Shown piece by piece: positions 1 to 64,000 of a stretch of 64,000 nt of DNA. How positions within the stretch are numbered: position 1 is the stretch's first letter; each line of letters begins with the position of its first letter. This stretch comes from Natronoarchaeum rubrum (GTDB taxonomy: Archaea; Halobacteriota; Halobacteria; Halobacteriales; Natronoarchaeaceae). The position numbers were made by a program, and so were the translations under genes. The notes below the pieces were generated by a model, which made no database searches, was not told the DNA's origin, and was given only the letters and a program-made list of their open reading frames with translations. The stretch covers positions 620,001 to 684,000 of the forward strand of contig NZ_JANHDP010000001.1 in assembly GCF_024494695.1 (NCBI RefSeq). The letters run 5' to 3'.

Positions 1-162
1 AACGCGCGAAAGCCGTCGCGCTGGGACGCGTCGTATCTCTGATCGGAGTCGATCCTCGCTGTTTTCTCCGCATTGGGGTACGGCGACGCGGCGTCGACCG
101 CGCCGCGGCGGCCGCGACGTCTATGCTAACCGGTAAGAGGGACCAGTCCCAACTGACGGGCG
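1..162. other. Left edge, no gene seen
   Basis: This short stretch before the first gene holds no open frame with haloarchaeal composition that I can support. It is GC-rich and may be the end of a gene or an intergenic region continuing to the left. Confidence 0.4.
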
Positions 163-723
163 ATGCAAACACGAGTCGAGGACCACGTACCGCTGCTGAC
201 GGGCGTGCTGTCGATCGTCTCGCTGGCGATCGTGTTCGCGGCGGCGCTGCAGGCCGTGCCGACGGACGCGCTGCCGACGGCGCCCGACGCCGTGCTGGAC
301 GCCATCCCGACGCTCAACGCCGTCGTCAGCCTGGCCGCGATCGGCACCATCACCGCCGGCGTCAGAGCGATCCGACGCGGCGACGTGGACCGCCACCGGA
401 AGCTCATGATGACTTCGTTCGGCCTGTTCGTCGCGTTTCTCGCGATGTACCTCTACCGCGTCTCCCTGCTCGGGCCGTCGTCGTTCGCTGGCCCGGCGGT
501 CGTCGAGCGGTTCGTCTACTACCCGGTGCTCGCGATCCACATTCTGCTCGCGATCGCGTCGCTGCCGCCGGTGTACTACGCGCTGTTGCTCGCGCTAACG
601 CGGCCGGCCGCCGAGCTGCCGTCGACGAACCACGCGCGGGTCGGCCGAGTGGCGGCGTCGCTGTGGCTCGTCTCCTTCGCGCTCGGCGTCGTCGTCTACC
701 TGCTGTTGCACGTGCTGTTTTAG
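163..723 (+). CDS. DUF420-family integral membrane protein
   Basis: A 186-aa protein that is almost entirely hydrophobic, with about five predicted membrane helices (roughly residues 12-33, 46-66, 78-98, 112-135 and 157-184). The segment RRGDVDRHRKLMMTSF after the second helix, followed by further helices, is the pattern of the DUF420 family. That family is found near haem-copper oxidase and cytochrome assembly genes in bacteria and archaea and is thought to help oxidase assembly. No oxidase gene is adjacent here; cydAB is about 26 kb away. The family call is firm, the role only inferred. Confidence 0.75.
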   Translation: MQTRVEDHVPLLTGVLSIVSLAIVFAAALQAVPTDALPTAPDAVLDAIPTLNAVVSLAAIGTITAGVRAIRRGDVDRHRKLMMTSFGLFVAFLAMYLYRVSLLGPSSFAGPAVVERFVYYPVLAIHILLAIASLPPVYYALLLALTRPAAELPSTNHARVGRVAASLWLVSFALGVVVYLLLHVLF

Positions 724-834
724 GGGTTGGCTACGAGGAACTGTCGTACTGCATCGGGGCTATCCGCGACCCGTTATGAACTGCTTTCACATGGAAGCTC
801 TGGAGGTAACCCCGGCTACGGCGTGTATCTACCC

Positions 835-1227
835 ATGAGTGGGGGGAATCAGCGAATACGGGGCGAACAGTCCAGAAGTCCGGAGTTGACGCCGAATCGC
901 GTGTTCGAGATTCTGGAGAGTCAGCGGCGTCGGCACGTACTTTCCTATCTGCGTCGCCGTGATCGGGAAGTACACGCCGACGAACTTGCGGCGGCCGTCG
1001 CGGCGCGCGAGAACGACGTCGATCCCGCGGACGTCGACGAGGACCGACTCCGTCAGATCCAGCTCTCGCTCCACCACGTCCACCTGCCGAAGTTAGAGAG
1101 CGCCGGGCTGATAGAGTGCTCGCAGGGAGACGAGCGCACCGTCGAACTGACCGGCGACATCGGCCCGCTCGAACCGGGCCTGGATGTCCAGCAGACCGAC
1201 CAACGGCGGGAGTACTACACCAACTAA
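835..1227 (+). CDS. Small winged-helix protein, DUF7344-like
   Basis: A 130-aa soluble protein. Residues about 15-100 form a winged-helix-like domain beginning ELTPNRVFEILESQRRRHVL, then an acidic loop and LQLSLHHVHLPKLE-type recognition region; the C-terminus is acidic. This is the common haloarchaeal small HTH family (DUF7344-like), probably transcription regulators of unknown target. The frame is open further upstream, but the ATG at 835 is the first start that gives a haloarchaeal-looking N-terminus. It lies about 110 nt after the DUF420 gene on the same strand, so co-transcription is possible. Confidence 0.75.
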   Translation: MSGGNQRIRGEQSRSPELTPNRVFEILESQRRRHVLSYLRRRDREVHADELAAAVAARENDVDPADVDEDRLRQIQLSLHHVHLPKLESAGLIECSQGDERTVELTGDIGPLEPGLDVQQTDQRREYYTN

Positions 1228-1280
1228 CTGTTCTCACCGGGCGACGAACAGCGGCGTCGCCACGTGCGTCGCAACCGCGA

Positions 1281-3221
1281 TCAGACGCCGTCGTCGAGTT
1301 CGCTGTCGACCTCGCTGACGCGCACGCCCTTCGACTGGAGGTGCTGGAGCTGGCGACGCGCGAACTCCTCCTCGGTCGTCCCGCGCGTCGCGAGCACGAA
1401 CACTCGCGCTTTGCCCGAGGGTCGCATGGTCCGGCCGGCGCGTTGGGAGCCCTGCCGGCGCGATCCGCCCAGCCCCGACGCCATGATCGCGAGGTCGGCG
1501 TCGGGCAGGTCGATCCCCTCGTCGCCGACCCGGGAGACGATCAGCACGTCGCGCTCGTTCCGCCGGAACTGACTGAAGAGTCGTTCCCGGCGGGCGTGAG
1601 GCATCTCGCCGCTCACGAACGGAATATTGAGGGCTTCGGCGAGCTCGTCGCCCTGATCGATGTAATCGGCGAAGATCAGCGCTTTCGATCCCGGATGGTC
1701 GGCGAGGATCTCGCGGACCTCCTCGATCTTCGTGGGATTCGACGCCGCGAGCTGGCGCTTCTCGTGGCGCTCGGCCGTAGCGTACTCGTCCTGGTAGGTG
1801 TCCTGATCCCACGGGACGTACCGGATCTCTACTTCGGGCTCTTGCACGTAGCCGGCGTCGAACAGCGCGTCCCAGTCGGTGCCGATCGGCGGGCCGATCA
1901 GCGTGTAGATCTCCTTCTCGCGGTCGTCCTCGCGGATCGGCGTCGCCGAGAGCCCGAGCCGGGCGCTCGTCTGGAGGTCGGCACTGCGCCGGTGGACGTC
2001 CGCGGGGACGTGGTGAACCTCGTCGTAGACGATCAGTCCCCAGCGGCGCTCGTCGAACAGTTGGCGGTGGCGATCCATCCCGGCGGTCTGGTAGGTCGCG
2101 ATCGTGACGGGGCGGACGTTCTTCGTCCCGCCGTGGTACTCGCCGATCTGGTCGGGGGCGAGATCGGTGTGGGCCAGCAGCGTGTCGCGCCACTGGCTCG
2201 CGAGTTCCCGGGTCGGGACGAGGATCAGCGTCTCGCCGCCGATCGCCGCCATGATCCCCATCGCGGCGACGGTCTTCCCGCTGCCCGGCGGGCCGACCAG
2301 CACGCCCGATCCCGAGTCGACGAAGCGAGTCACCCAGTCGGACTGGTAGCCGCGCAGATCGAGATCGAGCGAGATGTCGATCGGGTCGCCCTCATCGAGG
2401 TCGCGCTGGTCCTGCACCGGGTAACCCGCCTCGTACAGCGTCCGCTTGATCGACGCCTCGGATCCTTCGGCGACCCAGCTCTCGGTGTCCGAGATGGGAG
2501 CGCGAAGCTGGGCCTCGTCTAGCTTCTGGCGCGCGACGTTGCCCATCAGCTCGGCGTTCCGGGCTTCGAGCACGGTGTAGCCGTCCTCGTGGGTGAACAG
2601 GCGGAACTGGCGCGCCCGGTCCCACTGGTCTTCGATCCACTCTTCCAGTCCGCCCAGACGCTCTGGGAGCACCTGCCGAACGGTCTTGAGAAGTCGCTCG
2701 AACGAGTCGTACGGCGCCTGCCAGACGTCCTCCTTCCGGATATCGTAGCGGTACGCCTCCGATCCGGAGACGTCCGCGAGGTGGGCGAACTGCGAGAGCT
2801 GGGCCCGGGTGAACTGCGTGGGCTGGTCGACGACGATCTCGCGGCGCTTCGGGAACGGGACGACCCGCTCGCGGTCGGCAATCTCGCCCCACTCGGTCGG
2901 GTACCAGACCACCGGATCGGTTTCGACGTCGACGCGCCGGACGTCGCCCCGCTCGACCAACCCCTCAAGCGCGTCGACGGCGTCGGACTGGTCGCGGTCG
3001 AGCGTCCGGCCGACCTCGCTGGCGGTGACGACCGGCCGTCCGGCGTCCTCCAGCGCGTCGTGGAACTCGTCGAGCGCGACGGTCGACTCCTCGGCGTCGT
3101 TCTCTGACGACGCCGCGGCGGCAACGTCGTCCTCCGCCGTTGCGTCGTCCCCAGCAGCGTCGCCTTCGCCCGTTTCGGGACTGCTCTCGTCGCCTGAAGC
3201 GCGAACCTCGTCGTCTGTCAC
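1281..3221 (-). CDS. XPB/Rad25-type DEAD/DEAH-box helicase
   Basis: A 646-aa superfamily 2 helicase. A hyperacidic N-terminus (1-50) and a winged-helix-like/DRD region (50-280) precede the motor: Walker A GPPGSGKT at 310-317, DEVH at 400-403, SAT at 425-427 and QRAGR at 593-597. This order, with RGYQSDWV just before motif I, matches archaeal XPB, a duplex-opening enzyme linked to nucleotide excision repair and often paired with the nuclease Bax1. No bax1 is next to it here. The start is a GTG at 3221 and the gene is divergent from the methyltransferase at 3346. Function call is strong; its pathway in haloarchaea is inferred. Confidence 0.9.
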   Translation of the reverse strand: MTDDEVRASGDESSPETGEGDAAGDDATAEDDVAAAASSENDAEESTVALDEFHDALEDAGRPVVTASEVGRTLDRDQSDAVDALEGLVERGDVRRVDVETDPVVWYPTEWGEIADRERVVPFPKRREIVVDQPTQFTRAQLSQFAHLADVSGSEAYRYDIRKEDVWQAPYDSFERLLKTVRQVLPERLGGLEEWIEDQWDRARQFRLFTHEDGYTVLEARNAELMGNVARQKLDEAQLRAPISDTESWVAEGSEASIKRTLYEAGYPVQDQRDLDEGDPIDISLDLDLRGYQSDWVTRFVDSGSGVLVGPPGSGKTVAAMGIMAAIGGETLILVPTRELASQWRDTLLAHTDLAPDQIGEYHGGTKNVRPVTIATYQTAGMDRHRQLFDERRWGLIVYDEVHHVPADVHRRSADLQTSARLGLSATPIREDDREKEIYTLIGPPIGTDWDALFDAGYVQEPEVEIRYVPWDQDTYQDEYATAERHEKRQLAASNPTKIEEVREILADHPGSKALIFADYIDQGDELAEALNIPFVSGEMPHARRERLFSQFRRNERDVLIVSRVGDEGIDLPDADLAIMASGLGGSRRQGSQRAGRTMRPSGKARVFVLATRGTTEEEFARRQLQHLQSKGVRVSEVDSELDDGV

Positions 3222-3315
3222 TGCCGGTTCTAGGGTGGCGGGGAGTCAAACGACTTTCGCGAGCCGATGGTTCGATCGCCACTACGACGTGTTTAGAGGC
3301 ACAATAATAAACAAA

Positions 3316-3321
3316 TTTATA
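3316..3321 (+). promoter_or_regulatory. TATA element of the methyltransferase gene
   Basis: TTTATA in an AT-rich pocket between two GC-rich genes. Its centre is about 27 nt before the ATG at 3346, which fits a leaderless transcript and favours 3346 over the in-frame ATG at 3337. Confidence 0.6.
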
Positions 3322-3345
3322 CAATATTGTTCCAATATGTTGGCT

Positions 3346-4038
3346 ATGACGAACGCGGACACGTTCCAGGTCGAGGAGTTCGCCGTGATCGGCCGGACGT
3401 TCGAGGAGTATCGCGACATGTTCGACCTCGATCCGGCCGATTTCGAGGGTCGGGCGATCCTCGACTGCCCGGCCGGCGTGGCCTCGTTCGTCGCGGAGGC
3501 GCGGAACCGCGGCGCGTCGGCGGTCGGCGTCGATCCGGCGTACGAGCGCGCTCCGGACGCCCTGGCTCGCGAATGTCGGTCCGATTTCCGCGCGACCGCC
3601 GACCAGATCCGTGAGAAACCGGCGCTGTTCGACTGGGAGTACTACGGCACCATCGAGAATCGGATCGGGTACCTGAAGGTGGCGCACGAGCGGTTTCTCC
3701 GCGATTTCTCCACGAACGGCGATAGGTACGTTCCCGCGACGCTCCCGGAGCTGCCCTTCGCGGACGACGCGTTCTCGCTGACGCTCTCGGCAAACTTCCT
3801 GTTTCTCTACGGCGACCGCCTCGACTACGAGTTTCACCTCGACGCCCTGCGCGAACTGTGCCGGGTGACGAGCGAGGAGATCCGCATCTTTCCGCTCGCG
3901 GGGCTCGACACCGAACCGTACGACCGACTGGACGACGCGCTCGACGCGCTCCGGAGCGAGGGACGTCGCGTCGAGATTCGGAACGTTCCCTACGAGTTTC
4001 AGGACGGCGTCTCCGAGATGCTCGTCGTCACGCCGTGA
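3346..4038 (+). CDS. SAM-dependent methyltransferase-like protein
   Basis: A 230-aa protein with a class I methyltransferase fold. Motif I is ILDCPAGVASFV near residues 38-49, followed by an acidic residue at the end of strand 2 (VGVDPAY), and a later LPFADDAFSLTLSANFLF segment resembles motif IV. The Gly-rich loop is DCPAG rather than the usual DxGxG, as in a subgroup of haloarchaeal proteins. Substrate cannot be told from the sequence. It is divergent from the XPB-like helicase. Confidence 0.75.
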   Translation: MTNADTFQVEEFAVIGRTFEEYRDMFDLDPADFEGRAILDCPAGVASFVAEARNRGASAVGVDPAYERAPDALARECRSDFRATADQIREKPALFDWEYYGTIENRIGYLKVAHERFLRDFSTNGDRYVPATLPELPFADDAFSLTLSANFLFLYGDRLDYEFHLDALRELCRVTSEEIRIFPLAGLDTEPYDRLDDALDALRSEGRRVEIRNVPYEFQDGVSEMLVVTP

Positions 4039-4068
4039 CGTCAATTGCCAGATCGTGACGCCGTGGCG

Positions 4069-4620
4069 TCAGTCCTCCTCGTCGACGCCGCGGGATCCCA
4101 CCGATCGGACGCGGACGCCTCTTCCGGACCAGCCTACGGCGACGACGTGCGCCCCGAGGCCCGCGCAGAACGTCCCGAGGTTCCTGACCGTGTTTCCGTA
4201 GTGGAGCGTCTCGACTCTGAGCGGCGCGTGACTGATCGGCCACAGCGGACTCACGGGCTGAGTCGCGGGCAACAGCATCAGCACGTCTCCCACCACGTGG
4301 CCGAAGACGCCCAGGGAGAGTGCGAACGCGTAGTACACGGCCGTCGGCGGCACCGATAAGTTCGAGACGGAGTTGTTCGTCGAAGTCAGTGTCGACGCGC
4401 AGGCGAGCGACGTGAGGCCGACGAGACCGACGGCGACGGCGAACCCGAGCGTGTGCGTGACGCCGTGGTGGGCGACGCCGGGGACGAACAGGTCGAGGTC
4501 GGGAATCGTCGAAGCCAGTAGTGCGAGGACGGTGAACCGCGTCGCGATGCGCGGGCGTAAGACGGCGACGAACGGCGCGGACAGTACCAGCGCGACGCCG
4601 AGGTGCCCGATCGGATACAT
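4069..4620 (-). CDS. Membrane-bound metal-dependent hydrolase, YdjM/DUF457-like
   Basis: A 183-aa membrane protein starting MYPIGHLGVAL. The early HLG, the STIPDLDLF segment and the HHGVTHTLGF motif are the His/Asp pattern of the YdjM/DUF457 family, which carries conserved His and Asp residues between membrane helices. A second GHVVGDVLM motif follows. About four membrane helices are predicted. I place the start at 4620 because the eight codons upstream add a polar stretch not expected in the family. The biological substrate is unknown. Confidence 0.75.
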   Translation of the reverse strand: MYPIGHLGVALVLSAPFVAVLRPRIATRFTVLALLASTIPDLDLFVPGVAHHGVTHTLGFAVAVGLVGLTSLACASTLTSTNNSVSNLSVPPTAVYYAFALSLGVFGHVVGDVLMLLPATQPVSPLWPISHAPLRVETLHYGNTVRNLGTFCAGLGAHVVAVGWSGRGVRVRSVGSRGVDEED

Positions 4621-4714
4621 TCGATCCGTGTGAGTCAACGACACCCACGGTAAAAACCGCTGTTCCGAAGAAGGTTGGCAGGAGGCGGCTACGTCACGGC
4701 GGGGACGAACGACT

Positions 4715-4957
4715 ATGGCACGCGCGGCCGAAGTTCGGTACGCGATGACCGTCGGATCGGCAAGCGTTTCCTACGCCGCCGCCCACGCACTGACGATTCT
4801 CGGGACGACGATCGCCGTCTACGGAGCCCTCGGGATCGCGCTCAGCCCGGTGATCGGCCCGATCCCGGGCGTCGCGTTCTCGCGGGTGGTTGGCGCCGTC
4901 GTTTTCGTCCTCGGAGCGTCGCTCGCCGTCTGGGGACTCACCAGGGATTCCGACTAG
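4715..4957 (+). CDS. Small two-helix membrane protein, unknown
   Basis: An 80-aa protein with two hydrophobic segments (about residues 17-42 and 55-75) and short polar ends. I do not recognise a family. Composition and codon use match the host chromosome. It lies divergently beside the YdjM-like gene and precedes the tRNA-Leu region. Confidence 0.5.
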   Translation: MARAAEVRYAMTVGSASVSYAAAHALTILGTTIAVYGALGIALSPVIGPIPGVAFSRVVGAVVFVLGASLAVWGLTRDSD

Positions 4958-5023
4958 ACGATGGATGCTGCTGTCGAGCCACAGAAACCTCTTTTCGAGT
5001 TAGCTTCAGTAGGATGGTGCGTG

Positions 5024-5047
5024 GGTGCAGTCCCAAGGGAGTGCACC
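5024..5047. repeat. Near-perfect 11-bp inverted repeat
   Basis: Arms at 5024-5034 and 5037-5047 are complementary at 10 of 11 positions around a 2-nt centre. It lies between the small membrane-protein gene and the 3' side of the tRNA-Leu gene, inside no supported gene. It could be a hairpin terminator for either transcript or a dimeric operator. Confidence 0.5.
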
Positions 5048-5051
5048 GTAT

Positions 5052-5081
5052 GCATCGTCGGCGGCTGAGCCGCCCTTGCGA

Positions 5082-5084
<3 letters not shown>
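5052..5084 (-). terminator. Stem-loop in the tRNA-Leu 3' trailer
   Basis: A perfect palindromic stem, GGCGGCT at 5060-5066 and AGCCGCC at 5068-5074, is enclosed by a second pairing of GCATCG at 5052-5057 with CGATGC at 5079-5084. The outer arm takes in the last three bases of the tRNA (5082-5084). It could act as a terminator or processing signal. No T-run follows it. Confidence 0.4.
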
Positions 5085-5166
<82 letters not shown>

Positions 5167-5204
5167 TCGCGGTGTCTTGCTGCACTCACTCCTAATCAAC
5201 GGGT

Positions 5205-5213
5205 GGATAAAAG
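5205..5213 (-). promoter_or_regulatory. Probable TATA element of tRNA-Leu
   Basis: CTTTTATCC on the minus strand, about 43 nt upstream of the tRNA 5' end. Initiation about 26 nt downstream would leave a leader of roughly 17 nt to be removed by RNase P. Confidence 0.5.
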
Positions 5214-5384
5214 GGCTTTCGTTTATCCGTTCGAACGGGACGCATTACCACGCAAGGGCGACGGGGTCCGGAGGAGACGCGAGCGCCGGGTTTAGGTCCG
5301 AGCGAGCGGTGCGAACGTCCGCTGCAGGGAATCGCCCAAACACATCGGCAGTCGCTTGATTGGCGCGTCGCCCGAATCACGCGT

Positions 5385-5762
5385 ATGGTTGAGACCCTAT
5401 CGGACGAGACTGCCGAGGAGATCGTCAGAACCTGTCGCGCGGCGATCGGCGACGAGGTGCGCAACGTGACGTTCATCACCGAAGACGACTACGACGTCCA
5501 CTACGTCCGCGACGACGTCGACGCCGACACCGAGTCGACGGGGTTCATCGAGGCCGAACAGCGGGGCTTCGCCTCCCAGCGCACGTACGGCTGGTCGGAC
5601 ATGGGCGAGTACGTGTTCACGATCCGCGCGTTCGAGGACGGCTACATCGGCCGGGTGATCGCAGGGGACCAGGGCGTCTACGTCGCCGCCGACGCGCTGA
5701 CCGTCGACTCCTTTACCGACGCCGCAGAGAGCATCCGAGATCTGCTCGTCGACGCCGAGTGA
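5385..5762 (+). CDS. Haloarchaeal DUF7522-like protein
   Basis: A 125-aa acidic protein with no membrane segment. It has the pattern IVRTCRAAIGDEVRNVTFIT, then DYDVHYVRDDV, then EYVFTIRAFEDGYIGRVIAGDQGVYV. The same pattern recurs in the protein encoded at 14977-15396, so the two are paralogues. I believe the family is the haloarchaea-specific DUF7522; no function is known to me. It stands alone between a tRNA and a convergent membrane-protein gene. Confidence 0.7.
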   Translation: MVETLSDETAEEIVRTCRAAIGDEVRNVTFITEDDYDVHYVRDDVDADTESTGFIEAEQRGFASQRTYGWSDMGEYVFTIRAFEDGYIGRVIAGDQGVYVAADALTVDSFTDAAESIRDLLVDAE

Positions 5763-5793
5763 CGCCGCCGTCCCCATTGGGCATCCCGGCCGC

Positions 5794-6027
5794 TCACTCG
5801 TCGTCCGACCCCGTCGCGTCGTCTGCGCCGAGCGCGCCGAACGGGACGAGCGTCGCGTACACCACGACGGCGCCGAACAGCACGACGTAGTAGAGCCAGT
5901 TGTCGAAGTTCCGCGCGTCGAACAGCCACCACAGTCCCCCGACGAGCCCCAGCACCACGAGCAGGTCCACCGCGATTGCCCGTCGGCGTCGGACGGCGGC
6001 GTCGACGGCGTCCGGGAGGCCGACCAT
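5794..6027 (-). CDS. Small two-helix membrane protein, unknown
   Basis: A 77-aa protein with membrane segments at about residues 18-35 and 44-64, a basic RRRR cluster before the first helix and an acidic tail. The frame is open far upstream, antisense to sucC; I start at the ATG at 6027 because the upstream part is only the shadow of sucC. Family not recognised. Confidence 0.6.
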   Translation of the reverse strand: MVGLPDAVDAAVRRRRAIAVDLLVVLGLVGGLWWLFDARNFDNWLYYVVLFGAVVVYATLVPFGALGADDATGSDDE

Positions 6028-6225
6028 GGGGGCATCTACGACGCCGCGGTGTAAAAACAGGAGGCGACGGGTAGGCGGAAAGTCGCGGATGGACGGCGCG
6101 CGAAAGGCGGGTAGCGAGCGACAGGCGAGCGGAAATCGGGACCGAGAGTCGGCGACCCACGGCAGCCGGTAGCAAGAGCCGAAATCGCTGGGCTTTAAGC
6201 GTGGCGGAACGGCTCGTATAACTGC

Positions 6226-7370
<1,145 letters not shown>

Positions 7371-7374
<4 letters not shown>

Positions 7375-8240
7375 GTGTTCTCGTAGACGACGACACCAGA
7401 GTCATCGTGCAGGGTATCACCGGCGGGGAAGGCAAGTTCCACGCCGAACAGATGATCGAGTACGGCACCAACGTCGTCGGCGGCGCGGTGCCCGGCCGCG
7501 GCGGCCAGGAAGTCGCCGGCGTCCCGGTGTTCGACACCGTCGACGAGGCCGCGCGTCAGACCGACGCCGACGCCTCCGTGATCTTCGTCCCGCCGGCGTT
7601 CGCGGGCGACGCCATCATGGAGTCGCTGGACTCGCCGCTCGATCTCGCGGTCGCGATCACCGAGGGCGTCCCGACCCAGGACATGGCCCGGGTCAACAAG
7701 CGCCTCTCGGAGGTCGACACCAAGCTCATCGGTCCGAACTGCCCCGGGATCATCACACCCGGCGAGGCCAAACTCGGCATCCTGCCCGGCAACATCTTCT
7801 CGTCGGGTAACGTCGGTCTGGTCTCGCGATCGGGCACGCTGACCTACCAGGTCGTCGACAACCTCACCGACCGCGGGCTGGGCCAGTCGACCGCGATCGG
7901 CATCGGCGGCGACCCGATCATCGGGACGACGTTCGTCGACGCCTTAGAGGAGTTCGAGAACGATCCGGACACCCACGCGATCGCGATGTGCGGCGAGATC
8001 GGCGGCGAGGACGAGGAGAAGGCCGCCCGCTACATCGCCGAGAACATGGACACGCCGGTCGTCGGCTTCATCGCCGGCCGCACGGCGCCGCCGGGCAAGC
8101 GCATGGGCCACGCGGGCGCCATCGTCTCCGGCAGCGGGACCGGCACCGCCGAATCGAAGATCAGCGCGCTCAACGACGCCGGCGTTGAGGTCGGCGACAC
8201 GCCCGAGGAAGTCGCGGAAGCCGTCGAGGACCTGCTGTAA
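7371..8240 (+). CDS. sucD: Succinate-CoA ligase, ADP-forming, alpha subunit
   Basis: A 289-aa protein of family length. The N-terminal CoA-binding Rossmann domain contains [12 protein letters not shown], and the active-site motif [11 protein letters not shown] places the phosphorylated histidine at about residue 247. GPNCPGII (121-128) is the usual phosphate-binding segment. It forms the heterodimeric or heterotetrameric enzyme with SucC, encoded just upstream with a 4-nt overlap. A GC-rich inverted repeat (CCCC/GGGG) at about 8265-8280 after the stop may end the transcript. Confidence 0.97.
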
Positions 8241-8286
8241 GGCGACGACCGCGCAGTTTTCGCCCCTCGGACAGCGGGGGGACACC

Positions 8287-8308
8287 CACCCGTCATTTCC
8301 GCTGTTCT
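8287..8308. other. Origin recognition box-like sequence (ORB-a)
   Basis: CACCCGTCATTTCCGCTGTTCT matches the copies at 9661, 9866 and 9921 except for one substitution in the core. It lies downstream of the 3' end of the orc1/cdc6 gene. The core GGAAA(C/T)GACGGGTG (other strand) resembles the published haloarchaeal ORB pattern of a GGAAAC block followed by a G-run. Confidence 0.6.
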
Positions 8309-8351
8309 CGGTCAACGTTCCGTTGGTCTCCGTCAACGATCCGGGCGATTC

Positions 8352-9581
8352 TCACAGCGTCGACTGGTAGGAGTTCTCGTCGACCTCGACGGCGTCGGTT
8401 TCCGCGAATGCCTCGACGACGCGGTCGACTTTGACGTCGAGTTCGTACTGCTTGTACTTCCCGCCGGCGCGTCCGGCGTTTTTCTTGTCGACCGTCGCCA
8501 GCCCGATCAGGTCGATCTCGGACATGTGGTCCCGCAGCGCGCGGGCAGAGAGCGGATCGGTCGCGTGCTGGTTGCAGATCGAGCCGTAGAACTCGTAGAG
8601 ATCCTTCGTACGGATCGGGGTCTCGTCCCGGCGCTCGGCGATCGCCAGCGCGTGGAGGGCGTACTGGCCGTGTGGCGACAGCCCCTGGATCATCTCCGAG
8701 ACGCGCCCGCGCTCGACGACGCCTTTCGCCTCCTCGACGTGCTCTTCGGTGATCTCGTCGGCGTCCTCGCGGCGGGCGATGTCGCCGGCCTCGCGCAGGA
8801 TGTCGATAGCCTGTCGGGCGCTTCCCTTGTCCTGTGCGGCGTACGCGGCCGACAGCGCCACCGGCGCCGTGTCGTACGCGTCGGCGTGGAGGCCCTTTTC
8901 GGCGCGCTGGAACAGGATCTCCCGCAGTTCCTCGGACTCGTAAGCGGGAAAGAGGATCTCCTTCTCGCACAGCGAATCTTTGACCTTCGCGGAGAGGTCG
9001 TCCCGAAACGAGAAGTCGTTGCTGATCCCGACGACGCCGAGAGTCGCGTTCTCGATCTCGGGACGGGAGAGCTTGTAGAGGATCGTGTCGTCGTCGCCGA
9101 CGTTGTCGACCTCGTCGAGCACCGTCAGGACGACGCCGCCGATCTCGTCCAGTTCCTCGAACAGCCAGTTGTAGATGTCGCTGGGGGCGTGTCCGCGCGT
9201 GGCAACCTGATTGTGATCGTCGCGCAGCTCGTTCAGGAGTTCGACGGCGACTTGATACGACGACGTCAGCGCCTCGCAGTTGAGATAGACGATCGAGAGG
9301 TCGATCTCGTCGCCGTCGCGATCCTCGTTGTGGCTCCGGACGTCCCGTCGAAGCCAGTCGAGCATGTACCTCGTGGTGGCGGTCTTTCCTGTCCCCGTCT
9401 TGCCGTAAATGAAGATGTTGTTGGGCCGCCAGCCGTTGAGGACGGGTTCGAGCGCCGAGGCGTACTCGTTGATCTGCTCGTCCCGTTCGATGAGTTCCTC
9501 GGGCTGGAACCCTTCGACGTCGAAGACGTCGCGGTCAGTGAATATGTTCTGAGTCGTGTTGAAAGGCGACTTCCGCGACAC
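8352..9581 (-). CDS. cdc6: Orc1/Cdc6 replication initiator
   Basis: A 409-aa AAA+ ATPase. It carries QPEELIERDEQI before the ATPase core, Walker A GKTGTGKT at 60-67, Walker B LTVLDEVD at 152-159, sensor 1 region GISNDFSF, and a C-terminal winged helix (from about 310) for origin binding. The frame is open about 106 codons further upstream, but that part lies in repeat DNA. I place the start at the GTG at 9581: it is preceded by a TATA element 27 nt away and begins MSRKSPFNTTQNIF, as in the family. The gene is embedded in ORB-like repeats, so it probably serves the adjacent origin. Confidence 0.93.
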   Translation of the reverse strand: MSRKSPFNTTQNIFTDRDVFDVEGFQPEELIERDEQINEYASALEPVLNGWRPNNIFIYGKTGTGKTATTRYMLDWLRRDVRSHNEDRDGDEIDLSIVYLNCEALTSSYQVAVELLNELRDDHNQVATRGHAPSDIYNWLFEELDEIGGVVLTVLDEVDNVGDDDTILYKLSRPEIENATLGVVGISNDFSFRDDLSAKVKDSLCEKEILFPAYESEELREILFQRAEKGLHADAYDTAPVALSAAYAAQDKGSARQAIDILREAGDIARREDADEITEEHVEEAKGVVERGRVSEMIQGLSPHGQYALHALAIAERRDETPIRTKDLYEFYGSICNQHATDPLSARALRDHMSEIDLIGLATVDKKNAGRAGGKYKQYELDVKVDRVVEAFAETDAVEVDENSYQSTL

Positions 9582-9603
9582 GTGCGATCGGAAGGGCGAA
9601 TCT

Positions 9604-9612
9604 ATTATAAAA
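9604..9612 (-). promoter_or_regulatory. TATA element of orc1/cdc6
   Basis: TTTTATAAT on the minus strand, centred about 27 nt before the GTG start at 9581, consistent with a leaderless mRNA. A degenerate ORB-like sequence at 9612-9631 covers the position where the BRE would lie. Confidence 0.65.
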
Positions 9613-9660
9613 CCTCCGTTCCGCTGTTTCCGATGTTCCGTCAAGTATATATTGTTGGCT

Positions 9661-9681
9661 ACCCGTCGTTTCCGCTGTTCC
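9661..9681. other. ORB-like sequence (ORB-b)
   Basis: ACCCGTCGTTTCCGCTGTTC at 9661 is the reverse complement of the copies at 9866 and 9921, so it faces them across the tandem-repeat block. It directly follows the AT-rich stretch AAGTATATATTGTTGG, a possible unwinding element. Confidence 0.65.
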
Positions 9682-9714
9682 CCGGGCCGCGACGAGCGGG
9701 TTCCGCGGGGACCT

Positions 9715-9848
9715 CTCGGCGACATCCGAATCCAGAATGCTCCGTGCCCTCGGTGACAGCCGAACCAAAACGCTCTGTACTCTCGGCGACAGCCGAACCA
9801 AAACGCTCCGTGACCTCGGCGACAGCCGAACGCTCCGCACTCTCGGCG
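9715..9848. repeat. 33-bp tandem repeats inside the candidate origin
   Basis: Units starting CTCGG(C/T)GACA lie at 9715 (34 nt, degenerate), 9749 (33 nt), 9782 (33 nt), 9815 (27 nt, shortened) and 9842 (partial). The shared part is GACAGCCGAACCAAAACGCT; the units at 9749 and 9782 differ at only a few positions. The spacing of about three helical turns would place bound protein on one face of the DNA. The period is a multiple of three, which is why a spurious open frame runs through it. Confidence 0.8.
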
Positions 9849-9865
9849 ATCTCTCAACTGCTGTA

Positions 9866-9886
9866 GAACAGCGGAAACGACGGGTG
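9866..9886. other. ORB-like sequence (ORB-c)
   Basis: GAACAGCGGAAACGACGGGT plus G, 21 bp, identical to the copy at 9921-9941 and inverted relative to ORB-a and ORB-b. The pattern matches haloarchaeal origin recognition boxes. Confidence 0.68.
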
Positions 9887-9920
9887 CGTCTCCCAGCACT
9901 CGGGCCCTTCGGCCGCTGCA

Positions 9921-9941
9921 GAACAGCGGAAACGACGGGTG
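9921..9941. other. ORB-like sequence (ORB-d)
   Basis: An exact 21-bp copy of the box at 9866, in the same orientation, 55 bp away start to start. The flanking bases (CTG(T/C)A before, CGTC shortly after) are also partly shared. Confidence 0.68.
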
Positions 9942-9960
9942 GGCGTCCCGGACTCACGGG

Positions 9961-10001
9961 CGTTGCAGCGCGCCTCGAAAAGCGTTGCAGCGCGCCTCGA
10001 A
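9961..10001. repeat. 19-bp direct repeat
   Basis: CGTTGCAGCGCGCCTCGAA occurs at 9961-9979 and again at 9983-10001, a 22-bp period, ending right at the stop of the acyltransferase gene. No other copy was noticed in the window. Confidence 0.8.
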
Positions 10002-10002
10002 T

Positions 10003-10551
10003 CTAGTCCTCCGGCGGCGCGTTGCCGTCGTCGGACGTCGAATCGCGAGATTCCGAGAGCGGCCGAGCCGGTACGCCCGCAACCGTCTCGCCGGGCGGGA
10101 CGTCCTCGACGACCAGCGAGTTGGCCGCGACCTGCGCTCCGGCGCCGATCTCGACGCCGGGAAGCACGATCGCGCCGGCGCCGATCATCGCGCGCTCGCC
10201 GACGACGACGTCGCCCAGCCGGTACTCGTCCTGCAGGAACTCGTGGCACAGGAGCGTGGCGTCGTAGCCGATGATCGCGTGATCCTCGACGGTGATCCGA
10301 TCGGGCCAGAACACGTCCGGCGTCGATTCGAGCCCCCACGAGACGCCCTCGCCGACCGTGACGCCGATGCGACGCAGCAACCAGCTCTTGAGCCGCAGGC
10401 TCGGGGAGATCCGGCAGATCACGATCACTACGTAGTTGAGCATCACCCGCAGCGGGTGGCGAGCCTCGGGCCAGTGGCGCAGCGAGTTCAGCGGGCCGGC
10501 CGTCCCGTGGCGGGCGAGCCGTTCGTGGCGCGGGTCGTCGCTCACTATCAA
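10003..10551 (-). CDS. Hexapeptide-repeat (LbH) O-acyltransferase
   Basis: A 182-aa protein. The N-terminal part has a hydrophobic stretch (about 35-50), then the left-handed beta-helix repeats: VTVGEGVSWG, ITVEDHAIIG, VVVGERAMIGAGAIVLPGVEIGAGAQVAANSLVVEDVPPGETVAGVPARPL. That ending is diagnostic of the maltose/galactoside/serine O-acetyltransferase superfamily. The acceptor is unknown; a surface or cell-wall sugar is a guess. It is downstream on the same strand as the GNAT gene with about 70 nt between them. Confidence 0.85.
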   Translation of the reverse strand: MIVSDDPRHERLARHGTAGPLNSLRHWPEARHPLRVMLNYVVIVICRISPSLRLKSWLLRRIGVTVGEGVSWGLESTPDVFWPDRITVEDHAIIGYDATLLCHEFLQDEYRLGDVVVGERAMIGAGAIVLPGVEIGAGAQVAANSLVVEDVPPGETVAGVPARPLSESRDSTSDDGNAPPED

Positions 10552-10621
10552 TCAGTTCGGGCACTCGATATTTAAACTGGTCGGCGTCCGGCGGCGAGGT
10601 GAATTCGGCGTTCCCGGGGCG

Positions 10622-11872
10622 CTACGAGCAGTCCTGTTCGGCGAACGGCAGCCGCCAGTCTCGCCGCTCCGGGAGGGTGCGGTCGCCGACGGTCCACGAC
10701 GCCGGCTCGCGGAGCGACAGCGGCCGCGCGACGACCGCGGTCAGCGAGCCGAACAGCGACAGCGGTGGGTGGTCGTCCCGGAAGAACCCGTGGGCGTCGA
10801 GCACCGGCGACGGAAGCGTATCCTCGGCGGTGGCCACGACGTCGGCGTCGGCGTGATCGCTCACCGCAGCTGCGACGAGCGCGTCGAACGCGTCCGACCG
10901 TTCGTTCTGCCCGACCAGCGGGAACGCGTCGAGCAGTTTGAGACACGTCATATCTCCGCTCCGCTCTACGGCCGTGACGATCGCCGCGTCGAGGTCGCCG
11001 TCGCGCCCGGCGGTGTACGTGCGAACCGACCAGTTCGGGTTCGCGTAGCGCCAGTCGAGAAACGCCTCGGTACGAGGCGTGTGGATGCGACCCGGGACCG
11101 CCGATTCGTACAGCGACGCCAACCGATCCGCCGGGACGCCGTCGCGACGCCGAACGTCGATTGCCGACGCGGCGTCGCCGTCGCCGGTCGCCGCGACGAC
11201 CTCCCGGAGGCGGTTGAACGCGCTCGCGCCGGCGTCGGCGGCCGAGCCCACGACGGAATCGGCGGCGGGCCCCGCGACGCCGTCGACGCGGTCGCCGAAC
11301 GCCTCGAAGAACGCCGAGGGGTTGTGGATGCGGTACGCCGTGGCGACGGTTCCGACCTCGACCCAGCCGAGCTTGAGGTAGGCGCTCTTCGCTTCCTCGT
11401 TGGGGAAGTTGAACACGAACGACGGCTCTCGATCCTCGAAGTAGTCGAGCGCCTGCTCGGTCATCCGGGTGAGGAGCCCGTTCCGACGGTGGTCCGGGTG
11501 GACCATCGCGTCGGCCGGCTGGATCGCCAGCTCAGCCCCGTCACCGGCTCGCATCGAAAACGAAATGAACGGCTCGGCGCCCACGAGTTCGCCGTTTCGC
11601 TCGGCGACGAACATCCGCGGTCGGTCGGCGTACGGGCCGCCGTACCGCCACGAGAACCACTCCTCGCTTCGGGAGGCGTCGAACACGTCGTCGTACAGTT
11701 CGAGGAACTGTGCCCGGTCGCCCGGCCGATACGGGCGAACCACGTACCCGTCGCTCGTCGTCGCGTCGCCCTGGACCGACCCCGGTTCCGTGCGCCCGGC
11801 GCGCCCCTGCATCGCCTGCTCGGACGAGGCGGTCGGCTTCGACCCGCTGTCCGACGTTGTCGGTTTGCTCAT
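10622..11872 (-). CDS. GNAT-family N-acetyltransferase, Eis-like
   Basis: A 416-aa protein. After a low-complexity N-terminus (1-42), the GNAT core begins YVVRPYRPGDRAQFLELYDDVF, with the acetyl-CoA loop VHPDHRRNGLLTRM near residues 128-141 and FNFPNEEAKSAYLKLGW. The C-terminal half continues in a second, divergent domain. This long two-part form resembles the Eis/acetyltransf_9 group. Substrate unknown. Upstream (11873-11968) is an unusually AT-rich promoter region. Confidence 0.8.
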   Translation of the reverse strand: MSKPTTSDSGSKPTASSEQAMQGRAGRTEPGSVQGDATTSDGYVVRPYRPGDRAQFLELYDDVFDASRSEEWFSWRYGGPYADRPRMFVAERNGELVGAEPFISFSMRAGDGAELAIQPADAMVHPDHRRNGLLTRMTEQALDYFEDREPSFVFNFPNEEAKSAYLKLGWVEVGTVATAYRIHNPSAFFEAFGDRVDGVAGPAADSVVGSAADAGASAFNRLREVVAATGDGDAASAIDVRRRDGVPADRLASLYESAVPGRIHTPRTEAFLDWRYANPNWSVRTYTAGRDGDLDAAIVTAVERSGDMTCLKLLDAFPLVGQNERSDAFDALVAAAVSDHADADVVATAEDTLPSPVLDAHGFFRDDHPPLSLFGSLTAVVARPLSLREPASWTVGDRTLPERRDWRLPFAEQDCS

Positions 11873-11968
11873 CTACACCATCATTCCGCGGAGATGATGT
11901 TTAGTTATGCTACAAGTAACTAGAAAGTAAAACTAAATTAACGCAACTAAATGGCGAGTATACGGCAC
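11873..11968 (-). promoter_or_regulatory. AT-rich promoter region of the GNAT gene
   Basis: This 96-nt gap between purD and the GNAT gene is much more AT-rich than its surroundings. On the minus strand it contains GCATAACTAAACAT near 11903 and AGTTTTACTT near 11928 as possible TATA elements. The 8-mer GTAACTAG is at 11916-11923. Confidence 0.45.
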
Positions 11969-13258
11969 CTACTCGCGGAGTTGCTCGATGTGGTCGATCC
12001 GCTGTTGAACCAGATCGGGTTTGCCGATGTCGTGGCGGACGCGTAGCCCGTCGGTGCCGGCGCGTTCGAGCGCGTCCTCGGCGATCTCCTCGGCTTCGGT
12101 GATCGAATCGGCGACGCCCACGACGGCGTAGGATCGGGAGGTCGTGGTGTAGATACCGTCCTCGCGGGCGTCCACGCTGGCGTAGTAGAGGATCGCGTCG
12201 CCGGCGTTCTCGTCGCTGATCGTGACCTTCGCTCCGGCGTCGGGATCGGTTGGATAGCCGTCGGGGACGGCGTACTTGCAGACGGTCGCGTGCTCGGCGA
12301 AGTCGAGTTCGGGCAGCGCCTCGCCCTCGCGGGCCGCGACCAGCACGTCGAGGAAGTCCGTCTCCAGCACCGGCAGCGTGTTCATCGCCTCGGGGTCGCC
12401 GAAGCGCGCGTTGAACTCGACGACCTTGATGCCGTCCGCGGTGAGCATGAACTGGCCGTAGAGGACGCCCTTGTAGCCATCGAGCGCGTCGACGACCTCG
12501 CGCATGATCGCCAGCGCCTCGGCGGAGTCGCCCTCGTGCATGAACGGCAACTGGAACGAGGCGTCGCTGTAACTGCCCATCCCGCCGGTGTTGGGCCCTT
12601 CGTCACCCTCGTAGGCGCGCTTGTGGTCCTGCACGGCCGGCGTGATCCGCAGGGAACCGTTGGCGACGAAGCCCTGAACCGTGAACTCCTCGCCGACTAG
12701 CCGCTCCTCGAGGACGATCCGATCGTACTCGGACTCGCGGATGTACTCTTTCCCTTCCTCGGCGGTGACCTGATCGCCGATGACTTTCACGCCCTTCCCG
12801 CCGGTGAGGCCGGCGGGTTTGATCACGAGGTCGCCGTCGTACTCGTCGATATACTCGCAGGCGGCCTCGCCGTCCTCGAAGACCTCGAAGTCCGGACAGC
12901 CCGAGACGTCGTTCTCGGCCATGAATTCGCGCTGGAACGACTTGTCCGTCTCGATCCGGGCTTCGGCTTCCTGCGGGCCGAAGGCGTAGACGCCGGCGTC
13001 GTCGAGCGCGTCGGCCACGCCCGCGGCCAGCGGCGCCTCGGGACCGACCACGGCGAGCGTCGCGTCGACCGATTCGGCGTACTCGACGACCGCTTCGGGA
13101 TCGGTCGTGTCGAGCGTCTCGACGCCCGCGGCGATCTCGGCGATGCCGGGGTTCCGGTTGCCGGCGCAAGCGTACAGGGCTGCGTCGGACTCGGACAGTG
13201 CGCGCGCGATCGCGTGCTCCCGGCCGCCGCCGCCGACCAGCAGTACGGTCTCTGTCAT
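11969..13258 (-). CDS. purD: Phosphoribosylamine-glycine ligase
   Basis: A 429-aa ATP-grasp enzyme of family length, the second step of purine synthesis, joining glycine to phosphoribosylamine. It starts MTETVLLVGGGGREHAIARAL and carries VVGPEAPLAAGVADAL, KPAGLTGGKGVKV in the ATP-grasp domain, PNTGGMGSYSD and EFNARFGDPE. The frame extends upstream of 13258, but this start gives the exact family N-terminus. It stands alone rather than in a purine operon. Confidence 0.96.
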   Translation of the reverse strand: MTETVLLVGGGGREHAIARALSESDAALYACAGNRNPGIAEIAAGVETLDTTDPEAVVEYAESVDATLAVVGPEAPLAAGVADALDDAGVYAFGPQEAEARIETDKSFQREFMAENDVSGCPDFEVFEDGEAACEYIDEYDGDLVIKPAGLTGGKGVKVIGDQVTAEEGKEYIRESEYDRIVLEERLVGEEFTVQGFVANGSLRITPAVQDHKRAYEGDEGPNTGGMGSYSDASFQLPFMHEGDSAEALAIMREVVDALDGYKGVLYGQFMLTADGIKVVEFNARFGDPEAMNTLPVLETDFLDVLVAAREGEALPELDFAEHATVCKYAVPDGYPTDPDAGAKVTISDENAGDAILYYASVDAREDGIYTTTSRSYAVVGVADSITEAEEIAEDALERAGTDGLRVRHDIGKPDLVQQRIDHIEQLRE

Positions 13259-13432
13259 ACCCGGAACGGGTACGCACGGTAGTGTAAAGGTTGCTGTTTC
13301 ACCGGTTCGGAGTGTACAAGATCGTGCTGGTGATCGGACGACCCGGATCCGACTTCCGAGGCAGATTAGTTTACAACAGGTGTTAGTAACTAGCCGAAAG
13401 TATGAACTACCACCCCGCAACTATACCGAACG

Positions 13433-14947
13433 ATGGATGTACCCGCTCACCTCGACGGCGCCCTCTTCGAGGCGGTGCAGCGCGGCGGCACGTTCGATGA
13501 CTCGAAGACCTTCGTCGACAGCGTTCCTCTGACGGACCCGGAGGAGATCCGCCGTCGGTTCGAGGTGCGACGCGACGACTCCGGGTTCGATCTAGAGTCC
13601 TTCGTCGAGGACCACTTCAGGCAGCCCCAGACCGCAGCGTCGGGGGTTCCGACGGATGCCGACACCGTCGAGGAACACGTCCGTCGACTCTGGCCGCTGC
13701 TCGTCGTAGAGCCGGCCTCGATCGCCGCCAAGCGCGGATCTCTGATCCGGGTCCCGGAACCGTACGTCACGCCCGGCGGGCGATTTCGCGAACTGTACTA
13801 CTGGGACAGCTATTTCACCGCGGAGGGGCTCGCGGCCTGCGGGAACCTCGAAAGAGTCGAAGACCTCGTCGAGAACTTCGCGTGGCTGATCGAGGAGTAC
13901 GGGCACGTCCCCAACGCGAACCGCGAGTACTACCGAACGCGCTCCCAGCCGCCGATGTTCGCCTCGCTACTGGGGGTGCTCGAACGCGAGTGCGGGTTCG
14001 ACGCCGTCGAACCGCACCTCCGGGTGCTCGAACGCGAGTACGAGTTCTGGATGGACGGCCGGGAATCTCTGAGCGCTCCCTCGTCGTCGACTCGGCGAGT
14101 CGTTACCCTGGCCGACGGGACGCTCAACCGCTACTGGGACGACGCCGCGACGCCGCGCCCCGAGTCCTACCGGGAAGACGTGGCGCTCGCCGAGCGGGCG
14201 ACCGACCGCGACGACGCGGACCTCTTTAGAGACGTACGAGCCGCCTGCGAATCTGGCTGGGACTTCAGCGGGCGGTGGTGTCGCGGCGACGACTTGACGA
14301 CGATTCGCACTACGGATCTGGTCCCCGTCGATCTCAACGCGACGTTGTACGGCGTCGAGTCGTCGCTCGCGCGGTGGTTCGACGCCGCGGGCGACGACGA
14401 CAGGGCCGGCCGCTACGCGGCGGCGGCCACTTCCAGGGCCGACGCCGTCAACGAGCACTGCTGGGACGCGGACGCGGGTTTCTACTTCGACTACGACGTG
14501 TCCGCGGACCGGCGATCCGAAACGTGGACGCTCGCGGCCATCTCGCCACTTTTCTTCGGCCTCGCAGACGACGAGCAGGCCGACGCGGTCGCGGACGCGC
14601 TCGAGTCGAAGTTCCTCCGCGAGGGCGGGTTGGTCACGACGCTCTCCGAGACTGGCCAACAGTGGGACGCGCCGAACGGTTGGGCGCCCCTCCACTGGCT
14701 CGCCGTGATCGGACTGGAGCGGTACGGGCACGACGACCTCGCACGAGAGATCGCGACGCGCTGGGTTCGGCTGGTCGAGGACGTGTTCGATCGGACCGGA
14801 AAGTTAGTCGAGAAGTACAACGTCTGCGACACGACGCTTCGCGCCGGCGGCGGGGAGTACCCCCTGCAGGACGGGTTCGGCTGGACCAACGGCGTCACCG
14901 TGGCGCTGAAAGAGCGGTTCGACCTCGAACATCCGCCGACAGCCTGA
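13433..14947 (+). CDS. Alpha,alpha-trehalase (GH37)
   Basis: A 504-aa cytoplasmic enzyme (no signal peptide) that splits trehalose into two glucoses. Both GH37 signatures are present: PGGRFRELYYWDSY at 114-127 and QWDAPNGWAP at 410-419. The acidic catalytic positions are seen in ESGWDFSGRW and in GGGEYPLQDGFGWTNG near 473. Trehalose is a compatible solute in some haloarchaea, so this may serve turnover of an osmolyte. It is divergent from purD with 174 nt between them. Confidence 0.93.
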   Translation: MDVPAHLDGALFEAVQRGGTFDDSKTFVDSVPLTDPEEIRRRFEVRRDDSGFDLESFVEDHFRQPQTAASGVPTDADTVEEHVRRLWPLLVVEPASIAAKRGSLIRVPEPYVTPGGRFRELYYWDSYFTAEGLAACGNLERVEDLVENFAWLIEEYGHVPNANREYYRTRSQPPMFASLLGVLERECGFDAVEPHLRVLEREYEFWMDGRESLSAPSSSTRRVVTLADGTLNRYWDDAATPRPESYREDVALAERATDRDDADLFRDVRAACESGWDFSGRWCRGDDLTTIRTTDLVPVDLNATLYGVESSLARWFDAAGDDDRAGRYAAAATSRADAVNEHCWDADAGFYFDYDVSADRRSETWTLAAISPLFFGLADDEQADAVADALESKFLREGGLVTTLSETGQQWDAPNGWAPLHWLAVIGLERYGHDDLAREIATRWVRLVEDVFDRTGKLVEKYNVCDTTLRAGGGEYPLQDGFGWTNGVTVALKERFDLEHPPTA

Positions 14948-14976
14948 GCGGGCAAAGGCCGATGCCGCGGGGCGGA

Positions 14977-15396
14977 TCACGCCTCCGCGAGGAGTTTCCG
15001 GAGCGTGACGGCGAGTTCTTTGAACGCGTCGATCTGGAGGCCGTCCGTGGTAGTGAGCACTCCCCGGTCACCCTCGATCACGCGGCTGAGGAAACCGTAC
15101 TCGAAGATGCGCATCGTGAACTGGTACTCGCCGACGTCGGGTTCGACGTTCGGTTCGGGGGTCAGCTTCCGGTAGGTCTCGGCGTCGCCGAACCCGATCC
15201 GCTCGTTCTCGACGAACAACTCCTTGACGCGCCGGACGGCCTCCTCTTCCCCGTCGTAGAGGTCGTCCCGAACGTACAGCACGTCGAAGCTGTCAGGCGT
15301 GAAGTAGATCACCGTCCGCAGGGAGTCGCCGACTGCGGTCCGGCAGGCACTTGCGATGGTCTCGTCGAATTCGGTGGTCGTTGTGGTCGATACCAT
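14977..15396 (-). CDS. DUF7522-like protein, paralogue of the 5.4-kb gene
   Basis: A 139-aa acidic soluble protein. TTEFDETIASACRTAVGDSL, then FDVLYVRDDLYDGEE, then EYQFTMRIFEYGFLSRVIEG align in order with the protein encoded at 5385-5762. The second copy has an insert of about 12 residues after the RDD motif. No function is known to me. It is convergent with the trehalase gene and divergent from thyA. Confidence 0.7.
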   Translation of the reverse strand: MVSTTTTTEFDETIASACRTAVGDSLRTVIYFTPDSFDVLYVRDDLYDGEEEAVRRVKELFVENERIGFGDAETYRKLTPEPNVEPDVGEYQFTMRIFEYGFLSRVIEGDRGVLTTTDGLQIDAFKELAVTLRKLLAEA

Positions 15397-15553
15397 GGTG
15401 AGTATACGCTCGCAGAGGGCATCAACTGTTGCCTGCGAGCCGCTCGATCCGTGACAGGTCCGAAGCGATCGAGCCGCGCGGCGCGATCGCGGAACTCGTT
15501 TCGCGCGCGCCGACCGACACCTACTTTGAGGCCCGACCGGCACCTAGTCGCTA

Positions 15554-16543
15554 ATGCAGGAGTACCTGGATCTCGTCGACTCCGTCCTCACGGAGGGCGC
15601 GTACAAGCCCAACCGGACGGGGGTCGACACCGTCTCGGCGTTCAGCCGTCACTACGAGGTCGACCTTCGGGAGGGCTTTCCCCTCCTGACGACCAAGCAG
15701 ATGGACGGCTACCGGTGGAACTCGCTGATTCACGAGTTCCTCTGGTATCTCTCCGGCGAGGAACACATCCGATCGCTCCGCGAGGAGACCGGCATCTGGG
15801 ACGCGTGGGCCGACGACGAGGGGCGCCTCGACACCGCCTACGGACGATTCTGGCGCCGCTTCCCCTACCCCGAGGAGGGTCTGGACGGCGAGACGTGGCC
15901 CGACGAGGACCACCGCTGGGTCAACGAGGACGAGCGGACGTTCGACCAGATCCAGTACGCGCTCGACCAGTTGCGGGAGAACCCCCGCTCGCGCCGGATC
16001 GTCGTCAACGCGTGGCACCCTGCGAACGCGGCCGTCTCGACGCTGCCGCCGTGTCACTACTCGTTCGTGTTCAACGTGCAGGGAGACCGCCTGAACGTCC
16101 ACCTCACGCAGCGCTCGGGCGACGTCGCGCTCGGGGTTCCGTTCAACATCGCGGCGTACTCGCTGCTGGCGACCGCGATCGCCCAGCGCACCGGCTTCGA
16201 GGTCGGCAAGTTCGCCCACACCGTCGTCGACTCCCACATCTACTGCGGGAAGGGCGACCGGGGCGCGTGGTACGAGGAGAACCTCTCGGCGCTCAAGGAG
16301 CGCCTCGCCGCCGTCGAGTCCGACGAGGAGTACCGCGACGTGAAGTCATGGCTCGAAGCGACGGCGCCCGAGGGCGAGGGGTACGACCACGTTCCGGGCC
16401 TGCTCGAACAGCTCGCCCGCGAGCCGCTCGATCGCCCCGAGATCCACGTCGCCGACAAGCCGCTGGACGAGTTGGCGTACGAGGACGTCGAACTGCGGGA
16501 CTACGACTCACACCCCGGCATCTCGTTCAAGGTGGCCGAGTAG
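15554..16543 (+). CDS. thyA: Thymidylate synthase (ThyA type)
   Basis: A 329-aa enzyme that makes dTMP from dUMP using methylene-tetrahydrofolate. It has RTGVDTVSAF near the N-terminus, the catalytic cysteine in LPPCHYSFVFNV (Cys167), and QRSGDVALGVPFNIA for dUMP and folate binding. It is longer than bacterial ThyA through acidic insertions. The folA start codon follows its stop without a gap, matching the pairing of these two genes in other haloarchaea. Confidence 0.97.
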   Translation: MQEYLDLVDSVLTEGAYKPNRTGVDTVSAFSRHYEVDLREGFPLLTTKQMDGYRWNSLIHEFLWYLSGEEHIRSLREETGIWDAWADDEGRLDTAYGRFWRRFPYPEEGLDGETWPDEDHRWVNEDERTFDQIQYALDQLRENPRSRRIVVNAWHPANAAVSTLPPCHYSFVFNVQGDRLNVHLTQRSGDVALGVPFNIAAYSLLATAIAQRTGFEVGKFAHTVVDSHIYCGKGDRGAWYEENLSALKERLAAVESDEEYRDVKSWLEATAPEGEGYDHVPGLLEQLAREPLDRPEIHVADKPLDELAYEDVELRDYDSHPGISFKVAE

Positions 16544-17098
16544 ATGGAGCTGGTCGTCATCGCGGCGGTCGCGGAGAACGGCGTCATCGGCGTCGAGGGG
16601 GAGATGGCCTGGCACATCCCCGAGGATCTGGCGCACTTCAAGCGCGCGACGACGGGCCACCCGGTGATCATGGGCCGCGTGACCTACGAGAGCATCGCCG
16701 AGGATCTCGGCGGGCCGCTGCCCGACCGGACGAACGTCGTGCTCAGTCGGAGCGGCGTCGACGCGCCCGAGGACGTGATCGTCGTCGACGACACCGATGC
16801 CGCGCTCGCCGCGGCGGAGAACGCGCTCGACCGGCGGAACGACGCCGCCGACGAGGATGCCGATGAGAGTCCCGACGAGCGCGCCTTCGTGATCGGCGGC
16901 GCGACGGTGTACGAGCAGTTCCTGCCCGACGCCGACCGACTGATGCTGACCGAGGTCCACGAACGGTACGACGGTGACACGTACTTCCCGGACTGGGACC
17001 GCGGGCTGTGGGTCGAACTCGAACGCGACGAGCGCGACGGGTTCGCGTTCGTCGAGTACGCGCGCGACGCCGACGCCGAGTCGGCGTTCGTCGACTGA
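16544..17098 (+). CDS. folA: Dihydrofolate reductase
   Basis: A 184-aa enzyme that regenerates tetrahydrofolate from the dihydrofolate released by ThyA. It starts MELVVIAAVAENGVIG, with MAWHIPEDLAHFK supplying the catalytic acidic residue, HPVIMGRVTYESI, and VIGGATVYEQFLPDADRL. An acidic insertion (about residues 96-113) is a haloadaptation compared with bacterial enzymes. Its ATG directly abuts the thyA stop codon, so the pair is one operon. Confidence 0.96.
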   Translation: MELVVIAAVAENGVIGVEGEMAWHIPEDLAHFKRATTGHPVIMGRVTYESIAEDLGGPLPDRTNVVLSRSGVDAPEDVIVVDDTDAALAAAENALDRRNDAADEDADESPDERAFVIGGATVYEQFLPDADRLMLTEVHERYDGDTYFPDWDRGLWVELERDERDGFAFVEYARDADAESAFVD

Positions 17099-17245
17099 GC
17101 GGTGGGTCGCTTCGCATCGGCGTCGTGACGCCGCGGCGGAGGCGCCGCTGTGCGGGACCCGGCGCCGCGGCGAAAGCGGCGTCTCGCTGACGCCGTCGCG
17201 TCCGATGAGGACGGCCTTTTACCGTCAAACGCCGTACGTGGAGCC

Positions 17246-19381
17246 ATGAGCGACGCCCCCACCGATCGCAATCGGCTCGACGAGGAGGAGAGCCCGTACC
17301 TCCGGCAGCACGCCGACAACCCGGTCAACTGGCAGCCCTGGGACGAGCAGGCGCTCGAAGCCGCCCGCGAGCGCGACGTCCCGATCTTCCTGTCGGTCGG
17401 CTACTCGGCGTGTCACTGGTGTCACGTCATGGAGGAGGAGAGCTTCGAGGACGAAGCCGTCGCCGAGCAGCTCAACGAGAACTTCGTCCCGATCAAGGTC
17501 GACCGCGAGGAGCGCCCCGATCTGGACTCGGTGTACCAGACGGTTTGCCAGCTGGTCAGCGGCCGCGGCGGCTGGCCGCTCTCGGCGTGGCTGACGCCCG
17601 AGGGGAAGCCGTTCTACGTCGGGACCTACTTCCCCAAGGAGCCCAAGCGCGGCGCGCCCGGCTTCACCAACCTGCTCGACAACATCGCGAACTCCTGGGG
17701 CGAGGACCGCGAGGAGATGGAGAACCGCGCCGAGCAGTGGACCCAGGCCGCGAAGGGCCAACTCGAGGAGACGCCAGACCAGCCCGGCGAACGCCCCGAC
17801 GAGAGCGCCCTGACCGACGCGGCCAGCACCGCGGTCAGGGCGGCCGACCGCGACCACGGCGGGTTCGGCTCGGACGGCCCGAAGTTCCCCCATCCCTCGC
17901 GAATCCACCTTCTCCTGCGAGCGTACGACCGGACCGGCGAGGACGCGTACCGCGAGGTCGCCCGCGAGACGCTCGACGCGATGGCCGATCGGGGGATGTA
18001 CGACCACGTCGGCGGCGGCTTCCACCGGTACGCGACCGACCGCGAGTGGATCGTGCCGCACTTCGAGAAGATGCTGTACGACAACGCCGAACTCCCGCGA
18101 GCGTACCTCGCGGGGTATCAGGCCACGGGCGAGGAGCGCTACGCCCGCGTCGCCGAGGACACGTTCGAGTTCGTCGAGCGCGAACTGACCCACCCCGACG
18201 GCGTCGGCGGGCGTGATCGGGGCGGGTTCTACAGCACGCTCGACGCCCAGAGCGAGGGCGAGGAAGGGAAGTTCTACGTCTGGACGCCCGCAGAGGTGCG
18301 CGACGCCGTCGACGACGAACTCGCCGACCTCGCGATCGATCGCTTCGGCGTCACCGACTCGGGCAACTTCGAGGGCGGCCGGACGGTGCTGACTCTCTCG
18401 GAGAGCGTCGAGACGCTGGCCGACGAGCACGACCTCGACGAGGGCGAGGTCCGCGACCGGCTGGAACGCGCCCGCGAACAGCTCTACGACGCCCGGGAAG
18501 AGCGCGTCCGGCCGCGCCGCGACGAGAAGGTGCTCGCCGGCTGGAACGGTCTTCTCATTTCGGCGCTCGCGGAGGGCGGGTTCGTGCTCGACGATCGCTG
18601 GTCGTCGCTGGCCGACGACGCGCTGGCGTTCGTCCGCGGAAAACTGTGGGACGCCGAATCCCAGCGGCTATCGCGCCGGTTCAAGGACGGCGACGTCAAG
18701 ATCGACGGCTACCTGGAGGACTACGCCTTCCTCGCACGGGGCGCGTTCGACCTGTTCCAGACCTCCGGCGACGTCGATCACCTCGCGTTCGCCCTGAAGC
18801 TTGCGCGCGCGATCGAGCGGGAGTTCTGGGACGCCGACGAGGGGACGATCTACTACACGCCCGCGAGCGGCGAGTCGCTCGTGACCCGCCCGCAGGAGCT
18901 GCGCGACCAGTCGACGCCGTCGAGTCTCGGCGTCGCCGTCGACGTGTTGCTCTCGCTCGATCAGTTCGTCGGCCACGACCGGTTCGGCGAGATCGCCGAG
19001 ACGGTCGTCGAAACCCACGGCCAGCGCGCGACCTCCAGTCCGATGGAGTACACGTCGCTCCTGCTCTGTGCCGACCGGCTCGACACTGGTTCGCTCGAAC
19101 TGACCGCCGCCGGCGAACGATTCCCCGAAGAGTGGCGCGAGCGACTCGCCGAGACGTACCTCCCCGATCGACTGATTGCGCCCCGGCCCGCGACAGACGA
19201 CGAACTGGAGGAGTGGCTCGAACGGCTCGATCTCGACGAAGCGCCGCCGATCTGGGCCGAGCGCGAGCACGTCGACGACCGGCCGACGCTGTACGCCTGT
19301 CGCTCCTTTACCTGCTCGCCGCCGGTCCACGACATCGCGGACGCGCTGGAGTGGGCCGAGGATCTCGCACCGGACGCCTGA
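17246..19381 (+). CDS. DUF255 thioredoxin-fold protein, YyaL-like
   Basis: A 711-aa protein. The N-terminal thioredoxin-like DUF255 domain (1-165) has the invariant NRLDEEESPYLRQHADNPV and CHWC at 56-59. The rest is an alpha/alpha-barrel of the six-hairpin glycosidase type, with GGGFHRYATDREWIVPHFEKMLYDN. The family is widespread (spermatogenesis-associated protein 20 in animals) and its reaction is unknown. The frame is open 32 codons further up; the ATG at 17246 is preferred because the family motif follows closely. No partner gene is evident. Confidence 0.9.
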   Translation: MSDAPTDRNRLDEEESPYLRQHADNPVNWQPWDEQALEAARERDVPIFLSVGYSACHWCHVMEEESFEDEAVAEQLNENFVPIKVDREERPDLDSVYQTVCQLVSGRGGWPLSAWLTPEGKPFYVGTYFPKEPKRGAPGFTNLLDNIANSWGEDREEMENRAEQWTQAAKGQLEETPDQPGERPDESALTDAASTAVRAADRDHGGFGSDGPKFPHPSRIHLLLRAYDRTGEDAYREVARETLDAMADRGMYDHVGGGFHRYATDREWIVPHFEKMLYDNAELPRAYLAGYQATGEERYARVAEDTFEFVERELTHPDGVGGRDRGGFYSTLDAQSEGEEGKFYVWTPAEVRDAVDDELADLAIDRFGVTDSGNFEGGRTVLTLSESVETLADEHDLDEGEVRDRLERAREQLYDAREERVRPRRDEKVLAGWNGLLISALAEGGFVLDDRWSSLADDALAFVRGKLWDAESQRLSRRFKDGDVKIDGYLEDYAFLARGAFDLFQTSGDVDHLAFALKLARAIEREFWDADEGTIYYTPASGESLVTRPQELRDQSTPSSLGVAVDVLLSLDQFVGHDRFGEIAETVVETHGQRATSSPMEYTSLLLCADRLDTGSLELTAAGERFPEEWRERLAETYLPDRLIAPRPATDDELEEWLERLDLDEAPPIWAEREHVDDRPTLYACRSFTCSPPVHDIADALEWAEDLAPDA

Positions 19382-19413
19382 GCGCCGGGAGTCCGGTCAG
19401 CGGCGACGGCCCA

Positions 19414-20547
19414 TCACTCGACGGAGTCGACGCCGTCGGTTAGTCCGTCCGTCTCCGGCATCCCGCCGGTTCCGTCCGTGCTCTCGCTCGACCGGGGGGC
19501 GGCGTCCGGCGACACCGACTCGTCGTCCGCGGCGTCGTCGTCCGGAACTGGCTCGATCACTTTCTCGTACCCTTCGACGTACGTCTTGACGGTGGCGGTG
19601 AGGACGCCCAGTACGACCGGGCCGACGAACAGCCCGACGAACCCGAGCACGTAGACGCCGCCGAACACGCCCAGCAGGATCAGCCCGGGATTGAGATTCG
19701 CGCGGCGATCGATCACGATCGGCCGGACGAAGTTGTCGACCGAGCTGACCACCAGCAGGCCGTAGGCCGCCAGCAGCAGGCCGTTCGCGGTGTCGCCGAT
19801 CGCGACGAGATAGGCGGACGCCGCGCCCCAGACGGCGAAGGCGCCGATCAGCGGCAGGAGGCCGAGGATGATCATCACGAACGTCCAGAAGACCACTTTC
19901 GGGATGCCCGCCAGCCACAGCCCGAGACCGCCGATGAGCCCCTGAATCACCGCGACGACGAGGTGCCCGATCACGACGCCCCAGGTCGTCTGCTCGATCT
20001 GCCCGTACAGCTCGTCGGAGATTTCCCGCGAGAGCGGCGAGTGTTCCTTGGTCCACTCGACGAGCGCGGGACCGTCGCGGAGCGTGTAGTAGACGAGGAA
20101 AAAGAGCAGTCCGAAGCCCATCCCGGTGTGCATCGCGGTGGCGAACACGTCTCCCACGCTTCCGCTCAGCAGGTCAAGCGCATCCTGCCCCGCCGTCTGG
20201 AGCAGCGGTTCGACCTTCACCTCGATGCCGAACTCCTCCGCGAGCGTGGCCTCGACGGCGGCGATCTGGAGATCGATGTTGCCCCTCGCCAGCGCCCGCA
20301 TGTCGCGGTACAGCCGCAGCGCGACGAACAGCAGCGGGACGACCACGGCGACGACCGACGACAGGATCAACAGCACCGCTGAGAGCCGGCCGCCGACGCG
20401 GTCCGACAGCCGCCCGTGCAGCGGCATCAACAGATACGCGAGCACGACCGCACCGAGCACGTACTCGATAAAGGGGAGGACGACCGCCAGCGAGACGACC
20501 GCCGCCACCGCGATACAGCCGAGCAGGAACGCCTGCTGACGTTTCAT
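19414..20547 (-). CDS. AI-2E/PerM-family transporter
   Basis: A 377-aa polytopic membrane protein with about eight helices. It begins MKRQQAFLLGCIAVAAVVSL, and the AI-2E/PerM pattern is seen in AYLLMPLHGRLSDRVGG, LLFFLVYYTLRDGP and the late PLIGAFAVWGAASAYLVA segment. The C-terminus is a charged cytoplasmic tail. Family members are secondary exporters or proton-coupled antiporters; the substrate here is unknown. The start at 20547 removes nine unlikely residues from the open frame. Confidence 0.88.
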   Translation of the reverse strand: MKRQQAFLLGCIAVAAVVSLAVVLPFIEYVLGAVVLAYLLMPLHGRLSDRVGGRLSAVLLILSSVVAVVVPLLFVALRLYRDMRALARGNIDLQIAAVEATLAEEFGIEVKVEPLLQTAGQDALDLLSGSVGDVFATAMHTGMGFGLLFFLVYYTLRDGPALVEWTKEHSPLSREISDELYGQIEQTTWGVVIGHLVVAVIQGLIGGLGLWLAGIPKVVFWTFVMIILGLLPLIGAFAVWGAASAYLVAIGDTANGLLLAAYGLLVVSSVDNFVRPIVIDRRANLNPGLILLGVFGGVYVLGFVGLFVGPVVLGVLTATVKTYVEGYEKVIEPVPDDDAADDESVSPDAAPRSSESTDGTGGMPETDGLTDGVDSVE

Positions 20548-20626
20548 GGCGCCCGCTTGTCCCGGCGGTAGCATAAAGGCCCGCCTCGCGCGGGCGCGAC
20601 CCGCCGACCGCCCAACTACACCAAAG

Positions 20627-20638
20627 TTTAATATTTAT
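20627..20638 (+). promoter_or_regulatory. TATA element of the MTH865-like gene
   Basis: TTTAATATTTAT, centred about 25 nt before the ATG at 20659, as expected for a leaderless transcript. Confidence 0.6.
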
Positions 20639-20658
20639 CGCGGTACGACTGTTTTCAC

Positions 20659-20910
20659 ATGGCAGACAAAGCCGAACTCCGAGAGCAGATGATCGACGCC
20701 TTCGAGGGCGCTGACTACCCGATCTCCAGTCCGATGGACCTGGTCCCCGCGCTGCCGAACGGTCCGGGCACCAAGTTCGAGTCGGGCGACTTCTCGATGA
20801 CCGCCATGGAGCTGAACACCAAGCTCTCCGGCGGGGACTTCCCCTACGACTCGGCCGACGGGTTCGTCGACGACGTCCTCGAAGAACTCGAGGAGAACGG
20901 TCACATCTGA
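20659..20910 (+). CDS. MTH865-family small protein
   Basis: An 83-aa acidic protein. The pattern of a helical N-terminus (MADKAELREQMIDAFEGADYPI), then SPMDLVPALPNGPGT, then a C-terminal DDVLEELEENG helix matches the MTH865 family, an EF-hand-like fold of archaea with no assigned function. Length is normal for the family. It is expressed alone from its own leaderless promoter. Confidence 0.85.
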   Translation: MADKAELREQMIDAFEGADYPISSPMDLVPALPNGPGTKFESGDFSMTAMELNTKLSGGDFPYDSADGFVDDVLEELEENGHI

Positions 20911-20975
20911 TCCGAACGGGCCGTTCGTCCCACGAGTAACGCGCCGCGGTCGCAGAACCGTCGAACTCCCGCTAG

Positions 20976-20985
20976 ATTATTTATA
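20976..20985 (+). promoter_or_regulatory. TATA element of the acidic-repeat protein gene
   Basis: ATTATTTATA, centred about 27 nt before the ATG at 21008. Confidence 0.6.
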
Positions 20986-21007
20986 GGTCCGATCCGGAGA
21001 GACGTGC

Positions 21008-21655
21008 ATGCCGGAGATAGAAATCACGGACGACCAACGCGAGTATCTCGAGGATCTGCGCGGGGAGCTAGAGGAAGACGTCGTCTACGGACACGTGCGC
21101 CTAACAGACGCGCTCCAGTTCCTGATCGACAGCAGAGAGGGAGCGGCGGCCGATCTCGACGCCGCCGATTCGGGCGCACCGGCTACCCAAGAAATCGGTG
21201 ACAGCGTCGACGAGGGCTCGGCCGACGACGGATCTGCGGACGATCCCGGGGACGCAACCGAGGGCACCGACACCGCCGACGAATCGGACGAAGAGAACGC
21301 GGAGGACGCCGACCCCGAAACCGGTGACGAAGCCGGCGCGCCAGTCGACGAGGAGTCCGATGCAGAATCCGACGCCGAAGACACCGACGAGGACGCCGAA
21401 GACGCCGAGGATGCCGAAGACGAGGATGCGGACGCCGACGATACCGAAGACGAAGACGCCGAACCGGCCGCGGCGCCGACGCCGGGCGGCGGCGGCGATC
21501 GCCTGAACACGATGATGCAACTGCTCGACACCCACGAGGAGAAGTGGCGCGAGGGGTCGGGCGACGCGCGCTACGAGGTCGATCTCCCGGACGGCTCGAC
21601 CGAGACGGCCAACACGAAAGACGACGTGCGCGCGCTGCTGTTCAAGAACTACTGA
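21008..21655 (+). CDS. Haloarchaeal protein with hyperacidic linker, unknown function
   Basis: A 215-aa protein in three parts. Residues 1-45 (PEIEITDDQREYLEDLRGEL, then YGHVRLTDALQFLID) look like a small helical domain, possibly ribbon-helix-helix-like. Residues about 50-155 are a low-complexity linker of DA, ED and TD repeats. Residues 160-215 form a second small domain ending DDVRALLFKNY. I recognise the ends as conserved in haloarchaea but know of no function. It could be a DNA-binding or scaffold protein. Confidence 0.7.
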   Translation: MPEIEITDDQREYLEDLRGELEEDVVYGHVRLTDALQFLIDSREGAAADLDAADSGAPATQEIGDSVDEGSADDGSADDPGDATEGTDTADESDEENAEDADPETGDEAGAPVDEESDAESDAEDTDEDAEDAEDAEDEDADADDTEDEDAEPAAAPTPGGGGDRLNTMMQLLDTHEEKWREGSGDARYEVDLPDGSTETANTKDDVRALLFKNY

Positions 21656-21696
21656 GCCGTCAGTCGAAAAAACGGCAGGACGCCGCCGCGTCTCTT

Positions 21697-22338
21697 TTAC
21701 ACCGGCAGCCAGCCGAGTCGCGTGAACGCTAAGTACGCCGCGACGGCGGACACGCCGAACACCGCAACAAAGACCAGCTTGCTCCACGCGATCACCGTTT
21801 TCCCGTCGAGCGGGCCGAACGGGATCATGTTGAACGCGGCGAGAAAGACGTTGATGAACACGCCGAACGCGCCGACGCTCGCGAGGAACTCGATCGGCGC
21901 GAACGCGAGAGGAAGGAAGATCGCCGCCAGTAGCAGGTTCGTCACCGGCCCGGCGACGGCGATCAGCCCGTTCTCGCGGGGCGTGATCCGGCCGCGGTGG
22001 TAGACGGCGCCCGGCGCGGCGAAGATGAACCCGATGAACGCGCCCATCAGCGCCAGGAATAGCATGCTGTAGTCGGCCCGGAACTCGGCGAGCTGGCCGA
22101 ACCGGACCGCGACGACCTTGTGGGCGAGCTCGTGGAGCATGAAGCCGACGCCGACCGTCACGATACAGAGGACGACAACGTCGACGAACCCGGCGGCGCC
22201 GATCGCCGACGGCCCGGTCAGGAAGACGGCGAACGCGGCCGAGAGCACGGTCCACGCGACTGCGAGATCCCGCAGTTCGCGGTTGCTAAAGGACAGCGAC
22301 TGGCCGCCGCGTCGTCCGGATCTGCGTGCGCCCGCCAT
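21697..22338 (-). CDS. Site-2 protease family (M50) membrane metalloprotease
   Basis: A 213-aa protein with about six membrane helices. The zinc site is HELAH at 69-73, and the third ligand is in FNMIPFGPLDGK (Asp178), the M50 N-x-x-P-x-x-x-x-DG pattern. It would cut substrates within the membrane. It has no CBS or PDZ domain, as in minimal archaeal forms. Its start lies 2 nt from the stop of the TraB-family gene on the same strand, so they are one operon. Confidence 0.9.
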   Translation of the reverse strand: MAGARRSGRRGGQSLSFSNRELRDLAVAWTVLSAAFAVFLTGPSAIGAAGFVDVVVLCIVTVGVGFMLHELAHKVVAVRFGQLAEFRADYSMLFLALMGAFIGFIFAAPGAVYHRGRITPRENGLIAVAGPVTNLLLAAIFLPLAFAPIEFLASVGAFGVFINVFLAAFNMIPFGPLDGKTVIAWSKLVFVAVFGVSAVAAYLAFTRLGWLPV

Positions 22339-22339
22339 C

Positions 22340-24112
22340 TCAGGTCACCAGCTCCGCGATCAGTTCGGCGCTGTTGCGCGCGCCTGCGACCAGTTCGGAC
22401 ATGACGCCGCTGACGCCGCCGATCTCCGGCGCCATCGCCGGGATGACGACGGTCAGGAACAGGAAGCTGGCGACGATGCTGCCGATGTTCGTCATCGCGA
22501 CGATCATGATCAGCCGGAACAGCGGCACGTCGAACATTCGCCCGATCAGGTCGGGGATCGGACTCTCGGTGTCGTCGAGGATCTGATTGAGCTGCTGGAT
22601 GTCGCCGACGTTCACGGGGCGATGTCGCAGTTCGACGTAGCCCGCGAACCAGCCCGGCGCGAGCAGCGGGTTGATGCTGGTGAGCCAGGCGACCGCGCCG
22701 CCGACGCCCGCGCTCGACCAGCGCGCGCCGGCGAGCCGGGCCATCCCGAACGCGAAGACGCCGTTGATCAGGAACCACGCGCCGAACAGCTTCAGCAGGA
22801 ACGTGTCCTGAACGCCGGCCATCAACAGGAGGACGAAAAAGGCCGCGAAGCCCAGCGTGAACAGGTAGCCGACGATCTTGCCGATCGAGAAGCGGCGTCC
22901 GGACGCCGTTTCCGATATCGACTCGATTTCGGGCAGCTCCTCGGGATGGTCGAGGTAGCGCTCGATGCCGGCGCGGTGGCCGGCGCCGACGACCGCGACG
23001 ACGGTGTGACCCTGCTCCCGTAGCGCGTGGAGCTTGTGGGCGATGAATGCGTCGCGCTCGTCGATCAGCGCCTCGGCGCCCCGCGGGCTGAAGCGACGGA
23101 ACTCCTCCATCATCGCGGTGACGACGTCGCCGTCGGTCAGATCCTCGATGTCGAAGTCGTCGTCGAGATCCATATCGTCGGCGTCCTCGACGCCGGTCGA
23201 AAGTACGAAGCCGGCGACGGCGCCGACCGCGAGCCCGACGAGGCCGCCCAGCGCTGCGCCCGAAAGCAGCCGAATCACCGTCTCGCCGACGGTCAGGAAC
23301 GTTCCCGACCCGAGGATGCCCGCGGGAAGCGGGTCCGCAACCGCGAGTGCGAGCCCCGCGACGGCGCCGCCGACGGCGCCGACGAGCAGGCGAAAGGTGA
23401 ACGCGTCGAACGTGTCCGCGAGCGACCCCGGCGGGCGGATCGAGGGCAACGCGAACAGGCCGACGCCGAGGCCGACCGCCGCGCCGCCGACGAGGCCACC
23501 GAGGATCTGGAGGGCCGCGGCGCTCGTCACGCCGAGCGCGAACAGGCCGCCCAGCCCCAGCGCCGGCGCGAGGAACTGACCGAACACGGCGCCCAGTATC
23601 ATCCCGATGCCGGCACCGCCGACGATCCCGAGCGTCAGCGGGTCGGTGATGCCGACAGCGAGCCCGCCGACGAGCTTGAACTTCTCGCCGAGCGAGAGTC
23701 TGGTCCAGAACCGCTGCATCGTCACCTGAATGTCCCGGTCGACCAGCGCGACGCCGAGTCCGAACTCCTCGGCCGTCTCGATGGCGGCCTTCATGTCGGC
23801 GCCGGGTTCGATATCGAAGCGATCGCCCATCTGCGTCTGGACGTAGGAGAGCATCCAGTAGGCGAGAAACTGGAACACGGTGTTGCCGCCCAGCAGGTCC
23901 TTGGCCTCGATGTCCTCGGGCGCCTCGCCTTTCATCTGGCGGTAGCGCCCCTCGTCGAGTTCCACGGCGACGACGTCGGGCCGGCGCTCGCGGATCTCCG
24001 ATTCGACCCGCTCGGCGCTCTCGGCCGACACGTGGGCGGTGCCGACCACGCTCACGCTGCCGGGCGCGTCGGCGTCCGGCGACGCGGGATCCGACTCCGC
24101 AGGCTCTGTCAT
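22340..24112 (-). CDS. TraB/PrgY-family membrane protein
   Basis: A 590-aa protein. The N-terminal TraB domain has VSVVGTAHVS near residues 20-29, PDVVAVELDEGRY and later TVVAVVGAGHRAGIERYL, the conserved GxxH/E pattern of the TraB/GumN metal-dependent hydrolase-like superfamily. Long Gly/Ala-rich hydrophobic segments (about 140-290) interrupt it, and a C-terminal half has several membrane helices. PrgY, a TraB-type protein, limits pheromone activity in enterococci; in archaea the role is unknown. The M50 protease directly downstream suggests a joint role in processing a membrane or secreted peptide. Confidence 0.85.
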   Translation of the reverse strand: MTEPAESDPASPDADAPGSVSVVGTAHVSAESAERVESEIRERRPDVVAVELDEGRYRQMKGEAPEDIEAKDLLGGNTVFQFLAYWMLSYVQTQMGDRFDIEPGADMKAAIETAEEFGLGVALVDRDIQVTMQRFWTRLSLGEKFKLVGGLAVGITDPLTLGIVGGAGIGMILGAVFGQFLAPALGLGGLFALGVTSAAALQILGGLVGGAAVGLGVGLFALPSIRPPGSLADTFDAFTFRLLVGAVGGAVAGLALAVADPLPAGILGSGTFLTVGETVIRLLSGAALGGLVGLAVGAVAGFVLSTGVEDADDMDLDDDFDIEDLTDGDVVTAMMEEFRRFSPRGAEALIDERDAFIAHKLHALREQGHTVVAVVGAGHRAGIERYLDHPEELPEIESISETASGRRFSIGKIVGYLFTLGFAAFFVLLLMAGVQDTFLLKLFGAWFLINGVFAFGMARLAGARWSSAGVGGAVAWLTSINPLLAPGWFAGYVELRHRPVNVGDIQQLNQILDDTESPIPDLIGRMFDVPLFRLIMIVAMTNIGSIVASFLFLTVVIPAMAPEIGGVSGVMSELVAGARNSAELIAELVT

Positions 24113-24301
24113 CTACTGCGTCGTACACTCGGCGGGGTTTTACGCTTGTCGAACGCCGAAACGCCAACTCGCCTGCGGCGTCGTGTGACGAGCCTCGACC
24201 CCGACGCCGCTGCAGTGTTTCGGCACCGTCGCCGTCCCTAATCCGGCGCGTCGTCGCCCCGATCCGGTGCAGTCTTTCGTGCCCGCAGGGAACGAGCGTA
24301 C

Positions 24302-24751
24302 ATGACGACGAGGCTGACGGAGACGTACATCGAGAACCGGTCGATGGTCCAGCCCAACCACGCCAACATGCTCGATACGGCCCACGGCGGGAACGTGATG
24401 AAGTGGATGGACGAGGTCGGCGCGATGTCGGCGATGCGCTTCGCGGGCGAGACCTGCGTCACCGCGCGGATGAGTCAGGTCGACTTCGAGCGCCCGATCC
24501 AGGTCGGCGACACCGCACTGATCGAGGCGTACGTCTACGCCGCCGGGACGTCGAGCGTCCGGGTGCGAGTCAAGACGTACCGCGAGAACCCGACGACCGG
24601 CGAGACGGAGCCGACCGCGGATTCGTACATCGTCTACGTCGCGGTCGACGAGGACCGGAACACCGTCGAGGTTCCGGACCTGCGCGTCGAAACCGACCGC
24701 GCAGAGCGGCTCCGCGAAGAGGCGCTCGCGGGCGAGAACGGCGGCGACTGA
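24302..24751 (+). CDS. Acyl-CoA thioesterase, hotdog fold (YciA-like)
   Basis: A 149-aa protein. The hotdog core includes NHANMLDTAHGGNVMKWMDE (the helix with the conserved Asn and Asp), TARMSQVDFERPIQVGDTA and VRVRVKTYRENP. This is the YciA/BACH type that hydrolyses acyl-CoAs. Length is normal. It stands alone between a divergent and a convergent gene. Chain-length preference cannot be read from sequence. Confidence 0.9.
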   Translation: MTTRLTETYIENRSMVQPNHANMLDTAHGGNVMKWMDEVGAMSAMRFAGETCVTARMSQVDFERPIQVGDTALIEAYVYAAGTSSVRVRVKTYRENPTTGETEPTADSYIVYVAVDEDRNTVEVPDLRVETDRAERLREEALAGENGGD

Positions 24752-24775
24752 GCGGCGTTGCGGCCGGCGCCGGCG

Positions 24776-25030
24776 TCAGGGCATCACGGACTCTATCTCC
24801 TCCGACGCGCCCGCGCTCTCGGCGGCGCTGCCGCGGCGTCGGTACCACCAGAGAAAGCCCTGCGCGAGGATGCTGGCCACGGTCGATCGGTACGCGAGCG
24901 CTCCGAGCGCGACCAGCAGCGCGCCGGCCTTGCTGTCGCCCCGCCTGAACTCCCGCGCGGCCTGTGCGAGCGCCGAGATGACGGTGACCGAGCGGCTCGT
25001 CTTCGATCCGAAGAGTCGTTTGAGGACCAT
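24776..25030 (-). CDS. Small haloarchaeal membrane-associated protein, unknown
   Basis: An 84-aa basic protein starting MVLKRLFGSKTSRS. It has one or two moderately hydrophobic helices (about 36-62) and a C-terminal WWYRRRG followed by an acidic tail. The upstream extension of the frame is low in haloarchaeal character, so I start at 25030. Function unknown. Confidence 0.55.
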   Translation of the reverse strand: MVLKRLFGSKTSRSVTVISALAQAAREFRRGDSKAGALLVALGALAYRSTVASILAQGFLWWYRRRGSAAESAGASEEIESVMP

Positions 25031-25091
25031 ACCGGAACTCCCACGCGCCGAGTGAAAAGCGTCGGGCCAAATCGGCGCCGCCGATCGCTCC

Positions 25092-26348
25092 TCACCTGCT
25101 GACGACGACGCCGTCCTCGCCGACCGCGACAGCGCGGCCGCCACGGCTGTCGACGCCCTCGAACGCGTCGTTCTCGAACGTGCGGCGCTCCCAATCGGCG
25201 TCCGGTACCGATCGCTCGAAGACGGCGTCCTCGCCGCAGGTCACGGCGTACTCCCCGTCCCGGGCGATCCCGGTCAACTCGTCGTCGAAGAGCCGATCCG
25301 GCGTCCACGTGCGGCCGTCGTAGCGGTGGACGACGCCGTCGTCGGCCGCGACCAAGCAGTCGTCTCGCTCGCTCGCCGCCAGATCCGTCAGCGTCCCGCC
25401 CGCGCCGTCCACGCCGACGCGCTCGAACGACCTGCCGGCGTCGGTCGTCTCGAAGACGCCGTCGTTCGTGTCACAGCAGTAGGCCAGCGCGGCGTCGACC
25501 AGTTCGACGCCGCTCAGGCTCGACCCGCTCCCCGGCGTCACCGGCGACGCCCACGACGGGCCGTCGTCACCGAACTCGCCGCGGAGCACTTCTCCGGAGC
25601 CGTTGATCAGTAGGATCGTCTCCTCGCCCGCGGACCCACCGACGGCGACGCCCGACCAGTTGTCCGTGATGCCTGCGGGGGCCGTGTAGTCGACGTGTTG
25701 CCAGCCGTCGGCGACGATCCGCCCGAGCGCGCCGCTGTCCCCCGCGATCCAGACCGCGGCGCCGTCGTCGGTAGCGGCGGCGCCGACGAGGTCCTCGCCC
25801 TGCGCCGCGGGGCCGTCCGCCAGCACGACGGTCCACTCATCCTCCCGCTCGGCGAGGACGACGCCGCCGTCGCCGACGGCACAGGCGCCGCCGTCGGTGA
25901 TCGCGACAGCCTCGAGGTCGGCGTCGGTGGGGCCGTTCGTCCGCGTCCACTGGCGCTGCGGTTCGGCATCGTCGGTCGTCGGATCGGCGTCCTCACTCGT
26001 TTCCCTGGCATCTTCGTCCGCCGGCTCGGCGTCACCTCCGCCCGGTTCGGCCGGCCCTGATTCCGCCCGGTGCCGATCGACCCGGTTCGCGGGATCGCTC
26101 TCGTCGGCGGTCGAGCCGGCGTCGCGACGGCCTTCGACCACGTCTGCCGCCGCAGCCCCGTGGGCGAGGTACAGCGCCGCGGGCGGGAGGAGATAGGACG
26201 CCAGCGCGAGCGCGACGAACCATCGGTTGACGAACGTCAACAGTCCGAACGCGGTCAACCCCGCGGTCGCGACCGCGTGGACCCACGTCTGCGTGTAGCT
26301 TCTGAAGAACGCGACGAAGCCATCGTCGGACGACCGCTCGGCATCCAT
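25092..26348 (-). CDS. Membrane-anchored beta-propeller protein
   Basis: A 418-aa protein. Two membrane helices (about residues 20-38 and 43-62) are followed by an acidic low-complexity linker (75-145). A repeat domain follows (about 150-418) in which units such as AVAITDGGACAVGDGGVVL, TDLAASERDDCLVAADDGVVHR and GRAVAVGEDGVVV recur. This is a seven-bladed YCF48/BNR-like propeller of about 40 residues per blade. It probably displays the propeller on one face of the membrane to bind a partner. No enzyme motif is seen. Confidence 0.7.
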   Translation of the reverse strand: MDAERSSDDGFVAFFRSYTQTWVHAVATAGLTAFGLLTFVNRWFVALALASYLLPPAALYLAHGAAAADVVEGRRDAGSTADESDPANRVDRHRAESGPAEPGGGDAEPADEDARETSEDADPTTDDAEPQRQWTRTNGPTDADLEAVAITDGGACAVGDGGVVLAEREDEWTVVLADGPAAQGEDLVGAAATDDGAAVWIAGDSGALGRIVADGWQHVDYTAPAGITDNWSGVAVGGSAGEETILLINGSGEVLRGEFGDDGPSWASPVTPGSGSSLSGVELVDAALAYCCDTNDGVFETTDAGRSFERVGVDGAGGTLTDLAASERDDCLVAADDGVVHRYDGRTWTPDRLFDDELTGIARDGEYAVTCGEDAVFERSVPDADWERRTFENDAFEGVDSRGGRAVAVGEDGVVVSR

Positions 26349-26493
26349 ACTACCGTATCGTGGCGGGACGGTGATAATCACTGTCCACAGGGGATGCTGA
26401 CCGTTGGCGCGCCGGATCGTTACTCGTGCTCGCAAAACACCTCGCCGGTGTTTCTGCCGAGATTCCCCGGAGAACGACTTCGGTAGGCTTCAG

Positions 26494-27501
26494 CTAGTAG
26501 CCGCCCTCGGCCCCCTGTTCGTCGATCGGCCCAGCGAAGACGCCGTAGAGGAACTTGAAGTACCACAGCACGAGCAACAGCACCGGCAGGCCGAGCACGG
26601 TGACGAGGTTGAGTGCGAGCGGCGACACCACGGCGGCCTCTACCGTGAGCCCGCTGGCCGGGTAGATCGTCGGATACAGCAACCGGGCGACGAGAGCGAC
26701 CAGCAAGGCAGAGAGCCCCAACGTGCTGGCGAACCAGAGCCGATGACGGCCCAGTCGGGCGAGGACGATACCGCCGAGACCCAGTGCGACGCTCCCGATC
26801 ACCACGGCAACTGCCGACGGCGTCAGTAGTAGGCCCCGTACGCCGACGGGGTCCGTCCAGAGAACGACCGCGAGGAGGACGACGACGCCGCCGAGATACG
26901 CGAGCGTCGACACCGTCCCGTACCGTGCCATCTCGGCGGCGAGCGAGCCTCGCGTCTTCGCGGCGACGAAGGCCGCGCCGCTCGCCAGCGAGAGCGCGAC
27001 CAGGCCGATCCCCGTCAGGAGACTCGGTGCGCTGAGGGCGGGCGTCCCGAAGATCCAGCTCCCGACGAGCGTCCCGAGCAGGAGCGGCGTGATCGTGCTC
27101 CCGAAGACGAACAGTCGATCGCACGTTTGCTGCCAGAGCTCGTCCTCGCGCTGTTCCCGGAGTTCGGGCGAGACGCCGCGGAACACCAGCCCCATCACGA
27201 CGGCGATGGCGAGCAGGTAGTGCTCGCTGAGCAGTCGCGAGTAGATCGGCGGAAACGCCGCGAGCAGGGTCGTCCCGAAAGCGACCAGCCACACCTCGTT
27301 GGCGTCCCAGACAGGCCCGAACGCCGCGAGCAGGGTCTCGCGGTCGTGCTCGTCGCGTGTCGCGTAGAGCATCCCGATCCCGAAGTCGAACCCGTCGAGG
27401 GCGACGTACATCGCGAGCGTGAACATGACGACGCCGAACCAGATCGTCGGGAGCGACGGGACCAGGTACTGCTCGGTCGAGAGCATCAGCGGGCTAATCA
27501 T
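26494..27501 (-). CDS. cydB: Cytochrome bd-type quinol oxidase subunit II
   Basis: A 335-aa polytopic protein with about eight helices. The family signature is in TIWFGVVMFTLAMYVALDGFDFG and WDANEVWLVAFGTTLLAAFP. CydB supports the haem-bearing CydA in the oxidase that reduces oxygen with quinol as donor. Its start overlaps the 3' end of cydA by 8 nt, so the subunits are translationally coupled. No CydX-like small subunit is seen downstream. Confidence 0.94.
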   Translation of the reverse strand: MISPLMLSTEQYLVPSLPTIWFGVVMFTLAMYVALDGFDFGIGMLYATRDEHDRETLLAAFGPVWDANEVWLVAFGTTLLAAFPPIYSRLLSEHYLLAIAVVMGLVFRGVSPELREQREDELWQQTCDRLFVFGSTITPLLLGTLVGSWIFGTPALSAPSLLTGIGLVALSLASGAAFVAAKTRGSLAAEMARYGTVSTLAYLGGVVVLLAVVLWTDPVGVRGLLLTPSAVAVVIGSVALGLGGIVLARLGRHRLWFASTLGLSALLVALVARLLYPTIYPASGLTVEAAVVSPLALNLVTVLGLPVLLLVLWYFKFLYGVFAGPIDEQGAEGGY

Positions 27502-28951
27502 CGGAACTCACCAGGGGAAGCCGCGGCCGGTCGGTGTCCGACTCCTCGCGCACGCCCAGCCGAACGAGTTCGCCCTCAATCAGCCACTTGAATGCGAAGC
27601 CGAACGCGGCGAGCAAGACGATGTAGAGCGCCACGAACGCCACGAGTGTCGTGGTCGCCTCGGCCCCGGTGAGCGTCGTCGAGGCGGCGTCTTGCGTCTT
27701 GAGGACGCCCTGTATCACCCACGGTTGTCTCCCGATCTCCGTGACGTACCACCCGGTCAGGAGTGCTGCGAACCCCAGCGGCGTCGCCAACGTCATCGCT
27801 CGCAAGTAGCGGTCGCTCTCGGACAACCGCCCCTTGCGCAGGAGATTGCCGCCCCAGAGGGCGAGCCCGATAAAGAGGAACCCGAGCCCGACCATGAAGC
27901 GGAACGACCAGAACACCAGGGCGACGGGCGGGTTGTCGTCGTACTCGTGTAATCCGACCACCTCCTCGGAGAAGTCGCCGCCGCTCGCGAGGAACGATCC
28001 CATCGCCGGGAGGCTGATCGTCCAGAGGTTGTCGGTCCGCGGGTCAGTCAGCGAGTCGACGCTCTTCGGGATGGCGATGAGGTGGAGGTCCGCCTGTCCC
28101 GTATCGTAGTGAGCCTCCATCGCGGCGAACTTCTGTTCTTGAGTGTCGGCGACGTGCCGGCCGTAGGCGTCGCCGTGGACCGCCTGTAGCGGCGCGGTGA
28201 GCAACAGGAGGACGACGGCGGCGCGCAGCGCCGTGTTCCACGCCTCGGAGTTTCGCTTCCGCCAGACGAAGTACGCCGAGACGCCGGCGACCAGCAGCGT
28301 GACGGAGATCACCGAGGCGTTGATCATGTGGACGTACATCCACGGGAGCCGCGGCGTCAGGAAGGCGGCGACCGGATCGGTCAGCTGAGCGACCTCCATC
28401 CCGTTGCGCTCGACGAGTTCGAAGCCCTGCGGCGTCTGCATCCAGGCGTTGACGACGAGGATCCAGAAGCCCGAGAGCCACGCGCCGACGCCGGTCAGCA
28501 CCGACGACAGCACGAAGGTCCGATCGGAAACGCGCTCGCGGCCGAACAGCAGGACGCCGAGGAAGACGGCTTCGAGGAAGAAGGCCATCTTGGCCTCGAA
28601 CGCGAGCGGCCCGCCGATCATCTCGCCCGCTGCCTCGGCGAACACGGGGAAGTTCGTGCCGAACTGGAAACTCATCGGGATCCCGGTGACCGTCCCCATG
28701 ACGAACCCGATGCCGAACAGCTTCACCCAGAACTCCCGAAGGCGGGCGTACCGCGGGTCGCCAGTCCTGACGTCTTTCCAGGTGAAGTATACGATGAACG
28801 GTGCCAGTCCGATCGACAGCGAGGCGAACAGTATGTGGACGCTGATCGTCCAGCCGAACTGGACTCGGCTCGCGACCTCCGCCGACAGGAGCGGGGCGGC
28901 CGGTATCGCCTCGAGTACTGTCGAAAGCAGTATTGCAGATACTGGTACCAT
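27494..28951 (-). CDS. cydA: Cytochrome bd-type quinol oxidase subunit I
   Basis: A 485-aa protein with about nine helices. GWTISVHILFASLSIG gives the haem ligand His39, GPLAFEAKMAFFLEAVFLG carries the conserved glutamates, LPWMYVHMINASV gives a second haem His, and GWYVTEIGRQPW is the conserved C-terminal motif. The Q-loop (GDAYGRHVADTQEQKFAAMEA) is of the short type. High-affinity bd oxidases let cells respire at low oxygen. A TATA element and a near-palindrome lie upstream. Confidence 0.95.
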   Translation of the reverse strand: MVPVSAILLSTVLEAIPAAPLLSAEVASRVQFGWTISVHILFASLSIGLAPFIVYFTWKDVRTGDPRYARLREFWVKLFGIGFVMGTVTGIPMSFQFGTNFPVFAEAAGEMIGGPLAFEAKMAFFLEAVFLGVLLFGRERVSDRTFVLSSVLTGVGAWLSGFWILVVNAWMQTPQGFELVERNGMEVAQLTDPVAAFLTPRLPWMYVHMINASVISVTLLVAGVSAYFVWRKRNSEAWNTALRAAVVLLLLTAPLQAVHGDAYGRHVADTQEQKFAAMEAHYDTGQADLHLIAIPKSVDSLTDPRTDNLWTISLPAMGSFLASGGDFSEEVVGLHEYDDNPPVALVFWSFRFMVGLGFLFIGLALWGGNLLRKGRLSESDRYLRAMTLATPLGFAALLTGWYVTEIGRQPWVIQGVLKTQDAASTTLTGAEATTTLVAFVALYIVLLAAFGFAFKWLIEGELVRLGVREESDTDRPRLPLVSSDD

Positions 28952-28961
28952 GTGGACACGT

Positions 28962-28978
28962 CTCCTAGTTACCAGGAG
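28962..28978. promoter_or_regulatory. Near-palindrome upstream of cydA, possible operator
   Basis: CTCCTAGTTACCAGGAG pairs at 7 of 8 positions around its centre. It begins 11 nt before the cydA start and lies downstream of both candidate TATA elements, so a bound repressor would block initiation or elongation. It contains the 8-mer GTAACTAG on the minus strand. Confidence 0.4.
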
Positions 28979-29034
28979 GGACCAGTACGGCGATAAACCT
29001 GGACGCGATTCTACGACCCTGAGAATGGCGGGTC

Positions 29035-29045
29035 TTTTTATATAC
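29035..29045 (-). promoter_or_regulatory. TATA element upstream of cydA
   Basis: GTATATAAAAA on the minus strand in the gap between the dehydrogenase gene and cydA. It predicts a leader of about 60 nt. A weaker alternative, GGTTTATCG near 28995, would give a leader of about 18 nt. Confidence 0.5.
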
Positions 29046-29077
29046 TTGCGGCGGCGCCGCCTGCAGTGACCGCGCCG

Positions 29078-29944
29078 TCAGCCGTCGTAGACGTAAAACC
29101 CCTCACCGGTCTTTTTGCCGAGGTCGCCGGCGTCGACCTTGCGCCGGAGGAGATACGCCGGGCGGTATCGATCGCCCAGTTCCTCCTGCAGCGTCTCGGA
29201 GGCGTGGAGCACGACGTCCAGCCCGATGTGGTCGGCCAGCTCCAAGGGACCCATCGGGACGTTGGTTCCGAGTTTCATCCCGCGGTCGATGTCGTCCTTG
29301 GTCGCGACGCCTTCGTCGAACGCGCGGATGCCCTCGTTGAGCCACGGCATCAGGATGCGGTTGGTGACGAACCCGGGCTTGTCGTCGGCTTCCCACGTCT
29401 CCTTGTCCAGATCCTCGGAGAACGCGTGCGCCAGGTCGACCGCGCCGTCGCTCGTCTTCTCGCCGACCACGACCTCGACGCCGTCCATCACCGGAACGGG
29501 GTTCATGAAGTGCAGGCCGACGACCCGCTCGGGGCTGTGGGTCGCGCTCGCGATCCGAGTGATCGAGAGCGTGCTGGTGTTCGTCCCGAGCAGCACGTCC
29601 TCGTCGACGTGTTCTTCGAGGTCGTCGAACACGTCCTGCTTGACGTCCATGTCCTCGACGACGGCCTCGACGACGAGATCGCAGTCCGCGAGATCGGCGA
29701 GCTCCGTCGTCCCCTCGATGCGCTCGCGCGCCGCCTCGGCGTCGCTTTCGCCGAGCGCGCCCCTGTCGACCAGACGGCCGAGGCTGTCGTCGATCGAGTC
29801 GAATCCGCCGTCGACGTACGCTCGCTCGACGTCGCGCATCACCACGTCGTAACCGGCGGTCGCCGCGACCTGTGCGATGCCACTGCCCATCGTGCCCGCG
29901 CCGACGACGCCGACGCGCGAGACCGAATCGAGTGTCCGGACCAT
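29078..29944 (-). CDS. hbd: 3-Hydroxyacyl-CoA (3-hydroxybutyryl-CoA) dehydrogenase
   Basis: A 288-aa enzyme that interconverts 3-hydroxyacyl-CoA and 3-ketoacyl-CoA with NAD. The Rossmann motif is VGVVGAGTMGSGIAQ near residues 11-25. The catalytic His is in RVVGLHFMNPVPVM, and the C-terminal domain has KPGFVTNRILMPWLNEG and DLGKKTGEGFYVYDG. It has the short Hbd form without an enoyl-CoA hydratase domain. A GATAAACG element about 27 nt before the ATG supports the start at 29944. Confidence 0.94.
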   Translation of the reverse strand: MVRTLDSVSRVGVVGAGTMGSGIAQVAATAGYDVVMRDVERAYVDGGFDSIDDSLGRLVDRGALGESDAEAARERIEGTTELADLADCDLVVEAVVEDMDVKQDVFDDLEEHVDEDVLLGTNTSTLSITRIASATHSPERVVGLHFMNPVPVMDGVEVVVGEKTSDGAVDLAHAFSEDLDKETWEADDKPGFVTNRILMPWLNEGIRAFDEGVATKDDIDRGMKLGTNVPMGPLELADHIGLDVVLHASETLQEELGDRYRPAYLLRRKVDAGDLGKKTGEGFYVYDG

Positions 29945-30093
29945 GCGTGAACGTGTGACGCGAGTGCGATAAACGTTTGTTCCCGCTGACCGGTAACGCA
30001 ACGAATCGGTGTCAGACGCCGTCCCGTCCCCGGAACGGCTGGAGAAAGTTTCAAGAACCCGGGGAAACATCGTTCCACAACCCGGTGAGGGCC

Positions 30094-30900
30094 GTGACAC
30101 GAACGGAAGACGCCGACGAGGAGTTGCTCGAACTCCGGTACGTCGGCCCGGCGACGGCGTCCACGCTCGCAGCGGAGTCGGTGACGGTCGCCGACGTCCG
30201 CGAGAAGCGGGTGTCCTATCAGCTACTCGTCGACGCCGGCATCAACGCTGGCGTGGCGACGAAGATCCGGCGGTGGCACTCGCTGCCGTGGACGTTCGAC
30301 GGCGAGGAGCACCACCTCGACCGGCGCTCGCAGAACGTTCGGCACCTTCAGGACGACGAGCGCGAGTGGGTCGCCGCCAGCAGCGACTGGCGCGAGGACG
30401 ACGCGGCGTCGAGCGGCACCGAGAGCGACGATGGCGACGAGACGGCGCTCACGGACGACGACTGGGAGCGCGACGACGCTGCGGCGCGGGACGAGAACGC
30501 GTCTCGGGACGACGATCGCCCCGTCCTAACCGCGGGTGACTGGCAACCCGCGGGTGACGACACACGCGACGACGCGAACGCATCGGCAGACGCGGCGTCT
30601 GACGACCCCCTCACCGACGGGGACTGGACGCCCGACGACGTCGGCGACGCCGCGGAGACCGACGGGAGCGGCTCCGCACGGGCCCGGGAGTCCGCGTGGC
30701 GCCGCGAAGCGCGAGCCGATCCCGTCACCGCGATTCCCGGACTCGACGAGGACGTCGCCGCGACGCTGGTCGACGCCAGCGTGACGAGCGCGCGGCGGCT
30801 GGCGACCGCCGATCCGGAGCACGTCGGCAAAGTACTCGACCTGCCGACCGAGACGGTTCGTGAGTGGGTCGACGCCGCGTCGAACTACGTCGACGGGTAG
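30094..30900 (+). CDS. Helix-hairpin-helix protein, DUF7409-like
   Basis: A 268-aa protein with two helix-hairpin-helix-like domains separated by a hyperacidic linker. The N-terminal one is ELRYVGPATASTLAAE with a further half to about residue 65. The linker (about 85-205) repeats the phrase (L)TDGDW/TAGDW four times. The C-terminal domain is TAIPGLDEDVAATLVDASV. Such domains bind DNA non-specifically or mediate protein contacts. The start is a GTG at 30094; a GTG at 30085 is also possible. I believe it is the haloarchaeal DUF7409 family. Confidence 0.7.
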   Translation: MTRTEDADEELLELRYVGPATASTLAAESVTVADVREKRVSYQLLVDAGINAGVATKIRRWHSLPWTFDGEEHHLDRRSQNVRHLQDDEREWVAASSDWREDDAASSGTESDDGDETALTDDDWERDDAAARDENASRDDDRPVLTAGDWQPAGDDTRDDANASADAASDDPLTDGDWTPDDVGDAAETDGSGSARARESAWRREARADPVTAIPGLDEDVAATLVDASVTSARRLATADPEHVGKVLDLPTETVREWVDAASNYVDG

Positions 30901-30915
30901 TCAGACCGGTTATTA

Positions 30916-30929
30916 ACTACGTTCGTAGT
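30916..30929. repeat. Palindrome upstream of the aldolase gene
   Basis: ACTACG (30916-30921) and CGTAGT (30924-30929) pair perfectly across a 2-nt centre, about 100 nt before the fba TATA element. It is a possible dimeric operator. Confidence 0.45.
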
Positions 30930-30956
30930 AATGCGAGTTTAGGCGATATTGCGCAA

Positions 30957-30981
30957 TTAGAATCCTCTATAAAGATTCTAA
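30957..30981. repeat. 8-bp inverted repeat upstream of the aldolase gene
   Basis: TTAGAATC (30957-30964) and GATTCTAA (30974-30981) pair perfectly around a 9-nt AT-rich loop. It may end the preceding HhH-protein transcript or bind a regulator of fba-fbp. Confidence 0.5.
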
Positions 30982-31025
30982 CCGCCTCCTACACCGTATT
31001 ATGGTTTTGCGGTTCGACCGGCATC

Positions 31026-31033
31026 TATATATA
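31026..31033 (+). promoter_or_regulatory. TATA element of the fba-fbp operon
   Basis: TATATATA, centred about 28 nt before the ATG at 31058, giving a leaderless or nearly leaderless mRNA. Confidence 0.7.
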
Positions 31034-31057
31034 CTGCATGATTGGATTTCGAAATAG

Positions 31058-31855
31058 ATGTTCCCGCTGACCGACGAGGCGATCGCGCGCGACGGGAAGG
31101 TACTGATCCTCGCGATGGACCACGGGTTAGAGCACGGGCCGACCGACTTCGAGGCCGTTCCCGAGACGCTCGACCCCGAGACGGTGTTCGAGGCTGCGAC
31201 CCACGACGCGGTGACGGCGATGGCGGTCCAGAAGGGCGTCGCGGAGACGTACTACCCCTCCTACGAAGACGACGTGGCTCTCCTCGCGAAGCTCAACGGG
31301 ACGAGTAACCTCTGGATGGGCGAGCCCTACTCTCCGAAGAACTGGTCGGTCGAGTACGCCGCCGAGCTCGGGGCCGACGCGGTCGGCTACACAGTCTATC
31401 CGGGGTCGAACCGCGAGCCGGAAATGTTCGAGGAGTTCCGCGACGCCCAGGAGTCCGCGCGCGACCACGACCTCCCGGTCGTGATGTGGTCGTACGCCCG
31501 CGGTCAGGGCCTCAAGAACGACACCAAAGACGAGGTGATCGCCTACGCCTCGCGGATCGGTCTCGAACTCGGCGCCGACGTGGCGAAGGTGAAGTACCCG
31601 GGTAGCAAGACGGGCATGGAGTGGGCTGTCGACGCCGCGGGCGACACCAAAGTCGTGATGAGCGGCGGCTCGAAGGTCGACGACTACCAGTTCCTGGAGA
31701 GCGTCGAGTCGGTGATCGACGCCGGCGGCGCCGGGCTCGCGGTCGGCCGCAACGTCTGGCAGCGCGAGAATCCCGAGCGCATCCTCGACGCGCTCGAAAA
31801 GGTGATCTTCGAGGAACAGACCGCAGAAGCGGCGCTCTCGGAGGTGGAATCGTGA
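31058..31855 (+). CDS. fba: Class I fructose-bisphosphate aldolase, archaeal DhnA type
   Basis: A 265-aa TIM-barrel enzyme that reversibly joins dihydroxyacetone phosphate and glyceraldehyde 3-phosphate. Motifs are ILAMDHGLEHGP near residue 17, YTVYPGS, and VAKVKYPG with the Schiff-base lysine at about residue 177. Its stop codon overlaps the GTG start of fbp by 4 nt. Pairing with FBPase suggests the operon mainly serves gluconeogenesis. Two inverted repeats lie in the AT-rich upstream region. Confidence 0.94.
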   Translation: MFPLTDEAIARDGKVLILAMDHGLEHGPTDFEAVPETLDPETVFEAATHDAVTAMAVQKGVAETYYPSYEDDVALLAKLNGTSNLWMGEPYSPKNWSVEYAAELGADAVGYTVYPGSNREPEMFEEFRDAQESARDHDLPVVMWSYARGQGLKNDTKDEVIAYASRIGLELGADVAKVKYPGSKTGMEWAVDAAGDTKVVMSGGSKVDDYQFLESVESVIDAGGAGLAVGRNVWQRENPERILDALEKVIFEEQTAEAALSEVES

Positions 31856-32730
31856 GCGAGCAGCTCGCGCCGACCGACGCCGACCGCTACGACCGGATCG
31901 TCGACGAGGTGTTCGCGACGGTCGCCGACGCCACGCCGGAACTCCGCGACGCGATCCGCGGACGCCGCGGCGAAACAGATGCCGAGAACCCGAGCGGCGA
32001 CCAGCAACTCGAAGCCGACCGGTGGTTCGACCGCCTTCTGGCCGACCGTCTCGGCGCTATCGACGGCGTCGGCGCCTACGCCAGCGAGGAGCGCGCCGAG
32101 CCGATCGACTGCGGCTCGGGCGTGAGCCTCACGGTCGACCCGCTGGATGGCTCTTCGAACCTCGTCTCGAACAACCTCGTGGGGACGATCGTCGGCGTCT
32201 ACGACGACGAGCTCCCCGCGGCGGGACGAGACATGATCGGCGCCGGCTTCGTCGTCTACGGACCGACGATCACGATGATCCAGGCTCGCGGTGAGACGGT
32301 CGCGGAGTACGAGATCGTCGACGGCGAGCGTGAACCGCTCCGCGAGGGCTTCGAGCTGCCCGACGATCCGACCGTGTTCGGGTTCGGCGGCGGCGACGAC
32401 GAGTGGCCCCCGGCGTTCCAGCGGTACGCCGACGACGCCCGCGAGGAGCTGAAACTGCGCTACGGCGGCGCGCTCGTCGGCGACGTCAACCAGGTGCTGC
32501 GCTACGGCGGCGTGTTCGCCTACCCAACCCTGGAGTCGCGCGAGGAAGGAAAGCTCCGCCTGCAGTTCGAGGCGAACCCGATCGCGTACGTCGCGCGCGC
32601 CGCGGGCGGTGCGGCGTCCGACGGCGAGCGGTCGATTCTCGACGTGACCGCTGCACGGCTTCACCAGCGGACGCCGCTGTACGTCGGTAACGAGAAATTG
32701 ATCCGGGAGCTTCCGGAGGAGCTTAACTGA
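31852..32730 (+). CDS. fbp: Fructose-1,6-bisphosphatase
   Basis: A 292-aa phosphatase of the inositol monophosphatase/FBPase superfamily. Metal ligands lie in YASEE (76-80) and DPLDGSSN (96-103), the hallmark of class I FBPase; LKLRYGGALVGDVNQVL and KLRLQFEANPIAYV are sugar-phosphate binding segments. The N-terminal metal ligand region is GDQQLEAD. It starts with GTG at 31852 overlapping the aldolase stop. Its end overlaps the convergent ABC permease gene by 8 nt. Confidence 0.93.
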   Translation: MSEQLAPTDADRYDRIVDEVFATVADATPELRDAIRGRRGETDAENPSGDQQLEADRWFDRLLADRLGAIDGVGAYASEERAEPIDCGSGVSLTVDPLDGSSNLVSNNLVGTIVGVYDDELPAAGRDMIGAGFVVYGPTITMIQARGETVAEYEIVDGEREPLREGFELPDDPTVFGFGGGDDEWPPAFQRYADDAREELKLRYGGALVGDVNQVLRYGGVFAYPTLESREEGKLRLQFEANPIAYVARAAGGAASDGERSILDVTAARLHQRTPLYVGNEKLIRELPEELN

Positions 32731-33568
32731 TCGTCGTGCGCTGGAACCGCACGTAGCCGATCGCCAGCGGGACGACGATCCACAGCAGGGCGATGATGCC
32801 GCTGAACCAGTTTTGCAGGTAGATCGGTGCCTCGCTACCAGCCTGCAGGGACCCCAGCGAGCCCCCGAAGCCGAAGTCGAAGAACATGAGCAGGAACTTC
32901 TGGAGCGACGCCGAGGGCGTCGCCGTCGAAAGGAACTGGAACCAATCGGGCACACCGCCGGTGATTCTGACTGTCCCGTTCAGGAGATAATAAATGCCGA
33001 TCGGGATGGCAGACCAGAGATACTGGAAGAGGATGATGGTGCCCGCGGCCAGCCCCATCGCCTTGCCACGGGAGTTGACACTGGCCGAAATGCTGACCGC
33101 GAAGACGGTGTACAGCATGGCGACCAGTAGCGTGAACACGAGGAACTCGAAGAACGATCCTGCGGGGAGTTCGCCGTACACGGCGAACATCACGACGGCG
33201 CCGACGCCGAAGCCGAGCAGCGTCGGCACCGCGAGGACGCCGAGCCGGCCCAGAACCTTCCCGAGAACGACTTCGCCTCTGACGATGGGAAGCGAGAGCA
33301 ACATCCGAATGCTACCCGTATCACGTTCGCCGACGATCGACATGTAGCCGACGATCATGGCGAGAATCGGGATCAACAGCAGCATCGGCGTACTCATGAA
33401 GTTCAGCGCCGCCGCGATGTCCGGATCGCCGCCGAGCGCCTTCGGCGCGTACGAAGCGATTCCGACGAACACGATCATCAGCGCCGACAGCACCCACAGC
33501 ATCTTCGAGCGCGCGGCGTCGGCGAAGTCCTTCTTCGCGACGTCGATCCAGGCGTTAGCTCCGCTCAT
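32723..33568 (-). CDS. ABC-2 type transporter permease
   Basis: A 281-aa permease with six predicted helices (about 23-40, 60-80, 105-130, 138-160, 170-195 and 255-275). The conserved cytoplasmic motif GERDTGSIRMLLSLPIVRGEVVLGK near residues 79-103 is typical of the NosY/ABC-2 family. It pairs with the ATPase encoded just upstream with a 4-nt overlap. The cargo is unknown. Its 3' end overlaps fbp from the other strand. Confidence 0.9.
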   Translation of the reverse strand: MSGANAWIDVAKKDFADAARSKMLWVLSALMIVFVGIASYAPKALGGDPDIAAALNFMSTPMLLLIPILAMIVGYMSIVGERDTGSIRMLLSLPIVRGEVVLGKVLGRLGVLAVPTLLGFGVGAVVMFAVYGELPAGSFFEFLVFTLLVAMLYTVFAVSISASVNSRGKAMGLAAGTIILFQYLWSAIPIGIYYLLNGTVRITGGVPDWFQFLSTATPSASLQKFLLMFFDFGFGGSLGSLQAGSEAPIYLQNWFSGIIALLWIVVPLAIGYVRFQRTTIS

Positions 33569-34515
33569 GCGTCCACCTCCGCGGGCTCCGCGCTGGTGTC
33601 TACGCCCTTGGACGTGTAGCTCGCGAACAGGTCGTCGAGACTGGCCTGTTCGGTCGAGAAGTCGTCGACCGTGAGACCGGCGTCCTCGATCGCCGAGAGC
33701 ACCGCCGTCTTGCTCCCGCGCTCCGAGAGGCCGACCCGGATCGTCGAGCCCTCGATCGAGACGCTGGTGACGGCGTCGAGGTCGCGCAGCGAGCCGGCGA
33801 CGCCGTCGGGCTGGCCGCCGACCTGAACCGTGAGCTGGGTGTCCGACCCGACTTCGTCACGGAGGCCTTCGATCGAGTCCTCGACGACCATCTGTCCCTC
33901 GTTCATGATACCGACGCGGTCACAGACCGCCTCGACCTGCCCGAGGATGTGACTGGAGAAGAACACGGTGGTGCCGCGCTCGTTCTCCTCGCGAACGATC
34001 TCGCGGAGCTCGCGCGCGCCGTTCGGGTCGAGCCCGGAGGTCGGCTCGTCGAGGATCAACAGTTCAGGATCGCCGACCAGCGCCATCGCGAGACGAAGGC
34101 GCTGGCCCATCCCTTTCGAGAACCCGCCGGCCTTCCGGTCGGCGGCGTCGGCGAGCCCGACGCGTTCGAGGAGGGCCTGGGGATCGTCGTCGGTCTCTTT
34201 CACGTCGATCGCGAACTCGACGTGCTTGCGCGCAGTGAGCCGGTCGTACAGCCCGACGTCGTCCGGCAGGACGCCGACGCGCTGGTGGATCTCCTTGATG
34301 TCGGACTGGGCGTCCAGGCCGAGCACCGTCGCCGTCCCATCCGTCGGGCGAATGTAATCGAGCAGCATGTTGATCGTCGTCGACTTTCCGGCCCCGTTGG
34401 GCCCGAGGAAGCCGTAGATCTCACCCGATCGGACGGTGAGATCGAGGCTGTCCACCGCGAGCACGTCGCCGAACTGCCGCGTCAGGTTTTGGGTTTCGAT
34501 TGCTGGAGGACTCAT
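33565..34515 (-). CDS. ABC transporter ATP-binding protein, ABC-2 type
   Basis: A 316-aa ATPase. Walker A is GPNGAGKS at 38-45, the signature FSKGMGQ at 132-138, and Walker B LLILDEPT at 152-159, followed by SGLDP and FFSSHIL. The C-terminal 90 residues form the extra domain common in haloarchaeal drug/antibiotic-type exporters. The start at 34515 is supported by a TATA-like TTTATAA (minus strand) at 34544-34550. It is the first gene of the two-gene exporter operon. Confidence 0.93.
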   Translation of the reverse strand: MSPPAIETQNLTRQFGDVLAVDSLDLTVRSGEIYGFLGPNGAGKSTTINMLLDYIRPTDGTATVLGLDAQSDIKEIHQRVGVLPDDVGLYDRLTARKHVEFAIDVKETDDDPQALLERVGLADAADRKAGGFSKGMGQRLRLAMALVGDPELLILDEPTSGLDPNGARELREIVREENERGTTVFFSSHILGQVEAVCDRVGIMNEGQMVVEDSIEGLRDEVGSDTQLTVQVGGQPDGVAGSLRDLDAVTSVSIEGSTIRVGLSERGSKTAVLSAIEDAGLTVDDFSTEQASLDDLFASYTSKGVDTSAEPAEVDA

Positions 34516-34911
34516 TCGTCGGTCGGAGCATCTTCGTCCAGACTTATAAAACAACCTACATTGAATAGGCGGAATGAACTGTCACGAAACCGACCCCGCT
34601 CGTCGACTGGGAAATCAGTCCCTACCGGAGCGTAGACGCTCTATTACAATGTCGAATCAGGCGCTATCTCGAAGCCGGACGCCGGGTGCGTCCGCCCGAA
34701 TCGGGGGATTCGGGAGCCGCACTGTTCGGAGAGAGGACGTCCGCGCGACCCGCTGATGTGGGGCGGAACAGGACGCCGGGACCGGCCCGGAATTTTCGTT
34801 CCGTCTTTGATATGCTACCGTTCTCGGTGCCATCCGTCCGAGCGATATCGGCGTTGCTTTCGGAGCCCTAGCCCGCGTATTACAATCTGGCCCACGTCCC
34901 CCGTTCCCACT
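34516..34911. other. 396-nt intergenic region, promoters only
   Basis: Both flanking genes point outward. The left end holds the TATA element of the ABC operon (34544-34550), and the right end a probable TATA (GTATTACA near 34877) for the amphi-Trp gene. A 60-codon open frame at 34574-34756 has a basic, non-haloarchaeal composition and I do not call it. No RNA gene, repeat or conserved structure was recognised in the middle. Confidence 0.5.
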
Positions 34912-35172
34912 ATGGCGGATCGGACTTCCTACACGGACACCAAGACTCGGGACGATATCGCCGACCGGCTCCGGGAGCTCGCGGACGCGTTCGAATCCAG
35001 CGACACGACCGTTCATGCCGGCAACAAGTCGGTGCATCTGTCCCCGCCGGACTCGATCAACTACCAGATCGACATCGTCGAGCGCTCGTCGCTACTGCGC
35101 GGCGACCACGAGTCGGTCGAGATCGAACTGGGCTGGAAACCCGAGCAGCAAGATCAGGAGCCGCCGGAGTAA
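34912..35172 (+). CDS. Amphi-Trp domain protein
   Basis: An 86-aa protein. The pattern RDDIADRLRELADAFES, then a short beta region, then ESVEIELGWKPE, is that of the amphi-Trp domain, a small haloarchaeal and bacterial family with an amphipathic helix and a terminal Trp strand. No function is known to me. It is 46 nt upstream of the carboxyltransferase gene on the same strand, which has its own promoter. Confidence 0.8.
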   Translation: MADRTSYTDTKTRDDIADRLRELADAFESSDTTVHAGNKSVHLSPPDSINYQIDIVERSSLLRGDHESVEIELGWKPEQQDQEPPE

Positions 35173-35188
35173 CGCGACCGGGAAAACT

Positions 35189-35197
35189 GTTTTACCG
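35189..35197 (+). promoter_or_regulatory. TATA-like element of the carboxyltransferase gene
   Basis: TGTTTTACC, centred 26 nt before the GTG at 35219. It supports that GTG as a leaderless start. Confidence 0.5.
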
Positions 35198-35218
35198 GCT
35201 CTCCGCGCACACGGTGAC

Positions 35219-36997
35219 GTGAAAGTTCGCATCGGGGCGGACGCGACCGACGACGAGGCCGCGGCCATCGCCGCGGCGCTGTCGAGCCACGTCGAGGAAT
35301 CGGTGGAGGTGTACGTCGACGACGCGGCGTCGCCGTCAGCGACGCGCTCGCCGGACGAGCCATCGGATTCGCCGGGCTCGGCGACGGCGACGGGGAGCGA
35401 CGGCGGCGAGGAACTCGGCCCGACGGAGCGCGAGCGACAGCTCCTCGAAGAGATCGAAGAGATCGAAGCCGGCGGGCCGGAGAAGTACCGCGAGCGCCTC
35501 GACGAACAGGGGAAGCTGTTCGTTCGGGATCGGCTCGATCTCTGGTTCGGCGAGGAGGGCGTCGGGTTCGAGGACGGACAGTTCGCTAACTTCGATGCCT
35601 GGCATCCCGACAGCCCGGACGTCGAGGAGTACGATCCGAACGATCGACTGCCCGCCGACGGGCTGTTGACCGGCGCCGCCGAGTTCGAGGGCCGGTCGCT
35701 CCACTTCATGGCCAACGACTTCACCGTGAAGGCCGGCTCGATGGCCGAGCGCGGCGTCGAGAAGTTCCTGCGGATGCAACAGCGCGCGCTCAAAAGCGGC
35801 CGCCCGGTCCTCTACCTGATGGACTCCTCGGGCGGCCGGATCGACCAGCAGACCGGCTTCTTCGCCAACCGCGAGGGGATCGGGAAGTACTACTACAACC
35901 ACTCGATGCTCTCCGGTCGAGTCCCACAGATCTGCGTGCTGTACGGTCCCTGCATCGCCGGGGCGGCGTACACGCCGGTGTTCGCCGACTTCACCGTGAT
36001 GGTCGAGGGAATGAGCGCGATGGCGATCGCCAGCCCGCGGATGGTCGAGATGGTCACCGGCGAGCAGATCGATCTAAACGAGCTCGGGGGACCGCGCGTC
36101 CACATGGAGGAGTCGGGCAGCGCCGACCTGATCGCGGAAGACGAGGAGCACGCCCGCGAACTGGTCGCGCAACTGCTCACGTATCTCCCGGACAACGCCG
36201 ACGAGCGACCGCCGAAGTCCGAGACGGTCGCGCCCGTAAAGTCGCCGGACGGGATCGACGCCGTCGTCCCCGACCGACCCAACGAGGGGTACGACGTGAA
36301 CCGGGTGATCGAGCGCCTCGTCGACGGCGACTCCTTCTTCGAGTTGCGATCGGGCTACGGCGCCGAGATCGTCACCGGGTTCGCCCGGATCGACGGCCGA
36401 CCGATCGGGATCGTCGCCAACCAGCCCGCCGAGCGCGCCGGCGCGATCTTCCCCGACGCCGCCGAGAAGGCTGCACAGTTCATCTGGACCGCCGACGCGT
36501 ACAACGTTCCGCTGCTCTACCTCTGTGACACGCCGGGCTTTATGGCCGGCTCGCAGGTCGAGAAGGAGGGTATCCTCGAACAGGGCAAACGGTTCATCTA
36601 CGCCACGTCGTCTGCGACGGTGCCCCAGCAGACGGTCGTCACGCGCAAGGCCTACGGCGCCGGCATCTACGCGATGGGCGGCCCGGCGTACGATCCCGAG
36701 AGCGTGATCGCGCTCCCGTCGGGGGAGATCGGGATTATGGGTCCCGAGGCGGCGATCAACGCCGTCTACGCCAACAAACTCGCCGAGATCGACGACGAGG
36801 ACGAGCGCGCGGAGCGGGAAGCCGAACTCCGGGAGGAGTATCGCGAGGACATCGACGTCCACCGCATGGCCAGCGAGGTGGTGATCGACGAGATCGTCCC
36901 GCCGAGCGAGCTGCGGGCAGAGCTGGCCGCCCGTTTCGCGTTCTACGAGGACGTCGAGAAGGATCTGCCCGACAAGAAGCACGGTACTGTACTGTAG
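35219..36997 (+). CDS. Acyl-CoA carboxylase carboxyltransferase with epsilon-like N-terminus
   Basis: A 592-aa protein. The C-terminal 530 residues are a biotin-dependent carboxyltransferase: EEIEAGGPEKYRERLDEQGK at the start, then SMAERGVEKFLRMQQRAL, VLYGPCIAGAAYTPVFADF, and DTPGFMAGSQVEKEG with PSGEIGIMGPEAAINAVYA near the end. The first 35 residues (VKVRIGADATDDEAAAIAAAL) look like an acyl-CoA carboxylase epsilon/PccX domain, joined by an acidic linker. It would carboxylate acetyl- or propionyl-CoA with a biotin-carrier/carboxylase subunit, which is not encoded nearby. Substrate not determined. Confidence 0.88.
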   Translation: MKVRIGADATDDEAAAIAAALSSHVEESVEVYVDDAASPSATRSPDEPSDSPGSATATGSDGGEELGPTERERQLLEEIEEIEAGGPEKYRERLDEQGKLFVRDRLDLWFGEEGVGFEDGQFANFDAWHPDSPDVEEYDPNDRLPADGLLTGAAEFEGRSLHFMANDFTVKAGSMAERGVEKFLRMQQRALKSGRPVLYLMDSSGGRIDQQTGFFANREGIGKYYYNHSMLSGRVPQICVLYGPCIAGAAYTPVFADFTVMVEGMSAMAIASPRMVEMVTGEQIDLNELGGPRVHMEESGSADLIAEDEEHARELVAQLLTYLPDNADERPPKSETVAPVKSPDGIDAVVPDRPNEGYDVNRVIERLVDGDSFFELRSGYGAEIVTGFARIDGRPIGIVANQPAERAGAIFPDAAEKAAQFIWTADAYNVPLLYLCDTPGFMAGSQVEKEGILEQGKRFIYATSSATVPQQTVVTRKAYGAGIYAMGGPAYDPESVIALPSGEIGIMGPEAAINAVYANKLAEIDDEDERAEREAELREEYREDIDVHRMASEVVIDEIVPPSELRAELAARFAFYEDVEKDLPDKKHGTVL

Positions 36998-37095
36998 CTG
37001 AGGGGGACATCTACTATTTAAAAGTCCCGATCAACTTTAATCAGGAACACAGCAGGAGGAAGTGATAGAACCCAATTAAAATTCTGGCTTAGGGA

Positions 37096-37105
37096 TTTTA
37101 TTATA
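37096..37105 (+). promoter_or_regulatory. TATA element of the island operon
   Basis: TTTTATTATA, centred about 25 nt before the ATG at 37125. This is a normal archaeal arrangement, so the transferred genes look expressible. Confidence 0.6.
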
Positions 37106-37124
37106 CCAGTGCTAACGATGACGT

Positions 37125-38099
37125 ATGCCACCAACAGCTCAAACGTACATATCCTCTCCTTGTGGAAGCTGGGCAGACCCAGACACTTCTGATGTGAGTG
37201 ATGAGATAGTTCCAATAGAATTTGATCAGTATCGCCTAAAGTACTTTCCAGATGCTATTAATAATCTCCATGCTATAAAAAGGCGAAAAACCATAAAAGA
37301 GGTTGTAGATAAGTATTTGACTTACAGAAAGTACCTCTTTGATCCGTCTCCGAGTAGGATACGTGCTGAAAAGCAAACTGCTCGTGACTTTGAGGTAACT
37401 TGGCAAAGTATCCAGGCACACATATATGATCTTTATGATCAGAATGAACCGCTTAGCGCTTTCGAGGACGATCTAGAGAGGGTTTGGGAAGCTCGACTAC
37501 AGTCCTTCTCAAAGGACCAGAGGGCAATCAGGAACTGCTGTCAGAAGATTAAGAATACCTTGGAGAGTTTCTTAGATATAGAAGCCTCGGATATCTCCTT
37601 AGACGAGATTACCTATGAAGACTTGTCTAAAGCTAATGATCTCCACCTTGTTCAATCCCCTGAGGTATTGAAATCGCTTAAATCGCTTGATGAATACTGC
37701 CAGTTTCATAATCGTGTGTCCATCAAGCCTAAAGATATCACGGGTTATGACATAGAATTTGGCAGAACTTGGAAGAAAATACTTAGTATAATCGAGAAAG
37801 ACCTCAATAGGAATTCAAAAGAGGATGATGCAATCTCCCTTACTAATGACTGGGATTGTACTGAGGCATATGCAGTCTTCCCCGATGATAAGAACTACTA
37901 TGAGAAGCATTCATGTAGTATCTCTATTAAATATCATAGAAATGGCAAAATGAATATAGAAGCGTGTTTGTGGCCTAGTTTTGTTAGTGAGGACAGTGTA
38001 GTGAGGCTATCAACAGAATGTGATGGTATTGGTCAGTGTAGCATCAATCTGTTTATAGTTCACTCAATTAATCAATTCCACTCCATGGCAGGAGAATGA
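37125..38099 (+). CDS. 324-aa protein of unknown function, transferred
   Basis: A soluble, mostly helical protein, rich in Lys, Asn, Ile and Ser, unlike the acidic host proteome. The N-terminal half is charged and probably coiled (about residues 45-190, e.g. KRRKTIKEVVDKYLTYRKYL and AIRNCCQKIKNTLESFLDIE). The C-terminal third (about 230-320) looks beta-rich: EAYAVFPDDKNYYEKHSCSI, then KYHRNGKMNIEACLW. I recognise no family, catalytic motif or membrane segment. The stop overlaps the next start by 4 nt. It may be a sensor or cofactor of a defence- or toxin-like pair, but this is only a hypothesis. Confidence 0.75.
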   Translation: MPPTAQTYISSPCGSWADPDTSDVSDEIVPIEFDQYRLKYFPDAINNLHAIKRRKTIKEVVDKYLTYRKYLFDPSPSRIRAEKQTARDFEVTWQSIQAHIYDLYDQNEPLSAFEDDLERVWEARLQSFSKDQRAIRNCCQKIKNTLESFLDIEASDISLDEITYEDLSKANDLHLVQSPEVLKSLKSLDEYCQFHNRVSIKPKDITGYDIEFGRTWKKILSIIEKDLNRNSKEDDAISLTNDWDCTEAYAVFPDDKNYYEKHSCSISIKYHRNGKMNIEACLWPSFVSEDSVVRLSTECDGIGQCSINLFIVHSINQFHSMAGE

Positions 38100-38401
38100 G
38101 CAAGATGACAGACAATTCTCAAGAGGAAAGAAATCCAGAAAGCCATGAGGGATCAGTCATGATTGTCAAAGTGAGTGATAAAAAGGAGATAGAAAATCCT
38201 CTACTGGTAAAGTCTACAACCTCACCGGACACGGCTAATACAAATTCCTCACTTAACATAGTCCAAATATGTTCTATTCTCTCTGCCGCATTTGTTGGTG
38301 CGCAAGTATTAGCCAATCCATATGATCCATTATCACTCCAAATCATAACGTCTATTTCAATAATGTCCTTTCTTGGTACGTTAAGATTGATGTTGCGATA
38401 A
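38096..38401 (+). CDS. 101-aa two-helix membrane protein, partner of the 324-aa protein
   Basis: A small protein with a polar N-terminal half (1-52) and two closely spaced hydrophobic segments (about 53-71 and 78-97) joined by NPYDPLS, ending in a basic LRLMLR. This layout resembles small membrane effectors or holin-like hairpins, but I recognise no family. The ATG at 38096 overlaps the upstream stop (ATGA); an internal ATG at 38105 is possible. It shares the AT-rich composition of the island. Confidence 0.7.
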   Translation: MSKMTDNSQEERNPESHEGSVMIVKVSDKKEIENPLLVKSTTSPDTANTNSSLNIVQICSILSAAFVGAQVLANPYDPLSLQIITSISIMSFLGTLRLMLR

Positions 38402-38491
38402 GGACTTCTTCACGCGTAGAAACCATAGGTGTAATATGTTTAACCACCCTCGAAGAACCCCGTTGCCTTTCTCTTTGCCACCGGTTCAAAG

Positions 38492-38497
38492 TTTATT
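38492..38497 (+). promoter_or_regulatory. TATA element of the SDR gene
   Basis: TTTATT, centred about 26 nt before the ATG at 38521. It marks the right limit of the AT-rich island. Confidence 0.5.
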
Positions 38498-38520
38498 GTG
38501 CTTCGGCGTGACGCCGACGT

Positions 38521-39282
38521 ATGCGACTCGATGACAAGACGGTGCTGATCACGGGATCGGGGACGGGAATCGGCGAGTCGACCGCGCTGCGCTGCGCCGA
38601 GGCGGGAGCGACGGTCGTCTCGACGGACGTCGACGCCGACGCGGCCGAGGCGACGGCGGTGTCGATCCGCGACGACGACGGTGAGGCGACGAGCTTCGAG
38701 CTCGACGTGACCGACGGCGACCGGTTCCACGAGGTCGTCGACGAGGTCGCCGCGGAGCGCGGACTCGACGTGCTGGTCAACAACGCCGGTATCGGCCACC
38801 CGCCGTCGTCGGTCGAGGACACCGACGCTTCGGTTCGGGACTACGTCGTCGACGTGAACATCAACGGGACGTGGAACGGCTGTCACGCCGCGCTGCCGGT
38901 GATGAAAGAACAGGGATCGGGCTCGATCATCAACATGGCGTCGGTCGGCGGGATGCTCGGCTTCCCCTACCAGTCGGTGTACGCGCTGACGAAGGCGGCC
39001 GTGATCAACTTCACCCGGGCCGTCGCCGCGGAGGCTGGTCCGGCGGGCGTGCGCGCCAACGCGGTCTGTCCCGGGTTCGTCGACACGCAGCTCACGGAGG
39101 CGTTCTTCGCGGGGCGCGAGGATCCCGAGGCCGCACGCGAGGAGATGATCGAGGACTACCCGCTCCGGCGGCTCGGCGAGCCCGAGGAGATCGCGGACTG
39201 CGTCGCCTTCCTCGCCAGCGACGCGGCGTCGTTCGTCACGGGCCACGCACTCACGGCCGACGGCGGCTATTCGAGCACGTGA
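38521..39282 (+). CDS. Short-chain dehydrogenase/reductase
   Basis: A 253-aa classical SDR. The cofactor motif TGSGTGIG is at 11-18, NNAG at 87-90, the catalytic Ser at 141 and YxxxK at Tyr154/Lys158. The Asp in VVSTDVDAD after strand 2 suggests NAD rather than NADP. The C-terminus FVTGHALTADGGYSST is typical of FabG-like members. Substrate unknown; no pathway neighbours. Confidence 0.93.
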   Translation: MRLDDKTVLITGSGTGIGESTALRCAEAGATVVSTDVDADAAEATAVSIRDDDGEATSFELDVTDGDRFHEVVDEVAAERGLDVLVNNAGIGHPPSSVEDTDASVRDYVVDVNINGTWNGCHAALPVMKEQGSGSIINMASVGGMLGFPYQSVYALTKAAVINFTRAVAAEAGPAGVRANAVCPGFVDTQLTEAFFAGREDPEAAREEMIEDYPLRRLGEPEEIADCVAFLASDAASFVTGHALTADGGYSST

Positions 39283-39311
39283 CCGGCGACGCGGCGGTGT
39301 GATCGGCGGCG

Positions 39312-39935
39312 CTATGCGTCGAGCACGCCTGGGCCGCCGCCGGAGGCCTCGTACTCGGCCTGCGTGACGGTGTACCGGTGCTGGGTGATCGGCTCGCCGT
39401 TAAACGCGTCGTGGTTCCGAAGTTTGCCTTCGTGACGGCCGCCGTGGCGCTCGACGTATTTCTCGATGGCACGGCGTGACTTGTCGTTGTCAGCCCAGTG
39501 TGTGACCTCGACGACGTCGAGATCCAGCCGGTCGAAGGCCAGTTCCATCATCGCGGCGGCACGCTCGCCCGAGTAGCCCCTGCCCCAGAACCGCTTTCGG
39601 AGCCAGGTTCCGAGGGTCGCCGTTCGTCGGTCCCAGTCGATCAGGATCGCTGCAGCGCCCGCGATCTCGCCCGCACCGTCCTCGCCTGCAGCCGGTCGAA
39701 TCACGTAGTCGATCCCCCCGGCTTCGGCGATCCGCTCCTCGACCGATTCGAGGAATCCGAGCGTCTCACGGACCGTCTCGTGGGGGTCCCAGGTGAGATA
39801 CTCGGTCACGTCCTCGATCCCCGGATCGGACGAGCAGAGCTCGTAGAACTCGACGGTGTCGACGTGCTCGGTCGTCAGCGGTTCGAGTACGAGGCGCTCG
39901 GTCTCGATCCTGTCGGGGAACAACTCGCCCGGCAT
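39312..39935 (-). CDS. GNAT N-acetyltransferase, RimJ/RimL-like
   Basis: A 207-aa protein starting MPGELFPDRIETERLVLEPLT, the beginning of the RimJ/RimL-type GNAT group. The acetyl-CoA segment is LRKRFWGRGYSGERAAAMME, followed by DLDVVEVTHWADNDKSRRAIEKYVERHGGRHEG. Substrate could be a protein N-terminus or a small molecule. It is convergent with the SDR gene. Confidence 0.88.
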   Translation of the reverse strand: MPGELFPDRIETERLVLEPLTTEHVDTVEFYELCSSDPGIEDVTEYLTWDPHETVRETLGFLESVEERIAEAGGIDYVIRPAAGEDGAGEIAGAAAILIDWDRRTATLGTWLRKRFWGRGYSGERAAAMMELAFDRLDLDVVEVTHWADNDKSRRAIEKYVERHGGRHEGKLRNHDAFNGEPITQHRYTVTQAEYEASGGGPGVLDA

Positions 39936-40027
39936 GGCTTCGCGGTCTCGCGAGGCGAACAAAAAGCCACGGGTCAACCGGTGCCCGACGGCGGGGATAT
40001 TTACGGCAGGCACCCCCAGAATCCGAC

Positions 40028-40759
40028 ATGAGCGGCAACGAACCGTCGGAGACGGCGTCGAGCGGCCGGGACGACGAAACGCCGACCGACGACGATTCGG
40101 CGGACGGATCGTCCCAGACGTCCGAGGAAGCGGCGCCGGCCGACGACGAGGTAGTCGACGAACCGTCGACGAGCGGAGCCGAAGCATCCGATTTCGACGC
40201 CTCCGGCGACGTGCACGACGACGCCGAACCGAGGGACTCGATCGTCCCGGACGAGCGGGTCGCGAACGACGTGACGGCGTCGGATCTGACGATCGAGCCG
40301 CGGGGGCTGGACTCCCGCGTCCGGATCGTCTGGGTGCTCCAGGGACTGCTGTCGGCGGCGATCCTCTCGGTCATCGTCGGCGCGGTCGCGTCGTTCTTCG
40401 TCGCGGGCGCCGGCTGGATCGGGGCGGCGACGTTCGCGATCGTCGGAACGCTCGTGATGATCCACTCGATCCTTCGCTACCGGATCTGGACCTACGAGGT
40501 CCGCGAGGACGCGCTGTACCTGGAACGCGGCGTCCTGACGCGCGTGCGAACGGTCGTCCCCTACGTCCGGATCCAGCACGTCGACGCCAGCCGCGGCCCC
40601 GTCGAGCGGTCGGTGGGACTCGCGTCGTCGGTCGTCTACACCGCGGGGACGCGCGGCGCCGACGTGACGATCCCCGGGTTGACGTCCGAGCGGGCCGACG
40701 ACATGCAGGAGCGGCTCAAGCAGTTGGCGATCCTCGCGGACGGTGACGACGCCGTATGA
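40028..40759 (+). CDS. PH-domain (bPH2) membrane protein, YdbS-like
   Basis: A 243-aa protein. An acidic, disordered N-terminus (1-85) precedes two membrane helices (about 104-150) and a bacterial PH domain of the bPH2 type (about 155-235): YRIWTYEVREDALYLERGVL, then VVPYVRIQHVDASRGPVERSVGL. Its stop overlaps the start of the next PH-domain gene by 4 nt. YdbS/YdbT pairs in Bacillus are linked to resistance to antimicrobial peptides; a membrane-stress role here is an inference. Confidence 0.87.
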   Translation: MSGNEPSETASSGRDDETPTDDDSADGSSQTSEEAAPADDEVVDEPSTSGAEASDFDASGDVHDDAEPRDSIVPDERVANDVTASDLTIEPRGLDSRVRIVWVLQGLLSAAILSVIVGAVASFFVAGAGWIGAATFAIVGTLVMIHSILRYRIWTYEVREDALYLERGVLTRVRTVVPYVRIQHVDASRGPVERSVGLASSVVYTAGTRGADVTIPGLTSERADDMQERLKQLAILADGDDAV

Positions 40760-42309
40760 CGACGCTGCACCCGCTGTCGATCCCCTATCGGGCGGCCCAG
40801 CGCGTCTGGCAGTTCGTGGGCTTTCTCGTCATCTTCGCGTTCTCGGGGACGCTCCTCTCGGGCGACGGGCTGCAGGCCGCGGGGCTGCTGGGGATCGTCG
40901 GAACGCTCCTCGTCGCCGTCGTCGTCTGGGAGGTGCTGTACTACCAGCGCTTCGAGTACGACCTGACCGAGACGACGTTCGACCTCCGGTCGGGCGTGCT
41001 CTCGACGCGCGACCGGGAGATTCCCTACCGCCGCGTTCAGAACGTCTCGATCAGCCGGAACGTGATCCAGCGCGTGCTGGGGCTCGCCGAAGTGACAGTC
41101 GAGACCGCCGGCGGGAGCTCGGCGGAGGCCCAGCTCCGGTACGTCGACGTCGACGAGGCCGATCGCCTACAGAACGAGATCGGCCGCCGAAAGCGCCTCG
41201 TCGCTCGGGACGAGACGGGCAAAGCCGACCGCGACGCGGCGTCCGACGACGAGCGCGCGGACGAGAAAGCGGATGTCGAACAGCTGTTCGCGATCTCGGA
41301 CCGCGAGCTGACGATGCTGGGGCTGGTGTCGATCGACCTGCGATTCCTGCCGCTCGTGACGGTGCTGGCGCCGCTGTTCGGGCCGGCAGTCGCCGAGCAG
41401 ATGTTGGTAGCCGGGCCCGCGTTCGTCGTCGCGCCGCTGGCCGCGATCGCGCTCTACGCCGTGACGGCGCTGGCCAGCGGCGTCGTCGCGGTGCTGAACT
41501 ACTACGGGTTCACGCTCGTCCGGCGGGGCGACGAACTCAGGTACGACCGGGGACTGATCGAGCGCTACAGCGGGACGATCCCGCTCGGTAAGGTCCAGAC
41601 GGTGTCGATGGCCGAGAACGTCCTCCAGCGGCTCGTCGGCTACGCGTCGCTCTCGATCGAGACGGCGGGTTCCTCGCCCGGTCAGGCCGGCGGCTCGCAG
41701 TCGGCGGTCCCGCTGGCCAGGCGCGAGCGGGTGATCGACCTGGCCCAGTCGGTCGAGCGCTTCGGCGACCCGTCGTTCGAGCGCCCGCCCAAGCGCGCCC
41801 GGATGCGGTACGTCGCCCGGTACAGCATCGTTCTCGCGGTGCTGATCGGCGCGGCGTTCCTCGCCGATCGCGCGACGACGACCCAGCTGTACTGGTACGC
41901 GCTGTTCGCCGCCGTTCCGCTGATCCCCGTCGCCGCCCACCTCAAGTGGCGCAACCTCGGCTACGCGCTCGGCGACGATCACGTCGTGACCCGAGCGGGC
42001 TTCTGGAACCGGACGACGACCGTCGTGCCGTACTACCGTGTGCAGACGGTGCTGGACAGCCAGACGATCTTCCAGCGCCGGCGCGACCTCGCGACGCTGA
42101 CGATCGACACCGCCGGCTCGCGCAGCCTCACCGGACAGGACGCCCAGGCGGTCGACATCGACGTCGGACTGGCGGCCGAGCTACGCGAGGAGGTCGCTTC
42201 GCGTCTCCAGGACTCGCTGGCCGAGCGGACGCCCGCCGAGGATCGGTTGTTCGACGTCGACGCCGCGCCCGACACGACGTTCGACGGGACGCCGTCGCCG
42301 GGCGAGTGA
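40756..42309 (+). CDS. Multi-PH-domain membrane protein, YdbT-like
   Basis: A 517-aa protein with three repeats of a helix pair followed by a bPH2 domain. The repeat signatures are REIPYRRVQNVSISRNVIQRVLG, SGTIPLGKVQTVSMAENVLQRLVG and TTVVPYYRVQTVLDSQTIFQRR. Each repeat also has a SIETAG/TIDTAG-like strand. It is coupled to the YdbS-like gene upstream (ATGA overlap), so the two likely form a complex in the membrane. The function is not established in archaea. Confidence 0.88.
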   Translation: MTTLHPLSIPYRAAQRVWQFVGFLVIFAFSGTLLSGDGLQAAGLLGIVGTLLVAVVVWEVLYYQRFEYDLTETTFDLRSGVLSTRDREIPYRRVQNVSISRNVIQRVLGLAEVTVETAGGSSAEAQLRYVDVDEADRLQNEIGRRKRLVARDETGKADRDAASDDERADEKADVEQLFAISDRELTMLGLVSIDLRFLPLVTVLAPLFGPAVAEQMLVAGPAFVVAPLAAIALYAVTALASGVVAVLNYYGFTLVRRGDELRYDRGLIERYSGTIPLGKVQTVSMAENVLQRLVGYASLSIETAGSSPGQAGGSQSAVPLARRERVIDLAQSVERFGDPSFERPPKRARMRYVARYSIVLAVLIGAAFLADRATTTQLYWYALFAAVPLIPVAAHLKWRNLGYALGDDHVVTRAGFWNRTTTVVPYYRVQTVLDSQTIFQRRRDLATLTIDTAGSRSLTGQDAQAVDIDVGLAAELREEVASRLQDSLAERTPAEDRLFDVDAAPDTTFDGTPSPGE

Positions 42310-42334
42310 CCGGGCGGTCGGTCGAGCGCTTCTA

Positions 42335-42496
42335 CTAGCGGCCCCACTCGTAGACCCACCAGCTGGCGCCCAGCAACAGCAGTCCCGCGCCGAGCGCCGA
42401 CGTCGCGGGCTCCGGGATGATGAACAGCACGAATCCCACGAGGATCAACACGCCCGGCTCGATCTGGTCGAGGTTGCCCGGTGATGACAGGTCCAT
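42335..42496 (-). CDS. 53-aa membrane protein, unknown
   Basis: A very small protein with two hydrophobic stretches (about residues 15-27 and 31-47), starting MDLSSPGNLDQIEPGVLIL. The upstream frame is not haloarchaeal in character. No family recognised; similar tiny membrane proteins are common in haloarchaea. Confidence 0.5.
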   Translation of the reverse strand: MDLSSPGNLDQIEPGVLILVGFVLFIIPEPATSALGAGLLLLGASWWVYEWGR

Positions 42497-42644
42497 ACGG
42501 AAGCTATCGAGGCGCTCTGCAATATGGCTAGGTGCGCGATCGGCCGACGACGCGGCGTCACGCCGCGACGAGCGATCGGGGGCCCGCACCAGACCTACAC
42601 ACTGTGGCCCCGAACTCTTGCCCGCATGGACCCGACGTGTGAGT

Positions 42645-43019
42645 ATGATCGGCGCCTACACGATCGGAAAGAAGGCGGTCAAGTTCGGGTACAAGCGCTA
42701 CGGCGTCCCCGGCGCGGTGGCGACCGGCGGCGCCGCGCTGGTCGGCTACGTCGCGGTCCGGCGAGCGCTAAAATCGTCCGCGAACGAGGAGAACGTCGAG
42801 TCGGCGATCGACGCCGGGGCGGTCAAATCGGCGGTCGACGAGCGGGGCCTGAGCGCCGTGACCGATCCGGGAACGCTGAACGACGCCGTCGACGAGAGTC
42901 AGCTCAGCTCGGTCATCGACGCCGACGAGGTGGCGTCCGCGGCCGGCGAGGAAACCGACGAGATGACCGGCGACGACGCCGGCGGCGGTGACGAGGGCGA
43001 CGTTTCGGATGTCCGGTAG
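42645..43019 (+). CDS. Small protein with Gly/Ala helix and acidic tail, unknown
   Basis: A 124-aa protein starting MIGAYTIGKKAVKFGYKRYG. A weakly hydrophobic segment (about 24-37) is followed by two similar stretches built on the phrase SAIDAGAVKSAVDERG / SVIDADEVASAAGEE, then a Gly/Asp-rich acidic tail. A GTG two codons earlier (42639) is also possible. Function unknown. Confidence 0.55.
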   Translation: MIGAYTIGKKAVKFGYKRYGVPGAVATGGAALVGYVAVRRALKSSANEENVESAIDAGAVKSAVDERGLSAVTDPGTLNDAVDESQLSSVIDADEVASAAGEETDEMTGDDAGGGDEGDVSDVR

Positions 43020-43127
43020 TCGACGCCGCCGATCGGGTGAAAGCGCGCCGGCGGACCGCCGGGCGTTCGTCGGCCGCTCGCACGACCATCCTGATTTATC
43101 GTTATGGAGTGCAAATCTGTTACACGC

Positions 43128-43643
43128 ATGAGTTCGGAACAGTCCAACGTCGGGTCGGTATCGGCCGGAGAGGCCGCGAGGGCGGCGGAGGTCCCCATCA
43201 CGCTCCGCCTGATCGGGATCGCAATGCTCAGCGGCTTCGTTGGGATGGTGGCGATGCTCCCGGTGCTCGTGGGACTCCCCGCGCTGCTGGATCTGTTTAG
43301 CACCGCCCCGATCGTCCGGTTTTCGACGTTCGGCTCGTTCCTCGGGCTGGGACCGAGCCTGGCGCTGGGCATCGCGCTGTTCGTCATGGGCGGCACGCTG
43401 TTCCTGCCGATCCAGTTCCTCGTCGTCGGCGCCTACCTCCCGCCAGAAGAGCCGCGGTACGCCCGCGGCGTGACGTACGCGCTGATCTACTGGATCGCGT
43501 TCGTGATGGTGTTCCTGCCGAGCACCGGGCCGCTCGGCATCGGAGTGTTCCTCGTCGTCTCGATGCTGTACCACGTGTTCTACGGGCTCGCGCTGGGCTA
43601 CCTGCTCGACGAGTGGGGCGAGATCCCCCAGCACGCCGTCTGA
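43128..43643 (+). CDS. Four-helix membrane protein, unknown
   Basis: A 171-aa protein with four predicted helices (about 25-50, 65-85, 90-115 and 122-160) and a short polar N-terminus. I recognise it as a haloarchaeal membrane family but cannot name the role. A TATA-like TGATTTATC near 43096 lies about 32 nt before the ATG at 43128, which favours it over the ATG at 43104. Confidence 0.65.
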   Translation: MSSEQSNVGSVSAGEAARAAEVPITLRLIGIAMLSGFVGMVAMLPVLVGLPALLDLFSTAPIVRFSTFGSFLGLGPSLALGIALFVMGGTLFLPIQFLVVGAYLPPEEPRYARGVTYALIYWIAFVMVFLPSTGPLGIGVFLVVSMLYHVFYGLALGYLLDEWGEIPQHAV

Positions 43644-43665
43644 GTCGACAGGTGCTCTGAACGGC

Positions 43666-44130
43666 CTACCAGTCGAACTCCTCGTGGATCGCGCGCGCTT
43701 CCTCGTTGAGCAGCGGCCCGGTCACGTCTGTCTCGCCGTCGAGGATCGTCGCTGTGCGGACTGACGGTTCGCCGCCCGCAAACTCGACGATCTCGTCGGC
43801 GCCGACGCCGTAGACGACGCGAGCCAGGCCGGCCGTCCGAAGCCCGCCCGCGCACATCGGACACGGTTCGGTGCTCGTGTACATCACCGTGCGAGCGCGC
43901 TCGTCGGGCGAGAAATCGCGGTGGGCCGTCTTCGCGAGATCGAGTTCCGGGTGGCGCCGCAGGTCCGATTCGGTCACGATGCGGTTCGACGCCGTCGCGA
44001 CGACCTCGTCGTCGCGCACCAGTACGGAACCGAACGGCTCGTCGCCGCGGTCCGCGGCTTCGCGCGCGAGGTCGAAGGCTCGTCGCATGTGTCGTTCGTG
44101 ATCGAACGCGTCGAGTTCCGGGTCGGTCAT
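43666..44130 (-). CDS. Nucleoside/guanine deaminase, CDA superfamily
   Basis: A 154-aa zinc deaminase. The zinc ligand and catalytic glutamate are in RRHPELDLA (His60, Glu62); the second site is EPCPMCAGG (Cys90, Cys93). DEPFGSVLVRDDEVVATASN is the substrate-binding strand. HPE instead of the common HAE still satisfies the H-x-E rule. It may deaminate guanine or a related base. It is convergent with the upstream membrane-protein gene. Confidence 0.88.
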   Translation of the reverse strand: MTDPELDAFDHERHMRRAFDLAREAADRGDEPFGSVLVRDDEVVATASNRIVTESDLRRHPELDLAKTAHRDFSPDERARTVMYTSTEPCPMCAGGLRTAGLARVVYGVGADEIVEFAGGEPSVRTATILDGETDVTGPLLNEEARAIHEEFDW

Positions 44131-44503
44131 TGTCGTCGATACCGTCGACACCGAGCCACAGAAGTGTTGTGCAGTTCGGGTAGCGCGCCGACGAGGTTCG
44201 TCGGACGACCATCGAGAACACCACCGTCCGGGGCGGTTCCTCAGCGGGATTCGCGCTGCTCGGCCTTGTTCAACTCGATCAACAGCCGGAAGATCGCCTT
44301 GACGAGGTTGCGATCGACGTCGAACTGGTCGGCGTTCTCGCCGGCCCGCTCCATCACCGCGGCCTCCTGGGACTCGTCGGTCGTCGGGAGGCCCTGATCC
44401 TCTTTGACCTGCGCGATCGTGTCGGCGACGTAGGTGCGTCGCGCGATCAACTCGACGATCCCTTGGTCGATGTCTCTGATCTCCTCGCGGAGCTCCTCTA
44501 AGC

Positions 44504-45355
<852 letters not shown>

Positions 45356-45478
45356 ACCTCTACTCGCCGAAGCGAATATTTACCGCTGGCGGTCGGCGCG
45401 CATCACGACGCCGTGGCGTCCGCGGCGATGCCGCCGCCGAACGCGGCGCTTTTCCCGGCCCCGGCCGAATGCGACGAC

Positions 45479-46114
45479 ATGAGCGCGCGCAACACGGTCG
45501 CCCCGTCGACGATCGGGGTGGAGCTTTCGGAGGACGGCATCGCCGTCGAGTACCTCGACGGACGGGAGGTGTTCTACCACGGCCCGCCGAAGAAAGCCGC
45601 GGGGACGGTCAAGACGGCTCCCGGAAAGCTGGTCCAGATCCTCGTCACCGATCCCGATGGCACCGAGGGCGTGCTGACCTACGTCAACGACCGGAACACC
45701 CACGACGACATCCTGGAGACGACCGGCGTCGGCCGCGTGTTCGTCGACCCCGGCGAGGAAGAAGAGCTGTTTCCCGGCGTCACCACCCGCGCCGACGGTC
45801 ACTCGGTCATCGTCGACGCCGATCCCGAGGTCGCGCGCGGCCGGGTGTTCGTGTTCGCCGAGGACGAACTCTCCGAGCAGTCCTACGAGATCGTCGGCGA
45901 GGACGCCGTCGACGGCGACGACGCCGCTGCAGAGACAGAGGACGGTGACGGCGCCGCATCCCACGAGCGCGACGCCGACGCGGCGCCGGACGACAGCGAT
46001 GCCGCAGCGGCGTCCGGCGATGCTGAAGCGGCGTCTGTCGAGGACTCCGACGATGATGACGACGGCGGTGCGTCCGACGGCTGGATCGACTCCGAATACG
46101 TCGAGGACGAGTGA
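45479..46114 (+). CDS. DUF5796-like haloarchaeal protein
   Basis: A 211-aa protein. The N-terminal domain (1-140) starts MSARNTVAPSTIGVELSEDG and contains VEYLDGREVFYHG and GKLVQILVTDPDGTEGVLTYV; it looks beta-rich. The last 70 residues are an Asp/Ala-rich acidic tail. I believe it is the DUF5796 family; no function is known. It overlaps the next gene by one base. Confidence 0.75.
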   Translation: MSARNTVAPSTIGVELSEDGIAVEYLDGREVFYHGPPKKAAGTVKTAPGKLVQILVTDPDGTEGVLTYVNDRNTHDDILETTGVGRVFVDPGEEEELFPGVTTRADGHSVIVDADPEVARGRVFVFAEDELSEQSYEIVGEDAVDGDDAAAETEDGDGAASHERDADAAPDDSDAAAASGDAEAASVEDSDDDDDGGASDGWIDSEYVEDE

Positions 46115-46362
46115 TGCCGCTCCGAAAACAGTGGCGCGACCTCGATCGGTCGGCGGTCCGCGACGCGCCGAACCGCTACGGCGTCGCGGAGTTCGGCGAC
46201 GCCGACGGGGAGGCCGTCGCCGTCGAGACGGGGATGCTCAGGGACGTCGTCAAGAGCGCGCTGTCGTACCGATCCGACCCGAACGTACGCTGGGAGACGA
46301 CCCAGACCAAAGCGCAGGCCGCGGACCTGGCCGACGAGCACCGCGAGCGGCTGGCGGAGTAA
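46114..46362 (+). CDS. Small haloarchaeal protein, DUF7508-like
   Basis: An 82-aa protein starting MPLRKQWRDLDRSAVRDAPNRYG. The order YGVAEFGDADGE, then VRWETTQTKAQAADLADEHR is conserved in haloarchaea as I recall it (DUF7508). The segment YGVxEFG is faintly like a GIY-YIG core but without its catalytic residues. It overlaps the DUF5796-like gene by one base (TGATG), so translation is coupled. Confidence 0.65.
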   Translation: MPLRKQWRDLDRSAVRDAPNRYGVAEFGDADGEAVAVETGMLRDVVKSALSYRSDPNVRWETTQTKAQAADLADEHRERLAE

Positions 46363-46389
46363 CTGCTCGCTGCCGGAGGCGTCGCGCCG

Positions 46390-46524
46390 CTACTGCAGGT
46401 ACGAGGGCTCCTCTGCGTTGCAGTGTTCCTCGTGTTTGCCCGCGTCGCCCTCGTCGTCGAACAGCAGGCCACACTCCTCGCACTCGTACCAGGTAATCTC
46501 GTCGCGCTCGGTCTGAACCACCAT
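46390..46524 (-). CDS. 44-aa C2H2-like zinc-finger protein
   Basis: A very small protein found on the minus strand, too short for ordinary gene calling. It reads MVVQTERDEITWYECEECGL, then LFDDEGDAGKHEEHCN. CEEC and HEEHC give a CxxC-Hx(2)HC zinc site in an acidic background. Such proteins (DUF7128-like) are widespread in haloarchaea and are probably regulatory or protein-binding. The whole frame is intact from ATG to TAG. Confidence 0.75.
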   Translation of the reverse strand: MVVQTERDEITWYECEECGLLFDDEGDAGKHEEHCNAEEPSYLQ

Positions 46525-46614
46525 GTCACACGTTCGAATCGCAGTCCGTAAAGTCGTTTCTCCGGCGTCGTCGTCCGATCGGCGACGTCTCGTCGCTCGT
46601 TCGACGACGAGGTA

Positions 46615-47289
46615 TCACAGTCCCGGCAGGTCCGGGCGATCGCCGGCGACTGCGCTCATCACGGCCGCCTCGGCCTTCCGGAGGTGTTCTGCGGCGGTAC
46701 CGGGCGAACACGACAGCGCCGCGGCGACGTCCTCGACGGTTCCCTCGCGTGGCGACTCGTAGTAGCCGGAGTCGACGGCGGCGCGGACGGCCTCGCGCTG
46801 CCGGTCGGTCAGGCCGCCGCCGCGGTCGAACGGCTGCCCCCTGTACTGGCCGATTTCGAGCACGTCGACGTCGATCGACTCCGGCACGGCGTCGACGGCC
46901 TCCTGCACCGCGGCCGAACCCCCTGCCAGCGAGAACTCCGCGCAGCCGTCCTCGCGGTACGTGATCGGCGGGACGATCAGCAGGCCGTCGCGGTCCAGCG
47001 CGGTCGCGAGTTCGAACTCGCTCTCGGGAAGATCCTCGCGAACGTAGAGATAAAAGCCGCTCGTGGACGCCGCGACGTGGTAGGTGCGGATCGAATCGAC
47101 CGTCTCCAGCGCGTCGACGTAGCGGTCGGGACTCCCCTCGACGCGGAACACCGTCGAGATCGTTCCGTCGACCGAGACGCTCCAAGAGAGCTGCCGGGAG
47201 GCGCCGTGCTCGTCGCTCTCGACGACGAACTGGTGCATCGGGTGACGCCGCTCCGGCGGCAGCGCCAGCGCCAGCCTGACGTATCTCAC
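46615..47289 (-). CDS. Bacterio-opsin activator-type HTH-10 regulator
   Basis: A 224-aa regulator. The N-terminal sensor part begins MRYVRLALALPPERRHPMHQ. The C-terminal HTH-10 domain is LTDRQREAVRAAVDSGYYESPREGTVEDVAAALSCSPGTAAEHLRKAEAAV. The start is a GTG at 47289, about 26 nt after the TATA element. Being divergent from nuoCD with a 104-nt shared gap, it may regulate itself and nuoCD. The ligand sensed by the N-terminal part is unknown. Confidence 0.88.
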   Translation of the reverse strand: MRYVRLALALPPERRHPMHQFVVESDEHGASRQLSWSVSVDGTISTVFRVEGSPDRYVDALETVDSIRTYHVAASTSGFYLYVREDLPESEFELATALDRDGLLIVPPITYREDGCAEFSLAGGSAAVQEAVDAVPESIDVDVLEIGQYRGQPFDRGGGLTDRQREAVRAAVDSGYYESPREGTVEDVAAALSCSPGTAAEHLRKAEAAVMSAVAGDRPDLPGL

Positions 47290-47310
47290 GGCCGTCTCAT
47301 GGTCGTCTCT

Positions 47311-47320
47311 TTTAAAATAA
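47311..47320 (-). promoter_or_regulatory. TATA element of the HTH-10 gene
   Basis: TTATTTTAAA on the minus strand, centred about 26 nt before the GTG at 47289. It decides the start codon. Confidence 0.65.
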
Positions 47321-47393
47321 CCTCGCCTTTGAGGCAGCAAGACGAACCCGTATCGTCGCGTAGGTCAGCGTATCGACCGAGCGTGATCCGAAC

Positions 47394-49073
47394 ATGAGTC
47401 TCGAACACGACGCCAGCGCGGCCGCGGCGGACCGACGGGGCGTCGACTACGACGATCTGGAGAGCCTGCTGGACGAGCACGTCCTCGACCGCGAGACCCA
47501 CGTCAACGCCGAGGGGTTCGTGATCCGCCCCGACGAAGTGCAGGCGGTGCTTTCGACGCTCAAAGAGGAGGCCGGTTTCGACCACCTCGCCTGTGCGACG
47601 GCCCAGCAGTACGGGGACCGGTTCGAGACGATCTATCACCTCCGGAGCTACGACGATCCCACCAGAGAGGTCAGCGTGGTCGTCCCGACGCCGACGGACG
47701 CCCCCGTCAGCGAGAGCGCCGAACCCGTCTTCCGAACCGCCGACTGGCACGAGCGCGAGGCGTACGATCTTCTGGGCATCGAGTACGACGACCACCCCGA
47801 CCTCCGGCGGATCCTCCTGCCCGAAACCTGGCAGGGCCACCCGCTGCGCGAGGACTACGCGCAGGATCGCCCGCAGCTGGTCGCGTACAGCGAGAACGCC
47901 AACCCGCTGGAGGAAGATCGCCGCGTCGAGGGCGGGGACGAGGGGACCGAGACGATGCTGCTCAACATCGGTCCCCACCACCCCGCGACGCACGGCGTGA
48001 TGCACCTCGAAACGGTGCTCGACGGCGAGCAGGTGGTCGACGTCGAACCCGACATCGGCTACATCCACCGCTGCGAGGAGCAGATGTGCCAGCAGGGTAC
48101 CTACCGCCACCAGATCATGCCCTACCCCGACCGCTGGGACTGGGGCGGCGCCGGGCTCTGCAACGAGTGGGCCTACGCCCGCGTCGCCGAGGATCTCGCC
48201 GACCTCGAGGTCCCCGAGTACGCGCAGGTGATCCGGACGATGAGCGCCGAGTTGAGCCGGACGCTCAGCCACCTGTTGGCGACCGCCGCGTACGCGCTCG
48301 ACATCGTCGGCGACTTCACCGCGACGTTCATGTACGCAATCAACGATCGGGAGGTCGTCCAGAACATTCTCGAAGATCTGACCGGCCAGCGCCTGATGTT
48401 CAACTACTTCCGACTCGGCGGGGTCGCCTGGGACCTGCCCGAGCCCCGCGAGGAGTTCTTCGAGAAGGTCCGCGAGTTCCTCGACGAGCTGCCCCGACGG
48501 ATGGAGGAGTACCACAACCTGTTGTCGAACAACGAGATCCTCCAGGCGCGGGCCGTCGATACCGGAATCTTCGACCCCGAGACCGCGAAGAACTACGGCG
48601 TCACCGGACCGGTCGCCCGCGGCTCGGGAATCGACTACGATCTTCGGCGCGACGACCCCTACGGCTACTACGACGAACTCGACTGGGACGTCGTCGTCCG
48701 CGAGGGCTGTGATAACTACTCCCGACTGCTGGTCCGACTGGACGAGGTCGCAGAATCGGCCAAGATCATCGAACAGTGCGTCGATCTGCTTGAGGACTGG
48801 CCCGAGGACGAGCGCAACATCCAGAGCAACGTCCCGCGGACGATCAAGCCCGACCCCGACACCGAAATCTACCGCGCCGTGGAGGCCGCGAAGGGCGAAC
48901 TCGGCATCTACATCCGCGCCGACGGCACCGACAAGCCTGCTCGGTTCAAGATCCGCGGCCCCTCCTTCTCGAACCTGCAATCCCTGCCGGAGTTCGGCAC
49001 CGGCGGCTACGTCGCCGACCTGATCGCGTCGCTGGGAAGTCTCGATACGATCATGGGCGGGGTCGATCGGTAA
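47394..49073 (+). CDS. nuoCD: NADH dehydrogenase-like complex subunit C/D fusion
   Basis: A 559-aa fusion. The NuoC part (about 30-170) includes DWHEREAYDLLGIEYDDHPDLRRILL and GHPLREDY. The NuoD part (about 187-559) includes MLLNIGPHHPATHGVMHL, DIGYIHRCEEQM, GADGTDKPARFKIRGPSF-like RADGTDKPARFKIR. NuoD forms the quinone pocket with NuoB in the peripheral arm of complex I. No other nuo gene is in the window: neighbours are a regulator and a cupin. It may be a second copy outside a nuo operon, or the operon is split. Confidence 0.92.
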   Translation: MSLEHDASAAAADRRGVDYDDLESLLDEHVLDRETHVNAEGFVIRPDEVQAVLSTLKEEAGFDHLACATAQQYGDRFETIYHLRSYDDPTREVSVVVPTPTDAPVSESAEPVFRTADWHEREAYDLLGIEYDDHPDLRRILLPETWQGHPLREDYAQDRPQLVAYSENANPLEEDRRVEGGDEGTETMLLNIGPHHPATHGVMHLETVLDGEQVVDVEPDIGYIHRCEEQMCQQGTYRHQIMPYPDRWDWGGAGLCNEWAYARVAEDLADLEVPEYAQVIRTMSAELSRTLSHLLATAAYALDIVGDFTATFMYAINDREVVQNILEDLTGQRLMFNYFRLGGVAWDLPEPREEFFEKVREFLDELPRRMEEYHNLLSNNEILQARAVDTGIFDPETAKNYGVTGPVARGSGIDYDLRRDDPYGYYDELDWDVVVREGCDNYSRLLVRLDEVAESAKIIEQCVDLLEDWPEDERNIQSNVPRTIKPDPDTEIYRAVEAAKGELGIYIRADGTDKPARFKIRGPSFSNLQSLPEFGTGGYVADLIASLGSLDTIMGGVDR

Positions 49074-49122
49074 GCTCACGACTGCCCCGGCGGCGAACTC
49101 GATCGGTACGCTCACGACTGCC
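49064..49122. repeat. 23-bp direct repeat across the nuoCD stop
   Basis: CGATCGGTAAGCTCACGACT at 49064-49083 (plus GCC) recurs at 49100-49122 with a single substitution (A to C in the TAA/TAC). The first copy contains the nuoCD stop codon; the period is 36 nt. It looks like a local duplication of the gene end. Confidence 0.7.
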
Positions 49123-49163
49123 GATTCGGACAGAGATTTTACAACTCGGTACCAGCAACCATC

Positions 49164-49646
49164 ATGGGAAAGGTAAACGAGTCGGAGCTCGACTGGGCCT
49201 CGGTCGACCGCGGCGACGCCGAGTACAGGCGCAAACGCCTCGCCGACGCGGCGGGCGGTGACGAACTGGGCTGTAGCCTCTACGAGCTCCCGCCGGGAAA
49301 GAAATCCTGGCCCTACCACTACCACACGGCCAACGAAGAGGCGCTCTACGTGCTCGACGGGACGGGCCGGCTTCGCGGGGACGACAAGGAGCTGTCGCTG
49401 GACGCGGGCGACTACGTCGCGCTGCCGGCCGGCGAGGACGGCGCCCACAGGATCATCAACGACTCCGAGGAGCCGCTCCGGTACCTGATGATCTCGACGA
49501 TGGCGACGCCCGAGGTGCTCGTCTATCCGGACTCCGAGAAAGTCGGCGTGCTCGACGGCGCCGCGCCCGGCGGCACCGACGAGCGGACGCTCGAAGGCTA
49601 CTACCGGCAGGAGGACGCCGTCGACTACTGGGACGGCGAGGAGTAG
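49164..49646 (+). CDS. Cupin-domain protein
   Basis: A 160-aa single-domain cupin. Metal ligands are in YHYHTANEEALYVLDGTG (two His and a Glu) and, in motif 2, near LPAGEDGAHRIIND. It begins MGKVNESELDWASVDRGDAE. Related proteins are mannose-6-phosphate isomerase-like cupins or dioxygenase relatives of unknown substrate. A TATA-like ATTTTACA at 49136-49143 precedes the ATG by about 25 nt, so it has its own promoter. Confidence 0.85.
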   Translation: MGKVNESELDWASVDRGDAEYRRKRLADAAGGDELGCSLYELPPGKKSWPYHYHTANEEALYVLDGTGRLRGDDKELSLDAGDYVALPAGEDGAHRIINDSEEPLRYLMISTMATPEVLVYPDSEKVGVLDGAAPGGTDERTLEGYYRQEDAVDYWDGEE

Positions 49647-49751
49647 CCGAGCGTCGGCGTCGCCGCGGCGCGCAACCGGCGCACGATCCCGACCGCGACG
49701 CCCGGACGGCGAGGGGAATCCTTCAAGGCCGCCCGGCGGCAAAACTGGGCC

Positions 49752-51998
49752 ATGAGCGAGCAGGACGGCGGCGGGATCTCGCTGACGGTGAAAGGCGCCC
49801 AGAAGCGCGACGCCGGGCGCGGGGTCGCGCGGCTCTCGGACGCCGCGCGGAACGAGTTGAGCGTGCTCAGCGGCGACACCGTCGTGATCGAGGGCGACCG
49901 CGTCACCGCGACGAAGGTGTGGCCCGCCGGCGACGACGTTCCGGTCGACGCCGTACTGATCGACGCCGACACGCGGGCCAATGCGGGCGTCAGCATCGGC
50001 GACACCGTCTCGGTCCGGCACGGTTCGCTGGAGGAGGCGGTGTCGGTGACGCTGTCGCCGCCGGCGTCGCTGTCCGACGTCGACGAGCAAGTGATCCAGC
50101 GCGTCGCGACGAAGACGCTCCACGACCGGCCGGTGAGCGAGGGCGAGCAGGTTCGACTGGAGCGGATCGCCGACCAACCCTTCACCGTCGAGTCGACCAC
50201 GCCCCACGAGCCGGTTCGCGTGACCGACCACACGGTCGTATCGGTGGACAACGACGCGACGAGCGACAGCGGCGGCGTGTCGGCGTCGAGCGACGGCACG
50301 CGGTCGAACGACGGGTCGTCCGACGGCCAGTCGGCCGACAGTTCGGCGAGCGGTGGCAAACCGGACGGGGCGTCCGGCGACGCCGACGAGCCGGCGGCGA
50401 CGGCGCCCACCGCGGTCAGCTACGAGGACATCGGCGGGCTCGACGACGAGCTAGAGCAGGTCCGCGAGATGATCGAGCTACCGCTGGACCAGCCGGATCT
50501 GTTCCGCCGGCTCGGCGTCGACCCGCCCAAGGGCGTCCTGCTGTACGGGCCGCCAGGCACCGGCAAGACGCTGATCGCCAAGGCCGTCGCCAACGAGGTG
50601 AACGCGCAGTTCATCAACGTCTCCGGCCCGGAGATCATGTCGAAGTACAAGGGTGAGAGCGAGGAGCGCATCCGCGAGATCTTCGAGACCGCCGCGGAGA
50701 ACGCGCCGACGATCATCTTCTTCGACGAGATCGACTCGATCGCCGGCGAGCGCGACGACGCCGGCGACGTCGAGAACCGCGTCGTCGCCCAACTGCTCTC
50801 GCTGATGGACGGGCTCGACTCGCGTGGCGACGTGATCGTCATCGGCGCGACGAACCGCGTCGACGCTATCGACCCGGCGCTGCGCCGCGGCGGCCGCTTC
50901 GACCGCGAGATCGAGATCGGCGTCCCCGGCGTCGAGGGGCGCCGCGAGATCTTCCAGGTTCACACTCGTGGGATGCCGCTGGCGGAAGACGTCTCGGTCG
51001 ACACGCTGGCCGAGCGCACCCACGGCTTCGTCGGCGCCGACGTCGACGCGCTCGTTTCGGAGGCGGCGATGCTCGCGCTCCGGCGGATCCGCGGCGAGGC
51101 CGACGATCTCGCGGAGGCCGACCTCGAAGTGACGAAAGCCGACTTCGACGCCGCGATGGCCGCGATCGACCCCTCCGCGATGCGCGAGTTCGTCGCCGAG
51201 ACGCCGGACGTCGGCTACGACGACGTGGGCGGGCTCGACGACGCCAAGCAGACCCTGCGCGAGGCCGTCGAGTGGCCGCTGGCGTACGAACGCCTCTTTG
51301 CCGAGACCAACACCGAACCGCCCAGCGGCGTCCTGCTGTACGGCCCGCCGGGCACCGGCAAGACGCTGCTGGCCCGCGCGCTCGCCGGCGAGAGCGAGGT
51401 GAACTTCGTCCACGTCAACGGCCCCGAACTACTCGATCGCTACGTCGGCGAGTCCGAGAAGGCCGTCCGCGAGGTGTTCGAGCGCGCTCGCACGTCGGCG
51501 CCCTCGATCGTCTTCTTCGACGAGATCGACGCCATCGCGGCCCAGCGCGAGGACAGCCACGAGGTGACCGAGCGCGTCGTCTCGCAGCTGCTGACGGAGC
51601 TCGACGGGCTCGTCGAGAACCCGAACCTCGTCGTGCTCGCGGCGACGAACCGCAAAGACGCCATCGACCCCGCGCTGCTCCGCCCCGGTCGCCTCGACAC
51701 GCACGTCGAGGTGCCCGAACCCGACGAGGATGGCCGCCGCGCGATCGTCGAGGTCCACGGCCGCGGGAAGCCGTTCGCCGACGACGTGGATCTGGACGCC
51801 CTCGCCGACGATCTGGAGGGGTACACCGGCGCCGACCTCGAAGCGGTCGTTCGCGAGGCGTCGATGCTGGCGATCCGCGAGATGGCCGAGGAGCTGGGGC
51901 CGGAGGAAGCCGACGAGCGCGCAGACGAGATCGTGATCGGCGCCGACCACTTCGAACGCGCCATCGAGAGCGTCGAGCCGACGCTCGCGAGCTACTAG
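49752..51998 (+). CDS. cdc48: CDC48/p97-type AAA ATPase
   Basis: A 748-aa double AAA+ unfoldase. The N-domain (1-165) starts [18 protein letters not shown]. Then comes a Ser/Gly/Asp-rich linker (168-218) and the ATPase domains: D1 Walker A GPPGTGKT at 266-273 with FFDEIDSI, and D2 Walker A at 531-538 with FFDEIDAI. Both have the pore-loop and arginine-finger regions typical of the family. It extracts and unfolds proteins, probably for the proteasome. The low-complexity linker is longer than in most family members. Confidence 0.95.
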
Positions 51999-52049
51999 CG
52001 ACATCGCAGGCCGAGTGCTGACGCCGTTTTTCGACCGCCTTTGCTCTCC

Positions 52050-52883
52050 TTACTCCCGTTCGTCGACCATCCCGATCCCGGTCCGTTCCGACGCCTCGAT
52101 CCGGCTGTCGTCGTCTCCGCCCTCGTCGTCTGCGTCGGCCGTCGCCGACCGGTCGTCGACGAGGCCGTGTTGCTCGCCCGACTGGTCGTCGGCCCCGTCG
52201 TCGGCGTCGGTCTCACCGTCGGCGTCGGCAGCCGGCGTGTCGGCAGCCGCCGCGTCGGCGTCAGCCTGTTCGGCGCCCTCAGCCAGCTCGAAGCCGCCGC
52301 GGCGCGCGAGCACCGTCTCGCCCGCGGTCACTTTCTCGCCGCGCTCGACGGCCAGGTCGTCGCGATCGAACGCCGGCGGCAGTAGGATGTCCGCGCGACT
52401 GCCGAAGGAGATGTGGCCGATCCGGTCGCCGCGCTCGACCGTCTCGCCCGCCTCCAGATAGGGGTGAATGCGGCGGGCGAACGCCCCCGCGACCAGCGTA
52501 ACCTCGTGCTCCTCGAACTCGATCCGGACGCGCTCGTTGCGGTCGGATTCCTTGGCGAACGCCGGCCTGTGTGCGCCGGGAACGTGCTCGACGGTCTCGA
52601 CCGTCCCGCCGATGGGTGCGCGATTGACGTGGACGTCCCAGACGTTCATGAACACGCCGACGCGAACACGGTCGCCTTCTTCGCGGAGCACCGATACCTT
52701 GCCGTCGGCCGGCGCTGCGACGCCGGAGAGTGGCGCCGTCCGCTCGGGATCGCGGTAGAAAAACAGCACGGCGCCGCCGATCGCGAGCAGTCCGACGGTC
52801 GCGCCCGGAGTGATAAACAGCGCGGGAAACGCACCGAGCAGCGGGAACAGGGCGTACTTCCAGGCCCCGGGCGCGAAGTTCAT
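52050..52883 (-). CDS. Phosphatidylserine/archaetidylserine decarboxylase, short form
   Basis: A 277-aa membrane-associated enzyme. Two membrane helices (about 8-25 and 30-43) are followed by FYRDPERTAP and APADGKVSVL, and the self-cleavage site HISFGSRADILLP: cleavage before Ser162 would form the pyruvoyl group. It would make archaetidylethanolamine from archaetidylserine. In haloarchaea such enzymes are also linked to archaeosortase-dependent protein anchoring. An extra acidic tail (about 205-277) is not part of the enzyme. Confidence 0.9.
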   Translation of the reverse strand: MNFAPGAWKYALFPLLGAFPALFITPGATVGLLAIGGAVLFFYRDPERTAPLSGVAAPADGKVSVLREEGDRVRVGVFMNVWDVHVNRAPIGGTVETVEHVPGAHRPAFAKESDRNERVRIEFEEHEVTLVAGAFARRIHPYLEAGETVERGDRIGHISFGSRADILLPPAFDRDDLAVERGEKVTAGETVLARRGGFELAEGAEQADADAAAADTPAADADGETDADDGADDQSGEQHGLVDDRSATADADDEGGDDDSRIEASERTGIGMVDERE

Positions 52884-52952
52884 GTGCCACCGTACGGCGA
52901 CCCGAAGTAAGGAGGTTGCGGATCGACCAGCGGCGAGCGCGCGCCGAGGGGG

Positions 52953-53648
52953 TCAGTGCCTGCTAGAGTCGTCGTCATCGTCGTCGCTCAGGACGCCATC
53001 GTCGGAGTCGTCGTCATCGTCGCCGCTCAGATGCCCGTCATCCGAATCGTCGGCGTCGTCGTCCGTCAGGCGGCGCTCGTCGTCGGGCACACCCTCGGCG
53101 GTGTCGCTCTCGCCGGCCTCCCGGAGTTCGTCGTCTGTGAGCCCCTCCCTGTCGTCGTGTCCGGCGTCGCCGTGGGACCCTTCGTCCATCGTCCTGTCTC
53201 CCGTCCCGGTCACGTCGTCGCCCTCCGTCGTCTCGCCGGGCATCGGCTCGTCGTCCGAGCGATCGTCGACCGTCTGCCTGCCCGTCGGCGACCGATCGTC
53301 GTCGGTCGTGGTTCTGCCTGCCTCGGTCGCCGCGCCGCCGGGGCTGGTCTCGGTGGCGCCGGCGTCCGAGGCGCCCGCGCGTCCGCCGGGATCCTCGTGC
53401 TCGGTCGTCCGGACGTGGACCGCGTTGTCCGAGATCCGGTCGATCTCCGTCTCGTCGATGCGGTAGACGTCGTCCGTCTCGCCCCAGCCCAGCACCGACT
53501 TGATCTGGTCGGTGATCGACGGATCGGCGTCGACGACGAGCGTGTCGCCGCGGTGCTCGGACACCTCGCCGATGAGCTCGCCGCTGGCGTCGATCACGTC
53601 CTTTCCTTCGTCGTCGCCGGTCGGTCGCGTGCGTGTATCGTCGTCCAT
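52953..53648 (-). CDS. PRC-barrel/DUF2171-like protein with hyperacidic tail
   Basis: A 231-aa protein. The first 80 residues (GKDVIDASGELIGEVSEHRGDTLVVD, then DDVYRIDETEIDRI) form a small beta-domain resembling PRC-barrel or DUF2171 domains. The remaining 150 residues are disordered and acidic, ending in short imperfect repeats of DDSDDGxLSxDDDD. Function unknown; PRC-barrel proteins often bind RNA, membranes or other proteins. It is divergent from the Cys-rich gene at 53787. Confidence 0.7.
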   Translation of the reverse strand: MDDDTRTRPTGDDEGKDVIDASGELIGEVSEHRGDTLVVDADPSITDQIKSVLGWGETDDVYRIDETEIDRISDNAVHVRTTEHEDPGGRAGASDAGATETSPGGAATEAGRTTTDDDRSPTGRQTVDDRSDDEPMPGETTEGDDVTGTGDRTMDEGSHGDAGHDDREGLTDDELREAGESDTAEGVPDDERRLTDDDADDSDDGHLSGDDDDDSDDGVLSDDDDDDSSRH

Positions 53649-53786
53649 TGGTCTCCCCCGTGGGAGGCCCCGACGCGAGCGGGCAAAAAGCCAACCGCCA
53701 CGTATAGAGCTTACCGACAGGTCAACGCGGTGAAATCGGCGATTCCGCGGCGGCCGTTTAACAGCCGCGGCGTCGAACTGTCGACC

Positions 53787-54029
53787 ATGGTACCGACGGT
53801 CGAGTGCTGCCTGCGAAACGTCACCGCGGAGTGTCGAACCGCCGCGCGCCGGCGAGGGATCGAGCTCTCGATCGCACCCTGTCGGGAGCGCTGCGACGCC
53901 TGCCGGGCCGGGCCGTTCGTGCTCGTCGACGGCGACCTGCGGACCGGCGCGGAGTTCGCGACGGTGCTCGACGGCGTCGAAACGGCGTCGAGCGACGACA
54001 CCGAGATCCCTCCGGAGGACGAACCGTGA
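53787..54029 (+). CDS. DUF1450-like cysteine-rich small protein
   Basis: An 80-aa protein. VECCLRNVTAECRTAARRRG, then CRERCDACRAGPFVLVDGDL resembles DUF1450 (YuzB family): Cys residues in the first strand and a CxxxCxxC site followed by PFxLVDG. It may bind a metal or an iron-sulfur cluster, or act in a disulfide reaction. Its stop codon overlaps the GTG start of the sulfatase gene by 4 nt, so the two are translated together. Confidence 0.65.
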   Translation: MVPTVECCLRNVTAECRTAARRRGIELSIAPCRERCDACRAGPFVLVDGDLRTGAEFATVLDGVETASSDDTEIPPEDEP

Positions 54030-55594
54030 CGAACGTCCTCCTGCTCTCGATCGACAGCTTACGCCGGGACTTCCTCGGCGCGTACGCCGACGAGCCCCAC
54101 TGCGTCGACTACGGCGTCGAGACGCCGAACCTCGACCGGTTCGCCGAGCGCGCCGCGACGTTCGACACTCACTACGCCGGGAGCCTGCCGTGCATGCCCG
54201 CCCGGCGCGAGTGGCACGCCGGCGTCCAGGAGTTCCTCTGGCGCTCCTGGGGGCCGATCGAGCCCTCCGACGACCACCTCGCACGGGTCGCGCGCGACGA
54301 CGGCGTCCTGACCCAGTTGATCACCGATCACTTCCACTACTTCCAGCACGGCGCCCACGGCTACTACGAGGACTACACGGGCTTCGAGTTCGTGCGGGGC
54401 CACGAGTACGACGCCTGGCAGACCGCCCCCAGACAGCCCGACGATCGCCTGCTCGACCAGACCCTCGATCGCGAGACCGACCCGCCCGGCGGCGTCGGCT
54501 ACGTCAACCGGTCGGTGTACGCCCGGAACGCCGCCCGGCGCGGCGTCGAGGACGACGAGCGCAACGCGTTCGCACCGCGGCTGTTCTCGCGGGCCGCGGA
54601 GTGGCTTCGCGCAAACCGGGAGTGGGACCGGTGGCTCTGCTACGTCGACAGCTTCGACGTCCACGAGCCGTTCCACTGTCCGGAGCCGTACGCCTCCATG
54701 TACACCGACGAGGACCCGCGCGACCCCGACCTCGACGTCTGGCCGTACTACGGCCCGGTCGACGAAGGGCAAAGCCAACTCTCCGACCGCCAGCTCGAAT
54801 TCGTCCGCTCCCAGTTCGCCGGCAAGGTCACCATGGCCGACGAGTGGTTCGGGCGCGTGCTCGACGCGTTAGACGACGAGGAGCTGTGGGACGACACCGC
54901 GGTTATCGTCACGAGCGATCACGGCTTCCTGCTCGGCGAGCACGGCTGGGTCGGGAAGAACGAGCCGCCGGTGTACGACGTGCTCGCGCGGACGCCGCTG
55001 TTCGTCTGGCATCCCGAGGGCGCGCACAACGGCGAGCGGATCGCGTCGCTCACCTCGGCGGTCGACCTGTACGCGACCGTGCTGGATCTGCTCGGTATCG
55101 ACGCCGAGGCCGCCGATCGCGTCCACAGCCGGAGTCTCCTGCCCTTGCTCGCGGGTGATGCCGACGCCGATGATCTCCACGCCCACCGCGATCGGGCGCT
55201 GTACGGCTACTGGGGATCGGCGGTCAACGTCACCGACGGCGAGTACACGTACCTCCACCCCTGTGACCCGTCGGTCGAGAGCTACTGCCACTCGACGACG
55301 ATGATGAACGCCCGGGGGTTCCCGCTGCCGACGACGCCGAAGACCGACGCCGAGGCCGGCGGGTTCGTCGCCCACGCCGACGGTCCAGTCTGGCGGTTCG
55401 CGGCCGACAGCTACGCTCAGCTCGACGAGCCGTTGCTGTTCGACGTTCGCGACGATCCGACCCAGGAGACGAACCTCGCCGACGAGCGCACCGAGGAGCG
55501 CGAGCGACTACGGGCGGAACTGGTCGCGGGCCTCGAGGCCCTCGACGCGCCCGAGCATCAGCTCGACCGGCTGAACTTGGACCCGCCCGCGTGA
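54026..55594 (+). CDS. Sulfatase with formylglycine motif
   Basis: A 522-aa protein of the alkaline phosphatase/sulfatase superfamily, starting with GTG at 54026. The metal site begins LLSIDSLRRDFLG, and the active-site motif is GSLPCMPARR, in which Cys56 of C-x-P-x-R would be oxidised to formylglycine. VIVTSDHGFLLGEHGWVGK is the second metal site. It lacks a signal peptide, so it acts in the cytoplasm unless exported otherwise. The substrate, possibly a sulfated polysaccharide or glycan, is unknown. Confidence 0.88.
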   Translation: MTNVLLLSIDSLRRDFLGAYADEPHCVDYGVETPNLDRFAERAATFDTHYAGSLPCMPARREWHAGVQEFLWRSWGPIEPSDDHLARVARDDGVLTQLITDHFHYFQHGAHGYYEDYTGFEFVRGHEYDAWQTAPRQPDDRLLDQTLDRETDPPGGVGYVNRSVYARNAARRGVEDDERNAFAPRLFSRAAEWLRANREWDRWLCYVDSFDVHEPFHCPEPYASMYTDEDPRDPDLDVWPYYGPVDEGQSQLSDRQLEFVRSQFAGKVTMADEWFGRVLDALDDEELWDDTAVIVTSDHGFLLGEHGWVGKNEPPVYDVLARTPLFVWHPEGAHNGERIASLTSAVDLYATVLDLLGIDAEAADRVHSRSLLPLLAGDADADDLHAHRDRALYGYWGSAVNVTDGEYTYLHPCDPSVESYCHSTTMMNARGFPLPTTPKTDAEAGGFVAHADGPVWRFAADSYAQLDEPLLFDVRDDPTQETNLADERTEERERLRAELVAGLEALDAPEHQLDRLNLDPPA

Positions 55595-55756
55595 CGTGCT
55601 CCACGGCACCACACCACGGGAACCAATCCTCGCCACGCCGGACGGCACCGAAACCAATCGGCTACAAGCGTCAGTATATATTATAGAACGGGGTGCGAAC
55701 CTACTTTTAGCCCAATAACGGCTTACAGGGCATCCGTCGTAGCGCACCTGTAACCT

Positions 55757-57214
55757 ATGCGAGACTCACCGAATATCGCGGTCGTCGTGATGGATACTGC
55801 ACGGGACAGCGACGTGACATCTTCTACCGCCCCGACGGTCGCGGAACTCGGGGAGGCCGGCACCCGCTACACTCGGGCGTTTTCGGCGGCGCCGTGGACG
55901 CTACCCTCGCACGGATCGATGTTCACGGGCTGTTACCCCTCCAAGCACGGGGCGTACTCGGGCCACGAACACCTCGACGGCGCGCTGCCGACGCTCCCCG
56001 AACTGCTCGGAGACGCCGGCTACGAGACGTTCGGCGTCACCAACAACACCTGGATCACCGACGAGTTCGGGTTCGGACGCGGCTTCGACCGGTTGCGGAA
56101 GGCCTGGCAGCTGCTCCCCGGCGACGGCAACATGCTCTGGGAGATGGTCCAGGTGCAAGACGAGGAGCGCTCGCAAGGGCTTCTCGAACGCGCGATGTCC
56201 GGCAATCCGATACGTAACGCCGTCAACGCGGCGTACGCTCGCCTGGCGTACGCTCGGCGCGACAGCGGTGCCGGGCGAACGGTCGACCTGATCGACGACT
56301 GGCTCGGCGGCCGAAACGACGACCGCCCGTTCTTCCTGTTCGCGAACTGCATCGAACCGCACCTGGAGTACGAACCGGCCCGCGAGTACGCCGAGACGTT
56401 CCTGCCCGACGACGTCGACTACGCCGACGCGACGGCGCTCGAACAGGATCCCTGGGAGTACCTCGTCGGCAACGTCAACCACTCCAGCGAGGAGTTCGAC
56501 GTGCTCCGGGCGCTGTACCGCGCCGAGATCGCATCGCTCGACGATCAGATCGCCGCGCTTCGCGACGCGCTCGTCGCCGCGGGCGAGTGGGAAGACACGA
56601 TCCTCGTCGTCGTCGGCGACCACGGCGAGAACGTCGGCGACCACGGGATGATGGACCACCAGTACTGCCTGTACGACACACTGTTGCACGTCCCGCTCGT
56701 GATCTGCGGCCCCGGCTTCGAGGACGGCGACGAGGTCGACGACCTGACGAGCCTCGTCGATCTCGTGCCGACGCTGCTTGACGCCGCCGGCGTCGACGCA
56801 CCCGACGCCCGCGAGCGGTTCCAGGGCCGGTCGGTCCATCCGGACGCCGACGCCGAACCGCGCGAGGAACTTTACGCCGAGTACATGAACCCTCAGCCGA
56901 CGATGGCCGCGCTGGAGCGTCAGGTGGGCGAGCTGCCCGAGTACGTCTACCGCTTCGACCGGTCGCTCCGAGCTGTGCGCACGGAGGAGTACAAGTTCAT
57001 CCGCGGCTCTGACGGCACCAGAGAGCTGTATCACGTCGCCGAGGACTCGGCCGAGCGGTCGAGTCTGGAGAACGAGCGCCCCGAGATGGTGACGGAGATG
57101 GAAGAGCAACTCGACGAGTGGCTCGACTCGTTCGAGCGCGCCGAGACGAGCGAAGAGGTCGACATCAGCGGCGCGCGGAAGCAGCAACTGGAGGAACTGG
57201 GCTATCTGCAGTAA
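55757..57214 (+). CDS. Sulfatase-like hydrolase without the Cys/Ser motif
   Basis: A 485-aa protein of the same superfamily. The position of the formylglycine Cys holds Thr48 in SAAPWTLPSHGSMFTG, and the Arg of C-x-P-x-R is His52. The metal sites VVVMDTARDSD and VVVGDHGENVGDHGMMDHQ remain. Haloarchaeal members of this type may be phosphotransferases or phosphodiesterases acting in lipid or glycan modification rather than sulfatases. A TATA-like TATATATTATA near 55680 gives a leader of about 50 nt. Confidence 0.85.
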   Translation: MRDSPNIAVVVMDTARDSDVTSSTAPTVAELGEAGTRYTRAFSAAPWTLPSHGSMFTGCYPSKHGAYSGHEHLDGALPTLPELLGDAGYETFGVTNNTWITDEFGFGRGFDRLRKAWQLLPGDGNMLWEMVQVQDEERSQGLLERAMSGNPIRNAVNAAYARLAYARRDSGAGRTVDLIDDWLGGRNDDRPFFLFANCIEPHLEYEPAREYAETFLPDDVDYADATALEQDPWEYLVGNVNHSSEEFDVLRALYRAEIASLDDQIAALRDALVAAGEWEDTILVVVGDHGENVGDHGMMDHQYCLYDTLLHVPLVICGPGFEDGDEVDDLTSLVDLVPTLLDAAGVDAPDARERFQGRSVHPDADAEPREELYAEYMNPQPTMAALERQVGELPEYVYRFDRSLRAVRTEEYKFIRGSDGTRELYHVAEDSAERSSLENERPEMVTEMEEQLDEWLDSFERAETSEEVDISGARKQQLEELGYLQ

Positions 57215-57299
57215 CGGGCGGTAGTAACGCGGATTCTTCTCCGGGACCGTCGCGAGACCTGCGTTCAGCGGCGGAACAGCTGATCGCCACGAGCACCGA

Positions 57300-57524
57300 T
57301 CAATGCTCTCGAATCCGCGTTTCGACGACGTGGCATCTTCGAGGAAGCTCGATAACCAACTCCTCGTAGACCTTCTCCGGTGAGGGATCGGGACTATCGA
57401 TCGCCGTTTCGACGTTCGAGACCACTGTCTGCACCTCACCCGCGATATCGCCGTCGTACTCTACCGACCGATCTCGCCGCACGACTCCCCGATCGCCGTT
57501 CTCGTCGATGAAGAGGAGGTCCAT
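57300..57524 (-). CDS. Small haloarchaeal protein, unknown
   Basis: A 74-aa protein beginning MDLLFIDENGDRGVVRRDRS and ending PRRCHVVETRIREH. I recognise no family. The start at 57524 is preferred over a GTG at 57581 because GTTTATCTA near 57555 (minus strand) lies about 30 nt upstream. Composition fits the host. Confidence 0.5.
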   Translation of the reverse strand: MDLLFIDENGDRGVVRRDRSVEYDGDIAGEVQTVVSNVETAIDSPDPSPEKVYEELVIELPRRCHVVETRIREH

Positions 57525-57690
57525 TGTCTCGAGATTCGTTAGCACGGGTAGATAAACGCTCTCGGACTCGGATCGCCACACGACACGTAGCTGGTCGTTC
57601 TCGCGGACGGATCATAGTTGACTGATCGATCCGCGCGCGAGCACGAACACCGACGACGAATTTCCAATCGGGCGAACCGCTCGCGGTCGG

Positions 57691-60618
57691 TCAGTCCCAG
57701 AACGACTGCGTCCGCGCGTACTGCCGTTCCTGCTCCAGAATGTCCCGGTAGAACGCGTCCTCGTCCTCCCGGAGCTTGTTGATGATCCGGGCGGCGTTGT
57801 GCGGCCCGACGCCGCGGGCCGCCAGCGCGATGACGGCTTGCTTGCCGTGGCTCTGAACGAGACTCCCGGACCGAAACGCCCGCTCGGTCATCTCCTCTTG
57901 CTCCTCGTTTTTATCCTGCGAGCGGACCGCCTGTACCACCTCGTCGGCCCACGGATTCAGCGCGGCGATCCGGGTCGAGCCGCACTCGGGACACGTCGGC
58001 CGGTCGCGCACCCTGCGCACCGGCTTCGAGGTCTTCCAGTCGGTGCAGTGGAGACACAGCAGGATCACCCGATCGTTCTGGATGCGCTCGCGGACCGTCT
58101 CGATGACGCTCGCGTCGGCGTTCTCCGGGGAGAGCAACTCTTGGCCCGACGAGCGCCCGCCGGCACCGATCGGCGTGTGGCCGCCGACGGTCTCGACGAC
58201 GAGTTCGCTCGACTGGATCGCGTCCAGCACCTCGCCGGCGGCGTCGACCGCCAAGTCCTCGTGGAACACCTCGCGGACGGCCTCCTCGTAGACGGGGGTA
58301 TCTTCGAGCGCCGCCAGCAGGCGGTTCTGGGAGACGCTCGCGTCGCCCTGCCAGCGCTTGATTCGGCCGAACTGCTCGGCGACCTGCGCGAGCCGGAACT
58401 TCAGCGCGTCGGAGTTCTTGAGGCTCAGCTCGATGATCGCCCTGACGTGGTCGGGGTCGGTCTCCTCCAATACCTCGACGATCTCCGGCGTCGAGATGCT
58501 GGTCGGCACTTCGAGTTCGATCCGGTACGGGTCGACCTCCAGCCCGACCGACGACCCGCTACGCTGGCCCAGCATCGACGACAGCAGCCGGCCCAGCGTC
58601 TCGTTGACAGTGTGGCCCAGACAGGCGTTCACCACGACGGTCCGGCCCTGACGCTCGATCAGAATTCGGTCGTCGGTCGGCAACGGCGACCCCGCCTCGA
58701 CGTGACGCCGAACCTGCTCTAAGGCTTCGCTCGCGGTGAACTGGTCGGTCGGATAGCGCCCGGTGAACTCACCCGCGACCGCGGCGGCGTCCACAATTCC
58801 GCTCTCAGACGGACCCCGGGAAAACTGCGGTCCTGCGACGCGGCGCATCTCGCCCACCTCGCCGGCAACTGCCTCGGGGACCGGGATCTCCTGGCCGATC
58901 CAGGACGGCACCTCGCCGGCGGGATCCTCGATCGGCGAGACCTTCACCTCGCTTTCCTCGTCGTCGATCGTCGTGATCCGCCACATCTCGCCGCGCTGGA
59001 TGAACACCTCGCCGGGCTGGGCGAAGTTGACGACGAACCGCTCGTCTAACGTGCCGATCTGGCGGCCGCTGGCGACGTCGTGGACCTCGTAGGTCTCCTC
59101 GTCGGGGATCATCGAGAGGTTGGCGTACACGTACTGCCAGGTGCCGCCGGTCTTCTCGATCCGGTCGTACTCCTCTTCGAGCCAGATCACCCGGTTGTCC
59201 GCCAGTTCGCGGACGACTTCGCGGAACGTCTCCTCCGGAAGGTTCCGGAACGGGTACGCCGCGGTGACGATATCGTAGGCTTCGCGGGCGCCGATCTCCT
59301 CGTGGCCCATCGCCAGCGCGACGATCTGGTTCGCGACGGCGTCGAGACTGCCCTCGTGGATCGGCAGGCGCTCGACCTCGCCGGCCTTCGCGCGGCGGGC
59401 GATCGCCAGCGCCTCGAACGTGTCGTCCGGTCGGGTCGTGAGGATCGTCCCGCGCGAGATCTGGTCGCTGCGGTGGCCCGCGCGCCCGACGCGCTGGAGG
59501 ATTCGGGTGACCTGCCGGGGGCTGGAGTACTGGACGACGTGGTCGACGTGGCCCACGTCGATCCCCAACTCCATCGAGGAGGTACACAGCAAGGCGTCGA
59601 TCTCGCCGGCCTTGAACCGGTCCTCGACGTCGATCCGGGCCTCCTTCGAGAGCGAGCCGTGGTGAACGCCGACCGAGACCTCGGCGCCGGGAGCGTCTGC
59701 CGAGCCGTCCGGTCCGATCGCTTTGAACCGCGATCCCAGCGCCTCTGCAGTTTGTCGGGTGTTGACGAAGATCAGGGTCGACTCGTTCTCGTCGACGATC
59801 TCGGCGATCGCCCGGACGTGGCTGGCGATCTCGGCCGAGGTCATCAGCTGCCCCGAAAGCGTCTCGTCGGCGTCGGTGATCTCGGGCTCTCTGACCGCGA
59901 GGTCGATCCGGCTCCCGACGTCGACCTCCCGAATCGCGCAGGGCCGGCCGCCCGTGAGGAAGTCGGCGACCTCCTGAGGATCACCCACCGTCGCCGAGAG
60001 GCCGATCCGCTGGAACGGTCCCGCCACCTCGCGCAGGCGCTCCAGCGCGATCGAGAGCTGGGCGCCGCGCTTCGACGCCGCCAGTTCGTGGACCTCGTCG
60101 ATCACGACGTGGTCGATCGTCGACAGCGCTTTGCGGAGTTTCGACCCGGTAAACATCGCCTGCAGCGTCTCCGGCGTCGTGACGAGCACGTCCGGCGGGT
60201 CCGACGCCTGCTTCTGGCGCTGGTAGTCGGTCGTGTCGCCGTGACGCACGTCGACCTCGACGTCCAACTGCTTGCCCCACCACTCCAGTCGCTCGCGCAT
60301 ATCACGGTTCAGCGCGCGCAGCGGCGTGATATACAGCGCGGCGAACCCCTCGTAGGGATCGGCTTCAGCTTCGGTCTCGGCAGCGGCCGCCCTCCGCCGC
60401 TCCGCGATGGCGTCGAACACCGGCAACATCGCGGTCTCGGTCTTGCCGGTCCCCGTGGGCGCGATCACCAGCGCGTTCTCGCCGGCCGCAAGCGGCGGGA
60501 TCGCCCGACGCTGGGGCTCGGTCGGCGTCTCGAATCCCCGCTCGGACAGCGCCGCGCGAACGTCCGGTCCGAGGCGCGCGAACGCCGCCGGATCGGGTGC
60601 GATCTCCCCCTCCGTCAT
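57691..60618 (-). CDS. lhr: Lhr-type ATP-dependent DNA helicase
   Basis: A 975-aa superfamily 2 helicase. Walker A APTGTGKT is at 53-60 and DEVHE at 174-178; SSMELGIDVGHVD and QRVGRAGHR are motifs V and VI. A winged-helix region and the beta-barrel Lhr core follow. Near the C-terminus LCLHCTDWKTSKP, then PTCPECGSTRIAAL gives a four-Cys zinc site. Archaeal Lhr unwinds forked DNA and DNA-RNA hybrids at damaged replication forks. The start at 60618 gives the family-like MTEGEIAPDPAAF. Confidence 0.94.
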   Translation of the reverse strand: MTEGEIAPDPAAFARLGPDVRAALSERGFETPTEPQRRAIPPLAAGENALVIAPTGTGKTETAMLPVFDAIAERRRAAAAETEAEADPYEGFAALYITPLRALNRDMRERLEWWGKQLDVEVDVRHGDTTDYQRQKQASDPPDVLVTTPETLQAMFTGSKLRKALSTIDHVVIDEVHELAASKRGAQLSIALERLREVAGPFQRIGLSATVGDPQEVADFLTGGRPCAIREVDVGSRIDLAVREPEITDADETLSGQLMTSAEIASHVRAIAEIVDENESTLIFVNTRQTAEALGSRFKAIGPDGSADAPGAEVSVGVHHGSLSKEARIDVEDRFKAGEIDALLCTSSMELGIDVGHVDHVVQYSSPRQVTRILQRVGRAGHRSDQISRGTILTTRPDDTFEALAIARRAKAGEVERLPIHEGSLDAVANQIVALAMGHEEIGAREAYDIVTAAYPFRNLPEETFREVVRELADNRVIWLEEEYDRIEKTGGTWQYVYANLSMIPDEETYEVHDVASGRQIGTLDERFVVNFAQPGEVFIQRGEMWRITTIDDEESEVKVSPIEDPAGEVPSWIGQEIPVPEAVAGEVGEMRRVAGPQFSRGPSESGIVDAAAVAGEFTGRYPTDQFTASEALEQVRRHVEAGSPLPTDDRILIERQGRTVVVNACLGHTVNETLGRLLSSMLGQRSGSSVGLEVDPYRIELEVPTSISTPEIVEVLEETDPDHVRAIIELSLKNSDALKFRLAQVAEQFGRIKRWQGDASVSQNRLLAALEDTPVYEEAVREVFHEDLAVDAAGEVLDAIQSSELVVETVGGHTPIGAGGRSSGQELLSPENADASVIETVRERIQNDRVILLCLHCTDWKTSKPVRRVRDRPTCPECGSTRIAALNPWADEVVQAVRSQDKNEEQEEMTERAFRSGSLVQSHGKQAVIALAARGVGPHNAARIINKLREDEDAFYRDILEQERQYARTQSFWD

Positions 60619-60899
60619 CGCGGGCGAGTAGGGTCGGGACGCGGTTAAGCCATTTGTTCGGCGCTCGGCGGCGCGTTACCCCGTCGAGCGGCGTCTTCTC
60701 GCGCTCGTCGTTCGAGGCGAATCTCGGTCAGCGGGCGAGTAACGACCACATACTCAAGGCCGGTTTTCTCGTAGAGCGATTCGGGATTCCGGGGCGCAAC
60801 GCCGGCCCGGTATCGGCGGCGGCGACGGACCGCTACCGGCCGCGACGACCGCCAGCGCCGCCGATCGACATCAGCGCCCCGCCGTCCGCTACCCGCCCT

Positions 60900-61628
60900 A
60901 TGACCTCCGACTCGACGTTCGTCCGACTGCTCGCCGCGCCGCTCCGGATCGCGTACCGACTGGTGACCTCGCTGGTGGCGGTCGCTCTCGGACTGGTGAA
61001 ACTCGTCGTCGTGGCGGCGCTGTTCGTCGTCGCGTCCGCGTTCGTGCTCCAGGCCGTCGGCGTCGGAGTCGATCCCGGCGCCGTCGGCCTTCCCGACCCG
61101 CTCGACGACGGCGCCGAGATGGCACCGGGCGATCCGAACGAATCCGGCTACACCGACGGGAGCGTCGAGATCGACAGCGGAACCGTCGAGCGACTGGTCC
61201 ACGAGAAGGTCAACGAGCGCCGAACCGAGCGGGGGCTCGACCCGCTGGAGTGGAATCCGACGGCGGCGTCGGTCTCGCGCGCCCACAGCGAGGACATGGC
61301 CGACCGGGACTACTTCTCGCACACTAATCCCGACGGGCAGGGGCCGTTCGATCGGTACCGGGAGGTCGCGTCGGGCTGTCGCGCCTACGGCGAGAACATC
61401 GCGCTCTCGTGGGCGGGGCGACCGGTCGAGACCGACAGCGGCGCCGTCGAGACCTACGAGAGCGACGAGGAACTGGCGACGGCGCTGGTCGGCCAGTGGA
61501 TGAACTCCACGGGCCACCGCGAGAACATGCTCCGGGAGCGCTGGGAGAGCGGCGGCGTCGGCGTCTACATCACCGACGACGGGAAGGTGCTTGCCACCCA
61601 CAACTTCTGTCGCGGATGGACGCTGTAA
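60900..61628 (+). CDS. CAP-domain protein with N-terminal membrane anchor
   Basis: A 242-aa protein. A basic stretch and one long hydrophobic helix (about 22-58) anchor it; the CAP (SCP/PR1) domain lies outside, from about residue 98: VHEKVNERRTERGLDPLEWN, HSEDMADRDYFSHTNPDGQ, YGENIALSW and STGHRENMLRERW, with the conserved His and Glu. Archaeal and bacterial members are secreted or surface proteins of unclear role, possibly peptidases or lipid binders. Confidence 0.9.
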   Translation: MTSDSTFVRLLAAPLRIAYRLVTSLVAVALGLVKLVVVAALFVVASAFVLQAVGVGVDPGAVGLPDPLDDGAEMAPGDPNESGYTDGSVEIDSGTVERLVHEKVNERRTERGLDPLEWNPTAASVSRAHSEDMADRDYFSHTNPDGQGPFDRYREVASGCRAYGENIALSWAGRPVETDSGAVETYESDEELATALVGQWMNSTGHRENMLRERWESGGVGVYITDDGKVLATHNFCRGWTL

Positions 61629-61655
61629 GAACGTTCGAGGGGATCGACAGTCCGA

Positions 61656-61793
61656 TCACTCGCGAGCGACCGCGATATTGATCGTCTGGGCGCCACAGCG
61701 AGGACAGACGCCGCTGGTGTCCGTCGTCGTCCGCATTTCGCAGCGGGTGCACTCGTAGGTCGGTCGGACGGGGGTGTACGGATCTCCGCGCAT
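61656..61793 (-). CDS. 45-aa rubrerythrin-like zinc-ribbon protein (copy 1)
   Basis: An intact short frame on the minus strand: MRGDPYTPVRPTYECTRCEM, then a stretch ending VCPRCGAQTINIAVARE. Two CxxC pairs (residues 15-18 and 31-34) would bind one zinc or iron. The family (DUF7129-like, annotated as rubrerythrin-like) is haloarchaeal. It is paralogous to the next gene, with the phrase DP(Y/H)TPxxxxYECTxC shared. Confidence 0.75.
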   Translation of the reverse strand: MRGDPYTPVRPTYECTRCEMRTTTDTSGVCPRCGAQTINIAVARE

Positions 61794-61954
61794 GGTACTC
61801 GAATACCAGTTCGCGACGAGCGGCTATATCTGTTCCTAGCAGTTCGTCGATTATGCAACTACTTTCGAAAATACAGGGCATTCGTACACATGATTCCGAG
61901 AAAACGGTTAGATGGAGAGAACAGATCAGCGGCGTCGTGAAGCGCCGCTGGCGC

Positions 61955-62095
61955 TCACCACCGCCCGACGGCCACGTTTCGGACCGTGCCGCCGCACTCG
62001 GGACACTCGCCGACCGCTTCGCCGGTCGTCCTGTTGAGACACTCGGTACACTCGTAGCGTTTCTCCGACGGCGTGTGCGGATCTGTGAACACCAT
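61955..62095 (-). CDS. 46-aa rubrerythrin-like zinc-ribbon protein (copy 2)
   Basis: MVFTDPHTPSEKRYECTECL, then ECPECGGTVRNVAVGRW. The CxxC spacing, the N-terminal DPHTP phrase and the C-terminal N(I/V)AV(A/G)R match copy 1, so this is a tandem duplication on the same strand, 161 nt apart. Function unknown; the two may bind different partners. Confidence 0.75.
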   Translation of the reverse strand: MVFTDPHTPSEKRYECTECLNRTTGEAVGECPECGGTVRNVAVGRW

Positions 62096-62198
62096 GTGGG
62101 AAGTTGACGAACAACAACGGTTAAGGATTGCCCATAATCAGAACAATCGAACTAATAGTCCCTCATATTTTGCCCGGACGTACGGTTCTCGCGGGCCG

Positions 62199-62948
62199 TC
62201 AGATATCGCCGTACGCCCCGAGCCGCGTCCCGTCGAGCAGGTACGCCTGCCCGTCAGCCAACCCCTGCGGCAAGAACGGCGCCAGAAAGTCGTCCCCGGC
62301 GACGTTGACCCACGTCCCGCCCACGAGGTCGTTGTACGCCGGGAACGCGATCAGCTCCGGATCGGTCCACTCGACGCCGTCGAGTCGGTCCGCGACGGCG
62401 GTGCGGTCGAGCGGGCCGCGCAGCCAGACGCGCTCGACGCGACTGCCGCCGACCTCGTCTTCGAGGCGGACGCAGGGGTGCTCGTGGCCGATACAGACTA
62501 CGTCGGCCGAGAGCACCTCCGGGGCCGGCCAGGTGTGGCCGTGGACGAAGCCGACGGCGCCGATGCGCACCCCGGCGCCGTCGGTGACGTCGACGCCCTC
62601 GATCCACGACTCGATGTCGCCGTCGTGGTTCCCCTTTACCAGGGTGACGGCGACGCCGTCGGGCAGCGACTCGACGAGCACCTCGATTTCGCCGCGCTCG
62701 GCGCCGCCGGGGCCGCCGATCGAGTGCATAAAGTCGCCCAGCACCACGAGCCGATCGGCGTCGGTCCGTTCGACGAGGTCGAGCACGCGCTCGCGGCGCT
62801 CCTCGGCGCGGCTCTCCAGGTTGATGCCCCGCTCCGATCGAAAGGCGGCCTCGACGCCGGCGTGAACGTCCGCGATCACGAGCCCGCGCTCCTCGCCGAG
62901 GTCGGCGGTCGCGGCCGGTGCCCCGGGAATCGGCTCGACGAGCGCCAT
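62199..62948 (-). CDS. Metallophosphoesterase, RPA operon type (Rpe)
   Basis: A 249-aa calcineurin-like phosphoesterase. Metal ligands are DVHAG at 27-31, GDFMH at 71-75, GNHDG at 106-110, HGHT at 136-139 and GHEHP at 154-158, a complete two-metal site. In Haloferax an enzyme of this family is encoded in the rpa1 operon after an RPA-associated protein. The same order is seen here: its ATG overlaps the last base of the upstream RPAP-like gene. Confidence 0.85.
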   Translation of the reverse strand: MALVEPIPGAPAATADLGEERGLVIADVHAGVEAAFRSERGINLESRAEERRERVLDLVERTDADRLVVLGDFMHSIGGPGGAERGEIEVLVESLPDGVAVTLVKGNHDGDIESWIEGVDVTDGAGVRIGAVGFVHGHTWPAPEVLSADVVCIGHEHPCVRLEDEVGGSRVERVWLRGPLDRTAVADRLDGVEWTDPELIAFPAYNDLVGGTWVNVAGDDFLAPFLPQGLADGQAYLLDGTRLGAYGDI

Positions 62949-64000
62949 CAGATGGGCTTGAGCGTGTCGTCGGTCGGCTCGTAGCAGCGCCCGCCCATCA
63001 GGGCCTCCTCGATGGCGTCCTCGACGTCGGGCTCGGTCATGCCGGTGTCGCCGATCACTTCGTCGATCAGGTCGCCGCGCTCGACGCCGTCGCCGTCGTC
63101 CATCTCCCGCATCGTCTCGACGACCACGTCGGTCAGCGAGACATCGTCCGGAATCGACGGCTCGGCGGGGTCCGCCGATTCGTCCGTCGGTTCGGCGTCG
63201 TCCGTCGGTTCGGCGTCGTCGGCCGGTTCCTCGTCCGGTTCGACCTCGCCGGACGCCGCGCCGGCGTCCTCAGACTTCTGGGCGGTTTCGGCTTCCGACA
63301 CCGGTTCGGCCGCCTCCTCGGCGACCGCTTCGCCCTCGGCGACGGTTTCGTCGGTTTCCGAGACGTCGACCTCGCTTTCGGCCGCCTCGTCAGGATCGGG
63401 CGTCTCGATGTCTGCTTCGCCGGGTTCGGCGACCTCCGTGCCGGTCGAGAACTCGGTGCCGTACTCCTCCTCGATCTCCGCACGTTCCTCCTCGGAGAAC
63501 TCGTACATCTCGTCGCCGCCGACCGGCGTTTCGGCCGCCTGATCGGCGTCCGCAGTTGTGCCGTTCGTCTCGACGGACGCATCGCCCGTCTCGAGAGATG
63601 CGTCGTCAGCTTCGACGTCGGCGCCCGCATCCGACTCGTCGTCTGCCTCACCGATGCCGCCGGGCTCGAAGTCGTCGAGGCGGTCCGCGTCCTCGTCGTC
63701 CGGCTCGTCCTCGGCGCTGGTTTCGGCGTCGCCGGTCGTTTCGGCCTCGGAAGTCGGGGCGGTCGCAGCCGCGGGGTCGGCGGCGGTGGACTCCTCGGCA
63801 GTCGAGTCGGCCGACGCCGACGCCCCGGAGTCGGATCCGGTGGACGCCGTCGCCGCGTCGGCGTCGGTCGCGGTCGATTCCGTTTGCGCATCCGTCGGCG
63901 CGGAGTCCGCTTCCGCGTCGGTCGATGCCGGTTCGGCTTCCGTGTCGGTCGACACGGATTCCGTTCCCACGTCGGTCGATGCCGACTCCGCTTCGGCGTC
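62948..64000 (-). CDS. RPA-associated protein, C-terminal part (gene runs off the window)
   Basis: The frame is open from the right edge to the stop at 62948, about 350 codons; the start lies beyond the window. Visible are short repeats of the form xSTDxEA-(D/E)S (about 10 residues each), a long acidic linker, and a folded C-terminus with a winged-helix-like segment: VERGDLIDEVIGDTGMTEPD, then VEDAIEEALMGGRCYEPTDD. That ending fits the COG3390 RPA-associated proteins, which work with RPA in single-strand DNA binding. The N-terminal OB domain would lie outside the window. Confidence 0.7.
   Translation of the reverse strand, partial: DAEAESASTDVGTESVSTDTEAEPASTDAEADSAPTDAQTESTATDADAATASTGSDSGASASADSTAEESTAADPAAATAPTSEAETTGDAETSAEDEPDDEDADRLDDFEPGGIGEADDESDAGADVEADDASLETGDASVETNGTTADADQAAETPVGGDEMYEFSEEERAEIEEEYGTEFSTGTEVAEPGEADIETPDPDEAAESEVDVSETDETVAEGEAVAEEAAEPVSEAETAQKSEDAGAASGEVEPDEEPADDAEPTDDAEPTDESADPAEPSIPDDVSLTDVVVETMREMDDGDGVERGDLIDEVIGDTGMTEPDVEDAIEEALMGGRCYEPTDDTLKPI

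Follow-up and report, generated by a model that had tools for sequence, protein, structure and literature searches.

The window analysed here (the whole stretch of 64,000 nucleotides from Natronoarchaeum rubrum) contains an orc1/cdc6 gene surrounded by short repeats in both orientations, and the question that it raises is whether this arrangement is a replication origin and, if so, of which kind. The original prediction had proposed a candidate origin, and this proposal is supported by the boxes, the orc gene, their joint conservation in relatives and the pairing between them, whereas a change of GC skew and an AT-rich spacer do not form part of the evidence. The locus is probably an orc1/cdc6 replication-origin module that is secondary and restricted to its lineage.

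The product of the initiator gene, Orc, shows an AAA+ ATPase domain, a lid and a C-terminal winged helix (Pfam PF22703, PF09079 and PF13401; span 8352-9542), TIGR02928 scores 394 bits over the same span against a cut-off of 181, and the best solved relative is Cdc6-1 from S. solfataricus (2qby_A). The boxes directly adjoin an orc1/cdc6 gene whose product has the AAA+ and winged-helix domains and, with 409 amino acids, exceeds 300. The closest genome, G071, is here called the sister species on the basis of Orc and SucD proteins that are 97% and 99% identical to those of the window. Between both orc genes dN is 0.017 and dS 0.295, and Orc is intact and under purifying selection. Upstream of the gene, TATTATAAAA located about 27 nt before the GTG suggests a leaderless transcript.

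The search for GAACAGCGGAAACGACGGGT with up to three mismatches gave four matches in the window (0.01 expected as the shuffle mean), a count reached in none of 100 shuffles. Coordinates and orientations around the cdc6 gene are as predicted, the 20-bp core of the first copy starting at 8288 instead of 8287. It had also been claimed that two copies are identical and that the others differ by about one base; three are in fact identical over 20 bp, and the single mismatch holds for the fourth (8288-8307). The outermost two boxes form a 30-bp inverted repeat (8279-8308 and 9920-9949, 93% match), and a fifth, altered copy with five mismatches adjoins the orc promoter at 9619-9638 (-). The intergenic region beside orc contains at least two inverted ORB repeats: the box at 9661 (-) faces those at 9866 and 9921 (+), which precede the orc start by 285 and 340 bp in the orientation opposite to the proximal box. 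The G-string found at the ORB end in halophiles is also present; the consensus from 20 main-type boxes of five loci, which omits the four promoter variants, is GAACAGCGGAAAcGACGGGTGggtgtcc, and the G-string is weak in the proximal copy of the window, GGGTAGCC. That these boxes are chance repeats is hardly conceivable, and this explanation was discarded because no shuffle reaches four matches and the boxes are conserved across genomes.

Table 1. Features of the orc1/cdc6 locus and its neighbours (positions in the window).
Feature	Position	Strand	Remarks
sucC	6226-7374		Precedes sucD
sucD, succinyl-CoA ligase alpha	7371-8240	+	Left neighbour; NCBIfam NF004230 and TIGR01019 above cut-off
Downstream ORB-like box	8288-8307	-	1 mismatch; 3' of orc stop; extended repeat 8279-8308
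orc1/cdc6 initiator gene	8352-9581	-	Probable GTG start at 9581; 409 aa
TATA-like element of orc promoter	9603-9612	-	GGAGGTTTTATA, identical in G071
Variant box GAACATCGGAAACAGCGGAA	9619-9638	-	Adjoins orc promoter; 42 bp from proximal box
AT-rich patch with TATATA	9639-9660		Between proximal and promoter boxes
Proximal ORB-like box	9661-9680	-	19/20 bases kept in G071
GC-rich tandem repeat, period 33 bp	9713-9849	+	In spacer; units with short, partly imperfect hairpin (TCGGC...GCCGA)
Distal ORB-like box 1	9866-9885	+	19/20 bases kept in G071
Distal ORB-like box 2	9921-9940	+	20/20 bases kept in G071; extended repeat 9920-9949
Hexapeptide-repeat acyltransferase	10003-10551	-	Right neighbour; Pfam PF00132

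The inverted ORB-like boxes with GGAAAC core and G-run are kept with the gene in four other genomes, as an ortholog with much the same box layout occurs in G071, in G063 (probably Natronoarchaeum philippinense), in G007 (taken as Halostella salina) and in G001, which holds a contig of a Halovenus MAG. The window Orc and these four orthologs form one clade with support 100/100 in a tree of 35 rows. Followed in the direction of orc from upstream, the five loci start with two distal reverse boxes (G001 has a single one). After a spacer that measures between 67 and 512 bp come a proximal box in forward orientation (with three mismatches in G007) and an AT-rich TATA-like stretch, with TATATA or TATAAA at the corresponding place in the four relatives. 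A second box follows 42-43 bp past the proximal one; it reads GAACAGCGGAAACAGCGGAA in G071 and G063, differs by one base in the window, is more diverged in G007 and has only a looser likeness in G001. The promoter and the orc gene itself are next, and the series ends with a forward box 3' of the gene, which is also found in G071, G063 and G007 and is present twice in G001. Between the window and G071 the four upstream boxes keep 77 of 80 bases (96%) and the other upstream columns 41% of 418, gaps being counted as unlike, and the box 3' of the gene is identical over 20 bp.

The pairing of this box with this Orc was followed through a sample of 392 genomes of the order. Four of them contained a relative of the window Orc at E 1e-135, and the box (21 bp, up to one mismatch) gave 20 matches in seven. 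Fifteen of these matches are at the orthologous orc, covering all four genomes that carry it, so the same box is not simply scattered over places without orc genes. The other five (two in G024 and one each in G018, G011 and G063:C9) led us to reject a box strictly private to the ortholog, and in the nine genomes of the family 11 of 17 places with up to two mismatches are at the ortholog and six elsewhere. The pairing is thus strong, not exclusive. Other Orc groups mostly have other repeats beside the gene (74 orc loci, 32 groups). Three or more CAGCGGAA cores accompany nine of the 35 tree rows, five of them forming the window clade; the four elsewhere are among the 30 other Orc rows. The tie between ORB sequence and Orc family is also seen on the tree, where the box label changes three times against 8.2 in shuffles. 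An exception to the pairing is G018, in which an Orc 44% identical has a closely similar box. Taken together, the boxes, the gene, their joint conservation and the pairing give good support to the reading of an Orc with its cognate ORBs.

The places away from the ortholog have features of their own. The window-type box of G018 precedes a different orc, 41% identical, which has its own inverted boxes GATTCAGCGGAACGCCGGGGTGGGG and one window-type box in the same intergenic region (L121:8000-8330). G024 has no ortholog at E 1e-135, yet it contains two window-type boxes as direct repeats 11.6 kb apart (L034:5331 and L034:16895), with a DNA-polymerase-like ORF and two further orc genes between them, and one of the boxes adjoins a repeated fragment of another orc. 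At L120:7345-7431 of G011 the order of the window locus recurs, with the box followed by a stretch of TATTTATAA and then by a box of the promoter type, GGAAACAGC; in the surrounding 15 kb, tblastn detected no orc gene. A viral origin was also considered and set aside, since a pattern-based scan of viral contigs found no relatives of Orc and only a 17-bp stretch of the box occurs in one viral contig.

The position of the boxes at the promoter calls for a different explanation to be weighed. In the window and in G071, G063 and G007 (loci L030, L031 and L032) a pair of boxes 42-43 bp apart flanks the TATA-like stretch before the orc TATA box, and the same pair is looser in G001 (L033). This arrangement suggests autoregulation, and it would be expected if the boxes were transcriptional operators only, through which the orc promoter would be controlled by Orc or a different regulator, at a place where replication does not start. 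Nevertheless, the distal boxes 285 and 340 bp upstream, in opposite orientation, and the one 3' of the gene would be superfluous for a simple operator, and the inverted layout with its G-run matches haloarchaeal origins with ARS activity, which makes a purely regulatory role very unlikely. The distance of 42-43 bp had hinted at four helical turns; a general phasing of the boxes was rejected after 72 spacings from 32 Orc groups gave no 10.5-bp periodicity (R = 0.13).

The next point is which kind of origin this would be. A GC-skew inflection had been expected near 9.8 kb, and none was observed: with 9-kb flanks in the window no change stands out at 9.6-9.8 kb (71-83% of positions change as much), nor does one at the ortholog of G063, at 203 kb (90% of positions change skew as much or more). 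Over the first 400 kb of G063 cumulative GC skew peaks at 44,167, with its strongest slope change there, at oriC1. Regarding G007, a change as large as that at the candidate is reached by 36% of positions and one as large as that at the oriC1-type orc by 1.6%; for G071 the latter value is 3.3%, the candidate being too near the contig end. GC skew was therefore rejected as support for the candidate, the strong changes being instead at the oriC1-type orc in G063, G007 and G071.

The oriC1-type initiator is a separate Orc, 34-37% identical to that of the window, which is present in all nine genomes of the family. The one of G063 (about 35% identity to the window Orc over residues 113-391) is encoded at 45 kb (L041, G063:C3:44000-46400), the candidate being at 203 kb of this contig. 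Inverted boxes TTCCAGTTGAAACGAAGGGGTGGGG occupy 44.0-44.3 kb, and one gene beyond this orc there is what we take to be a gene like that for the small subunit of PolD. The candidate shares with this origin the outward inverted boxes (those on the left reversed, those on the right forward), the GAAAC core, the G-run and the position beside an orc gene, but oriC1 of G063 has the box TTCCAGTTGAAACGAAGGGGTGGGG, a distinct Orc and a clear skew change. The candidate lacks the universal Orc1-1 and the classical ORB that characterise oriC1, and its identification as oriC1 was rejected because in relatives oriC1 is located elsewhere, with another box type and a clear change of skew; oriC1 of the window's own strain lies beyond the window. 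A classical-ORB pattern had no match in 189 loci. On contig C6 of G071 orc genes are matched at six places, of which one has a TAG in frame; this contig is perhaps an extrachromosomal element.

An AT-rich stretch between the inverted boxes had also been part of the prediction, and here the sequence says otherwise. The spacer (9681-9865) is 35% AT, the window being 33% AT, and the AT-rich patch is located outside, at 9598-9660 (60% AT), between orc and the proximal box. The weakest 50-bp stretch of the window locus starts at 9603 (1.3% of stretches are weaker), and the minimum of the spacer is unremarkable, as 8% of the 50-bp stretches of the window are weaker. The weakest intergenic 50 bp of G071, G063 and G007 are in the lowest 0.05-0.12% of 19 kb and lie between the inverted boxes in G071 and G063 and outside the distal boxes in G007, so that spacer DNA is easily melted in two of the three relatives tested. 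The GC-rich 33-bp repeats of the window occupy the place where the sister species has AT-rich DNA, and their unit is absent (up to three mismatches) from the 19 kb around the G071 ortholog. A perfect 20-bp direct repeat with a spacing of 22 bp (9960-10001) abuts the stop codon of the acyltransferase gene.

These data bear on the state of the origin. It is possible, although rather unlikely, that the origin is dormant or decayed: Orc would bind the boxes, the spacer of GC-rich 33-bp repeats would stop firing, and the boxes would mostly titrate Orc or control its gene. We keep this reading open mainly because the spacer is not easily melted and is filled with the 33-bp repeats, a unit not found around the G071 ortholog; G071, G063 and G007 have very weak intergenic DNA. 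The lack of a skew signal in the window and at the G063 ortholog is also consistent with it. Dormant haloarchaeal origins are in print (PMC3528665; PMC4595724), and the first of these papers mentions two predicted origins without ARS activity. Nevertheless, purifying selection on Orc and the conserved boxes argue against dormancy, and the AT-rich patch around the promoter box (9598-9660) could act as the unwinding element.

With the reading as a secondary origin preferred, its genomic setting can be considered. The module stands alone between two core-type genes, and sucCD, a tRNA-Leu and what is presumably a purD-like gene around the locus suggest the chromosome. Of the five loci, only those of the window and G071 have the order sucCD-orc-acyltransferase. 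The module of G063 is on another contig than the sucD-acyltransferase pair, in an AT-rich stretch (island), and the pair itself is close together without orc, separated by a gap of about 1.25 kb with a hydrolase-like ORF. The gap is about 1.0 kb, also without orc, in G024 (two small ORFs) and in G055, whose sequence is like that of G024. Both genes are on separate contigs in G047, G087, G007 and G079 and 430 kb apart in G036. Since the contents of the gaps differ (G063, G024 and G055), no exact empty site or target-site duplication can be read from them. Also within the window, the region 37000-38400 is AT-rich (GC 0.47 at 37-39 kb, window 0.67), contains a 324-aa ORF (37125-38099) and is possibly foreign DNA; its flanking genes are, we assume, carboxylase-like and dehydrogenase-like.

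The unlike neighbourhoods of the same module indicate that it sits in different places, as published for the variable haloarchaeal origins (PMC3528665; PMC4441112). It resembles in this respect translocated origins such as oriCa, in which the same orc-ORB module is found in unlike gene neighbourhoods; many of these variable origins are tied to nearby transposases or integrases (PMC3528665). A stronger version would see here a minimal mobile origin of about 1.7 kb, made of orc and boxes without any other gene, with the outermost ORBs (the 30-bp inverted repeat) as its ends, which moves between unrelated sites and landed between sucD and the acyltransferase gene; we judge this improbable. The module is most likely an accessory origin whose place varies from genome to genome; it may be dormant, and its firing is putative.

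In the mechanism proposed for the secondary origin, the Orc encoded at 9581-8352 would bind the surrounding boxes, and the inverted proximal (9661) and distal (9866 and 9921) boxes would enclose the origin proper, the place at which Orc, once bound, would open the duplex and load MCM. Through the box at the promoter (9619) Orc would probably limit its own transcription, the box 3' of the gene (8288) would probably titrate Orc, by comparison with the downstream ORBs of oriC2 in H. hispanica, and the origin would still fire.

Haloarcula hispanica offers a close parallel (PMC3936714). Its origins require the cdc6 genes that belong to them, the G-string is essential at oriC1, and oriC2-cdc6E resembles the module proposed here in being a secondary origin on the chromosome that has an orc/cdc6 gene of its own, with ORBs upstream of and behind this gene. 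The ORBs that follow cdc6E reduce the activity of oriC2, probably through titration. That region has 11 ORBs in 722 bp and its origin has demonstrated ARS activity, whereas the candidate, known from sequence only, has one conserved box behind orc (8288) where the titration region of the oriC2D type is a cluster of ORBs.

As regards the box, the ORB TAACAGCGGAAACAGTGGGGTGGGGGGGT of origin II from Halorubrum lacusprofundi (Hla_3512) and Haloquadratum walsbyi (HQ2959A) shares AACAGCGGAAAC and the G-run with the candidate and differs in the middle (CAGTGGGG against CGACGGGT), in a comparison of the boxes; unlike in the candidate, a second ORB type is found beside both genes. These data come from PMC3528665 (Wu et al. 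2012), where ORB-bearing origins were predicted at 102 of 154 haloarchaeal orc genes and some origins have ORBs on both sides of the gene. No paper came up in a full-text literature search that combined Natronoarchaeum with replication origin, and for the string ACAGCGGAAAC one of the matches listed is on archaeal origins (PMC3528665). As far as these searches go, the locus itself is undescribed; its kind is ordinary and already known.

The value of the locus is comparative. Initiator and boxes are found together at different places (the window and G071 on one side, G063 on the other), which makes a clean case, and since the window keeps the boxes of G071 with a different, GC-rich spacer, this pair could test whether the spacer decides if an origin is active or dormant. 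The finding brings no new principle, and it provides a usable natural experiment on how haloarchaea live with many origins.
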